DNA of 41,981 nt from Oscillospiraceae bacterium (GTDB lineage: Bacteria; Bacillota; Clostridia; Oscillospirales; Oscillospiraceae). The stretch covers positions 1-41,981 of the forward strand of contig JAGPMA010000015.1 of assembly GCA_018053145.1 (NCBI GenBank), given 5' to 3'. A model generated the notes under the pieces. The model made no database searches. It saw nothing but the letters and a program-made list of their open reading frames with translations, and was not told the DNA's origin. The position numbers and the translations under genes are program-made. Every line of letters begins with the position of its first letter. Position 1 is the first letter of the stretch. Shown here in pieces: positions 1 to 41,981 of the stretch.

Positions 1-114
1 GATTTTAGAGAACAGCTCTGGTTCATGCTTTTTCATCCACAGAAGCTTCGGTGCAGTAAAGCCGGCAAAAGCAATATTAGCGGTGTGTCGAGAAAGAGTG
101 CTTTTGCCTATCAC
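1..114 (-). pseudogene. xylB: Xylulokinase internal fragment, runs off the window
   Basis: Reading the minus strand from about 114 to 1 gives an open frame containing GFTAPKLLWMKKHEPELF. This is the highly conserved internal block of FGGY-family xylulokinases (family consensus GFTAPKLLWVRKHEPE). The preceding residues IGKSTLSRHTAN also align with the stretch before that block. The roughly 100 residues that should come first, including the N-terminal phosphate-binding region, are absent: upstream the sequence becomes the 3' end of the regulator at 111-845 in another frame. So this is either the start of a truncated kinase gene or the product of a rearrangement or assembly join. The rest of the gene lies outside the window. 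Confidence 0.75.
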
Positions 115-845
115 CGTATTGAGGTAGGATAATAGTAAGGTTCGATTGCGCCCAACATATACAAGGGCATCCATTGACTGATTGCACTGAGCATTTCATC
201 TAAATCACGGCTTACGGTATGAATAACCTTGATTTTTCCGCCACCCGAAAGAAACTGCGCCATGAGGTAGCCCCACTGCATAGCAAATTCTCGGTCATCG
301 GTCATCCAGTCCGTTGCCTCATCGCTAAAAAGGAGAATTGTCTGAGGCTTACCTTTAGCAATTACGTCCGATAAAAATTCAATCACAGCCCGACGCTTGC
401 CGGCGACGCCGAGAAAGACGCAGGTATCGTTATTTTGCTTTTCTACCGCCGCACTGCGTGAACCTTCCGCGCCCGTAATAGCCTGCCTGTTTTTCAGGTT
501 GACAAGTCCCGACAAAAAGCTTTCCACCGTGTCAATTTCGGTTTTACTTTTCAACGAAAGCCATTGTGAAATACTTGCCGAAAGCTTGCTCTCTTCACGG
601 GGAAAAGCGCTTAGGTTCAAGGCCTCTGCCAGCGCCCGCTGCTGATATTCCTGATCGCAATGTCTTGCGAAATATGCGGCCATGGCACCGATACACGCTT
701 CATTTTTAAGTGGGTTTCTCTCCCCTCGACGCAATCTGCTTATATGCGAGGGGTCAAGCTTTATATTCAAAGCTAGGGCGCTATTTGAAGTGTTTGTAAT
801 ATTCATTAAAAAATCTAGCTTTTCAAAAAACCGCATGCTTATCAC
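111..845 (-). CDS. Helix-turn-helix regulator, probably 3'-truncated
   Basis: The 244-residue protein starts with an XRE/Cro-like N-terminus: residues 15-45 contain ALNIKLDPSHISRLRRGERNP, a helix-turn-helix signature. The remainder matches no family I can name, but the layout (small DNA-binding head, large helical sensor body) is common in clostridial regulators of about 450-520 residues, roughly twice this length. The frame ends at TGA 113-111 exactly where xylulokinase coding sequence begins in another frame, so the C-terminal half is probably lost. The ATG at 843-845 is preceded by GAGGTGAT on the minus strand, a good ribosome binding site. An inverted repeat 60 bp upstream could be its own operator. 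Confidence 0.6.
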   Translation of the reverse strand: MISMRFFEKLDFLMNITNTSNSALALNIKLDPSHISRLRRGERNPLKNEACIGAMAAYFARHCDQEYQQRALAEALNLSAFPREESKLSASISQWLSLKSKTEIDTVESFLSGLVNLKNRQAITGAEGSRSAAVEKQNNDTCVFLGVAGKRRAVIEFLSDVIAKGKPQTILLFSDEATDWMTDDREFAMQWGYLMAQFLSGGGKIKVIHTVSRDLDEMLSAISQWMPLYMLGAIEPYYYPTSIR

Positions 846-891
846 CTCAGCATCATTGTACCAGAAAAAGAAAATATTGCAATTATTTTGT

Positions 892-928
892 CACAATTTG
901 TGTCAAACAATTTGTCAATGACAAATTG
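892..928. promoter_or_regulatory. Inverted-repeat operator candidate upstream of the HTH regulator
   Basis: Positions 908-916 and 920-928 form a perfect 9-bp inverted repeat (CAATTTGTC, AAT, GACAAATTG). A related half-palindrome, CACAATTTGTG, lies just beside it at 892-902. The TTTGTC/GACAAA core thus appears three times in 37 bp. It lies about 50-80 bp upstream of the regulator start, where an autoregulatory site would be expected. Binding is an inference. Confidence 0.5.
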
Positions 929-1341
929 AGCAAAATAGCGCAATATGCCCAACCCTCCTTTATAATACAACTATAAGGCACGGATAAAAAAGCCGATTTT
1001 CATTAGCGCCACGACTTCGCAGCGCAGAGGCCGACTTTTTAATGCACTTGGATGCTTGCGGGAACGTATATAGATAGAGTTCTCAGCTCCGCTGAGTATT
1101 CGCTGCCTTTCTCCTCTCCTCCGTAATTTCCCCAAACCAAACGGCCCAAGCACAATATCCCCGCAGTCTCGTTGACTGTGGGGATGTTGCTATGTGATTT
1201 TGAGCAAATTATTCTCGAGCCTCTCAAGGTTTTTGAAATATTTCAGTAAGGCAGATTGACTTATAGCGATACAAGTATTATCGTTATAGTGATAAAAACC
1301 AGTTTTCAGTGCAATCACGGGCGTAATGAAAGGAGTAATTT
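929..1341. other. Intergenic region without a convincing gene; one stem-loop
   Basis: No open frame here resembles a known protein. The two minus-strand frames of about 60 codons lack homology and a good start site. A hairpin with 11-bp arms and one G-U pair spans 1158-1184 (TCCCCGCAGTC / GACTGTGGGGA). It lacks a T-run on either side, so terminator function is doubtful. A possible promoter for the flavodoxin gene is TTGACT at 1256-1261, with TATCGT at 1279-1284 after a 17-bp spacer. The stretch TTATC-N8-GATAA at 1278-1295 overlaps that -10 box and could be an operator. Confidence 0.4.
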
Positions 1342-1824
1342 ATGAAAACCTTGGTCGTGTTCTATTCCTTGGAGGGAAATGCCGAATTCATCGCGGATGT
1401 TATTGGAAAAAAACTGCAAGCGGACATTGTTAAGCTTGAAACTGTGAAACCATTCCCCAAGGAGGGCTTCGGAAAATTTTTTAAAGGCGGTATGAGTGTT
1501 GTATTCAAATCAAAGCCGAAGCTTGTCAACCAAGCCATCGACTTAAGCAAATACGATAACATTATTATCGGAACCCCTGTTTGGGCCAGTGGGTTCGCTT
1601 CGCCAATTAATACGTTCATTAATAAATACAAATTCAGCGGAAAAAAGCTTGCACTGTTTTTAACCAGCGGAGGGCCTGATGTTGAAAAATGCTTTGAAAA
1701 ACTGAAAATTGCGCTTAAAGGAAACGAAGTTGTCGGAGAAATCGATTTTATTGAGCCGATTAAAACCGGTAAGGATGAAGCAACTATAAGGGCTGAGCAG
1801 TGGGCAGAAGGACTTAACTTTTAA
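1342..1824 (+). CDS. Flavodoxin
   Basis: This 160-residue protein has the flavodoxin fold: strand 1 (MKTLVVFYSLEGNAEFIADVI) carries the FMN phosphate-binding loop in the form YSLEGNAE. A central strand, DNIIIGTPVWASGFASP, supplies the flavin-stacking loop, and GKKLALFLTSGG is the fourth strand. It is probably a cytosolic low-potential electron carrier that can replace ferredoxin. The length fits short-chain flavodoxins. The loop YSLEGN departs from the classical T/S-x-T-G-N-T motif but retains the small/Gly-Asn pattern seen in clostridial flavodoxin-like proteins. AAAGGAG lies 7 bases upstream of the ATG. A strong terminator follows at 1860, so it is monocistronic. The redox partner is unknown. 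Confidence 0.85.
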   Translation: MKTLVVFYSLEGNAEFIADVIGKKLQADIVKLETVKPFPKEGFGKFFKGGMSVVFKSKPKLVNQAIDLSKYDNIIIGTPVWASGFASPINTFINKYKFSGKKLALFLTSGGPDVEKCFEKLKIALKGNEVVGEIDFIEPIKTGKDEATIRAEQWAEGLNF

Positions 1825-1859
1825 TAGCTTCGATTTATTGTTTTGTTAAAATACATTAC

Positions 1860-1910
1860 AAAAGAGAGAAGAATTTGCTAAAATCCGCAAATTCTTCTCT
1901 CTTTTGTAAT
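1860..1910 (+). terminator. Intrinsic terminator after flavodoxin
   Basis: A perfect 19-bp inverted repeat (1860-1878 with 1887-1905, 8-base loop) begins with AAAAGAGAG and ends in CTCTCTTTT followed by GTAATTTT. It can act in both directions. Confidence 0.85.
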
Positions 1911-1994
1911 TTTATATTACCACAAAATCGTCAAAAATACAAGTCTTGTGTTCAAAGACAATTCGGAACATACTGTAAGTTAGAGGTGATGCTC

Positions 1995-2468
1995 ATGGAA
2001 AACAATTTTTCACTGGAGCCTGCGAAGCTGCAGATGCTTAAGGAAACGCAGGAGCTACGCAATTTAAACGAGTTTAGCATTAAATACGGATTATCCCTTT
2101 CCGAAAATCAGATCCAAACCTTAGCGCAAAAGCGGTTCGAGGCACTTAAGGATATGGGCAGAATTGAGTTTGGAGAGGGCGTATTAAAAAAGTTAATATA
2201 CGCCTTCTGCGACTCACCGTATATTCACCAGCAAAACTATGAGGAATCCATTATTGACCTTCAGGACGCTTTCTACTATTTTAAGAACGAAACCGATGAC
2301 CGGGTAACTGACGACGAGCTTATCGAGTATATGAAAGCTACCTTTGACGGAATTGCACAGGGCTCAATAGATTTTTTGACTGGAAGCTCTTTGGAGGAGC
2401 TGCGCCGCAATTCGCGACACGGTTTTATAGACGATGTCGTCGATGAAAAAAGCGAAGATTTGGACTGA
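1995..2468 (+). CDS. Clostridial protein of unknown function (DUF6323-like)
   Basis: The protein has about 157 residues when started at ATG 1995, which sits 7-8 bases after the AGAGGTG site at 1982-1988. The longer open frame to 1875 overlaps the flavodoxin terminator and is not credible. It is acidic and helical with no membrane segment or signal peptide. The central part KYGLSLSENQIQTLAQKRFE and the later CDSPYIHQQNYEESIIDLQD resemble the uncharacterised family that I recall as DUF6323; I cannot verify the assignment. The stop is 8 bases before the next gene, so the two are co-transcribed. In clostridial genomes such a pair tends to stay together, suggesting a joint complex of unknown role. 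Confidence 0.6.
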   Translation: MENNFSLEPAKLQMLKETQELRNLNEFSIKYGLSLSENQIQTLAQKRFEALKDMGRIEFGEGVLKKLIYAFCDSPYIHQQNYEESIIDLQDAFYYFKNETDDRVTDDELIEYMKATFDGIAQGSIDFLTGSSLEELRRNSRHGFIDDVVDEKSEDLD

Positions 2469-2476
2469 GGTGCATA

Positions 2477-3403
2477 ATGTCAAATAACGAGCTAACGATA
2501 TCAAACGGGGATATTTCTCAACTCTTGACCGAGGAAGACGAAATAAAAATTCAGGCAAAGCTCTGGCAGCTTCTTGCTAGGCGAACGGAGCTGTATACAA
2601 TGGGTGACAGCAGTTCCGTTCGAATTGAAACCGCACAGGAACTTTTGCAGTCAATTTCATTTTGTCTTGATCTTTACCTTAAGCAGAGCGGAAACACAAA
2701 AGGGATTTTGGCAACGGCTGATCCGGAGGAGCTTTTTAAGCTTGGGCAAAAAGTGCTTGAGGAACAGCTGGAGCTGGGGAAAAAGCTATACAGCAAAGCC
2801 TGCCTCACCTCCCCCGAAATCGAAAACACTTCATATACCGATACACTTCGCAGCATCGGCAGCTTTTTCAAAAAGTACGATTACCGTTTCTTTTCCCATC
2901 TAATTCCCTGTGACATCGATTATCAGCTTTGTCATGCCGTGAATGAGCACTTGCAGGGAGTGGAATACGTAAATCAATATCTTGGAAGAATCATAATTGA
3001 AAATGCTTTTGTCAGAAAATTCGAAAAAAATGCAGCTGTAAGTCTGCTAAACAGCTACTGTTCCGATTACAAAGGGCTGCTGATAAACCTTTATGAGCCT
3101 ATTGCCGTAAACGCAATCGGACTTACACTTTTACATGAAAAAAGCAAAGGATTGGGCATTGCTTCCCACCATCAGCAACGCCTGCTTGAGCTCTTTGAGA
3201 CGCTGACGGTTACGCCCGCAAAAAAGGCGCTGGTTGACGCTGCCAATCGCGTCTGCGCTGAGCTGGAGATAAGCGACCCTTCCTCTGTGCGATATTTGAG
3301 AAAAACGGCTGAGGAGCTTTATCCCCGAATTGAAGCCGCACTACCGAGCGGCAAGTTAGGCGGAATTTTTCTGCCCTTTAACGAGACGTTAATAGATACT
3401 TGA
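2477..3403 (+). CDS. Unknown clostridial protein paired with preceding gene (DUF6179-like)
   Basis: This 308-residue soluble, largely helical protein starts eight bases after the preceding stop, with a GAGGTG site. Residues around 80-110 contain a Leu/Glu/Lys-rich heptad-like stretch (ELFKLGQKVLEEQLELGKKLY). The middle has FFKKYDYRFFSHLIPCDIDYQLC, a conserved-looking segment of a family I recall as DUF6179. No catalytic motif is recognised. Members of that family are, from memory, often longer (above 400 residues), so this copy may be a short version. The C-terminal end, FLPFNETLIDT, reaches a normal stop and no frameshifted continuation is obvious downstream. Function unknown. Confidence 0.55.
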   Translation: MSNNELTISNGDISQLLTEEDEIKIQAKLWQLLARRTELYTMGDSSSVRIETAQELLQSISFCLDLYLKQSGNTKGILATADPEELFKLGQKVLEEQLELGKKLYSKACLTSPEIENTSYTDTLRSIGSFFKKYDYRFFSHLIPCDIDYQLCHAVNEHLQGVEYVNQYLGRIIIENAFVRKFEKNAAVSLLNSYCSDYKGLLINLYEPIAVNAIGLTLLHEKSKGLGIASHHQQRLLELFETLTVTPAKKALVDAANRVCAELEISDPSSVRYLRKTAEELYPRIEAALPSGKLGGIFLPFNETLIDT

Positions 3404-3456
3404 CGCAAGCCAAAAATCGTGCTATCGTAATAAAAAATATGTTTGGAGTTGGGAAG

Positions 3457-3468
3457 ATGCGCAAATAG
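3457..3468 (+). CDS. Putative three-codon leader ORF (MRK-stop)
   Basis: ATG-CGC-AAA-TAG follows a GGAG at 3445-3448 with an 8-base spacing, in the leader of the ABC-F gene. Very short upstream ORFs are known to drive ribosome-mediated attenuation of ABC-F and rRNA-methylase resistance genes, because drug-stalled ribosomes change leader folding. That this one is translated is inferred from position and spacing only. Confidence 0.4.
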   Translation: MRK

Positions 3469-3498
3469 TCTGCAAATATTCGCATAACAATTGCTGGC

Positions 3499-3653
3499 GC
3501 GGCGAAAAAGCCGCACAGTCTGGTTCGTTGTGCTTTTGCAGGAAGGTTTGCGCTATTTCTCACATCCTCATCATGCCCTAACGGGCGTGGTGCAACTGTG
3601 CTGTGAGCTGCGGGAATTTCTTTCCTGCGGCTTATATTTTTTGTTGCAGGAGG
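3499..3653 (+). promoter_or_regulatory. Attenuator-like leader of the ABC-F gene
   Basis: The 259-bp space before the ABC-F gene is rich in secondary structure. There is a GCGGC/GCCGC hairpin at 3499-3514, and a GCACA/TGTGC pair at 3512-3533 followed by TTTT. The last is an imperfect 10-bp hairpin, 3607-3616 with 3622-3631 (GCTGCGGGAA / TTCCTGCGGC, with G-U pairs), immediately followed by TTATATTTTTTG. That last element is a typical intrinsic terminator placed just upstream of the AGGAGG ribosome binding site (3648-3653). A terminator between promoter and start codon implies conditional read-through. Confidence 0.6.
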
Positions 3654-3662
3654 ATATGACAA

Positions 3663-5141
3663 ATGTCTATAATTGATGTAAAAAATCTGACTTTTGCCTA
3701 TGAGGGCAGCTATGACAATATTTTCGAAAATGTGAGCTTTCGAATCGACACAGATTGGAAGCTTGGCTTCACGGGACGCAACGGGAGAGGAAAAACCACC
3801 TTTTTAAGGCTCCTTATGGGGAAATATCAGTATCAGGGAACAATCTCCGCGAGTGTTGATTTTGAGTATTTTCCCTTTGAGGTTTCCGATGGGGCTTGCG
3901 ACACGATAAACGTCATAGAGAGCTTGCTCGGGGATTTTGAAAGCTGGCGGCTTATGCGCGAGCTAAGTCTTTTGGAGCTTTCCGAGGAAGTGCTTTATCG
4001 TCCGTTTTTAACGCTTTCGAACGGCGAGCAGACCAAAGTTTTGCTTGCGGCGCTATTTCTTCGGGAGAACAGCTTTCTTCTGATTGACGAGCCGACAAAC
4101 CACCTTGACCTTTACGGGCGGGAACTTGTGAGCCGCTACCTAAGCTCCAAGCACGGCTTCATACTGGTTTCCCATGACAGGGCTTTTCTGGACGGCTGCG
4201 TTGACCATATAATGTCCATAAACAAGGCAAACATTGATATCCAGAAAAGTAATTTTTCGTCCTGGTGGCACAACAAGGAATTGCAGGACAGTTTTGAGCT
4301 TTCTGAAAATGAAAAGCTGAAAAAGGATATTATGCGCTTGGAAAAAGCGGCAAAACGCAGTGCCTCCTGGTCTGACATGGTTGAAAGCTCCAAATACGGC
4401 ACGAGAAACTCGGGGCTTAGACCGGACAGGGGCTATCTCGGGCATAAGTCAGCGAAGATGATGAAGCGTTCAAAATCGCTTGAGAACCGTCAAAGGGACG
4501 AAATCGAGGAAAAATCGAAGCTTCTTAAAAACATTGAGGACTGTGACGCCCTTGAGCTCATGCCGCTTAGTTATCACGCTGAAAGACTGGCGGAGCTTAA
4601 TACTGTCGGAATTTTCTACGACGGCAGAGCGGTCTGCGAAAATGTGAGCTTTGAAATAATTAAGGGCGATGCAATCGCTCTGTGCGGAAAAAACGGTAGC
4701 GGAAAGTCGAGCATACTGAAGCTTATTTGCGGCGAGCCCATCGCCTATAAAGGGGAGCTTAACAAGGGCAGTCAGCTCATTATTTCCTATGTGTCACAGG
4801 ATACCTCGACACTTACCGGCAAACTTTCTGATTATGCCTGCAATAACGGGCTTGACGAAAGCCTTTTCAAGGCAATGCTCAGAAAACTGGATTTCTCCAG
4901 AATACAGCTTGAAAAGGACATGTCCGACTTCAGCGGAGGGCAAAAGAAAAAAGTGCTGCTTGCCGCAAGTCTGTGTCAGCGTGCGCACTTGTATATTTGG
5001 GACGAACCGTTAAACTTTGTCGACGTTATATCCCGAATACAGATTGAGAAGCTGCTGCTTGAATTTAAACCCACAATTTTATTCGTTGAGCATGACGACG
5101 CTTTTTGCAAAAATATCGCAACAAAAACCGTTCGGCTATAG
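3663..5141 (+). CDS. Lsa-type ABC-F ribosomal protection protein
   Basis: This 492-residue protein has two ABC ATPase domains and no membrane segments, the architecture of ABC-F proteins that bind the ribosomal E site and dislodge antibiotics. NBD1 has Walker A GRNGRGKTT (about residue 40), signature LSNGEQ and Walker B LLIDEPTNHLD. NBD2 has GKNGSGKSS, signature FSGGQKKK and LYIWDEPLNFVD. The interdomain linker (about 200-275) carries basic coiled-coil helices with KSAKMMKRSK. The sequence follows the Lsa(A) line closely in order and motifs (for example GFILVSHDRAF and LYIWDEPLN), a group giving lincosamide, streptogramin A and pleuromutilin resistance. Actual resistance cannot be read from sequence. 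A regulatory leader precedes it, as in other inducible members. Confidence 0.85.
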   Translation: MSIIDVKNLTFAYEGSYDNIFENVSFRIDTDWKLGFTGRNGRGKTTFLRLLMGKYQYQGTISASVDFEYFPFEVSDGACDTINVIESLLGDFESWRLMRELSLLELSEEVLYRPFLTLSNGEQTKVLLAALFLRENSFLLIDEPTNHLDLYGRELVSRYLSSKHGFILVSHDRAFLDGCVDHIMSINKANIDIQKSNFSSWWHNKELQDSFELSENEKLKKDIMRLEKAAKRSASWSDMVESSKYGTRNSGLRPDRGYLGHKSAKMMKRSKSLENRQRDEIEEKSKLLKNIEDCDALELMPLSYHAERLAELNTVGIFYDGRAVCENVSFEIIKGDAIALCGKNGSGKSSILKLICGEPIAYKGELNKGSQLIISYVSQDTSTLTGKLSDYACNNGLDESLFKAMLRKLDFSRIQLEKDMSDFSGGQKKKVLLAASLCQRAHLYIWDEPLNFVDVISRIQIEKLLLEFKPTILFVEHDDAFCKNIATKTVRL

Positions 5142-5212
5142 TGCTTGGTTTTAAAAAAACCAAATAAACGCAAAAAACTTTCCTTGCTGTTTAAATAACG
5201 GCTGTGGAATGT

Positions 5213-5414
5213 TTAGTCCTTACAGCTTGGCGGAGGACAAGCCGCCCGTTGAGCGGCAATCAAAGATAGATTGTCGCCTATAGTCGTAATTAATATGGCA
5301 AGCACGTTTAACTCGTCATTATCTTCAACCTTTTCAGCTAATGCGATGGCAATTGTCGACGCAATATAGGCAAGCTGACCGCCTGGCAAACAATTAAAAC
5401 TTGAAATATCGCAT
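5213..5414 (-). CDS. Small DUF6774-like protein with disrupted or non-standard start
   Basis: On the minus strand a frame runs FNCLPGGQLAYIASTIAIAL, then a helical segment with AEKVEDNDELNVLAILITTIGDNL, and ends with CPPPSCKD at stop 5215-5213. This pattern (an early Cys, Gly-rich turn, two helices, terminal Cys cluster) is that of a short clostridial family I recall as DUF6774. A good AGGTG site lies at 5416-5420, but the ATG at 5414-5412 reads MRYFKF-stop. Either ATT at 5407 is the start (64 residues), or one base too many in the AAAA run 5396-5399 hides the true frame MRYFKFNCLPGG. Function unknown. Confidence 0.55.
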
Positions 5415-5492
5415 CACCTCTGCCTATTCTATGCAAAACGGTGCTTAGGAGTCAAAAACCATAATACACTGAGACGGTAGTTTTCTTTGTAA

Positions 5493-5535
5493 TAAAAAGC
5501 GGCAACGAGAGGGAGGCCCGTTACCGCTTTTTAGT
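5493..5535. terminator. Bidirectional terminator downstream of the ammonium transporter
   Basis: AAAAAGCGGCAACG (5494-5507) pairs with CGTTACCGCTTTTT (5519-5532) with one mismatch. T-runs flank the stem on both strands. It lies about 30 bp past the stop of the minus-strand transporter gene. Confidence 0.8.
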
Positions 5536-5563
5536 ATAAGTTTCAATATTTCAGCTATTGTTA

Positions 5564-7282
5564 TTATTCTTCGTCCTGGAGGGCGTCATATCCCTCTTCT
5601 CCGGTACGAACCTTTACGACATTCTCAACATCATAGACGAAAATCTTGCCGTCTCCGAAATTGCCGGTGTACAGGGCTTCTTTTACTGTGCTAATAAGCA
5701 AATCCGTTGGAACTTTGCTAACTACGACATCGACCTGCACTTTTGGCAACAACATTGAATCCACTGGAACACCTCTATAGAGCTGAGTATGACCCTTCTG
5801 CATGCCATATCCGAGAACATTTGTAACTGTTATACCAGTTATGCCAATGTTGTCAAGTGCTGTCTGCAAGGCGGCAAAGTTGTTTTGCTTTGTAATAATC
5901 GTAACCTTCGTAATCTTCGCTCCGGGATGAGCGGTATTGTGTACCGGAATAGCCACTTCATGCGGCACAGCGGCTACGGGCATCGTAGCTTTTGTATCCC
6001 CTAAATCCAGCGTCGGAACCGCAAGCATAAAGTCTGCATAGCTGCTGACCAGTCCGTGCTCAGGCAAATCAAGACCCTGAATCTCTTCTTCCGCCGTAAC
6101 GCGTAAACCGTTAACTTTCTTAATAACAAGGAAAACAATCGTCATAACAATAGCGGTCCATGCAACGATTGAAACAACACCGATTGCCTGAATGCCGAGC
6201 TGATGGAAGCCGCCGCCGTAAAACAGCCCATTGACAGATGCGCCGGGAACGGTGTCAGTTGCAAATAACCCAACTGCCAAAGTGCCCCACATTCCGTTTA
6301 CGCCATGCACAGCAACTGCGCCAACAGGGTCATCAATATGGAATTTCATGTCGATAACTTCAACTGCAACAACAACAAGGACACCTGCAACAGCACCAAT
6401 TACAAGGGATCCTAAGGCGTCAACATTGGCGCAGGGGGCGGTGATGGCAACCAAGCCGGCCAGCGAACCGTTTAGAGACATGGAAACATCGGGTTTACCG
6501 TTCTTGAGCCAAGTGAAAGCCATGGTAACGCAGGTTGCAACACCCGGTGCTAGAGTCGTTGTAAGGAAGACGGAACCGAGCTGGCCTACACTTGTTGCTG
6601 CCGCACCATTGAAGCCATACCAACCAAACCACAGGATAAACACACCAAGTGCACCGAGAGTGATTGAATGGCCTGGAATAGCATGAGAAGTTTTCTTTCC
6701 TGTTTTCTTGTCAGTTGTATATTTACCGATACGGGGTCCAAGGATAGCAGCACCTATGAAGGCTGTGATACCGCCAACCATGTGTATGGCCGAGGATCCT
6801 GCAAAGTCGATGTAACCAAGGTTAAACAGCCAGCCCTGCGGATTCCATACCCATCCGGCTTCGATTGGGTATACAAAAAGGCTGATGATTGCACTATAAA
6901 TGCAGTAAGCAGAAAATTTAGTACGTTCAGCCATTGCGCCGGATACTATTGTCGCCGCGGTAGCGCAAAACACTAAGTTGAAAACAAAACTGGAGTAGTT
7001 AAACTCCGAGAAGTTCGAAAAGATTTGGAGACTTGGAACACCTATAATTCCCATAAAATAGTTTTCTGACATCATTAGGCTAAATCCCAAGAATACAAAC
7101 ACGACCGTTCCGATGCAGAAATCCATAAGGTTTTTCATGATTATGTTTCCGGCATTCTTTGCTCGTGTAAATCCTGTTTCGACCATTGCAAACCCGCCCT
7201 GCATAAAGAAGACGAGTGCGGCACCAATTAGAAACCATATCGGAAAAACAGTGCCATTGACAGCTTCAAGTATTTCATTCAT
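5564..7282 (-). CDS. amt: Ammonium transporter with C-terminal P-II domain (Amt-GlnB fusion)
   Basis: Residues 1-395 are an Amt/Rh channel with about 11 membrane helices. It keeps the ammonium-site Asp (D159 in YIDFAG) and the twin pore histidines (H167 in AIHMVGG, H326 in AVHGVNG). After a linker (about 400-455) comes a full P-II domain (457-567) ending with the C-terminal signature VYDVENVVKVRTGEEG. P-II proteins normally act as separate plugs that close AmtB in response to ATP/ADP and 2-oxoglutarate; here sensor and channel are tethered. The T-loop reads LYRGVPVDSMLLPK, so the Tyr that is uridylylated in proteobacterial P-II (position 51) is Val here, arguing against that control. The Q of QKGH (T-loop base) is kept. 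AGGGGG precedes the ATG. Fusions of this kind are known but uncommon. Confidence 0.9.
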   Translation of the reverse strand: MNEILEAVNGTVFPIWFLIGAALVFFMQGGFAMVETGFTRAKNAGNIIMKNLMDFCIGTVVFVFLGFSLMMSENYFMGIIGVPSLQIFSNFSEFNYSSFVFNLVFCATAATIVSGAMAERTKFSAYCIYSAIISLFVYPIEAGWVWNPQGWLFNLGYIDFAGSSAIHMVGGITAFIGAAILGPRIGKYTTDKKTGKKTSHAIPGHSITLGALGVFILWFGWYGFNGAAATSVGQLGSVFLTTTLAPGVATCVTMAFTWLKNGKPDVSMSLNGSLAGLVAITAPCANVDALGSLVIGAVAGVLVVVAVEVIDMKFHIDDPVGAVAVHGVNGMWGTLAVGLFATDTVPGASVNGLFYGGGFHQLGIQAIGVVSIVAWTAIVMTIVFLVIKKVNGLRVTAEEEIQGLDLPEHGLVSSYADFMLAVPTLDLGDTKATMPVAAVPHEVAIPVHNTAHPGAKITKVTIITKQNNFAALQTALDNIGITGITVTNVLGYGMQKGHTQLYRGVPVDSMLLPKVQVDVVVSKVPTDLLISTVKEALYTGNFGDGKIFVYDVENVVKVRTGEEGYDALQDEE

Positions 7283-7310
7283 AAATAATCCCCCTATAAT
7301 TAAAATATAT

Positions 7311-7430
7311 AAAAAAGGCGCAGTCCTATTCGGACAGCGCCTTTGCTATTCAATATCGTTATTATTCAGATGATATCACTATGCCAGGAACTTAATTCTA
7401 AGCGTTTCTTATCGAAATCGAGTTATTATA
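7311..7430 (-). promoter_or_regulatory. Leader of amt with an internal terminator hairpin
   Basis: On the minus strand a possible -10 TATAAT lies at 7430-7425. About 75 bases later comes a hairpin (7344-7332 with 7326-7314, 13 bp, one mismatch) directly followed by TTTTTT and an AT-rich stretch, ending about 30 bases before the amt start codon. An intrinsic terminator between promoter and start suggests transcription attenuation, perhaps by nitrogen status. The regulator is not identified, and the -35 box is weak. Confidence 0.5.
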
Positions 7431-7570
7431 CGTCACTTGTATATAACAAATTATTCGAAGTAATGCTCTTAGTCTCTGCGACTTACAATGCCCTCAAAGA
7501 ATAAATTAAACGTTCACACAACACGCAACATTAATTTTTGAAGTTGGAGAACCATCCATTCCTTATTAAT

Positions 7571-7610
7571 GAAAAAGGGCGCTGTAAATTTCTTTACAGC
7601 GCCCTTGCTT
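7571..7610. terminator. Terminator after the CooT-like gene
   Basis: There is a perfect 14-bp inverted repeat, AAGGGCGCTGTAAA (7575-7588) with TTTACAGCGCCCTT (7593-7606). On the minus strand it is followed by TTTTTCATT, as expected for the end of the 8204-7705 operon. Its stem resembles that of the amt leader hairpin (both contain GGCGC and GCGCC), although the loops differ. Confidence 0.85.
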
Positions 7611-7704
7611 GCAAAAATAATATGTCACTTGCTCGTTAATGTCAAGGCTTTTTCATAAATCAAAAACTTTTTAGTATAATTGACAGAAAAAACGCATCGA
7701 GCAA

Positions 7705-7896
7705 TCACTGTTTTGCGGCGATAAGAATAACATTTTTGTTCAAATCAATGCTTTTAAGCTCACCTTCGACTACAGTCTGAATTCCCAAAAGAGTTGTCAG
7801 CCTAACCGCACTGCCTTCTATTTCGATATTTGTAACTCTATCGGCGATAAACTTCTCGCTTCCGCCGCTGACTTCATATGCTGTTGAAAGACACAT
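7705..7896 (-). CDS. CooT-family small nickel-binding protein
   Basis: This 63-residue protein starts MCLSTAYEV and contains RVTNIEIEGSAVRLTTLLGIQTVVEG. That is the full pattern of the CooT family, small beta-barrel homodimers that bind one Ni(II) per dimer through the conserved Cys2 and the N-terminal amine. CooT was named from carbon monoxide dehydrogenase clusters, but homologues occur widely in anaerobes that use nickel enzymes. GGAG precedes the ATG by 9 bases. It follows the His-rich gene with an 11-base gap, so both are co-transcribed. The target enzyme is not in this window. Confidence 0.8.
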   Translation of the reverse strand: MCLSTAYEVSGGSEKFIADRVTNIEIEGSAVRLTTLLGIQTVVEGELKSIDLNKNVILIAAKQ

Positions 7897-7907
7897 GGTG
7901 TTTTCTC

Positions 7908-8204
7908 CTATTCTGCCAAAAGCTTAAGTGCTTCCTCGAGCTTTTCGGTGCCGTGGTCATAAAAGTGCATAGCTTCCGCTACCAAAGCTGCGACCTCGTT
8001 TTTACCGGAGGCTTCAAGAGAGTGGAAAAGCTCATGCAGATCCTCGTTGTGATGGCGGTTATGGTCGATCATATAATTCAGCAGCGCCATATTCTCGACC
8101 GCGCTTTGAGATTTTTGTTCTCCACCGCAGCTGCAATGGGTGTGTACGTGCTCGTGGGCATGGTCGTGTTCGTGCTCGCTGGGATGAGTATGATTATCAC
8201 ACAT
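7908..8204 (-). CDS. Histidine-rich putative metal-binding protein
   Basis: In this 98-residue protein the first 30 residues contain about ten His, two further Cys (HCSCGG) and many acidic residues (MCDNHTHPSEHEHDHAHEHVHTHC), a likely Ni, Co or Zn reservoir. The rest is a helical hairpin with another histidine cluster (YMIDHNRHHNEDLHELFHSL) and no signal peptide. It is followed by the CooT-like nickel protein in the same operon, which supports a role in nickel storage or delivery. I know no named family with certainty. AAGGAG lies before the ATG. Confidence 0.65.
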   Translation of the reverse strand: MCDNHTHPSEHEHDHAHEHVHTHCSCGGEQKSQSAVENMALLNYMIDHNRHHNEDLHELFHSLEASGKNEVAALVAEAMHFYDHGTEKLEEALKLLAE

Positions 8205-8339
8205 AAAAATTAACTCCTTCCGTAATAACGATAAAAATCAGAGAATTTTCGTTTATATATTATTATAAGACAAATAGTCAAAATCCGCAACCCACCCTAC
8301 GGGTTATTTGGAAAATTTTACGATGCGAGACAAACTGCC

Positions 8340-8768
8340 CTATTCACATTCCGAACACTCGCCGTCACATTTCGGACGATATTCCTCGGGCATAATTTCT
8401 CCTCGCTTGGTGTAGTAGTCGAGCATTGCCATACGCACGCCCTCCTCGGCAAGGACGGAGCAGTGCATCTTAACAGGGGGCAACCCGTCAAGAGCCTCGG
8501 CAACTGCTTTATTGGTAAGCTGAAGAGCCTCTTCGATGGTTTTGCCTTTTATCATTTCCGTCGCCATCGAGCTTGTCGCAATTGCGGCTCCGCAGCCGAA
8601 GGTGTTGAATTTTGCGTCGGTTATAACGCCATCGTCTATCTTCAGATAGATTTTCATAATATCGCCGCATTTTGCGTTGCCGACCTCACCGACACCATCT
8701 GCATTCTCAATCTCGCCAACATTGCGCGGATTTGAAAAGTGATCCATAACTTTATCGCTGTACATCAT
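8340..8768 (-). CDS. nifU: NifU/IscU-type iron-sulfur scaffold
   Basis: This 142-residue protein of the NifU N-terminal/IscU family provides the surface on which Fe-S clusters are assembled from sulfur delivered by the desulfurase. It has the family start YSDKVMDHFSNPRNVGE and the three cluster-ligand cysteines in GNAKCGD, FGCGAA and MHCSVLA. The C-terminus adds a short CDGECSEC tail not found in IscU, which might bind metal. The ATG pair at 8768/8765 follows AGGAGGAG. The gene overlaps the 3' end of nifS by 17 bases, indicating translational coupling. The gene set (iscR, nadA, nifS, nifU) is a typical compact clostridial Fe-S locus. Confidence 0.92.
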   Translation of the reverse strand: MMYSDKVMDHFSNPRNVGEIENADGVGEVGNAKCGDIMKIYLKIDDGVITDAKFNTFGCGAAIATSSMATEMIKGKTIEEALQLTNKAVAEALDGLPPVKMHCSVLAEEGVRMAMLDYYTKRGEIMPEEYRPKCDGECSECE

Positions 8769-9942
8769 ATTTGTGCTCCTCCTTCATTCTTTTCCAAACC
8801 GGAGACATTGATCTAAGTTTTTCGACTATGGGCGGTAATTTCTCCAAAATGTAGTCGATTTCTTCTTCTGTGTTATATTCGCTGAGGGACAGTCGCAGAG
8901 AGCCGTGTGCTACCTCGTGTATAAGTCCGATTGCCAGCAGAACATGGCTTGGGTCAAGCGATCCCGAAGTGCAGGCAGACCCGGAGGAGGCATTTATTCC
9001 GACTATATCAAGCATAAGCAGAAGACTTTCGCCCTCTATGCCCTTGATTGATACATTAACATTCCCGGGAAGCCTTTTTTCTCTGTCGCCGTTCAAGATG
9101 ACCTCGGGCAACTTTAAAATACCATCAATCAACTTTTCGCGAAGAAGCTGAACCTTTGGCATGTTTATTGACATGTTGTCACACGCTTCCTTAAAAGCTG
9201 CCGCCATGCCTACAATTGCGGGGACGTTTTCTGTTCCGGCACGCTTTCCGCGCTCCTGAGCGCCGCCCTCGATAATTGCGGTTATTGGAAGACCTCTTTT
9301 ACAATAGAAAACGCCGGCGCCCTTTGGCCCGTGGAATTTGTGAGCTGAAATTGACAGCATATCAATGTTCTGCTCTTTGACGTTAATAGGAAGGTGCCCT
9401 GCCGCCTGAACAGCGTCAGTATGGAAAATAATGCCCTTTTCGCGGCAGAGAGCGCCGATTTCGGCAATCGGCTGTATTGTTCCAATTTCGTTGTTTGCGT
9501 ACATAATTGTTACAAGCGCGGTATCGTGGCGAAGAGCCGCCTCGAGATCGGCAAGTCTTACGACTCCGTTCTCATGCACGTCCAAAAATGTAACTTCATA
9601 GCCCTCTTTTTCGAGCTTATTAAGCGCGTGAAGAATAGCATGGTGTTCAAATTTTGTTGAAATGATATGTTTTTTGCCCTTTCTTGCGCCCAAGGCGGCG
9701 GCGGTAATCAGTGCCTGATTATCTGCCTCACTTCCGCCGGAGGTGAAGATTATTTCGCTTGGTTCTGCGCCGAGATAATCAGCAACAGTTTTTCTTGCGT
9801 CATTAAGAAGCTTTGCAGCCTCCTGTCCAACACTATGCGGGCTGGACGGATTGCCGTAGCTTTCGGTGAAGCAGGGAAGCATGGCGGCGAGTGCGGTCTG
9901 ACTCACTTTTGTTGTTGCCGCGTTATCTACATAAACATTCAT
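8752..9942 (-). CDS. nifS: Cysteine desulfurase (NifS type)
   Basis: This PLP enzyme of class V aminotransferase fold converts cysteine to alanine and passes persulfide sulfur to the scaffold NifU. It has the start VYVDNAATTKV, the PLP lysine in SISAHKFHGPKG and the catalytic-loop cysteine in SSGSACTSGSLDPSHVL, with normal length. The ATG at 9942 is preferred over that at 9948: GGAG is 7 bases from the former but 1 base from the latter, and family members begin at this point. It is encoded between nadA and nifU on one transcript. NadA itself needs a [4Fe-4S] cluster, which gives a simple reason for the grouping. Confidence 0.93.
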   Translation of the reverse strand: MNVYVDNAATTKVSQTALAAMLPCFTESYGNPSSPHSVGQEAAKLLNDARKTVADYLGAEPSEIIFTSGGSEADNQALITAAALGARKGKKHIISTKFEHHAILHALNKLEKEGYEVTFLDVHENGVVRLADLEAALRHDTALVTIMYANNEIGTIQPIAEIGALCREKGIIFHTDAVQAAGHLPINVKEQNIDMLSISAHKFHGPKGAGVFYCKRGLPITAIIEGGAQERGKRAGTENVPAIVGMAAAFKEACDNMSINMPKVQLLREKLIDGILKLPEVILNGDREKRLPGNVNVSIKGIEGESLLLMLDIVGINASSGSACTSGSLDPSHVLLAIGLIHEVAHGSLRLSLSEYNTEEEIDYILEKLPPIVEKLRSMSPVWKRMKEEHKYDVQR

Positions 9943-9971
9943 ATCCATTCTCCTTCTTAAAATGAGTTTAT

Positions 9972-10886
9972 TTATCCTAGCTCAATCATTCGGTCGATGC
10001 AGGCTTTCGCCTTTAGCCGAGTTGTTTCTTCGAGTTCAATTATTTCTCCGCCGCTGCCTTTAATGCAATTTAGCACATCGGTCAGGGTTGTAATTTTCAT
10101 GTTGTGGCAAACAAGGTCTATCGAAAGAGGATAAACGCTCTTGTCGGGGCACTCGTACTGAAGATGCTCAAGTATTGAAAGCTCGGTGCCAATAATGAAT
10201 TCCTTTGCATCGGAATTCTTGGCGTAATCGATAATTCCGGTGGTTGAACCGACATAATCGGCCAGTGCGGTTACCTCGAGTACGCACTCCGGATGGGCTA
10301 GCAGTAACGCATGCGGATGAAGCTCTTTTGCCTTTTGAGCTTCGCGCTTGCCTGCTCTGCAATGCGTGGGGCATCCGCCCTGCAGCAGTTTGAAATTCTT
10401 TTCGGGCAGTTGACTTGCAACAAATGTGCCAAGATTTTTATCCGGAATAAAGAGGATGTTCTTATTAGGAAGCTTACTAATTATCTTAACCGCAGAGGAG
10501 GAAGTTACGCACACGTCGCATATCGTTTTCAGTTCGGTGGTGGTATTGATATAGCACACGACCGTATATTCGGGATATTTCTCTTTGACCGCAGATATCA
10601 ACTCTTTGTCAATCTGATCCGCCATCGGGCAACCTGCAAGCGGATTTGCAAGAAAAACTGTTTTTTGAGGGGATAATATCTTCACCGTTTCAGCCATAAA
10701 ACGAACTCCGCACATAACAATGGTTTTTTGCGGTGCTTTTGAGGCTTGAACAGAAAGTCCGAAGGAATCTCCCGTGAAATCTGCGATTTCGGTTATCTCC
10801 CTTGCTTGATAAGCATGAGCGAGTATGCAGATATCTTTTTCTTTTTTTAGCCGAAATATTTCTTCCTGAAGCTCTTTTATTCCCAT
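9972..10886 (-). CDS. nadA: Quinolinate synthase A
   Basis: This [4Fe-4S] enzyme condenses iminoaspartate with dihydroxyacetone phosphate to quinolinate for NAD synthesis. The three cluster cysteines appear in ANPLAGCPMAD, in HPECVLEV (family HPEC motif) and in LVCHNMKITTL (usually CPNMK). The GGCPTHCR segment corresponds to the G-x-C-x-x-H region. The start at 10886 (MGIKELQEEI) follows AAAGGGA with 8 bases. The upstream ATG at 10931 has a ribosome site only 2 bases away and would add residues not seen in the family. No nadB or nadC lies in the window, so the iminoaspartate source is elsewhere. It is the first gene of the nadA-nifS-nifU operon. Confidence 0.92.
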   Translation of the reverse strand: MGIKELQEEIFRLKKEKDICILAHAYQAREITEIADFTGDSFGLSVQASKAPQKTIVMCGVRFMAETVKILSPQKTVFLANPLAGCPMADQIDKELISAVKEKYPEYTVVCYINTTTELKTICDVCVTSSSAVKIISKLPNKNILFIPDKNLGTFVASQLPEKNFKLLQGGCPTHCRAGKREAQKAKELHPHALLLAHPECVLEVTALADYVGSTTGIIDYAKNSDAKEFIIGTELSILEHLQYECPDKSVYPLSIDLVCHNMKITTLTDVLNCIKGSGGEIIELEETTRLKAKACIDRMIELG

Positions 10887-10945
10887 TAGGCACGTCCCTT
10901 TTATTCTTGCTTTACTTGTTCGTTCAAACATAGCTCCCTTGTTGT

Positions 10946-11000
10946 ATAATATTCCTATAGGTTATATGGGAATATTATCACTTGAATAGTTACTTGTCAA
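10946..11000 (-). promoter_or_regulatory. nadA-nifS-nifU promoter with overlapping inverted-repeat operator
   Basis: Read on the minus strand, TTGACA (11000-10995), a 17-base spacer and TAATAT (10977-10972) form a near-consensus promoter. A perfect 10-bp inverted repeat, GGAATATTAT/ATAATATTCC (10978-10969 and 10955-10946), overlaps the -10 box and the start point. That placement suits repression by an Rrf2-type dimer such as the adjacent IscR. Confidence 0.75.
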
Positions 11001-11039
11001 TAGATGTCCAATATTATTTCTCAAAAACATAATAATATG

Positions 11040-11489
11040 TCATGAGAAATGTGATTCTATGCAAGAGCCGGTTTCTGTCGCAATGCTCTGATTTGCTAGA
11101 TCCGCGACGGAAACGCTCTCTAAATATTCCTCTATGCGTCTCTCAAGCTCTGTCCACATAGGAAGCGTCTTGCAAGCTCCGGCGTTTGGGCAGATGTTTT
11201 CCGAGTGCTCAAGGCAAGTTACTGGAGCAAGGCTGCCCTCCGTCGCTTTCAATACGGAGCCGACCGAGCACTTGTCGGGAGGCTTAACAAGCTTATAGCC
11301 GCCGCCCTTGCCTCTGGAACTGTATACAAGCCCCGCTTTAGCTAACAATCCAATTATCATTTCCGAATACTTTTCAGAAATTTCCTGACGCTCGGAGATT
11401 TCTTTCAGCGGAATAAAGGCTTCGGGGCTTTGCTGCGCTAAGTCAACCATGATTCGCAGGGCATAACGTCCCTTTGTGGTAATCTTCAT
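11040..11489 (-). CDS. iscR: Rrf2-family iron-sulfur regulator (IscR type)
   Basis: This 149-residue Rrf2 protein has an N-terminal winged helix (MKITTKGRYALRIMVDLA, KEISERQEISEKYSEMII) and the wing SSRGKGGGYKL. Its three cysteines, CLEHSENICPNAGACKT, match the C-x(7)-C-x(5)-C pattern that binds a [2Fe-2S] cluster in IscR. With cluster, such proteins repress Fe-S biogenesis genes, so the nadA-nifS-nifU operon next to it is the natural target. Its own promoter at 11516-11544 shares the CTATAGG motif with the nadA promoter, suggesting autoregulation. A separate promoter and a 150-bp gap separate it from nadA. Confidence 0.9.
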   Translation of the reverse strand: MKITTKGRYALRIMVDLAQQSPEAFIPLKEISERQEISEKYSEMIIGLLAKAGLVYSSRGKGGGYKLVKPPDKCSVGSVLKATEGSLAPVTCLEHSENICPNAGACKTLPMWTELERRIEEYLESVSVADLANQSIATETGSCIESHFS

Positions 11490-11515
11490 TCTTATCGCCC
11501 CCTATCTTTATCCTA

Positions 11516-11544
11516 ATTATACTATAGGAAATATATGATTGCAA
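11516..11544 (-). promoter_or_regulatory. iscR promoter
   Basis: On the minus strand, TTGCAA (11544-11539) and a perfect -10 TATAAT (11521-11516) are separated by 17 bases. The spacer contains CCTATAG, matching the CCTATAGG core found in the nadA operator region, in agreement with IscR autocontrol. Confidence 0.7.
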
Positions 11545-11713
11545 GTGTTGTTAATGTTTTTCGAAGTTTCTAGCTTTCTTGATATTTAATAATTACCCAC
11601 AAACGGAAAACAAAGCTTGCAATTTTCCTCGAATATAGGATAATGAAAAAATCAAGTAATTATTCGAGACGAATAGCACTCTAACGATATTTAGAGTTTT
11701 GGAGGAGCACAGG

Positions 11714-12994
11714 ATGACAGACATTATAAGCCTTACCGAGCGTGTATTAGGCGGGGAAATGACTATAATAGACTATATATGCGAGGTTTCTGCTTTAGAC
11801 CGCGCTCGCACTGACGCAGACACCCGCCCCGACGATTTGTTCTATTGGGAGATGGTTCGAGATGCACATAAAAACGGCAAAAAGCTGGTTTTTATATCCG
11901 GACCTGTGCCGACGGAAATAATTTATGCCCTCGATTTTGTTCCGCTGTATCTTGATTTAATTCCCTCTCGCCTTTCCGATAACAGCACTTTGACATCAAA
12001 GCTGATATATGAGGCTGAAACGCACGCAAACCCAAGCCTGTGCTCGCTTAACAAGACGAATACGGGAATTCTGCTTAAAGGGAATCTTGGACTTGAGCCC
12101 GATGCTTACATTAGCCTGCCGATTCCCTGCGACAGTGCACGAACATCTTGCACCGAAATGAGCAAATTCATCAAGGCGCCAACCCTGCATTTCGATGTTC
12201 CGTTGCGAAAGGACGGGAGAAGTGCCAAATACCTAGCAATGCAGCTTGAACGTTCTATCGAGTTTCTTGAAAGCATAAGCGGAAAAATGCTCGATTGGGA
12301 ACAGGTGAAATATCATATGGAACTCTCCGAAAGGTCGGGGAGACTGCTTGAAAAGTGCGCGCTTCTCCGTGCCGCTGCTCCCTGCCCAATGTCATCTCGG
12401 ATGACGCTCTGGAACGAGCTTATGAACGTCCTCGCACCAACGCCTGAGATGGAAAAGCTGCTAATCAAAGAGCTTGATATTTGTAATAATCGTATTGAGG
12501 CGGGCTTTAGTCCCTGCCCACAGGGCGAAAAGCACCGGGTGTTGCTGCTTCACAACCTGCTTTGGCAGGGCATAGACCTGACACAGTGGCTCGAGAGTCA
12601 ATACGACGCAGTTACCGTTATGGACGGCTTGTGTTTTAAAAAACGTGAGTTTTTCGACAAGCCCGGCGACAGGCAGGACTGTATAAGGATATTGTCCGAA
12701 AAGATGCTCAGCGGCTCAAAAGCGCATGCGGCGGGAGTATCCGGTGAGGAGCTTCTGGAATCGATTAAGCACCTGCTGCAAGACTATAAGCCGGATGTGT
12801 TTCTCTTTCTGGGCAGTGTAGGCTGTCGGCACGCATGGGCCGCCACAAAAATGGTCTCTGATGTGGTCGCCGAAAAATACGGTATGCCAATGCTTTTGCT
12901 TGATATAGACAACACAAACAGAAACTATAAGACAGAAAAGGATATAAAAATCGCAATTTCCGAATATATGGACACCGTAATCAACAAAAAATAA
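11714..12994 (+). CDS. 2-Hydroxyacyl-CoA dehydratase family protein (HgdB/BcrC-like)
   Basis: This protein of about 426 residues belongs to the family that includes subunits of 2-hydroxyglutaryl-CoA dehydratase and benzoyl-CoA reductase. The family pattern is present: an N-terminal GKKLVFISGPVPTEIIYALDFVPLYLD domain, a conserved-Cys segment (SLPIPCDSARTSC), and a C-terminal half with HRVLLLHNLLW, DCIRILSEKM, and FLFLGSVGCRHAWAATKM before PMLLLDIDNTNRNY. Cysteines near 130, 140 and 375 may ligate a [4Fe-4S] cluster. Active dehydratases need a second subunit and an ATP-dependent activator, and neither is adjacent, so the substrate is unknown. ATG 11714 is chosen because GGAGG lies 8 bases before it. 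A small hairpin (11678-11697) sits upstream of the ribosome site. Confidence 0.7.
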   Translation: MTDIISLTERVLGGEMTIIDYICEVSALDRARTDADTRPDDLFYWEMVRDAHKNGKKLVFISGPVPTEIIYALDFVPLYLDLIPSRLSDNSTLTSKLIYEAETHANPSLCSLNKTNTGILLKGNLGLEPDAYISLPIPCDSARTSCTEMSKFIKAPTLHFDVPLRKDGRSAKYLAMQLERSIEFLESISGKMLDWEQVKYHMELSERSGRLLEKCALLRAAAPCPMSSRMTLWNELMNVLAPTPEMEKLLIKELDICNNRIEAGFSPCPQGEKHRVLLLHNLLWQGIDLTQWLESQYDAVTVMDGLCFKKREFFDKPGDRQDCIRILSEKMLSGSKAHAAGVSGEELLESIKHLLQDYKPDVFLFLGSVGCRHAWAATKMVSDVVAEKYGMPMLLLDIDNTNRNYKTEKDIKIAISEYMDTVINKK

Positions 12995-12997
12995 TGA

Positions 12998-13039
12998 CAT
13001 CGGCACCTCCGAGAATTTCGGAGGTGCCGATGTTTTTTT
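12998..13039 (+). terminator. Terminator after the dehydratase-family gene
   Basis: A perfect 15-bp stem, CATCGGCACCTCCGA / TCGGAGGTGCCGATG (12998-13032), is followed by seven T. The minus-strand M20 gene ends 30 bp further on. Confidence 0.9.
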
Positions 13040-13068
13040 GCTTTTTTGCCGAAGGCAAGAACAAGCTT

Positions 13069-14523
13069 TTATATGTACTGAAGAATCCCTATCAGCCGAT
13101 AGTAGAATTTAATGGTGTCAGCGAGCTTTTCAACCGGAATCCGCTCATCCTTGCCGTGAATCATCCCGCGTTCCTCGAGGGAAAGAGCCATTCCGGAGAA
13201 GCGGTATACATTGTCGCAGATTCTTAGGTAATGGCGTGAGTCACTGCCGGCAATCATGAGATAGGGGGAAACCAGCACATCTGGGAAACTTTCCTTAATT
13301 GCCCTTTCGATGGCAATATAACCTATGGAATCGATTGGTGATGAGCGCGAAGGTTCGGAGCCGACTAGCGGGATGTACTCGATGGCGTCATTCTTGACAA
13401 GACGTTTTATGCGCGCCAAAGCGCTCTCCTTGGAATCGCCCTCAAGCAAACGCAAATTCATTATTAGGCTTGCGGAAGAAGGCAGAACATTAGCTCCCTG
13501 GCTCCCCTCCGTCATCGTAAAGGCGACGGTTGTGCGCATCATGGCGTTCAGTTCTCCGCCCTGCTTTTTAGTTATTAGGTTGAGAACAGGCTTAAACAGC
13601 CAAAGATTTGAGAAAATTAGTTTGTATAATACAGTTGAATACGGAGCCAGGTTATTAAGCATCAGCTTTGCCGGCATAGTAATGCGAAACTTAAACGGAT
13701 TGTCGTGGATTTTGCGGCAGGCGAGCGCAAGAATGTCAATCGGAGAATCCGCAGGAGGTGCGGAGGCGTGTCCGCCCTTTGAAACGGCCTTAAGCTGTAG
13801 GTTCCAGTTACCTTTTTCGCCGATGCCGATGAGTGCGCAGGGCTTGGTTACGCCGGGGAACACGTTGTCGACAATTGCACCGCCTTCGTCCAACACCATA
13901 CAAGGCTTTATGCCGCGTTTTTCCAGCTCGTCAACTATTGAAGGCGCACCGCCGCCCGCGACCTCTTCATCGCCGCCGAAGCAGAAATAATAATCGCGCT
14001 CAGGAACAAAGCCCTCGATAATTCGGGCTTCCGCTGCGGAAAGGACGCTGAAAAGAGTTGATTTTGTATCCAGCGCCCCGCGACCCCAGATTTCGCCATT
14101 TTCAATAATACCGTCGAAGGCGGGCTTTGACCACTCGGCCTCGGTTACGGAAACAACGTCGAAATGCGCCATAAATACTACCGGATCGGCGGCGGTTGCG
14201 CCCTTCCAGCGGAACATCAACGCACGGGGATTGAGCCTTTCATAGTCGCAGCCACGAAAGACATTTGGAAACAGCGAAGGTAAAAGCATTTCGAATTTCA
14301 AAAATTCCGAGTCGTCGTCAAGCGAAGCGTCCGCGTGGGATATGGTTTTGCAGCGAAGCATTTCCGCAAAATCCTGGGCTGCTTTATTCGCGTCGATTTC
14401 AACGGAAGTCTGCGAAACCGAGGTTTGAGGCTGGGGTTTAAACTTAATTGTACGAACACAAAGAACTACAAGGATTGAACCCAGCAGCACAAGGGTTGTA
14501 TAACCGATAATATAGCCAATCAT
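13069..14523 (-). CDS. Membrane-anchored M20-family metallopeptidase
   Basis: This 484-residue protein begins with a transmembrane helix (residues 3-24). It is followed by an M20 zinc peptidase with all metal and catalytic residues visible: MAHFDVVSV (His/Asp), GRGALDTKST (bridging Asp), GGDEEVAGGG (catalytic Glu pair), VLDEGGAI (Asp) and IAGSDSRHYLR (last His). The dimerisation lid carries KGGHASAPP. The overall pattern, including a N-terminal anchor, is close to the carboxypeptidase S/PM20D1 branch, which cleaves or forms N-acyl amino acids or dipeptides. It follows two membrane proteins with 20-base spacing, so a transported peptide or acyl-amino acid may be its substrate; that is an inference. 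Confidence 0.85.
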   Translation of the reverse strand: MIGYIIGYTTLVLLGSILVVLCVRTIKFKPQPQTSVSQTSVEIDANKAAQDFAEMLRCKTISHADASLDDDSEFLKFEMLLPSLFPNVFRGCDYERLNPRALMFRWKGATAADPVVFMAHFDVVSVTEAEWSKPAFDGIIENGEIWGRGALDTKSTLFSVLSAAEARIIEGFVPERDYYFCFGGDEEVAGGGAPSIVDELEKRGIKPCMVLDEGGAIVDNVFPGVTKPCALIGIGEKGNWNLQLKAVSKGGHASAPPADSPIDILALACRKIHDNPFKFRITMPAKLMLNNLAPYSTVLYKLIFSNLWLFKPVLNLITKKQGGELNAMMRTTVAFTMTEGSQGANVLPSSASLIMNLRLLEGDSKESALARIKRLVKNDAIEYIPLVGSEPSRSSPIDSIGYIAIERAIKESFPDVLVSPYLMIAGSDSRHYLRICDNVYRFSGMALSLEERGMIHGKDERIPVEKLADTIKFYYRLIGILQYI

Positions 14524-14543
14524 TTGAGGACATTCCTTTCTTT

Positions 14544-15212
14544 CTATTTAAGCCAGCCCTTTTTATACATAAGACGGGCAGCGGCGATGGCAATAACGGC
14601 AGCAACCGGAACGAAAATTGCGCCGCTTGGTGCAAGTGACGGCACGCACACAAACAGAATTACCATCGAAATAATCGGAGCAATGGCAACCTTTAGGTTT
14701 TGCCCTATGAGTGCTACGCCGAGTCCGCCGAACAGTGCGGGAAGTATTTGATCAAAGGCGGGCTTAAGCACAGGATTATCAAGAAACGGTGTGAGAGGGA
14801 CTATGAGGAGAACGCCTATAATGATAATCACAGTTGTGACTATGCTCGAAATCGCGACTGCGATAGTGCCGACGACCTCGCCCTCGGGCGTGCCAGGCTT
14901 GACGCCAACCTTGTTGAGGGCGGTTATTGTGCAGGGAACCTTCAAATTTGTAAGGTTTCCCGTAATAAAGCCCAGATAACTGCCGCCTGCGCCCAGCATG
15001 GGCACATAGGTTAAAACCTCAATCGTACCGACTGCCCAGAACATTGGAGCAATCGCGAGAAGGCCTTTTAGAAAGCCGGTGGCCTCGGGCCAAGCATTGA
15101 AGTAAAGGCAGACAGCGGCGGGAAACGCGAGCAGAATAACGCCCATGCCCCACATCCAAATACGTCCCCAGAAATGGGTCCCGTCAATATAGCTCATATT
15201 TCGTGATTTCAT
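14544..15212 (-). CDS. Membrane protein, partner of the DUF5058-like protein
   Basis: This 222-residue polytopic protein has about six hydrophobic segments (for example GMGVILLAFPAAVCLYF, IAISSIVTTVIIIIGVLLIV near the middle, and AIFVPVAAVIAIAAARLMY at the end). A loop GAGGSYLGFITGNLTNLKVP is rich in Gly, Asn and Thr and looks like a substrate-binding re-entrant turn. No family name is certain. GGAGG lies 7 bases before the ATG. The gene sits 12 bases after the DUF5058-like gene and 20 bases before the M20 peptidase, and the three form an operon. The most economical idea is a two-subunit transporter feeding the peptidase. Confidence 0.6.
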   Translation of the reverse strand: MKSRNMSYIDGTHFWGRIWMWGMGVILLAFPAAVCLYFNAWPEATGFLKGLLAIAPMFWAVGTIEVLTYVPMLGAGGSYLGFITGNLTNLKVPCTITALNKVGVKPGTPEGEVVGTIAVAISSIVTTVIIIIGVLLIVPLTPFLDNPVLKPAFDQILPALFGGLGVALIGQNLKVAIAPIISMVILFVCVPSLAPSGAIFVPVAAVIAIAAARLMYKKGWLK

Positions 15213-15224
15213 GGTGTTACCTCC

Positions 15225-15971
15225 TTATGCAATATACGCGTTAACCGCGCTTGTAATTGGAATTGCCAGTGCCATCGCGCCAATCATCGAAATTGGCATG
15301 GCGTAGTCCTCAATCCATTTAATTTTGAGCTTTTTTATAAGTACCGCGCAGATAAGCATGATAATCATTGATGCGAGCATAACAAAAACAGGAATCCAGC
15401 CTGTTAAGCCCTCTCCGACTTTGCCAAAAATCATGCCGAGGAAAGCGGAAATCATACCCATGAACAGGGCGGACATAAGGATTTCCCCCCAGCGCTTATC
15501 GCGTTTTTCCAGCTTGTCGACACCGCCTAAAAGCTTTCGGGAAATGAGGGGTGTGAGTATAACGCCGGCCAAAATGCCAAGTGTCATAACCCACGCTATA
15601 GTAGTGTACTGGCTTGCGGTTAGAAGTGTTGCTGTGTCGCCGATGCTTGTGCCCACGGCGTTTGCGGCAGCCCCAGCTGCGGCTGTTTCATAGGTGAGCG
15701 CTCCGATTACCGAAAGGCGAAGCCAAGGCAGCGGAAGCCCGAGCTTTTTTGAAAGAGCCAATACTCCAATGAGAATTGAGATTGCAGGAACGATGGTAAA
15801 AATTGCGCTGGCCTTGACAACACTCTTGAGTTTTGCTGTGTCAATACCCAGCTTTTTAGCCTGCTTCCATGCGCGAACCAAGAAGAAAACCGACTGTGCA
15901 ATCACCATGACAAGAATTATTGCCACAGCAATAAACAAGAACGGGCTGTTGACATTGAATTCGTGATTCAA
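15225..15971 (-). CDS. DUF5058-like membrane protein
   Basis: A protein of about 248 residues with six or seven membrane helices, resembling the family I recall as DUF5058. Conserved-looking features are the N-terminal NSPFLFIAVAIILVMVIAQS, the Ala/Gly-rich GALTYETAAAGAAANAVG, and the end GAMALAIPITSAVNAYIA. The start is uncertain: GTG at 15980 touches the GAGGAG site, whereas TTG at 15971 lies 8 bases after it and is preferred. It is first in an operon with a second membrane protein and an M20 peptidase. Transport of a small amino-acid derivative is a guess from that context. Confidence 0.6.
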   Translation of the reverse strand: MNHEFNVNSPFLFIAVAIILVMVIAQSVFFLVRAWKQAKKLGIDTAKLKSVVKASAIFTIVPAISILIGVLALSKKLGLPLPWLRLSVIGALTYETAAAGAAANAVGTSIGDTATLLTASQYTTIAWVMTLGILAGVILTPLISRKLLGGVDKLEKRDKRWGEILMSALFMGMISAFLGMIFGKVGEGLTGWIPVFVMLASMIIMLICAVLIKKLKIKWIEDYAMPISMIGAMALAIPITSAVNAYIA

Positions 15972-16115
15972 AATATTCACTCCTCACATTATTATGGAAA
16001 ACATTATAAAGCCATAATAACACACAAATTCCATTGGAGAAGAGCAAATATATAAGATTTGGTAAAAATGTGAAAATGAATAAAAACTCAGAGATTTGTT
16101 AGGATAAAGAGCAAA

Positions 16116-16162
16116 AATAATACAGGCGCGGTAATTGTGTCCGCACCTGTATTATTTTTTTG
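16116..16162. terminator. Terminator after the Uup-type gene
   Basis: AATAATACAGGCGCGG (16116-16131) pairs with CCGCACCTGTATTATT (16141-16156), a 16-bp stem with one mismatch, with T-runs on both strands. It ends the minus-strand gene 17953-16166. Confidence 0.85.
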
Positions 16163-16165
16163 TCT

Positions 16166-17953
16166 TTATGAGTTTTTCAAAGCCTGGATTTCTTCAGCAA
16201 GCTCGTTTAAATAGAGCCAGCGGTCTGTTTTTGCCGCAAGCTTGGTGTCAAGCTTTTGGCGCTCCTCCATAAGAGCCTGAAGCCGAACGTAATCGCTGGA
16301 AAACTCCTGCTCAAGCTTTATTATTTCGCGTTTATTGGCTTCAAGCTGTGCAATCTCGTCGTCGATGGTTTCAAATTCCCGCTGTTCCTTGAAAGAAAAT
16401 TTCAGAGTCCTTTGAGTCTCCGCCGACGGCTGACGGCAAGGCTTTTCCTTCTCCTTAATCGGCAGAGGAGTTTCGGCAGGGCGTTCATCGAGATAGTCAG
16501 AATAATTGCCTGTGTATCGACGTATTTCCCCGTCCTGCCGAAACTCAAAAATCGAGTTTGCAACACGGTCAAGGAAAAAACGGTCATGTGAAATGGCAAT
16601 TACAGCACCGGGGAAGTCCTGCAAATAGTCCTCCAAAATCGAGAGTGTCTCAATGTCGAGGTCGTTTGTCGGCTCGTCTAATAGCAGAACATTCGGGGCA
16701 GTCATTAGTATAGCGAGAAGATTGAGCCGGCGCTTTTCCCCACCAGAAAGCTTCCCGATTACCGAATACTGCATGTCCGATGAAAAGAGGAAACGTTCCA
16801 GCATTTTGGTGGCGGAGAGCTTTCCCTCGGAGGTATCAAGCTCGCTTGCAATATCGGTTATAAAGTCATAAACGCGCGCATTTTGGTCTAGCTCGCGACA
16901 CTCCTGAGAAAAATAACCGATTTTTATGGTTGAGCCTACGTCAACAGTACCCGTATCGGGCAGGATGCTGCCGGAAACGATGTCCAAAAGTGTCGATTTG
17001 CCCGCCCCGTTACGGCCGACAACGCCTATGCGGTCATCACGCAGAAGATTGTAGGAAAAAGGCTGAATTATCGTTCTACCGTCATAATTTTTGGAGATAC
17101 CCTCCAAAGCTATTACCTTTTTCCCCATTCGTGAAGAAGCCGCGGCAAGTGAAACAGCGGCATCTGCTTCGGGAGAGGACTGTGCTTTTAAAGCATCGTA
17201 ACGCTCGATACGCTCGCGGCTTTTTGTGCTCCGTGCTCTCGCTCCGCGCATAATCCACTGGTATTCACGCTTCAGAGTTGTTTGCCTCTTACGCTCGGAA
17301 GCCTGCTCAATTTCTTCTCGAAGGAGCTTTTCCTCAAGGTATTTAGAATAGTTGGCATCGTAATAATACAGTTTTCCGCGTGAAAGCTCCACAATTCTGT
17401 TTGCGACACGCTCCAAAAAATACCGGTCATGCGTGACCATAATAATCGAACCCGAAAAACGTCTAAGCCTTTCCTCAAGCCATGCGACCATTTCGCTGTC
17501 CAAATGGTTTGTCGGCTCGTCTAAAATTAGCACTTCGGCAGGGCAAATTAGCGTTTGCGCCAACGCGACGCGTTTTCGCTGACCGCCGGAAAGTGTTCCG
17601 ATTTCTTTTGTAAAATCAGTTATGCAAAGCTTAGTAAGTATTGTTTTTGCCTCATATTCGTTAAGCTCTCGAAATTCGGACGGAAAGCTTTTAAAAACCT
17701 GTTCGAGAACAGTCAGCTCGTCACTCATGCTTGGATTTTGCGGAAGATATGCAAGCTGCACATTTGGATAACGCGTGACATGGCCCTCGTCCGGCTCCTC
17801 CACCTCGGCAAGAATACGTAAAAGTGTGCTTTTGCCTGTGCCGTTAAGCCCGATTATTCCAAGCTTTTGTCCTTCCTCAAGAAATAGCGAGCTGTCAGAA
17901 AGGAGCTGTTTCATCCCGTAATTTTTATTTAAGTGTTCGGCAGAAAGAAGCAT
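16166..17953 (-). CDS. uup: ABC-F ATPase, Uup type with C-terminal coiled coil
   Basis: This 595-residue soluble protein has two ABC domains: Walker A GLNGTGKST and GRNGAGKST, signatures LSGGQRKR and LSGGEKRR, Walker B VLILDEPTNHLD and VLLLDEPTNDLD. A basic linker, GARARSTKSRERIERYDALK, follows NBD1. The last 75 residues are a coiled coil (EFETIDDEIAQLEANKREII through the end), the hallmark of Uup among ABC-F factors, which has been linked to branched-DNA binding and to ribosome assembly or rescue. Both catalytic Glu are kept, so it should hydrolyse ATP. It is a separate lineage from the Lsa-type protein at 3663. It is monocistronic. Confidence 0.88.
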   Translation of the reverse strand: MLLSAEHLNKNYGMKQLLSDSSLFLEEGQKLGIIGLNGTGKSTLLRILAEVEEPDEGHVTRYPNVQLAYLPQNPSMSDELTVLEQVFKSFPSEFRELNEYEAKTILTKLCITDFTKEIGTLSGGQRKRVALAQTLICPAEVLILDEPTNHLDSEMVAWLEERLRRFSGSIIMVTHDRYFLERVANRIVELSRGKLYYYDANYSKYLEEKLLREEIEQASERKRQTTLKREYQWIMRGARARSTKSRERIERYDALKAQSSPEADAAVSLAAASSRMGKKVIALEGISKNYDGRTIIQPFSYNLLRDDRIGVVGRNGAGKSTLLDIVSGSILPDTGTVDVGSTIKIGYFSQECRELDQNARVYDFITDIASELDTSEGKLSATKMLERFLFSSDMQYSVIGKLSGGEKRRLNLLAILMTAPNVLLLDEPTNDLDIETLSILEDYLQDFPGAVIAISHDRFFLDRVANSIFEFRQDGEIRRYTGNYSDYLDERPAETPLPIKEKEKPCRQPSAETQRTLKFSFKEQREFETIDDEIAQLEANKREIIKLEQEFSSDYVRLQALMEERQKLDTKLAAKTDRWLYLNELAEEIQALKNS

Positions 17954-18058
17954 TGGCGACTCCTTGTTTTATGTGGTTAAATTAGTTTGCAAATAACAAC
18001 TTAACCAGTAAAATGAATATTAGTTTTTTACACAGATCGGTTAGACTAACAAGCACAC

Positions 18059-18889
18059 TTAGCTCGCCTCAGTTAGCGTGCTTTTTGACAATACGTTGTA
18101 AATACACTCCGAACAGACCTTTTCCGAGGGAGACATCACATAGAAGAAGACGGATACATTTTTCTCCGGAAAGCACTTTGCATAGACTATACTTTTCATC
18201 GCAACAGGAGCAAAATCAGAGGAAACAGGGAATTTTGGTAAGCCGTATTGAAGATAGGAGTTAACAAAGTCGCTTCTCTCATGGTTTACGCCGTTAACGG
18301 TTATATTTGAACAAATGCACGTCCAATGCTCACTGCCAGCAAACGGAACATCATTCTCTTTCGAAGTGAGCGAATAGTTGAAAACGCGTTTGTCCTGAGT
18401 CAGCCCGAAATCATCCAGCACCAAGCTGAAAAAATCGAAGCCTGCGACAAGAGAAACAGCATCATTATCAAGCTCCTGCGTTTCCGAAGAAAAGCCATAG
18501 GGCAAGCCGTCGCCACGTTGAATAAGATACGCACCGTAAAAGCTGTTGTAATATGGCGAGGACTCATCAAAAAGCCTGCTACAGCCGCGGGTAAGGTCAA
18601 ATGCGGGGAAATTATATAGTATCGTAAGCTTCGAGTCGGGAATATTTAAATACGAGGAAAACGCCCCGTCCGCCGTATAGGTCATTACTAAGGGGAACCA
18701 ATCTTTTCCGCTCTGAATCTTAATCTTGATGTTTTCCTCTTCCATAAGGCTGTCCTTGGCACATATTGGGCTGTAGACTGACATAACGGAAAGGCTGAGG
18801 GCATAAGGAAAAATAGGGCTTACAGCAAACGCAGCAAGCGCAAAAAAAACGCAGGCATAAATAAGCAATTTGCGTTTTTTCTTTTCCAT
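18059..18889 (-). CDS. Hypothetical membrane-anchored extracytoplasmic protein
   Basis: Started at ATG 18889 (GAGGGG nine bases upstream) the protein has 276 residues. Lysine/arginine-rich MEKKKRKLL is followed by a single hydrophobic helix (about 8-30), then a hydrophilic domain probably outside the membrane. The domain has paired cysteines (WTCICSN and VCSECIYN), aromatic-rich strands (LTILYNFPAFDLTRGC, SSPYYNSFYGAYLIQRGDG) and no recognised catalytic motif. I do not recognise the family. The gene follows the prolyl-tRNA editing gene by 44 bases and may share its transcript. Confidence 0.6.
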   Translation of the reverse strand: MEKKKRKLLIYACVFFALAAFAVSPIFPYALSLSVMSVYSPICAKDSLMEEENIKIKIQSGKDWFPLVMTYTADGAFSSYLNIPDSKLTILYNFPAFDLTRGCSRLFDESSPYYNSFYGAYLIQRGDGLPYGFSSETQELDNDAVSLVAGFDFFSLVLDDFGLTQDKRVFNYSLTSKENDVPFAGSEHWTCICSNITVNGVNHERSDFVNSYLQYGLPKFPVSSDFAPVAMKSIVYAKCFPEKNVSVFFYVMSPSEKVCSECIYNVLSKSTLTEAS

Positions 18890-18933
18890 GCAAAATGTCC
18901 CCTCTCGCATCAGCTTCCAGTTAAAACAGTGGC

Positions 18934-19467
18934 TCAAAGCTCTATGAAGGTCGGCGTGTGTCTCATTGCGGGAAGAAGCTTGTCAAACAGCTCCACTGTA
19001 AGAAACTTGAGGCTGCTTGTATTTATACAAGGGTGACAGGCAAAGAATTCCTGTCCAAGTATCTCCCTATCAATCAGAAGATTCACCTTGTTTTCCCTGT
19101 CGTTCATAAGGCCTAATACGCTGACGCTGCCGGGACGAAGGTCTAAAAACTGCTCCATGTGCGACTCATCTGCAAAGTGCAGACGGGCCACGCCTAGCTG
19201 AGAGGAAACCACTGAGGTCTTGAATTGCTTGTCTGCAGGCATCACCAAAAGATAAAATACAGTTTCCTGGCGGTTGCATAAAAACAGGTTTTTGCAGATG
19301 CGTGTTCCTAAAACCGCAGAGCGTTCGAGGCAAACCTCGATTGTTTCCGCAGCTTCGTGATCCACGCGCTCATACTTGATGTTTAAACTATCCAAAATGT
19401 CATAGGAGCGAAGCTCCTGTATGATTCGGCCTTCGTTGCTTGCCGGTCTTCCAATGTTTGAATCCAT
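18934..19467 (-). CDS. proX: Prolyl-tRNA editing protein (ProX/YbaK family)
   Basis: This protein of about 177 residues belongs to the YbaK/ProX editing fold, which hydrolyses Ala-tRNA(Pro) or related mischarged tRNA. Recognisable parts are YERVDHEAAETIEVC at the start, GTRICKNLFLCNRQ (containing the substrate-contacting Lys), FYLLVMPADKQFKT, LGVARLHFADESHMEQFL, and LRPGSVSVLGLMND, all in family order. The start at 19467 follows GGAGG at 11 bases. The upstream extension to 19530 is unlikely. In some clostridia a relative (PrdX) accompanies proline reductase, but no such genes are here. Confidence 0.85.
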   Translation of the reverse strand: MDSNIGRPASNEGRIIQELRSYDILDSLNIKYERVDHEAAETIEVCLERSAVLGTRICKNLFLCNRQETVFYLLVMPADKQFKTSVVSSQLGVARLHFADESHMEQFLDLRPGSVSVLGLMNDRENKVNLLIDREILGQEFFACHPCINTSSLKFLTVELFDKLLPAMRHTPTFIEL

Positions 19468-19530
19468 GAAATCTATTTCCTCCGCGAGTGGGTTTTGCAA
19501 AACTTGTTTACTCAGACAAGAATAGCACAC

Positions 19531-19951
19531 GACGGATACTTGGGCAAGCGTTGAGAATCGATAATGTCAGTTATTTGTCGATTGTTTCGTTCGAACTTTA
19601 ATATCCATGCCGCTTGTAGGGACAGGACTGTCGCGCCGTAAAGCTTTCCACTTCGGCTTTTTATGGCAGGGGCTTGACGGGATCGACCCTCGGCCTACAG
19701 GTTTGGAGGTCTACGCGGTCGAACCTGCATGCGCTTGATAACAGGGCACAGCTTGCGCATATTTTTCGGTTGAAGGTGCATCAAGATGTTTGGCTTACAA
19801 CTCCTAATTCCTATGCATATGTTTGATCATACCCACTCTCATATTTTCAAAGCAGTGCACAAAGAAATCGGCCAACCCTTATGGACTGTCCGATTTCTTG
19901 CTTTTTGGTAACATATTTTGCAACACAATCTTATAAATACCTTCGGTGACT
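19531..19951. other. Intergenic stretch with a terminator and a possible repeat remnant
   Basis: No credible gene. A 10-bp stem, AAGAAATCGG (19862-19871) with CCGATTTCTT (19890-19899), is the probable terminator for the minus-strand uxuA gene and could serve both strands. Around 19610-19740 the sequence is markedly more G+C-rich (GTAGGGACAGGACTGTCGCG and following) and resembles no gene. It has the look of the intergenic repetitive elements common in gut Clostridia, but no second copy is in the window. Confidence 0.45.
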
Positions 19952-21022
19952 TTACTTGCTCATTTTCTCGATAGCTTCCCACAGACCATTGAGATAGGAG
20001 ATGCCCAAAGCGCGGTCATAAAGGCCATAGCCTGCACGGCCCTTTTCGTCCCAGATCATTCTGCCGTGGTCGGGACGGATATATCCGTCGAAGCCGACAT
20101 CGTAGTAGGCCTTCATAATCTCGAAGAGGTCAAGCGAGCCGTCGCTGCTGAGGTGAGAGCTTTCGTCAAATTTCCCCGGCTCATGAATCTTTATATTTCT
20201 CACATGCGCGAAATGTATGCGTTTTCCAAATAGGCGAACAATCTCTGGGATATCATTTTCGGGGTTCGAACCGAGAGAACCTGAGCAGAGTGTAAGGCCG
20301 TTATACTCACTGTCCACAAGACTTAGAATACGCCTAAGATTTTCTTTGTTCGTAGTAATTCTCGGGAGACAAAAAATATCCCATGGTGGATCATCCGGAT
20401 GTATAGCCATCTTGATATCGCATTCCTCGCAGACGGGAATAATCTGCTCAAGAAAATATTTGAGATTATTGAACAGATCATCGTGTGAGACGGATTTGTA
20501 CTGCTCAAAAAGACTCTTTAGGCTAGCCATTCGTTCCGGCTCCCAGCCGGGCATTGTAAAACCGCCTGAGCCTTTCTGTATCTCGTCCGCCATTTTCTGC
20601 GGATCAGTTATTTTGTCAATTATGCTCTGATCGTAGGAAAGCGCGTTCGAGCCGTCCGGAAGTACCTTTGCCAGATTTGATCTGGTCCAGTCGAACACCG
20701 GCATAAAGTTATAGCAGACTACCTTTGCTCCGGCAAGCTTCAGGTTACGCAGTGTCTGTTTGTAGTTTTCTATATAGCGGTCGCGGGTGGGCAACCCAAG
20801 CTTTATATCCTCATGGACATTGACACTTTCGATAACCTCAAGTTCCAGCCCTGCGGCATTGACCTCCGCTTTCTGTGTCATAATGGCTTCAACAGGCCAT
20901 ACTTCCCCGGAGGGAAATTCCATGAGGGTTCCGACCACTCCGGAAACGCCGGGTATCTGGCGTATGTAACGGAGCGGTATGGGGTCAAATTTGCTGCCGT
21001 ACCAGCGAAATACCATTTTCAT
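19952..21022 (-). CDS. uxuA: Mannonate dehydratase
   Basis: This 356-residue TIM-barrel enzyme dehydrates D-mannonate to 2-keto-3-deoxygluconate in the glucuronate pathway. Seen are the start FRWYGSKFDPIPLRYIRQIPG, the metal and active-site region KVVCYNFMPVFDWTRS, the MAIHPDDPPWDIFCLPRI block, LCSGSLGSNPENDI, HFAHVRNIK, and YIRPDHGRMIWDEKGRAGYGLYDRA, all characteristic of UxuA. Length is slightly below that of the E. coli enzyme but typical for Firmicutes. GGAGAC precedes the ATG at 7 bases. It follows uxuB by 11 bases and is the last gene of the uronate transcript. Confidence 0.95.
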   Translation of the reverse strand: MKMVFRWYGSKFDPIPLRYIRQIPGVSGVVGTLMEFPSGEVWPVEAIMTQKAEVNAAGLELEVIESVNVHEDIKLGLPTRDRYIENYKQTLRNLKLAGAKVVCYNFMPVFDWTRSNLAKVLPDGSNALSYDQSIIDKITDPQKMADEIQKGSGGFTMPGWEPERMASLKSLFEQYKSVSHDDLFNNLKYFLEQIIPVCEECDIKMAIHPDDPPWDIFCLPRITTNKENLRRILSLVDSEYNGLTLCSGSLGSNPENDIPEIVRLFGKRIHFAHVRNIKIHEPGKFDESSHLSSDGSLDLFEIMKAYYDVGFDGYIRPDHGRMIWDEKGRAGYGLYDRALGISYLNGLWEAIEKMSK

Positions 21023-21033
21023 TTTTTGTCTCC

Positions 21034-22650
21034 TTAATTATCGAGATAGTGTTTCAGGGTCTTCCTCACCGCGCCAGGGCCTGAGATAAGCTCCCTAAAA
21101 ATGCCCTCGATTTTTTGCGCTATTCCGGCCTTGTACAAATCGGCTCCGAACAAGGCTGCATTTTTCAAAATTGACTCGGCCTGTCCCTTATAGGAGTTCG
21201 GTTCGCCGAGCCTTACGCCCTCAAGGTATTTTTGAAGCTCCTGCTTCATCGGATCCGAACTGATTTCCATTGGCTCACCTTTGTCATCGATGCCCAAGAG
21301 GTATCGCAGCCACCCTGCCAGCGCAAGCGGGATATAGACGAGGCTCTCGGGGCTGAGATCTGGTGAGGCACAGTATGCCTTAATGGTTTCGCCGAAACGA
21401 ATCGCAACCTTTTGTGAAGTGTCGGTAGCTATTCTCTGCGGCATGTCGGGAATGAACGGGTTGGGCAGACGCTGCTCGATTACTTCGCGGATGAAGTCTC
21501 TCGGATGGACGATGATGGGATCAACTACAACGGGCATGCCTTCTTCATAGCCAATCTTTTCAACAAGTTTTTTTAGCTCCGGGTCGTCCATTTCCTTAGC
21601 TATCGAATCATATCCCAGCAAACATCCGTAAACCGCAAGAGCTGTGTGTAGCGGGTTAAGGCAGGTGGTGACCTTCATTCTCTCGGTTTTTTCAACCGTT
21701 TCGCGGTCAGCAAAATACACGCCTGCCTTTTCAAGGGGGGGGCGTCCGTTAGGGAAGGTATCCTCAACAACTAGGTATTGCGGTACCTCCGCGTTGACGA
21801 ACGGTGCAATAAAGGTATTTTTATCTGTAACGACCGTAGCCATACCTTCAATTTTGTCTTTTTCGAGCGCCTGCCGAACATATTCGGAGGGACGCGGAGT
21901 GATTTTATCAATCATTGACCACGGGAAACTAACCTTCTTTTCATCCTCTATGTACTTGGAAAACTCTCCTGGCACAAGGCCGTTAACGACCCATGCATCA
22001 GTTATTTCAAGCAGAGCCGAGCGGAGCTTTTCTCCGTTATGCGAGCAGTTATCCATGCTGACGAAAGCAATCGGGTATGCCCCCGCTAGAAATCTCTCAT
22101 ATGCGAGAGCTACGGCAACAGACATCGCGTGCTTTGGCATATCCGGTCCCGTCTCCATGTCCCGTTTAACGACAGCCAAATGTTCTCCGCTGAGATTGCG
22201 CAGACTATAGCCCTTTTCCGTAATCGTGAAGCTGGCTATTTGAAGAGATGGGCTGCGGAAAGCATCCTTCAGTTTTTGCCACTCGGTTTGAAAGCCCGGA
22301 CTTGCGCGAAGTCCCTCGGAGACGCTGGCAATAAGCTTTTTTTCAAGGGTTCCATCGGGATGCATGAGAACAATCAGCGAGAGATTGTCATATGGGCGGT
22401 ATATCTTTTCGATTATTTCATAATCAAAGGTTTCTGCCGCAATAATTCCGGTTTCTGCAAGTCCTTTGTTAAGAAGGCTCTGCTGAAGCTCCGCAATAAA
22501 TCCCCGGAAGATATTTCCGGCTCCGAAATGAACCCACTGCGGTTTTTCAACTGTGTTTTTGTGCATTTGAGTAATGCTATAGTTTGGAACTTCAATGTTG
22601 AGCTGTTTCCAACTCTGCCAAGAGCTCTCTTCATCATTTTTCAGTCTCAT
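21034..22650 (-). CDS. uxuB: Fructuronate reductase (mannitol dehydrogenase family)
   Basis: This protein of about 538 residues belongs to the long-chain mannitol dehydrogenase/UxuB family and reduces D-fructuronate to D-mannonate with NADH. It shows the nucleotide-binding start WVHFGAGNIFRGF, SMDNCSHNGEKLR (catalytic-region Asn/His cluster), and the KVTTCLNPLHTALAVYG motif with the active-site region. ATG 22650 is chosen because GGAG lies 8 bases upstream; the longer start at 22665 has no such site. The context (uxuA 11 bases downstream, transporter upstream) supports fructuronate over mannitol. No hexuronate isomerase (uxaC) is in the window, so that step must be encoded elsewhere. Confidence 0.88.
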   Translation of the reverse strand: MRLKNDEESSWQSWKQLNIEVPNYSITQMHKNTVEKPQWVHFGAGNIFRGFIAELQQSLLNKGLAETGIIAAETFDYEIIEKIYRPYDNLSLIVLMHPDGTLEKKLIASVSEGLRASPGFQTEWQKLKDAFRSPSLQIASFTITEKGYSLRNLSGEHLAVVKRDMETGPDMPKHAMSVAVALAYERFLAGAYPIAFVSMDNCSHNGEKLRSALLEITDAWVVNGLVPGEFSKYIEDEKKVSFPWSMIDKITPRPSEYVRQALEKDKIEGMATVVTDKNTFIAPFVNAEVPQYLVVEDTFPNGRPPLEKAGVYFADRETVEKTERMKVTTCLNPLHTALAVYGCLLGYDSIAKEMDDPELKKLVEKIGYEEGMPVVVDPIIVHPRDFIREVIEQRLPNPFIPDMPQRIATDTSQKVAIRFGETIKAYCASPDLSPESLVYIPLALAGWLRYLLGIDDKGEPMEISSDPMKQELQKYLEGVRLGEPNSYKGQAESILKNAALFGADLYKAGIAQKIEGIFRELISGPGAVRKTLKHYLDN

Positions 22651-22694
22651 AATGTTTACTCCCATGACCCCTAAGTCAAGCTGTGATTAATTTT

Positions 22695-23630
22695 CTATTC
22701 TTTCTTCGCCGCATTGCTGACCGACGCTACAAGAAGGAAAACGAGAAATGCGCCGAGTATCAGCTTCTGAAGTCCCGGTGCCAGATTTGCGGCGTTTAAA
22801 AAGGTGGTCATAAGTGACATCATCAGCGCGCCGAAGCAAACGCCAAGCACACTGGATTTTCCGCCGGAGGCCGCCGTTCCACCCACAAAAACCGCTGCGA
22901 TTGAGGGGAGAAAATATGTCGTGCCCATATCCTGAAACGCTCCGCCTATAAACGCTCCGCAGAGCACCCCTGCAAAACCAGATATTGCTCCGGCAAGTGT
23001 GAATGCCGTGATAGTCACTTTTATGTCCGATATTCCCGAAAGCTTCGCTGCCCTTCGATTCTGACCAACGGCGTGCAGCTTTTTGCCATAAGGCATTCTG
23101 TAAAGCAAGAGCGCCAGTAGCGCCGACAGGACAATCGAGACGACCGTCAGCATGGAGATCCCGGCAACATCAATATTTATGAATTTAACAAAATTGGAAT
23201 TGGGAAGCGTTGTCATATGAGGCGCGGCAACAAGTATGATGGTAAAGATGATATAGCCTGTAGCAAGTGTGGTTATCATGGCCGGTATTCTGAGATACAC
23301 GTTTATGCAGCCATTAACAAGCCCGCAAAGCGCACCGACAAGGACCGCAGCAATAAGTCCGACTATCAGGTTTCCCTGCGACAGGGTAGTCGAAATATAG
23401 GCACTCAGTGTAAGGATATATATCTGCGAAAGATCAATCGCACCGTCTCCGCTAGTTACTACAAGCATCTGCGCAAGCCCGAGTAGGAGCGCGAAGGTAG
23501 CAAGTTTTGCCGAGGATAAAAATATTTCTGTCGTAAAACGCCCCGAAACAGCCCCAATAAGAATCCAGATGAGCACGGAGCCGAGCACAGGCCAGATAAA
23601 GCTGTGCTTATGTGTAAAGGATTTAATCAT
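22695..23630 (-). CDS. Sugar ABC transporter permease (RbsC type)
   Basis: This 311-residue integral membrane protein of the ribose/xylose/galactoside permease family has 8-10 hydrophobic segments. It has the family blocks MLVVTSGDGAIDLS, ALCGLVNGCINVYLRIPAMITTLATGYIIF, and HAVGQNRRAAKLSGISD (the EAA-like coupling loop to the ATPase). It ends with FVGGTAASGGKSSVLGVCFGALMM. Its ATG overlaps the stop of the upstream fusion gene by 4 bases. Because the fusion gene carries its own permease domain, the transporter probably has a heterodimeric membrane core. Confidence 0.88.
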   Translation of the reverse strand: MIKSFTHKHSFIWPVLGSVLIWILIGAVSGRFTTEIFLSSAKLATFALLLGLAQMLVVTSGDGAIDLSQIYILTLSAYISTTLSQGNLIVGLIAAVLVGALCGLVNGCINVYLRIPAMITTLATGYIIFTIILVAAPHMTTLPNSNFVKFINIDVAGISMLTVVSIVLSALLALLLYRMPYGKKLHAVGQNRRAAKLSGISDIKVTITAFTLAGAISGFAGVLCGAFIGGAFQDMGTTYFLPSIAAVFVGGTAASGGKSSVLGVCFGALMMSLMTTFLNAANLAPGLQKLILGAFLVFLLVASVSNAAKKE

Positions 23631-26077
23631 ACTTTGTGCCCTCCCTTTCTCATATCAGAAAACAGTGAAAACGCAAGCACAAGAATAAGGATTAGGCCGG
23701 TTACCGCCGTTTGATAATTGGAGCCAACCTTTATGAAGGTTAGCAGCGAGGTAATGAGTGACATTGCAATCGCGCCTGCTGCCACGCCTATCGGTTCGAC
23801 CTCACCGCCTGACATTTTGCAGCCGCCCAGAATGACAACGGCAATACTCATCATGCAGTAGGCCGCAGCGCTGTTGGCGTCCGCGCCTCCGCAGACGGCC
23901 GTGAAAGACATGCCCGCAAGAACGACCATTAGAGCGGAAAGCCCGTAATTTGTCATCTTGGCCGTCAGATATGACCAACCAGAGCGCTCGATAGCTATGG
24001 GGTTGTTTCCAATCCCGCGCAGAACCATACCGTATTTTGATTTATAAAGAATATAGAAGGTTGCGGCGGCGGCCGCGACAATAATAACCGCCGGCATTGG
24101 GATAAAAACCAGCTTGAATTTATAGACTGCCGAGAGCCAGTGTGGACAGGTGCCCCCCGGTGTCGGGCTGAAAATCAGTGCGGCGCCAAGCCAGATAAAC
24201 TGCGCTCCGAGCGTAACAACAATCGCCGGTATGTTACGAACGTGGATAAGCGCACCCATCAGTATGTAAGCCGCGACAAACACCAAGAGGCTTATAACAC
24301 CAACAAGCGGATTCCCAGTGAGTACAACCGCGATAAGCACGTTTACAAGGCCGATTGCGTAGCCATTTCCCATATCAATATCACCCGAAGCGACAATAAA
24401 CATCTGCCCCAGACTTGCAAATACAAGCGGCAGTGCTGAACCGAGAAGCATACGAATGCTGTTATACGAAAGCACTTTTGGATTAACAAAAGCGTTAATT
24501 GCAATCATAAGGATCATCGTGACTATAGGCAGGAACATTCTTGAACCCAGCACAGCCGAAACCACACCGGAGCGTGAGTTTTTATTTGCCTTTTTGGTTC
24601 CCGTTTCCTTAAACGATGCCTGGATGATATTCGGGACAGTAATGTCTGCACCCAGAAGCTCCTGTGTAATTGCGCCATCACGCATTACATAGGCTCTGTC
24701 GCATATCTCCATCTCAGTATCCTCAGTGCTGTATAGGATAATAGCCTTTCCCGAAGCCTTTGCCTCCTGAAGCAGACCGTATATTTCCTGCTTGGTTTCA
24801 ATATCAACGCCTGCCGTCGGATCATTCAGAATAATAATATCTGCACCGGAGGCAATACCGCGCGCGATAAGCGCCTTCTGCTGGTTTCCACCGCTAAGCG
24901 AGGTTATTTGGCTGTCTACTCCCTCTGCCTTAAATTTCAGCTTGTCGTACCAGTGCTGCGCGAGTTCTGTAGATTTTTGCCTGTCCAAAAAAAGTCCGCG
25001 CTGAACCTGCCGGAGATTCGCGATAAGGATATTGTCCTTTATGCTCCACAGCTGAAACACGCCCTCTTTGGCGCGGTCTCCGCTTACATAGGAAACGCTG
25101 CCTTTAATTTTGACGCTGTTATGGTGGGAGTTTTTGTTCGCGTCAAAAATAGTGTTCAAAAGGTCAGGCTGTCCGGAGCCTGCCAGACCCGAAATACCTA
25201 ATATTTCGCCTTTTTTGAGGTTCATGTTTATATTGCTGAGATTCTTTGTATTAAGATTCGACACCTCAACGATACACTCACCGCAGTCATTTTGTTTTGT
25301 CTGCGCGTTTTCGCTCTTGTTCTTCATCTCGCCGCCAAGGATTTCAATGAGCTTCTCGCCGCTTATTTCTGCCGGATCACATTCAACACTGATTTTGCCG
25401 TTACGTAAAACAATAATACGGTCGCTGACAATATTTATCTCTTCCAGTTTATGAGATATGTAAATGACAGCCACGCCTCTTTCGGTCAGTTCATGCACCA
25501 CACGGTGAAGTTGACGCGCGCGATCCGTTGAAAGCGCCGATGTAGGTTCGTCCAAAACGAGCACCTTTAGGTGCTCCATCATCAGCGTTTTGCATATCTC
25601 GACCACCTGTCGCTCAGCAAGACTAAGCGTGCTGACAGATTTCATGACGTTTATGTTGCTGCCCGGAAAGTAGCGTTCGAGCAAATCATTTGCTTCTTTT
25701 TTCTTTATGTTGCGCCAACCCGGCTGTGAAAGCAGGGTGTGTGGCATGTTGAGCAGTGCAAAATTTTCATAGACACTGAGATTTGTGCATAACGAAAGAT
25801 CTTGATACGCACAGCTGATTCCCGCATCCATAGCCTCTTTTGTGCTGTATTTTACCGTTTCATTTCCCTCAAGCAACACCCGTCCCTCAGTAGGAGGCAA
25901 AACGCCTGTGAGAATTTTCATTAATGTAGACTTGCCCGAACCATTCGGTCCGACCAACCCGATTACCTCTCCGGGATAGATTTTTAAATCAACGCCTGAC
26001 AGCGCCTTGGTTATGCCAAAGTTCTTTGTGATTTCGTGCAGCTCCAAAAATGGTTTTTGACCTGCCTGTCGTTTCAT
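23627..26077 (-). CDS. Fused sugar ABC transporter: tandem ATPase plus permease
   Basis: The protein has 816 residues. Residues 1-500 are a RbsA/MglA-like double ATPase: NBD1 with GPNGSGKST, a divergent signature LSLAERQ and LVLDEPTSAL; NBD2 with a degenerate Walker A (SGLAGSGQPDLL), signature LSGGNQQK and a Walker B of IIILNDPTAGVD, where LDEPT is usual. Residues about 510-816 are a RbsC-like permease (MFIVASGDIDMGNGYAIGLVN, GIGNNPIAIERSG coupling loop, VVILGGCKMSGGE). ATPase and permease are normally separate polypeptides. The altered Walker B of NBD2 and the odd signature of NBD1 suggest only one composite ATP site is active. GGAG precedes the ATG. Confidence 0.88.
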   Translation of the reverse strand: MKRQAGQKPFLELHEITKNFGITKALSGVDLKIYPGEVIGLVGPNGSGKSTLMKILTGVLPPTEGRVLLEGNETVKYSTKEAMDAGISCAYQDLSLCTNLSVYENFALLNMPHTLLSQPGWRNIKKKEANDLLERYFPGSNINVMKSVSTLSLAERQVVEICKTLMMEHLKVLVLDEPTSALSTDRARQLHRVVHELTERGVAVIYISHKLEEINIVSDRIIVLRNGKISVECDPAEISGEKLIEILGGEMKNKSENAQTKQNDCGECIVEVSNLNTKNLSNINMNLKKGEILGISGLAGSGQPDLLNTIFDANKNSHHNSVKIKGSVSYVSGDRAKEGVFQLWSIKDNILIANLRQVQRGLFLDRQKSTELAQHWYDKLKFKAEGVDSQITSLSGGNQQKALIARGIASGADIIILNDPTAGVDIETKQEIYGLLQEAKASGKAIILYSTEDTEMEICDRAYVMRDGAITQELLGADITVPNIIQASFKETGTKKANKNSRSGVVSAVLGSRMFLPIVTMILMIAINAFVNPKVLSYNSIRMLLGSALPLVFASLGQMFIVASGDIDMGNGYAIGLVNVLIAVVLTGNPLVGVISLLVFVAAYILMGALIHVRNIPAIVVTLGAQFIWLGAALIFSPTPGGTCPHWLSAVYKFKLVFIPMPAVIIVAAAAATFYILYKSKYGMVLRGIGNNPIAIERSGWSYLTAKMTNYGLSALMVVLAGMSFTAVCGGADANSAAAYCMMSIAVVILGGCKMSGGEVEPIGVAAGAIAMSLITSLLTFIKVGSNYQTAVTGLILILVLAFSLFSDMRKGGHKV

Positions 26078-26097
26078 AACTGGATCTCCTTAAACTA

Positions 26098-26802
26098 TTA
26101 CTGAAGCGCCACCAAACGAATCGGAGAACCGGATCCGTTTCTAAGCTTTATCGGAAGCCCTATGACATAGGTAAACACTGAGATATTCGATAAATTGCAG
26201 ATGTTTTCGATTATGGGGATGCCACTGCCCAGCAAGGCGTTATGACAAACGGAAGCCTCGGCGCCGAAAGCGTCAAGAGACAGTGCGTCGCAGCCGACGG
26301 CAGAAACCTTTTTCCCCGCCAAATACTCCGCCGCCTCTCCGCTGAGTCCGGGCCAGTCGCTCAGGAACTCATGGCTGTCCGGCTGGAGGCGGTATTTTGC
26401 GTCCCATCCGAAGTGAATCATAACGATATCGCCTTTTTTAATTTCACCGTTTTCCTGCTCAAAGTTTAAAATTGACTCCAGCGTCAAAAGGCCGCGCGGC
26501 TTTACAAAGCCCGCCTCAATTTTCACACCGCGCCCCATTACCGACGATGTTGGCAGAAGATCGACAGGGCATGCCCCCGGGATGAAATGACGCGGCGCGT
26601 CAATGTGTGTACCGCAGTGTTCACCGAAGGAAACCATGGATTGAAGCGCGACATCACCGTATTCGTAGGATTCGTAAATTGTTGCGCCAAATCTTGCGTG
26701 GGTCGGCCAGACAGGCATTTTTTCTTCCATTGTGTATGAAAGGTCAACAACAGAAGCATTTTTTATCATACGCTCCATAACTTCGATAATTGAATATTCC
26801 AT
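26098..26802 (-). CDS. Cyclase-family metal hydrolase (PF04199 type)
   Basis: A protein of about 235 residues with the diagnostic metal-binding motif HCGTHIDAPRHF (H-x-G-T-H-x-D-x-P-x-H), as in bacterial kynurenine formamidase and related cyclases. Other family elements are VDLSYTMEEKMPVWPTH at the start, KGDIVMIHFGWDAKY, LSGEAAEYLAGKKVSAVGCDALSLD and the end YVIGLPIKLRNGSGSPIRLVAL. Two ATGs (26805 and 26802) follow AGGAGG at 5 and 8 bases; the second is preferred. It lies between the binding protein and ATPase genes of the sugar transporter, with no tryptophan genes near. A role in opening a sugar lactone or amide is a guess from that position. Confidence 0.75.
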   Translation of the reverse strand: MEYSIIEVMERMIKNASVVDLSYTMEEKMPVWPTHARFGATIYESYEYGDVALQSMVSFGEHCGTHIDAPRHFIPGACPVDLLPTSSVMGRGVKIEAGFVKPRGLLTLESILNFEQENGEIKKGDIVMIHFGWDAKYRLQPDSHEFLSDWPGLSGEAAEYLAGKKVSAVGCDALSLDAFGAEASVCHNALLGSGIPIIENICNLSNISVFTYVIGLPIKLRNGSGSPIRLVALQ

Positions 26803-26829
26803 CATGATATCCTCCTGTTCCTCACCTTT

Positions 26830-26868
26830 GAAACAGGCTGCCACCGTCAAAGGGCAGCAGCCTGTTTC
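26830..26868 (-). terminator. Stem-loop between binding-protein gene and downstream transporter genes
   Basis: An 11-bp perfect inverted repeat, GAAACAGGCTG / CAGCCTGTTTC, directly follows the lipoprotein gene and lacks a long T-run. Such partial terminators or stabilising hairpins behind a binding-protein gene let it be expressed above the rest of the operon. Confidence 0.65.
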
Positions 26869-26882
26869 TTAAGCGAGTTTTA

Positions 26883-27953
26883 TTACTTATAGAGATTTTC
26901 GCGCACCCAATCGCGATCATAGGTCGGGCATGCTATTGCTTCGTCAGCAACATCTGCGAACTGCTTAACATCATCCTTGGTTACAACACCGAAGGGATGC
27001 GTCATTACCTTGGGAACGTCCATCTTATTAAGGATGTCCACTGCCACATAAACAGCGCTTGCGCCGTCCCATGGGTTAGAAGATACGGATATGGTGTTGT
27101 AGCCTTCGGGAGCCTCATTGGCCCACCACTTGAGGAAGTAGCCGCGGTTATCGCCGCCGATGACCGGAAGGTCTCGTTTTGCGGAAAGGAAAGCCTGAAC
27201 TGCTGCGTAGGAGTCCCCTCCCTGTGTTACAATACCGTCAACCTTATCCAATGTCGGGAGAACGGAGGCCAGCTCGGACTGAGCCTTGGAGCCTGTCCAA
27301 TCAGTGTAGATTTCCGCGACGACCTTGATGTCGGGGTAATCCGCAAGAACCTTCTGAACGCCCTCGTGAGCGATAGCGTCGAACTCTGTACCGGCTGTAC
27401 CGCGGAGCTCGATAATGTTGCCCTTACCGCCGATTGCGTCGCAAACATACTTTGTCAGCTCGCCCATCTGAGCAATGGTGTCAAAGTTAATCTGATAGCA
27501 AAGGTCAGCTGTGGAGTCAACTGGTCCGTCGTTTACGATTATGCAGGGGATGCCGGCATCTGATGCTTCCTGAATTGCCTCATTCAGTGCGGTTGCAGAG
27601 CCCGGATCAATGATGATCGCGTCAACGCCCTGCATGATGAAGTTCTGAATCTGCTGTACCTGTGTGCTGTTGTTCTGATTGGACTCGGCAAAAATAAGCT
27701 CCTTGACTTCCCCGGTTGCAATCAGCTCATCAGCGGCCGCCTGCGCATAGGCTTCCATAGCCTGACGATAGGTGTTGCCGTTATAGGAGTTGCTAAAGCC
27801 AATAACGTATTCTGTTTTTGCTGCATCTGTTTCCGATGCCGCTGAAGCGGCGGGCGCGGTGCTCTCTGCTGCAGGCTCGCTGCTCGAGCCGCACGCTGCA
27901 AGGCTTGCGATAAGTACAAGTGCCATTGCCAGTGTTAAAAGTCGCTTTTTCAT
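26883..27953 (-). CDS. Sugar-binding lipoprotein of the ABC transporter
   Basis: This 356-residue periplasmic-binding-protein-like (type 1, RbsB/LacI fold) lipoprotein has an n-region MKKRLL, a hydrophobic core and lipobox LAAC with Cys21. A Ser/Ala/Glu-rich linker follows, then the binding domain starting YVIGFSNSYNGNTYRQAM. Family features include QIQNFIMQGVDAIIIDPGSATALNEAIQEASDAGIPCIIV and later DKVDGIVTQGGDSYAAVQAF. It is the first gene of the transporter set, with the ATPase-permease and permease downstream. A uronate or uronate oligomer is the likely ligand, judged from uxuA/uxuB, not from the sequence of the site. AGGAGG precedes the ATG. Confidence 0.9.
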   Translation of the reverse strand: MKKRLLTLAMALVLIASLAACGSSSEPAAESTAPAASAASETDAAKTEYVIGFSNSYNGNTYRQAMEAYAQAAADELIATGEVKELIFAESNQNNSTQVQQIQNFIMQGVDAIIIDPGSATALNEAIQEASDAGIPCIIVNDGPVDSTADLCYQINFDTIAQMGELTKYVCDAIGGKGNIIELRGTAGTEFDAIAHEGVQKVLADYPDIKVVAEIYTDWTGSKAQSELASVLPTLDKVDGIVTQGGDSYAAVQAFLSAKRDLPVIGGDNRGYFLKWWANEAPEGYNTISVSSNPWDGASAVYVAVDILNKMDVPKVMTHPFGVVTKDDVKQFADVADEAIACPTYDRDWVRENLYK

Positions 27954-28011
27954 TTAGGGCCTCCTCATAAATGAATATTAATATCTGTCTAGCGGCTTTC
28001 AGTCTGCTTCT

Positions 28012-28040
28012 ATTATAAACTGAAAATGCCGTTAAATCCA
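28012..28040 (-). promoter_or_regulatory. Possible promoter of the binding-protein gene
   Basis: On the minus strand a perfect -10 TATAAT (28017-28012) follows a weak -35 TGGATT (28040-28035) at 17 bases. It sits about 60 bases upstream of the lipoprotein start and would allow transcription apart from the dehydrogenase gene. Confidence 0.45.
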
Positions 28041-28062
28041 CTCCAAGAATTCTCGAATGTGT

Positions 28063-29088
28063 TTATTCCTCAAATACTATGACCATCTTTTTCAAATCCT
28101 TGACAGGATTGAGCATATTCTCAAAAACCTGCTCAATCTGTTTGAAAGATATGTAATGGCTTACCATTCCGTCCAAAACAAACTGCTTCTGCTCGAATTT
28201 TTTAATTGTCGGCTCAAACTGTCCGGAAGACATTCTCGTTCCTATTATCGACAGCTCTCTGCCGTTTATCATCATTTGGGTAATGCCCTCTTTTTCATTG
28301 TTGAAGCCCATAGGAACTATTGTCGCACCGTTAGCTGGTATTCCCGGCTGCATAAGCTCTGTCAGTGAGCCGGTGTAGCAAGCCGAATCGATAATTAAAT
28401 CGGCTCCCGCTCCGTCGGTGATTCGCTGAATCTCTTCCTTTAAATCCTGCGTCCTCGTGTTGACAACATGGTCTGCCCCGTAATTCTTTGCCCTTTCCAG
28501 CGAACTTTCGTTTATATCCGCGCATATAACGCGGCAGCCCTTTTGCTTCAAGGTCTGGAGAATGACCGCCCCGATCGTTCCGCTTCCGAGAATCAAAGCG
28601 AGCTCATCTCCGCGAACTCCAACTCTGGACGAACAGTGTCCGCCGATTGCAAAAGGCTCTATCAACGCGGCATCAAGAAAGGAAATGCTATGAGGCAGGA
28701 GAAACACCTCATGCTCGGATACCGCGAGATACTCACGCCAGCCTCCGTCTATCGCCGAGCCGCGTGCTTTTACCGTTCGGCAAATGTTTCGTCGCCCACT
28801 CAGGCATTGGGGACATAATCCGCAAGCAACCACCAAATCAATGACTACGGCATCACCGGGCTTTACCGATTTGACATTTTTACCGACCGCAACAACTACG
28901 CCGGCGTTTTCATGCCCCGGAACACGTGGGTAAACTGCGTTCGGATTCTCGCCCAGGAAAAGGTGAAAATCAGAGCCGCAGACACCTGCCGCTTTCATTT
29001 TTACTAAAACCTCACCGTCGCCCGGCACCGGAACAGGGACTTCCCTGATTTCGAACTTGCCCGGACCTGTAACAATCGCTTCTTTCAT
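28063..29088 (-). CDS. Zinc-dependent sugar-acid/polyol dehydrogenase
   Basis: Started at ATG 29088 the protein has 341 residues and belongs to the medium-chain zinc dehydrogenases. The catalytic zinc site is shown by AAGVCGSDFHLF and VPGHENAGVV. The structural zinc site is shown by ACGLCPQCLSGRRNIC, and the NAD-binding Rossmann loop by LILGSGTIGAVILQTLKQKG with acidic DIN at the adenosine ribose, favouring NAD over NADP. The nearest functional groups are L-idonate/L-galactonate 5-dehydrogenases, threonine dehydrogenase and galactitol-1-phosphate dehydrogenase. Position in a uronate locus favours oxidation of an aldonate such as L-galactonate or L-idonate. It is the first gene of the minus-strand set and divergent from the GntR gene. 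Confidence 0.82.
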   Translation of the reverse strand: MKEAIVTGPGKFEIREVPVPVPGDGEVLVKMKAAGVCGSDFHLFLGENPNAVYPRVPGHENAGVVVAVGKNVKSVKPGDAVVIDLVVACGLCPQCLSGRRNICRTVKARGSAIDGGWREYLAVSEHEVFLLPHSISFLDAALIEPFAIGGHCSSRVGVRGDELALILGSGTIGAVILQTLKQKGCRVICADINESSLERAKNYGADHVVNTRTQDLKEEIQRITDGAGADLIIDSACYTGSLTELMQPGIPANGATIVPMGFNNEKEGITQMMINGRELSIIGTRMSSGQFEPTIKKFEQKQFVLDGMVSHYISFKQIEQVFENMLNPVKDLKKMVIVFEE

Positions 29089-29123
29089 AACTAAACCGCC
29101 CTTCGGAAACCGGCGCGGGTACA

Positions 29124-29197
29124 TTGATATTTATATATCAAATATCATATTGATATACAGTGCCGATATTTTTCTATTACAATATCAATATATCACA
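29124..29197. promoter_or_regulatory. Cluster of TATATCA / TGATATA operator-like repeats
   Basis: Between the divergent dehydrogenase and GntR genes there are a perfect 7-bp inverted repeat, TTGATAT-TTAT-ATATCAA (29124-29141), an adjacent ATATCA-TAT-TGATAT (29142-29156), and further copies of ATATCA at 29181-29195. A TATATCAG follows near 29203 and another at about 29347. Such dense dyads are typical of binding sites for GntR/FadR-type dimers, and the adjacent regulator is the natural candidate. Confidence 0.6.
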
Positions 29198-29431
29198 CTT
29201 ATATATCAGTGTCTATAAACACTACTTACAAATATTTTATCTCGTTTTTATGCCAATAACTAAATATAATCAGCTTAATATAGTAAATTGACCGGTTGCA
29301 AAGATTAAAATATAGTTATTGAAAACTCGATTGAGTTATACTATAATATATCAGTCAAGTATATTAATGAATCGCAAAGTATTTATTTGACTCGTTATGT
29401 TATTTTATATGATTACATGGAGGGCTTCCCG

Positions 29432-30166
29432 GTGGCAGCAAAAAAGGAAGTAAGTGAAACTCAGACCGCGGGAGAAAACGTTTACAAATACCTTCGTTCC
29501 AGCATTATTGAGCTTCGGATAAAGCCCGGTCAATCCATCAACATGAATGAGCTCGGCGAGTATCTCAAGGTCAGCCGGTCGCCTATTCGGGATGCGCTGA
29601 TTCAGCTCGGAAAGGATGGATTGGTTGAAACCATCCCCCAAAAGGGAACCGTTGTTTCCAAAATTGATGTCGGCAGAGTTAAGGACGAGCGTTTTATGCG
29701 TGCGTGCATAGAAGAGCGGGTAATGGACGAGTTTCTTCGGCTTTATCAGTCGTCTCACATTGAAAGCCTTGGCAATATACTTGAGGCGCAGAAGCAGGCG
29801 ACCGATGCAAGGGAGTTTTTACGTCTGGACGACGCTTTCCACTCGGTGTTCTTCAACGCCACGAACCATCCCTACTGTCTTGATGCTGTTTTGAATATGT
29901 CAAGTCATTATTATCGCATACGCCTGCTGTCTCTGTCTGAATCAGACATCCGTCACCTTTCCCTCGCGCAGCACGAAGAAATACTGAACTTGGTTCTTGA
30001 AAAGGATATTTCAAAGATAAAGAGGCTGCTTGAACTGCATATCGTCGAGAAGGTCAATGAAGAAAACATAATGAAGCGGAAGTACCCCGATTTGTTTACG
30101 GGCATAGTACTTACGAACCCTCAAAAGCAGAAGATATGGGAAAAGGATTTTTTATCCACCGTTTAA
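29432..30166 (+). CDS. GntR-family regulator (FadR/FCD subfamily)
   Basis: A protein of about 244 residues: winged helix (YKYLRSSIIELRIKPGQSINMNELGEYLKVSRSPIRDALIQL, then VETIPQKGTVVS) and an FCD ligand domain. The FCD domain has its metal/ligand-binding residues in FLRLDDAFHSVFFNATNH, a His near SLAQHEEIL and another in LLELHIVEKV. FCD proteins commonly sense uronates or other small carboxylates through a bound metal, as with UxuR and ExuR. GTG 29432 is the preferred start: GGAGGG at 29419-29424 lies 7 bases before it, while the ATG at 29417 overlaps that site. It is divergent from the dehydrogenase and likely controls the uronate genes. Confidence 0.87.
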   Translation: MAAKKEVSETQTAGENVYKYLRSSIIELRIKPGQSINMNELGEYLKVSRSPIRDALIQLGKDGLVETIPQKGTVVSKIDVGRVKDERFMRACIEERVMDEFLRLYQSSHIESLGNILEAQKQATDAREFLRLDDAFHSVFFNATNHPYCLDAVLNMSSHYYRIRLLSLSESDIRHLSLAQHEEILNLVLEKDISKIKRLLELHIVEKVNEENIMKRKYPDLFTGIVLTNPQKQKIWEKDFLSTV

Positions 30167-30182
30167 ATATTTTTTTGCATAT

Positions 30183-30228
30183 AAATCGAGCACCCAAACC
30201 GGAAACTTCCCGTTTGGGTGCTCGATTT
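30183..30228. terminator. Bidirectional terminator between gntR and kdgK
   Basis: A perfect 17-bp inverted repeat, AAATCGAGCACCCAAAC with GTTTGGGTGCTCGATTT (30183-30199, 30212-30228), with T-rich flanks on both sides, separates the convergent genes. Confidence 0.9.
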
Positions 30229-30236
30229 TCGTGTGT

Positions 30237-31259
30237 TTAGCGCTGAACACGGCCGCTACCATCTCCTCCGGCCAGCTTTTTGACTTCTTCCACACAGACC
30301 TGATTAAAGTCGCCCTCAATGCTGTGCTTAAGACAGCTCGCGGCAACCGCAAATTCAATTGTCCCCTGAGGAGAGAAACCATTCAGCATGGAATATATCA
30401 GCCCGGCACCAAAACTGTCACCTCCGCCTACCCTGTCGACTATATGTATAAGGTAGTTTTTGGAGAAATAGCATTCCTGCCCGTCGTACAGCATGGCGGC
30501 CCAATTGTTATCATTTGCTGAAATCGATCCGCGCAGGGTTATGGCAACAGCTTTAAATCCAAATCTGTCCGCCAGTTTTTTTGCCACACTTTTATAGCCC
30601 TCGTGGTTAAGCTTGCCGCCGGTAATATCCGTGTCGTCTGCCTTAATGCCGAAAATGTCGCTTGCATCCTCCTCGTTGGATATACACACATCAACATATT
30701 TGCACAGCTCGCCCATAACTTCTCCTGCCTTTTCGCGGCTCCAGAGGTTTCTACGGTAATTCAGATCGCAGCTTACCGTGATGCCCTTGGATTTCGCCGC
30801 CCTGAGCGCATCAAGGCAAATTTCCGCAACATTGTCTCCAAGCGCGGGTGTGATTCCTGTAAAATGAAACCATGTCACACCCTCAAAAATTTTGTTCCAA
30901 TTGAAATCCTCCTTCGCCGCCTTGGCAATGGAAGAGCCCGACCTGTCGTATATAACCTTTGAAGGGCGCTGGCTCGCTCCTTTTTCGAGGAAATAGATGC
31001 CCACTCTGTCTCCGCCGCGCACAATATTCGATGTATCTACCCCAAAGCTGCGGAGATTGTTGACAGCCGCCTGACCAATCTCATGCTTAGGAAGCTTGGT
31101 CACGAACTTCGCGTCAAGACCGAAATTTGCGAGTGAGACAGCAACATTAGCCTCACCTCCGCCGTATGTTGCACCATATTGGGTTGCCTGAACAAATCTG
31201 CAATATTCGTTTGGCGCAAGCCTGAGCATAATCTCACCAAAAGTCACTATTTTTCTCAT
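30237..31259 (-). CDS. kdgK: 2-Keto-3-deoxygluconate kinase (PfkB family)
   Basis: A protein of about 340 residues of the ribokinase/PfkB family that phosphorylates KDG to KDPG. Family signatures are GGGEANVAVSLANFGL near the start, WFHFTGITPALGD, SCDLNYRRNLWSREKAGEVM, VDVCISNEEDASDIFGI, and the catalytic anion hole DRVGGGDSFGAGLIYSML with its Asp. The combination with YGATYGGGEANVA and DLNYR is typical of KdgK. ATG 31259 follows GGAGAG by about 7 bases. The upstream ATG at 31277 overlaps the aldolase stop (31274) and lacks a site. It is co-transcribed with the aldolase. Confidence 0.92.
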   Translation of the reverse strand: MRKIVTFGEIMLRLAPNEYCRFVQATQYGATYGGGEANVAVSLANFGLDAKFVTKLPKHEIGQAAVNNLRSFGVDTSNIVRGGDRVGIYFLEKGASQRPSKVIYDRSGSSIAKAAKEDFNWNKIFEGVTWFHFTGITPALGDNVAEICLDALRAAKSKGITVSCDLNYRRNLWSREKAGEVMGELCKYVDVCISNEEDASDIFGIKADDTDITGGKLNHEGYKSVAKKLADRFGFKAVAITLRGSISANDNNWAAMLYDGQECYFSKNYLIHIVDRVGGGDSFGAGLIYSMLNGFSPQGTIEFAVAASCLKHSIEGDFNQVCVEEVKKLAGGDGSGRVQR

Positions 31260-31273
31260 AATGATCTCTCCAT

Positions 31274-32239
31274 TCACTTTTTTTGCACAATATGAACAGC
31301 AAAGCCGCCTATCTCGTCCTGTAAATATATAATCATCGGATTTCCAAAGGAATCAAGCTTCAAAGTTGCTTCGTTGAAACGAACGCCCTTTCTTTCAAGA
31401 TACTTAACGGCGCGAGAGAGATAATTGGTTTTGAATGCGATATGTCCTTTCGTCCCAAGACCGTTTGCCTTCATCACCTCGATTATGGAACCCGCAAAAA
31501 GCGAGCTGTTTCCGTCCTTCACCGCCAATCCAAAGAGATCGCCGAAGGCACCGGCAATTCCCGTTGCAGATGACGCGTCATCTGCGTTTATCCCGATGTG
31601 AGCTATTTCAAAGCCCAGCATCTGCTCCATTGCCTGCGCGGTCAGCACGGAAATATCGTCAAACCGTCCCTCTTTTATCAGCGATTCACTCACCATCCAG
31701 CTTCCGCCGCAGGCAATAACCTTATCAAACGCCAGATACTCGTTCAGATTCTGTGCGTTTATTCCCCCTGTGGGCATAAACTTGACGCCTGTATACGGCG
31801 CAGACATCGCTTTTATCATTTTAATGCCGCCTGCTGCTTCCGCGGGGAAGAACTTTACAACCTCCAGCCCAAACTCAATCGCCTGCTCGATATCGCTAGG
31901 GTTTGAGCAACCCGGAGTTATGGGAATACCTCTTTCAATACAGTAGCTGACGATTTTCGGATTAAATCCGGGACTGACGATAAATTTCGCGCCGGCTTCA
32001 ATGGCTTCATCGACCTGCTCTGTTGTCAACACGGTTCCGGCGCCCACCAACATATTTGGGAAAGCTTCCGTTATGGCTTTGATAGAAGCCCTCGCCGCCG
32101 CTGTACGGAAGGTTATTTCCGCGCAGGGGATGCCGCCTTTGCATAGCGCCGCAGCAAGAGGAACCGCGTCTTTCGGATCATCCAGCTTAATTACCGGAAC
32201 AATGCCTATTTCTCTGATTTGTTTCAGTATATCATTCAT
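31274..32239 (-). CDS. kdgA: KDPG/KHG aldolase fused to a VOC-like domain
   Basis: This 321-residue protein has two domains. Residues 1-205 are a class I KDPG aldolase: GIVPVIKLDDP, the catalytic Glu in CAEITFRTAAA, ITPGCSNPSDI, the Schiff-base Lys in LEVVKFFPAEAAGGI, and FMPTGGINAQN. It cleaves KDPG to pyruvate and glyceraldehyde 3-phosphate. Residues 213-321 (FEIAHIGINADD to FAVHIVQKK) follow a single vicinal-oxygen-chelate module (HIGIN strand, LFGLAVKDGNSSLFAGSIIEVMK, KGHIAFKT, AVKYLERKGVRF). The extra domain may be regulatory or bind a ligand; its metal ligands are partly kept (two His, possible Glu). ATG 32239 follows GGAGCGGG. Confidence 0.88.
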   Translation of the reverse strand: MNDILKQIREIGIVPVIKLDDPKDAVPLAAALCKGGIPCAEITFRTAAARASIKAITEAFPNMLVGAGTVLTTEQVDEAIEAGAKFIVSPGFNPKIVSYCIERGIPITPGCSNPSDIEQAIEFGLEVVKFFPAEAAGGIKMIKAMSAPYTGVKFMPTGGINAQNLNEYLAFDKVIACGGSWMVSESLIKEGRFDDISVLTAQAMEQMLGFEIAHIGINADDASSATGIAGAFGDLFGLAVKDGNSSLFAGSIIEVMKANGLGTKGHIAFKTNYLSRAVKYLERKGVRFNEATLKLDSFGNPMIIYLQDEIGGFAVHIVQKK

Positions 32240-32343
32240 TTTCCCGCTCCATAGTTTCATAATGTGAAACGCCATACCGCATGACGATACTCCACTTATT
32301 ATTATACGTTGTAATTCAAAATCGTCAATACTTTTTTGATGAC

Positions 32344-32393
32344 ATTTTAATAATACTTGTCTGCTTTTCCTGAATTTTAATAATTCTTTTCTG
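32344..32393. promoter_or_regulatory. 20-bp direct repeats between kdgA and the IclR gene
   Basis: ATTTTAATAATACTTGTCTG at 32344-32363 recurs as ATTTTAATAATTCTTTTCTG at 32374-32393, 18 of 20 bases identical, spaced exactly 30 bp (about three helical turns). They lie in the divergent promoter region of kdgA and the IclR-type gene and could be tandem binding sites for that regulator. Confidence 0.6.
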
Positions 32394-32473
32394 TTGATGA
32401 AATTTATGCTATTATTAAGGCAAGCATTGTGGCAGCTGCCGATGTCATGGCAATACCGAAGCAGGAGGCAAAC

Positions 32474-33253
32474 ATGGAGCAGGGAAATGTCCAGTCAATC
32501 GAACGCGCTTTTTCCATAATGGAAACTCTATCAAAATCGCCGGATGGTCTTCCTCTAATTTCGATAAGTGAGGCAGCCGGTCTTCATAAAAGCACAGTCC
32601 ACAGGATTCTTGCCTCGCTTTCTTCGCTGGGCTATGTCGAAAGAGCCGGAGCCACCGGAAACTACAAGCTTTCGCTGAAAATGTTCGAGGTTTCAAGCCG
32701 GATTGTCAATGGTCTTGATATATATTCTGCGGCAAAGCCCTGCCTTGACGAACTCAGCCGCCTTACGGATGAAGCTGTTCACCTCGTGGTTCGCGACGGC
32801 GACGAAATCATCTATGTCTACAAGGTCGATTTCAGCAGCGGTGGGGTCCGTATGTCGTCTCGTATCGGGCTGCGCGCTCCGATGTACTGCACGGCAGTCG
32901 GCAAATGCATACTGGCACATTTGCCTGAGAGCGAGCTTTGCGATATATGGGAAAGAAGCAAAATCATAGCGCTCACGGAAAACACTATTATAACTATGGA
33001 CGAGCTGAAAAAGGAGCTAGCGGATATAAGAAATTCCGGACACGCTTTTGATAACGAAGAAAACGAGCGCGGCGTCAAATGTATTGCTGCTCCTGTGTTT
33101 GATTATTCCGGAAGCATTGCCGGCGCGTTCAGCGTTTCTATTCCGACATCACGTATAAATGACCGAAAAATCGAAGAATTCATTCCTCATATACACAGTA
33201 CAATGGATAAGATATCGAGGGATATGGGATATCGTCCAGTTGATAAGCGATAA
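32474..33253 (+). CDS. IclR-family regulator, probably of uronate/KDG genes
   Basis: A 259-residue protein. The N-terminal winged helix (VQSIERAFSIMETLSKSPDGLPLISISEAAGLHKSTVHRILASL, LGYVERAGATGNYKLSL) is followed by the IclR effector domain with GLRAPMYCTAVGKCILAHL, ERGVKCIAAPVFDYSGSIAGAFSVSIP. GAGG five to nine bases before the ATG (32463-32469) supports the start. In proteobacteria the IclR member KdgR responds to KDG. Here the gene is divergent from kdgA-kdgK, so the same ligand is likely, though inferred. No transcriptional partner follows. Confidence 0.88.
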   Translation: MEQGNVQSIERAFSIMETLSKSPDGLPLISISEAAGLHKSTVHRILASLSSLGYVERAGATGNYKLSLKMFEVSSRIVNGLDIYSAAKPCLDELSRLTDEAVHLVVRDGDEIIYVYKVDFSSGGVRMSSRIGLRAPMYCTAVGKCILAHLPESELCDIWERSKIIALTENTIITMDELKKELADIRNSGHAFDNEENERGVKCIAAPVFDYSGSIAGAFSVSIPTSRINDRKIEEFIPHIHSTMDKISRDMGYRPVDKR

Positions 33254-33442
33254 AAAAATTGGTACGTTGCATTTTTTACATTTCACATTCTGAGACTCAG
33301 CTTTTCTCAAAGTTCCGTCCTGTTTGCAAAGAATATGAGCTTAAATCCAAGCTTTCTATGTATGAAGAATCGGCATTTCTTTTGCCAGAGCTACCGATAT
33401 GCAATTATTATTATTAATTTCGAATTCGATATTAAGGAAGAA

Positions 33443-33555
33443 TCGTAATAATTATTACGAATCAAGTTTTTATATAGTTTTCTCTGCTATACTCAGGCTG
33501 CATTATGCATTGACGACTGCGCCCCGCCAGTTCTTATTGGCGGGGCGGTTTTATA
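33443..33555 (+). ncRNA. Palindrome, promoter-like box and terminator: possible short transcript
   Basis: An 18-bp perfect palindrome (TCGTAATAATTATTACGA, 33443-33460) precedes a TATACT box at 33488-33493. A strong terminator then follows: a 10-bp stem, CGCCCCGCCA / TGGCGGGGCG (33520-33529, 33538-33547), followed by GTTTTAT. No gene lies between. The terminator is 270 bp past the IclR stop. It may simply end that transcript, or a tiny RNA of about 50 bases may be made here. The rest of 33254-33593 shows nothing else recognisable. Confidence 0.35.
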
Positions 33556-33593
33556 GTTAAGTGTTACTGTTTATTATTATAAAATATAATCGC

Positions 33594-34140
33594 TTAATCC
33601 TGTAAATTATCATAGCTTTTCTCCATATCTGGATGTCTGATTGTGGGAGAAGTTTCTTTCAATGGCGGAGCAGGCTTAGGCAGAGAATGAACTTTACAGT
33701 AATTCTTTGCAAGCATGGAAATCATACGCTTGATGTTCCCCGTACCGTTGATACCCCAGTATCTCGTCACTTCAAACCAATCCCCAATGTCTTTATATGC
33801 GAATTTAGGCAGTTTTTTCTTCAGCATGTTATTAATGTCGTCGAAGTTGGTTTCTCCGCTGACATTGGAAAAGCCCGAGGACATTTTTTGGGCCCTGGGC
33901 CCATTGAAAAATTTGTAGGCGTCATAGATACCCATTTTTGTCAGGCTCATCAGCTCGAAACTGCCGCCAAGAAGAGATGCTACGGTAGCACCTGCATTTT
34001 CGCTTAAATACCCGCACAGAATTCAATTACATCATCGTCCGTCGTGACCTGTGAATAGAGCTCTCTCGCCTTCTGCAGTTGTGAAGACAGATCGGTTTCC
34101 TGTTCAGCATAGCTCAGAACAAAAGATTCCGGATCTCTTT
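33594..34140 (-). pseudogene. Broken gene of unknown family
   Basis: On the minus strand an open frame encodes a stretch starting SILSYERDPESFVLSYAEQE and ending TTDDDVIEFCAGI at a stop near 34008. In another frame the sequence then continues as YLSENAGATVASLLGGSFEL into a 118-residue frame (MSLTKMGIYDAYKFFNGPRA to SYDNLQD, stop 33596-33594). The two parts join well if one base is added or lost at about 34010-34020, so this is a frameshifted and 5'-truncated gene. The SYERDPESF block faintly resembles a part of Mg-chelatase-type AAA proteins, but the rest does not; I do not assign a family. Its upstream end is cut by the IS3 remnant. Confidence 0.5.
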
Positions 34141-34149
34141 CATAGCTTA

Positions 34150-34830
34150 ATATAGACAACCAGCTATCTATATGTAATATCGCCTACACAAACCTTATCC
34201 GGAGTTCCTGTTCTAAAGTTTTGCTTTAGTAGGTTTGGGCTGAATTGTCCGGTCTGCGCTCAGGCCCGCTGCATTTTCCTGTAGCCAAAGGTTCTTCGGC
34301 TCTCTGAAAACAGCGCTTATGTCTTCATAACCTACAGCTTTTCTTGCCAGCAGGTTTTCTACCGGCATTTCTGTCCGTCTCGCCATCTGTAATAATTGGA
34401 TTCCTTTATCTTCAAAATGGTAATCGGCCAACCTCGTTTATTCCGTTGGTCTTTTTTCTATACACATAATCTAACAGTTGTTTTATTAAACTCTCTAAAA
34501 AACACTTGACTTCCCTTGGAAGGTTTTTAAGATTTTTACCTTTTCCTTCTCGTCCTTCAGCTCTTTTTCTCTCTTTTTCAGTTCCTGCTCGAGCTTCTTC
34601 ATTTTTTGCGACATATCCAGACTTACGCCTACGCTTTTTTGCTGTTCTTTAAATTCCGAATAGTTTGTCAGCCCATTTGCTCTTCGGTGATCCCTGCCCC
34701 ACCGGCACACCGTGTTCGTGTCGATTCGTAATTCCTCGGCAACGCCGGTTGCTGACTTGCCACTCCGTAGAATATCCTCCGCTGTCTGCGTCCTCATTTC
34801 TTCGGAATATTTGCTGTTATTACTTGCCAT
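34150..34830 (-). mobile_element. Decayed IS3-family insertion sequence
   Basis: On the minus strand, orfA (34830-34495, 111 residues) has the IS3 transposase HTH (KYSEEMRTQTAEDILRSGKSATGVAEELRIDTNTVCRW) and a Lys/Glu-rich leucine-zipper region, ending abnormally in KILKTFQGKSSVF. Beyond it, remnants of orfB appear in shifting frames: ILKIKESNYYRWRDGQ, then ALFSESRRTFGYRKMQRA, then NFRTGTPDKVCVGDITY, the last carrying the first catalytic Asp of the DDE site. Stops interrupt all of them, and nothing after about 34150 matches, so the second Asp and Glu are missing. The element cannot transpose alone. Terminal inverted repeats were not found. Confidence 0.75.
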
Positions 34831-34961
34831 GGTTTCTTCCTACCTTTCCTACCCATATGATGATATCAAAATCCACTATCAGTTTTCCGCCGCACTCCAG
34901 GTCTGACACGCTCAAGATTCGTCATACACGAACAATAGTTCTACATTTGGGAACACTTTTG

Positions 34962-34990
34962 TTGAATTCCCCTTTGCCGGATGCTATAAT
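34962..34990 (+). promoter_or_regulatory. Promoter of the meta-cleavage operon regulator
   Basis: TTGAAT (34962-34967), a 17-base spacer and a perfect TATAAT (34985-34990) lie 45 bp upstream of the IclR-type gene. TGGGAACA and GAATTCCCC on either side of the -35 box form a loose dyad that could be an operator. Confidence 0.7.
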
Positions 34991-35034
34991 TTCATCAGAC
35001 TTAGATGATTATACCAAGCTGGAGGTGAACGCCA

Positions 35035-35817
35035 ACGGACAAGAAAACAAAAGAGACCCCGCATGTGACTTCGGTTGAGCGGGCGTTTCTCCTTGTGGAG
35101 GAGCTTGCGCGGGAACCGCGTGAATACACGCTTACAGAGCTTTCAAAAGCCCTCGGCTGGCCCAAAAGCACGGTTCACGGTCTGCTTTCCACTTTGGTAC
35201 AGTATCGCTACGCCGAGCAGTCAGAGGAGACGGGGCACTATAAGCTGGGCATACATTTTTTTGAACTGGGCGTCCGCGTCGGCAGGATGTGGGATATTCG
35301 CTCAATTGCAATGCCGCATATGCAGCGGCTCAATAATACTTTCGGCGAAATGGTGCAGCTTGGCACCGAGGATCGCGGCCAAGTGCTGTATCTTGAAAAG
35401 CTCGATTCCTTACACCTTATCCGAATTGTCTCAGAAATCGGCGGCAGGCTGCCCATCCACTGTACGGGGCTGGGAAAAGCCATTCTTGCCAATATGCCGG
35501 AGCCGAAATTCAAACAAATTGTTCGGGATCGCGGTCTAAAGGGCTTCACTTCAAATACTATAACGACGCTGCCGGAGCTGACCAAGGAGCTTGCCCATAT
35601 ACGTGAGCGTGGCTATGCCATTGACGACGGCGAGATTATGGAGGGGCTGCGCTGTATTGCCGCCCCGATATTCGATGGCAGGGGGCAGGTCAGGTATGCC
35701 ATCAGCGTTTCGGGCATGATGGCCAACATGGAGGGCAGTCAGCTCAATCATATGAAAAAGAGCATTGTTGCCGCAGCGGAAGCAATCTCAAAGGATATTG
35801 CCAAAATAAGCATTTAA
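35035..35817 (+). CDS. IclR-family regulator of the catechol operon
   Basis: A protein of about 260 residues: winged helix (TSVERAFLLVEELAREPREYTLTELSKALGWPKSTVHGLLSTL) and effector domain (GGRLPIHCTGLGKAILANM, EGLRCIAAPIFDGRGQVRYAISVSG). The start is odd. The only strong ribosome site, GGAGGTG (35021-35027), lies 7 bases before ACG at 35035, from which the reading (T/M)DKKTKETPHVTSVERA would be a normal IclR N-terminus. The first standard start is GTG 35065, which has no clear site. Either ACG is used or an ATG has mutated. Position upstream of, and in line with, the ring-cleavage genes makes it the likely activator or repressor of the operon. Confidence 0.85.
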   Translation, partial: TDKKTKETPHVTSVERAFLLVEELAREPREYTLTELSKALGWPKSTVHGLLSTLVQYRYAEQSEETGHYKLGIHFFELGVRVGRMWDIRSIAMPHMQRLNNTFGEMVQLGTEDRGQVLYLEKLDSLHLIRIVSEIGGRLPIHCTGLGKAILANMPEPKFKQIVRDRGLKGFTSNTITTLPELTKELAHIRERGYAIDDGEIMEGLRCIAAPIFDGRGQVRYAISVSGMMANMEGSQLNHMKKSIVAAAEAISKDIAKISI

Positions 35818-35856
35818 CGGCGGCTTCGCCGAAATACCAATAAAGGAGTGCTGACA

Positions 35857-36699
35857 ATGAGCGCAAGACCGGAAATCGCAAAATCTGTTAAAACCGGAGA
35901 CTTTAATACAAATTATCACGATGTGGGAGAAGGTTTCCCGCTTATGCTGCTGCACGGCTCCGGGCCGGGCGTGTCGGCTTGGGCGAACTGGAACAAGCTT
36001 TTTCCTCTTCTTTCCCCGAATCATCGTATTATCGCCCCCGACCTTGTAGGCTTCGGTTACACCGACAGACCCGAGGACATGGTTTTCAATATGGACGCGT
36101 GGATAAAGCAGGCGGTCGATTTGCTTGACGCGCTTGGAATCACGCAGACGGATATCGTCGGCAATTCCTTTGGCGGTGCGCTGGCGCTGGCGCTGGCCGT
36201 TAAATTTCCCAAGCGCATACGCAAAATTGTTCTGATGGGCAGCATGGGTGTGACCTTCCCTCTCAGCTTCGGCCTTGACAGGGTCTGGGGCTACACCCCG
36301 TCCCTGACAAACATGCAGGAGCTAATTGGCATCTTTGCCTACAACCGCGCAATGATGCCGCCGGAGCTCGCGCAGGCGCGCTACGATGGAAGCATCCAAC
36401 CCGGCTTTCAGGAGAGCTTTTCCTCCATGTTCCCCGCACCGCGTCAGGCAGGCGTAGAGGCTATGGCACAGTATGAAATATATCTCAGAGAAATCCGTCA
36501 CCAAACGCTGATTGTCCACGGACGCGAGGATAGGGTTATCCCACTTGAAACCTCGATGAAGCTCATACAGCTCATCGAAAACGCCCAGCTCCACGTCTTC
36601 GGCAAATGCGGTCACTGGACGCAGATTGAGCGCACAGAGGAGTTTGCGGCACTGGTACACAGCTTCCTCATGCTTGACCCGCCCTATACAAAGAATTAG
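35857..36699 (+). CDS. Meta-cleavage product hydrolase (2-hydroxymuconic semialdehyde hydrolase type)
   Basis: A protein of about 280 residues of the alpha/beta-hydrolase fold. The C-C hydrolase of extradiol pathways (XylF/DmpD/TodF type) splits the yellow ring-cleavage product into 2-hydroxypenta-2,4-dienoate and a carboxylic acid. The oxyanion region is LLHGSGPGVSAWANW, the nucleophile is Ser104 in GNSFGG, and Asp224 (HGREDRVIP) and His252 (GKCGHWTQIE) complete the triad. The motif HGSGPGVSAWANW is specific to this subfamily. ATG 35857 has AAAGGAG 8 bases upstream. It is the first enzyme of the operon, 39 bases past the regulator stop. Confidence 0.9.
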   Translation: MSARPEIAKSVKTGDFNTNYHDVGEGFPLMLLHGSGPGVSAWANWNKLFPLLSPNHRIIAPDLVGFGYTDRPEDMVFNMDAWIKQAVDLLDALGITQTDIVGNSFGGALALALAVKFPKRIRKIVLMGSMGVTFPLSFGLDRVWGYTPSLTNMQELIGIFAYNRAMMPPELAQARYDGSIQPGFQESFSSMFPAPRQAGVEAMAQYEIYLREIRHQTLIVHGREDRVIPLETSMKLIQLIENAQLHVFGKCGHWTQIERTEEFAALVHSFLMLDPPYTKN

Positions 36700-36709
36700 G
36701 GCATTGCGT

Positions 36710-37489
36710 ATGGACAAATCCGAAATCAACACCGCTGCGCAGCAGCTCTATTCCGCCCAGCAGACGCGGATACCGATTTTCCCCTTGACTTATACGAATC
36801 CCGATATCACGGTTGCCGAGGCCTATGCGATACAGCTGGAGAACATTGAAAGGCGCCTCAAAGCCGGTGATGTTATTTCCGGCAAGAAAATCGGCCTGAC
36901 CTCCCCCGGAATCCAGAAACAGCTCGGCGTAAGCGAGCCGGACTACGGACACCTGTTTGCCTCCATGTCTTATGCGCGTGAGATTCCGGCAAACACTCTA
37001 CTTCAGCCAAAGATTGAGGCCGAAATCGCCTTCGTTCTGAAAGAGGATTTGACGGGAGGAAATGTTACGGCGGCTGATGTCCGCCGTGCAACAAGCTACA
37101 TCGTCGCGGCCTTTGAAATTGTTGACAGCCGCATTGCCGACTGGCGCATCAAGCTTCCGGACACCGTTGCGGACAACGCTTCATCCGGCTGCTATGTTCT
37201 GGGAAAAGAGCACATCCCCGTCGGCGAGCTTGATCTTGGCAAAATCACGATGCGGATGATAAAAAACGGCGGGGAGCCGGTTGGCGGTGGCGAAGGCTCC
37301 GCCGTGATGGGAGATCCTTGTGTCTCCGTGGCTTGGCTGGCAAACTGCCTGTACCGCTACGGCGTAAGCCTCAAGAAGGATGAGGTCATTCTCTCCGGCG
37401 CGTTTTCCGCCGCGCATATTGCGGTCAAGGGCGATGTTTTCCGTGCGGACTTCTCGGTTCTGGGCAGCGTCGAAGCTTTCTTTATATAA
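36710..37489 (+). CDS. 2-Oxopent-4-enoate (2-hydroxypentadienoate) hydratase
   Basis: A protein of about 259 residues of the fumarylacetoacetase-like fold (MhpD/DmpE/XylJ). It adds water to 2-hydroxypenta-2,4-dienoate to give 4-hydroxy-2-oxovalerate. Visible are SGKKIGLTSPGIQKQLGVSEPDYGHLF, the metal-binding Glu-x-Glu in KIEAEIAFVLK with a later Glu in AAFEIVDSRIADWRIKLPDTVADNASSG, and GEGSAVMGDPCVSVAWLAN, all in the usual order. ATG 36710 comes 10 bases after the hydrolase stop; the ribosome site (AGGG) is weak, so coupling to the previous gene is likely. The 127-base gap to the next gene contains no gene; it holds a short TAGCC/GGCTA dyad near 37500. Confidence 0.9.
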   Translation: MDKSEINTAAQQLYSAQQTRIPIFPLTYTNPDITVAEAYAIQLENIERRLKAGDVISGKKIGLTSPGIQKQLGVSEPDYGHLFASMSYAREIPANTLLQPKIEAEIAFVLKEDLTGGNVTAADVRRATSYIVAAFEIVDSRIADWRIKLPDTVADNASSGCYVLGKEHIPVGELDLGKITMRMIKNGGEPVGGGEGSAVMGDPCVSVAWLANCLYRYGVSLKKDEVILSGAFSAAHIAVKGDVFRADFSVLGSVEAFFI

Positions 37490-37619
37490 CACTTAATAGC
37501 CGCTGAGGCTATCTTACGAACATATTAATTCAGGAGAAAAGCTTCCCGTACAGTCTTTTTTGAAAAGGATACGCGGGAGGGTGTGGTAGTCATACGCTTT
37601 TTTAGAAAGGACGAGATTT

Positions 37620-38501
37620 ATGGATAAGCTCAAGGTTGCCGTCATCGGTCCCGGCAACATCGGCAGCGATCTAATGTATAAGATAAAGCGCAGCAAATAT
37701 CTCGAAATGTCGCTGATGGCAGGTATAGTTGAATCCGAAGGGCTGCGCCGCGCCGCGGCGGAGGGCATACCCGTTTCCATTGAGGGCGTGAAGGCTGTTT
37801 GCGAAAGGTCTGATATTAAGCTTGCGTTCGACGCCACAAGCGCCTCGGCGCATATGAAAAACGCCCCGCTTCTTGCGGCGGCAGGTATAATCGCTGTTGA
37901 CCTCACACCGGCGGCAATCGGCCCCTACTGTGTGCCGGCAGTAAATCTCGACCGGCTCAGCACAGCGCCGAACATCAATATGGTCACCTGCGGCGGGCAG
38001 GCCACAATACCGATTGTCCACGCCATTGACCGCGTTGCGGGGGCAGCCTATGCCGAAATCGTCGCGGCGATTTCCTCGAAAAGTGCGGGGCCGGGCACAC
38101 GGGCTAACATGGATGAGTTTACGGAAACGACAAGCAAGGCCATTGAGGTCGTGGGCGGGGCTGATAAGGGTAAGGCCATCATCGTGCTCAATCCCGCCGA
38201 TCCTCCGATTCTCATGACCGACACGGTCATTGTCCGTGTAAAGCACCCCGAGGTTGGCTTTGAGGCCATACGTAATTCCATTCTTCAGATGGCGGAGCAG
38301 GTTCAGGGCTATGTCCCTGGTTACCGTCTGCGTGTACCTCCGCAGATGGAAGGCGACAAGGTTACGGTAATCGTTCAGGTCGAAGGACAGGGCGACTTTT
38401 TGCCCAAATATTCCGGCAATCTGGATATCATGAATGCGGCTGCCGTTGCGGCGGCTGAAAAAATTGCCCGTCGGCTATTGGAGGGAGGTGCGTTGCAATG
38501 A
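37620..38501 (+). CDS. Acetaldehyde dehydrogenase (acylating)
   Basis: This 293-residue DmpF/MhpF-type enzyme oxidises acetaldehyde to acetyl-CoA with NAD and CoA, in a channelling complex with the aldolase that follows. It has the Rossmann motif [17 protein letters not shown], the catalytic Cys124 in [12 protein letters not shown], and the family blocks [21 protein letters not shown] and [22 protein letters not shown] precedes the ATG. The stop overlaps the start of the aldolase by 4 bases, matching the obligate pairing seen in Pseudomonas clusters. Confidence 0.94.
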
Positions 38502-39514
38502 GTACTCAGCACGAAATCACATTTGTTGATACAACTCTGCGTGACGGCAGTCACGCTGTTCGGCACAGCTTTACGGTTCCGCAGGTTCGTGAAATTGCAT
38601 CCCGGCTCGACAAATGCGGCGTTCCCATTATCGAGGTGTCCCACGGAGACGGGCTGGGCGGTTCGAGCTTCACCTACGGCTTTTCAAAAACGGATCCGTT
38701 TGAGCTCATCGCGGCGGCGGCGGAAGAAATTAAAAACGGTAAGCTTGCGGTGCTACTTCTGCCCGGCATAGGTACCATTGAGGATCTAAAGCGTGCCAAG
38801 GACTGTGGGGCGCAGGTCGTCCGTGTCGCGACGCATGCGACGGAGGCGGATGTGAGTGCCGAGCATATCGGCGCCGCGAAATCCATGGGCATGATGGCAG
38901 TCGGATTTCTGATGATGGCACATATGCTCGATGCCGAGGGACTGGCACAGCAGGCAAAAAAAATGGAGTCCTACGGCGCTGACTATATCAATCTTGCCGA
39001 TTCCGCAGGAGCCCTCCTTCCTGAGCAGGTTCGGGAGCGCATTGAGGCCGTACGCGCCGCTGTGAGTATTCCGGTCGGCTTCCATGCTCACAACAACCTT
39101 GGTCTTGCGGTTGCCAATACGCTTGCCGCGATTGACGGGGGCGTAAGCTATGTCGACGGCACTCTGCGCGGACTGGGCGCGGGCGCGGGCAACACGCAGC
39201 TCGAAGTGCTTGCCGGCGTACTCAATCGTAAGGGCATTGCAACTGGACTGGATTTTTACGGACTGATTGACGCCGCCGAACAGGCGGTAGCGCCGCTGAT
39301 GTTCCGTCCGCAGGTGATTGACGGCGGGTCTCTGATGCTCGGGTATGCGGGTGTTTACTCCAGCTTTTTGCTGCACGTCTATGCCGCTGCCGAAAAATAT
39401 CATCTGGAGTCGCGCGACATTCTGGTAGAGGTCGGCAGGCGCAAAATGGTTGGTGGGCAGGAGGATCTCATCCTTGACGTTGCGTATGAGCTAAGCCATG
39501 AAAAACAGGTCTGA
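38498..39514 (+). CDS. 4-Hydroxy-2-oxovalerate aldolase
   Basis: This 338-residue DmpG/MhpE-type class II aldolase splits 4-hydroxy-2-oxovalerate into pyruvate and acetaldehyde, passing acetaldehyde by tunnel to the dehydrogenase. Mn-binding and catalytic parts are visible: [17 protein letters not shown] (Arg and Asp), [28 protein letters not shown], and the His-x-His metal ligands in [16 protein letters not shown]. The C-terminal communication domain with [20 protein letters not shown] is present, so the protein is full length. It overlaps the gene before by 4 bases and the ferredoxin gene by 17. Confidence 0.95.
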
Positions 39515-39815
39515 AACCTATCGTATCAGTCTGCCGGACGGCACGTGCTTTCCCTGCCTTTTCGACGAAAGCGTTCTGGAAGCGATGGGTCGTTTCGGAC
39601 GTGGGCCTATCATCAGCGGCTGCTTCGGCGGAGGTTGCGGTGTCTGCGCGATGCGGGTCGTCTCCGGCGAATATGTCAGTTTTAAGCCGATGAGCCGCGC
39701 GCATGTAAGCGCCGGACAGGAGCAGCAGGGGCTTGCGCTTCTGTGCTGCATCAAACCACTCAGTGATCTAACCCTCGGTTTCGCGGGGGAGAAACAAATA
39801 ACAAACACTTATTAG
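39498..39815 (+). CDS. XylT-like 2Fe-2S ferredoxin
   Basis: A 105-residue plant-type ferredoxin with cysteine spacing C-x4-C-x2-C (SGCFGGGCGVCAM) and a distant fourth Cys in LLCCIKP. XylT/DmpQ/NahT-type ferredoxins reduce the inactivated ferric iron of catechol 2,3-dioxygenase back to ferrous. They are encoded directly beside the dioxygenase, exactly as here (the dioxygenase gene starts 11 bases after the stop). Length and the GFGGGCGxC-like loop match that role. Its start lies inside the end of the aldolase gene, so expression is coupled. Confidence 0.88.
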   Translation: MKNRSETYRISLPDGTCFPCLFDESVLEAMGRFGRGPIISGCFGGGCGVCAMRVVSGEYVSFKPMSRAHVSAGQEQQGLALLCCIKPLSDLTLGFAGEKQITNTY

Positions 39816-39826
39816 GAGGAACTGAT

Positions 39827-40750
39827 ATGGCAATGAATCAAACCTTACGCCCCGGTCTCATCCAGCTTCGCGTTCTGGATTTGGACAAAACCCTTGATTT
39901 CTATAAGAATGTTCTCGGGCTGGACGAGGTGTGCAGAACGGCTGATGGCCGCGTGTGTCTAAAGACCTACGATGAATTCGATCATCACTCCGTGACTCTG
40001 CGTCTTGCAGACGAAGCTGGGCTGGACTTTGTTTCTTTCAAGGTCGCGTCCTCAGCGGAACTTGAAAACATGGTCAAGGCAACGGAGGCCTTCGGCTACA
40101 AGGTGTCCGAGGTTCCCGCTGGCGAGCAGCCCGGCTATGGCAAGCGCTATCGCTTTACGATTAGCACCGGACACATTTTCGAGCTTTACTGCGAAGTCGC
40201 GCTGGCCGCCAAGGGTCCCGGCCTCCGCAACCCTGATATCTGGAATGAGCCTCCCCGTGGCATGGGCGTAATTCGCCTCGACCACTTCCTGCTCTACGGC
40301 CCGAACATTGCAGAGGCCGAGCGCTACTGCACAGAGGTCATGCACATGTTTGTTCCTGAGGTCTGCAATCTTCCCGACGGTAACCGCCTCGCCACCTGGA
40401 TTACCAGCTCGAACAAGCCCCATGATCTGGCTTTTGTCGAATATCCGAAGCCCGGAAAAATCCACCACGTTGGCTTCCTGCTTCAGGATTGGGATCATGT
40501 CGGAAAGGCGGCTGACCTTATCGCCATCAATCGTCTTAAAAAGGATGTCGGCCCCACCCGCCACGCCATTACCCGCGGACAAACCATCTATTTCTGGGAG
40601 CCGTCCGGCAACCGCATCGAGGTCTATGCGGGCGGCTATACGGCCTATCCCGACAACCCCCAGCGCGTCTGGGATTCCGATCAACTCGGTCGCGGACTGT
40701 TCTACTATGAGGGCGTCGTTATCCCCAGCTTCCTTGAGATAGTTACTTAA
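39827..40750 (+). CDS. Catechol 2,3-dioxygenase (extradiol, type I)
   Basis: This 307-residue two-domain vicinal-oxygen-chelate enzyme inserts both atoms of O2 next to the catechol hydroxyls to give 2-hydroxymuconic semialdehyde. The Fe(II) ligands are all present at the positions known from XylE: His153 (RLDHFLLYG), His214 (KIHHVGF) and Glu265 (NRIEVYAGG). The second-shell residues are also there: His199 (NKPHDLAF), His246 (GPTRHAITRG) and Tyr255 (TIYFWEPSGN). It should therefore be an active O2-dependent enzyme. AGGAGG lies 8 bases before the ATG. It is the last gene of the operon, before strong hairpins. The surrounding gene content is otherwise that of an anaerobe. Confidence 0.95.
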   Translation: MAMNQTLRPGLIQLRVLDLDKTLDFYKNVLGLDEVCRTADGRVCLKTYDEFDHHSVTLRLADEAGLDFVSFKVASSAELENMVKATEAFGYKVSEVPAGEQPGYGKRYRFTISTGHIFELYCEVALAAKGPGLRNPDIWNEPPRGMGVIRLDHFLLYGPNIAEAERYCTEVMHMFVPEVCNLPDGNRLATWITSSNKPHDLAFVEYPKPGKIHHVGFLLQDWDHVGKAADLIAINRLKKDVGPTRHAITRGQTIYFWEPSGNRIEVYAGGYTAYPDNPQRVWDSDQLGRGLFYYEGVVIPSFLEIVT

Positions 40751-40803
40751 TCCTCATCTCCTTAAATTTCTTGTCCCGAAAACCGCACCGCTCCAAAGCA
40801 AAA

Positions 40804-40878
40804 GAAGGAACTAAACGGTTCCTTCACAGCTTACAGACAAAAAGTGTCCCGTGGGTAGCATGGGACACTTTTTGTACA
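40804..40878 (+). terminator. Tandem hairpins ending the catechol operon
   Basis: First an 8-bp stem, GAAGGAAC / GTTCCTTC (40804-40811, 40818-40825). Then a perfect 13-bp stem, CAAAAAGTGTCCC / GGGACACTTTTTG (40838-40850, 40862-40874), whose 3' arm contains the T-run. The second is a strong bidirectional terminator. Confidence 0.85.
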
Positions 40879-40926
40879 TATTATCGAAATAAATATGACC
40901 AAAAGCCGCGAAATACATAATGCATT

Positions 40927-41090
40927 TTAAGAAATAATTAACTTCATTAGAGTCCCGACCATTTTTGCGGCCCGAGCGCGGGCGACGCTCGACTGCGGGT
41001 CGAAGCTGCCGTCGGTATTACCTGAAATGATGCTGTTATTCACAGCCCATTGGATGGGTGCCTGTGCCCAGCTTGAAATGCTGCCGTACG
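40927..41090 (-). pseudogene. C-terminal fragment of an S-layer homology (SLH) protein
   Basis: On the minus strand from about 41090 the frame reads YGSISSWAQAPIQWAVNNSI, then an SGNTDGSFDPQSSVARARAA stretch ending KMVGTLMKLIIS with stop TAA 40929-40927. This is one SLH repeat (W-A-x-x-x-I-x-W-A, G-x-x-x-G-x-x-D/F-x-P-x-x-x-x-x-R-A). Such repeats anchor proteins to the Gram-positive cell wall and usually sit three in a row at a terminus. Everything upstream is missing: at about 41090 the sequence turns into a chemotaxis receptor on the opposite strand. So only the last repeat survives. Confidence 0.75.
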
Positions 41091-41688
41091 CTAATAAAGC
41101 AAGCATTATGAGTATTGAAACTTCGAAAGAAGTAAAAGAAAGTAATGATTATATGATACAAATGCTTGGAGCGATGGATGAGATCACTGAGACATCTGAG
41201 AAAATAAATAGAATAATAAAAGCAATTGACGACATAGCGTTCCAAACTAATATTCTTTCTCTTAATGCGGCTGTTGAAGCTGCCCGTGCTGGTGCATCAG
41301 GCAAAGTTTTGCAGTTGTTGCAAGTGAGGTTCGCAATCTGGCTCAACGTTCTGCTGAAGCAGCAAAGAATACTACTGAGCTTATAGAGAACATAGTAGTG
41401 GCTATTAACAATGGCAAAACGATCGCATATGCCACAGCAAAATCCCTTCAACTTGTTGATGAAAAAACGAGATTCGTTTGTGATGAGATTATAAAAATCG
41501 CTGAGGCTTCAACAAATCAAGCTTACGTAACGGAGCAAGTCCTGGTAGGTATTGAACAGGTCTCAACCGTTACACAGACAAACTCAGCAACAGCAGAAGA
41601 GAGTGCGGCCGCGGCAGAAGAACTTGCTGCTCAAGCAGCACTTCTATCTGATATGACCCATCAATACGAGCTTTTCGATATAAATTAA
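41091..41688 (+). pseudogene. Methyl-accepting chemotaxis protein, truncated and frameshifted
   Basis: The receptor signalling tip is unmistakable: INRIIKAIDDIAFQTNILSL followed by NAAVEAARAGASGK. At 41303-41306 the reading frame slips. Family sequence demands GKGFAVVASEVRNLAQRSAE, and these residues appear after a single-base deletion (GGCAAAG-TTTTGCA lacks one G), continuing as KNTTELIENIVVAINNGKTI and ending ATAEESAAAAEELAAQAALLSDMTHQYELFDIN at 41688. The sensor, membrane and HAMP parts are absent; the sequence upstream of about 41090 belongs to an inverted SLH fragment. It is therefore non-functional, unless the missing base is a sequencing error and the 5' part was lost at an assembly join. 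Confidence 0.85.
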
Positions 41689-41827
41689 TAGCCTAATATT
41701 ATTTTGGAACATCCCCGAGAAGAGGTGCCCTGAACACGAAAAACTAAACAAATAGGAATATTGTTCACGAAATGATATGAGGTGTCCCCCCCAAAGAGGT
41801 CCAGTCTTAATGAAAAATATTCGGCTT

Positions 41828-41981
41828 TCAAACGGCCTCAGCCTTTGATTTCAGGTCAAATTCGGCCGGAGTAGGGTAAGCCTCGCCATTATATAATACC
41901 ATTTTGAAACCTTGCTGCGTCTCCAAGTCTACAGTAAAATGCCAGTTGCATTTGAAAACTCCCTCTCATACACAGTGATGT
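41828..41981 (-). pseudogene. Unidentified 3' coding remnant at window end
   Basis: The minus strand reads KCNWHFTVDLETQQGFKMVL, then YNGEAYPTPAEFDLKSKAEAV with stop TGA 41830-41828; codons upstream are interrupted at 41968-41966. It looks like the C-terminus of a protein but I cannot name it. Between it and the chemotaxis remnant (41689-41827) nothing else is recognisable beyond G/C runs such as GTGTCCCCCCC at about 41783-41793. Confidence 0.3.

What the first reader, a model, noticed from the sequence alone, without database searches (positions are those of the whole stretch)
35035..40750. Complete O2-dependent catechol meta-cleavage operon in an anaerobe-like Firmicute
Regulator, hydrolase, hydratase, acylating aldehyde dehydrogenase, aldolase, XylT-like ferredoxin and catechol 2,3-dioxygenase are contiguous, overlapping and intact. 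The dioxygenase keeps every iron ligand and second-shell residue at XylE numbering. The neighbourhood (flavodoxin, 2-hydroxyacyl-CoA dehydratase-type protein, CooT, IscR locus) points to an anaerobic lifestyle where O2 is scarce. No ring hydroxylase is present, so catechol would come from outside or from demethylation of methoxylated aromatics. The operon could serve micro-oxic niches, O2 scavenging or catechol detoxification.
Basis: partly seen in the sequence, partly recalled or inferred. Interest (0 to 1): 0.85.

Follow-up and report, generated by a model that had tools for sequence, protein, structure and literature searches.

The report
Oxygen-using catechol operon in an anaerobe
A bacterium predicted to be a strict anaerobe carries seven intact adjacent genes, likely acquired from another organism, that are predicted to split catechol with oxygen and ferment the pieces; much the same gene set is found in DNA assigned to four bacterial phyla, and a case in a termite-gut spirochete was published in 2014, so it is striking but not unprecedented.

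Summary
In detail: 35065-40750 carries seven intact genes (IclR regulator, alpha/beta hydrolase, hydratase, acylating acetaldehyde dehydrogenase, aldolase, [2Fe-2S] ferredoxin, catechol 2,3-dioxygenase), iron ligands kept. The host bin is Oscillospiraceae by RpoB, with two pyruvate:ferredoxin oxidoreductases and rubrerythrins and no match to cytochrome bd, haem-copper oxidase or Rieske ring hydroxylase. The operon is likely an insert: 55% G+C against 46% and 42% beside it, next to a transposase remnant, without a match in the 10 other genus genomes searched, and its dioxygenase groups with Fusibacter paucivorans. It is no isolated oddity: 65 public loci assigned to Bacillota, Spirochaetota, Synergistota and Actinomycetota form one well-supported dioxygenase clade, mostly with the same enzyme order. 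None of the 65 carries the NAD-dependent 2-hydroxymuconic semialdehyde dehydrogenase in the stretch fetched. Best reading: an O2-consuming, formate-releasing route from catechol to pyruvate and acetyl-CoA, passed laterally among anaerobes. The kind was reported for Treponema primitia (Lucey and Leadbetter 2014; title seen only), so this is a new member of a known kind; the breadth and the dehydrogenase-free layout are the interesting part.

The parts
35065..35817 (+). IclR-family transcriptional regulator, first gene of the operon
   Evidence: Pfam HTH_IclR and IclR_C; all seven genes in this order in 21 of 44 clade loci with at least 4.7 kb upstream
35848..36699 (+). alpha/beta hydrolase, predicted to hydrolyse 2-hydroxymuconic semialdehyde to formate and 2-hydroxypenta-2,4-dienoate
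   Evidence: 54.7% identical over 274 residues to the meta-operon hydrolase of pDTG1; NCBIfam hits HsaD and BphD below cut-off; Abhydrolase_1; motifs GNSFGG, GREDRVIP, GHW present
36704..37489 (+). 2-oxopent-4-enoate hydratase (DmpE-like); start uncertain (36626, 36704 or 36710)
   Evidence: TIGR03220 best hit, 275.6 bits against cut-off 408.8; FAA_hydrolase
37620..38501 (+). acylating acetaldehyde dehydrogenase (DmpF-like)
   Evidence: TIGR03215 433.9 bits, over cut-off 282.25
38498..39514 (+). 4-hydroxy-2-oxovalerate aldolase (DmpG-like) with communication domain
   Evidence: TIGR03217 503.3 bits, over cut-off 286; DmpG_comm
39498..39815 (+). XylT-like plant-type [2Fe-2S] ferredoxin, predicted to re-reduce the dioxygenase iron
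   Evidence: Fer2; C-x4-C-x2-C-xn-C motif, present in 56 of 57 ferredoxins looked at, window included; directly upstream of the dioxygenase in 56 of 63 clade loci
39827..40750 (+). catechol 2,3-dioxygenase (type I extradiol)
   Evidence: TIGR03211 357.4 bits, over cut-off 320.2; iron ligands conserved
34962..34990 (+). promoter-like site 75 nt before the regulator gene (10 of 12 matches, TG before the second hexamer); consensus match only
   Evidence: 7 such sites found in the region against 4.8 (sd 2.4) in shuffles, so weak
34495..34830 (-). transposase remnant beside the operon
   Evidence: HTH_Tnp_1 at E 4.8e-5, 23.9 bits against cut-off 24.1; PHROG transposase at 2.9e-7
41027..41688 (+). 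frame-broken methyl-accepting chemotaxis protein remnant, host-like DNA on the far side of the operon
   Evidence: MCPsignal in two frames (the second piece is under Pfam's cut-off); 72% DNA identity to the host's own contig C39, matches in 8 of 11 genus genomes, own included

Best explanation
This is an intact, likely laterally acquired catechol meta-cleavage operon that is predicted to let an Oscillospiraceae bacterium, predicted to be anaerobic, use traces of O2 as a co-substrate to open catechol and ferment the fragments. Inferred steps: catechol 2,3-dioxygenase adds O2 to give 2-hydroxymuconic semialdehyde. The hydrolase releases formate, avoiding the NADH-making dehydrogenase branch of aerobes. 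Hydratase and aldolase give pyruvate and acetaldehyde. The acylating dehydrogenase makes acetyl-CoA and one NADH, and pyruvate enters the host's pyruvate:ferredoxin oxidoreductase. The XylT-like ferredoxin would re-reduce iron that O2 has oxidised. Net prediction: catechol + O2 + 2 H2O + CoA + NAD+ gives formate + pyruvate + acetyl-CoA + NADH, so the cell gains carbon and energy and removes O2 and a toxic phenol in one process. The IclR protein would control it in response to substrate. Catechol would come from outside.
For: Gene families and intact frames; the hydrolase is 54.7% identical to that of the pDTG1 meta operon. Six named active-site residues are kept in the window, five of them in 67 of 67 clade rows. 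Selection: in all 24 gene pairs compared pN is below pS, from 0.094 against 0.779 (dioxygenase, Fusibacter) to 0.349 against 0.747 (ferredoxin, L009). Six-enzyme order kept in 36 of 44 clade loci with at least 4.7 kb upstream. Distances of the other operon genes correlate with those of the dioxygenase (Mantel r 0.57 to 0.77, n 30 to 57, 0 of 999 permutations as high). Semialdehyde dehydrogenase: 0 of 65 clade loci against 5 of 14 other loci, none in the window with controls that match, no match in the host genome. Host. Insertion: G+C 0.552, above all 398 overlapping windows of equal length from host DNA (maximum 0.515); 0 of 10 other genus genomes match; 6 of 394 order genomes match, own included; grouping with the rows titled or classed Oscillospiraceae is disfavoured (p-AU 1.75e-41 for six rows, 0.0059 for three; groups chosen after the tree was seen).
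Against: No activity, expression or substrate is shown. Hydrolase and hydratase fall below curated equivalog cut-offs, so the true substrate could be a substituted catechol. Lacrimispora and Hungatella loci (L011, L012, L076) have the pathway without the ferredoxin, and Fusibacter (L006) has dioxygenase, ferredoxin and hydrolase without the lower genes in the stretch fetched, so neither the ferredoxin step nor full fermentation is universal. The absence of the dehydrogenase is judged on stretches of 3.5 to 20.9 kb; only 34 of 65 loci hold 5 kb or more on both sides of the dioxygenase. The own-genome search for it had no positive control. The host is a 95% complete bin, so oxidases could lie in the missing part; catalase, flavodiiron proteins and other oxidases were not searched.
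Confidence: 0.72

Rival explanations
1. The operon mainly protects: it burns catechol to remove O2 (or removes toxic catechol), and carbon gain is incidental.
For: Fusibacter paucivorans keeps dioxygenase, ferredoxin and hydrolase without the lower pathway beside them; the host has no match to cytochrome bd or COX1.
Against: The lower pathway to acetyl-CoA is kept in order in 36 of 44 loci and evolves with pN below pS; the host already has rubrerythrins.
Confidence: 0.35
2. The contig is chimeric or misbinned and the operon does not belong to this anaerobe.
For: G+C jump at the operon; no match in the 10 other genus genomes; the IclR gene of the left flank (32429-33253) is also not found in them at E 1e-60; the operon's tetranucleotide correlation with host DNA is lower (0.54, on a shorter stretch).
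Against: G+C falls back to host level on both sides; the right flank matches the host's own chemotaxis genes; two 20-kb pieces of the left flank correlate 0.66 with five other host stretches, as these do with each other (0.655 to 0.697), against 0.08 to 0.47 for eight stretches of more distant taxa. Isolates Fusibacter paucivorans and Lacrimispora xylanisolvens carry relatives on contigs of 304 and 229 kb.
Confidence: 0.06
3. The true substrate is a substituted catechol (one whose ring-fission product is a ketone, from lignin or diet), not catechol itself.
For: Only the hydrolytic branch is present, which in aerobes mainly serves 3-substituted catechols (recalled); the best NCBIfam hits of the hydrolase are HsaD and BphD, below cut-off.
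Against: The dioxygenase is over the cut-off of the catechol 2,3-dioxygenase model and far below those of the biphenyl and steroid enzymes.
Confidence: 0.3
4. The operon is a decaying leftover of a recent transfer and does nothing.
For: Transposase and chemotaxis remnants beside it.
Against: All seven genes are intact and differ from relatives with pN below pS; selection since the transfer itself could not be measured.
Confidence: 0.05

Closest known systems
Treponema primitia catechol 2,3-dioxygenase and meta-cleavage genes (Lucey and Leadbetter 2014, Mol Ecol, doi 10.1111/mec.12598)
   Same: Meta-cleavage genes in an organism held to be anaerobic (by the paper's title); rows titled Treponema or Spirochaetaceae fall in the same dioxygenase clade as the window.
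   Different: Here the host is an Oscillospiraceae bacterium and the operon looks like an insert. The paper is not held; only its title was seen in citing papers, and the T. primitia sequence was not retrieved, so identity of layout is untested.
Meta operons of Pseudomonas plasmids, e.g. pDTG1
   Same: Ferredoxin directly before the dioxygenase; hydrolase, hydratase, acylating dehydrogenase and aldolase present; hydrolase 54.7% identical.
   Different: pDTG1 also carries 2-hydroxymuconic semialdehyde dehydrogenase, decarboxylase DmpH and, upstream, salicylate hydroxylase. The window has no match to the dehydrogenase or salicylate hydroxylase; DmpH matches only the hydratase gene, its relative. 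Dioxygenases are 42.6% identical. Gene order differs and the adjacent regulator is IclR.
Operon of Fusibacter paucivorans DSM 12116 (L006)
   Same: Nearest named dioxygenase, 85-86% identical, with IclR, hydrolase and ferredoxin beside it.
   Different: Hydratase, acylating dehydrogenase and aldolase are not in the 20.9 kb fetched.

Membership tests
Catechol 2,3-dioxygenase (TIGR03211, type I extradiol) | Score over curated cut-off | tested here: met
   357.4 against 320.2 bits
Catechol 2,3-dioxygenase (TIGR03211, type I extradiol) | 2-His-1-carboxylate iron ligands and second-shell His/Tyr | tested here: met
   H153, H214, E265, H199, H246, Y255 in the window; (roles recalled)
Catechol 2,3-dioxygenase (TIGR03211, type I extradiol) | Ring cleavage of catechol with O2 | not testable with these tools
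   Needs assay
Meta-cleavage lower pathway (hydratase, aldolase, acylating dehydrogenase) | Aldolase and acylating dehydrogenase over cut-off, paired | tested here: met
   TIGR03217 and TIGR03215
Meta-cleavage lower pathway (hydratase, aldolase, acylating dehydrogenase) | Hydratase and hydrolase over curated equivalog cut-off | tested here: not met
   Hydratase 275.6 of 408.8; hydrolase below the cut-offs shown; both match the right families and the pDTG1 hydrolase at 54.7%, so subfamily function stays open
Full aerobic dmp/xyl/nah meta operon | 2-hydroxymuconic semialdehyde dehydrogenase branch | tested here: not met
   No match in the window, controls match; 0 of 65 clade loci as fetched; no match in host genome, no control
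XylT-like ferredoxin | Plant-type 2Fe-2S ferredoxin directly before the dioxygenase | tested here: met
   Fer2, cysteine motif, 56 of 63 loci
XylT-like ferredoxin | Reactivates oxidised dioxygenase | not testable with these tools
   Needs assay
Treponema primitia type system | Same operon and dioxygenase clade as T. primitia | not tested
   T. primitia sequence not retrieved; other Treponema rows fall in the clade

The most novel reading that the evidence does not exclude
A mobile 'oxygenase fermentation' module: one dioxygenase clade, usually tied to its own ferredoxin and a formate-releasing, dehydrogenase-free lower pathway, circulates among strict anaerobes of at least four phyla. It lets organisms without respiratory oxidases use O2 as a substrate: they ferment aromatic rings at oxic-anoxic edges while acting as O2 sinks for their communities.
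Probability: 0.4. Interest if true: 0.72.

Novelty: new member of a known kind. Interest (0 to 1): 0.5.

Why it matters
Aromatic ring opening in anaerobes is usually thought to go through benzoyl-CoA or other reductive routes (recalled). A conserved O2-using ring-cleavage operon shared by fermenters, spirochetes and synergistetes would mean that a guild of 'strict' anaerobes is built to exploit trace O2 with lignin-type phenols, passing formate and acetate to partners. Culture-collection strains with relatives of the operon (Lacrimispora xylanisolvens DSM 3808, Fusibacter paucivorans DSM 12116) make this directly testable.

Tried and rejected
Chimera or contamination: tested by G+C steps, tetranucleotides and flank matches and largely rejected. 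Insertion-site repeats around the operon: none convincing; a 27-nt pair at 81% (33654 and 38281, the second inside the operon), shorter pairs, and one 17-nt inverted repeat at 40837-40875. Promoter- and terminator-like sites in the region are not more frequent than in shuffles by a clear margin (7 against 4.8, 6 against 7.9). An empty site in relatives was not found: the left-flank IclR gene has no match at E 1e-60 in the 10 other genus genomes. Recurrent extra genes beside the operon: seven protein clusters occur in at least 4 loci and none in more than 10 of 65 (GGDEF-TPR, ABC ATPase, aminotransferase, AMP-binding, and in four spirochete loci a guanylate cyclase, a FecR-domain protein and one without family); judged unrelated. 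Salicylate hydroxylase and Rieske homologues: 0 of 65 clade loci and none in the window. Rival that the clade's active site has lost O2 chemistry: made unlikely by residue conservation. Structure prediction was not run, because family membership was already decided by sequence.

Paper searches: searches returned no papers; some searches returned listings (46: 12 of 19 listed), and passages of six papers were read. No whole paper was read. The statement that I found no report of this operon in Oscillospiraceae rests (three papers listed; titles and abstract openings seen, none on this subject).
Full report
What is there. The stretch 35065-40750 on the + strand holds seven intact genes in one direction: IclR regulator, alpha/beta hydrolase, hydratase, acylating acetaldehyde dehydrogenase, 4-hydroxy-2-oxovalerate aldolase, ferredoxin, catechol 2,3-dioxygenase. 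Dioxygenase, acetaldehyde dehydrogenase and aldolase score over NCBI's curated cut-offs; hydratase and hydrolase match the right families but stay below the equivalog cut-offs shown. The hydrolase is 54.7% identical to that of the pDTG1 meta operon. Two junctions overlap (4 and 17 nt); other gaps are 4 to 130 nt. The best matches among solved structures are catechol 2,3-dioxygenases 3HPV and 1MPY, and the alignment keeps H153, H214 and E265 at 1MPY numbering.

Who carries it. The window is the whole contig C74 of a 2.25-Mb, 106-contig bin, 95% complete and 1.2% contaminated. Its RpoB has unnamed hits at up to 97%; the named hits at 84-93% are all Oscillospiraceae, and those named at 81-82% include Ruminococcaceae, Candidatus Scatomorpha and Clostridiales (120 best of 8000 scored). 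The genome gives no match to cytochrome bd subunit I or COX1, while these families ring in 10 and 8 of 14 control genomes. It has two full-length pyruvate:ferredoxin oxidoreductases and rubrerythrins, and no Rieske ring hydroxylase (the family rings in 4 of 14 controls). Other ring hydroxylases, catalase and flavodiiron proteins were not searched. The picture is that of a fermenting strict anaerobe.

Does the operon belong there. G+C is 0.462 left of the operon (1-34500), 0.552 in it, 0.424 to its right. None of 398 overlapping windows of the operon's length in host DNA (stretches of five other contigs plus the left flank) reaches its G+C; the maximum is 0.515. Two 20-kb pieces of the left flank agree in tetranucleotides with five other host stretches (mean r 0.66; host among themselves 0.655-0.697), unlike eight stretches of more distant taxa (0.08-0.47). 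Of four same-genus stretches three are at 0.61-0.65 and one at 0.46; the operon itself gives 0.54 on its shorter length. The right flank is a frame-broken chemotaxis gene with matches in 8 of 11 genus genomes, own included, and 72% identity to the host's contig C39. Against this, the left-flank IclR gene (32429-33253) was found in no other genus genome at E 1e-60. A transposase remnant lies just upstream of the operon. The dioxygenase has no match at E 1e-20 in the 10 other genomes of the genus (78-100% complete) or in the other 48 relatives searched, and 6 of 394 genomes of the order match at E 1e-60, own included. One of these, G165, holds all seven genes in the same order at 53-82% identity. 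An insertion by lateral transfer is the simplest reading; the donor is unknown.

The wider clade. A protein search returned 645 relatives; the 120 listed are all at least 71% identical, whereas the best of 311 plasmid records reaches 49% and the 20 listed come from genera that are aerobic by recall. A scan of species-representative genomes kept the best 80 of 160 confirmed stretches, 79 distinct loci. Of these, 65 (L006-L069 and L076) are 64% or more identical. In a quick maximum-likelihood tree of 83 rows, 64 of the 65 (L050 left out for a broken frame), two second copies and the window form one side of a branch with SH-aLRT 99 and length 0.71: Bacillota 39, Spirochaetota 23, Synergistota 3, Actinomycetota 1 and the window (quick tree, no bootstrap). 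Phylum labels come from record titles, mostly of metagenome bins; the single Actinomycetota row is a bin. Named isolates include Fusibacter paucivorans DSM 12116, Lacrimispora xylanisolvens DSM 3808 and L. defluvii. The window groups with F. paucivorans and L007 (support 99). Holding it with the rows classed Oscillospiraceae is disfavoured (p-AU 1.75e-41 for six rows, 0.0059 for three). These groups were chosen after the tree was seen, and the six rows are themselves scattered in the tree, which inflates the first value.

Conserved anatomy. The ferredoxin gene lies directly before the dioxygenase in 56 of 63 clade loci with at least 450 bp upstream; it was not found in L011, L012, L015, L029, L030, L052 and L076. 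Of 44 loci with at least 4.7 kb upstream, 36 keep the six enzymes in the window's order and 21 also the IclR gene; 14 of the 15 that lack only IclR are titled spirochetes (titles). Three Synergistaceae loci have a rearranged order. Counted without regard to truncation, the 65 loci hold IclR in 30, hydrolase in 51, hydratase in 53, acylating dehydrogenase in 56, aldolase in 61 and ferredoxin in 56. The Mantel correlations (0.57-0.77) show shared history with the dioxygenase. Synonymous change is near saturation and pN is below pS in all 24 pairs compared, most clearly for the dioxygenase and least for ferredoxin and regulator, so selection keeps the proteins.

The missing branch. Aerobic relatives carry an NAD-dependent 2-hydroxymuconic semialdehyde dehydrogenase near the dioxygenase (pDTG1 and Sphingobium AntQ-1). 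It was found in 0 of 65 clade loci and in 5 of the 14 other loci (L077, L080-L083); L078, L079, L084 and the six Thiodiazotropha-type loci L070-L075 also lack it in the stretch fetched. The stretches are 3.5 to 20.9 kb long and 34 of 65 hold 5 kb or more on both sides of the dioxygenase. The window has none, with controls that match, and the host genome gave no match, without positive control. From this I infer a formate-releasing route: one ring gives formate, pyruvate, acetyl-CoA and one NADH, which suits a fermenter because it avoids a second NADH. This stoichiometry follows from the known pathway and is not shown here.

How it likely works. Shown: genes, residues, order, selection, host gene content. 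Inferred: substrate, O2 use, formate release, ferredoxin-driven re-reduction of iron (known for XylT of the TOL plasmid; recalled), control by IclR, catechol supplied from outside. The choice between feeding on catechol and removing O2 is not forced: the same reaction does both, and F. paucivorans, with only the upper part nearby, suggests that removal alone can be enough.

What is known. Lucey and Leadbetter (2014) reported catechol 2,3-dioxygenase and meta-cleavage genes in 'anaerobic' Treponema primitia. I saw the title in reference lists; the paper is not held. Two papers cite it for degradation of lignin phenolics by spirochetes (passages). So the kind is known. What I did not find in print, (open-licence library only, listings), is its presence in Oscillospiraceae, its spread over four phyla, or the consistent lack of the dehydrogenase; a paper outside this library may well hold some of it.

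Verdict. Its interest lies in a testable, clade-wide strategy for using O2 without respiring it.

Noticed in passing
L039:5038-10924, L043:6915-10924: Two Treponema loci carry a second catechol 2,3-dioxygenase copy within the same cluster; L041 carries a second dehydrogenase-aldolase pair downstream.
   Followed up: partly
L006:7694-10924: Fusibacter paucivorans has IclR, hydrolase, ferredoxin and dioxygenase but no hydratase, acylating dehydrogenase or aldolase in the 20.9 kb fetched.
   Followed up: partly
L011, L012, L076: Lacrimispora and Hungatella operons show no ferredoxin gene; only about 85 nt separate the aldolase and dioxygenase matches.
   Followed up: partly
L062, L063, L065, L067, L014, L034 downstream: A gene of one cluster, whose representative L062:11139-12800 is an AMP-binding (acyl-CoA synthetase-like) protein, lies downstream of the operon in six loci.
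   Followed up: no
L050:10001-10924: The dioxygenase of Candidatus Mediterraneibacter pullicola is split into two pieces in different frames; left as it is.
   Followed up: no
window:41027-41688: Frame-broken chemotaxis receptor remnant next to the operon.
   Followed up: partly
window:33594-33950: A 118-aa open frame between the host genes and the operon with no Pfam or PHROG match.
   Followed up: no
window:40837-40875: A 17-nt inverted repeat 87 nt after the dioxygenase stop codon; not reported as terminator-like by the scan.
   Followed up: partly
L070-L075: Thiodiazotropha and related symbiont genomes have a separate dioxygenase branch at 56-57% identity; of the other operon genes only a ferredoxin was found nearby, in L072-L075.
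   Followed up: no
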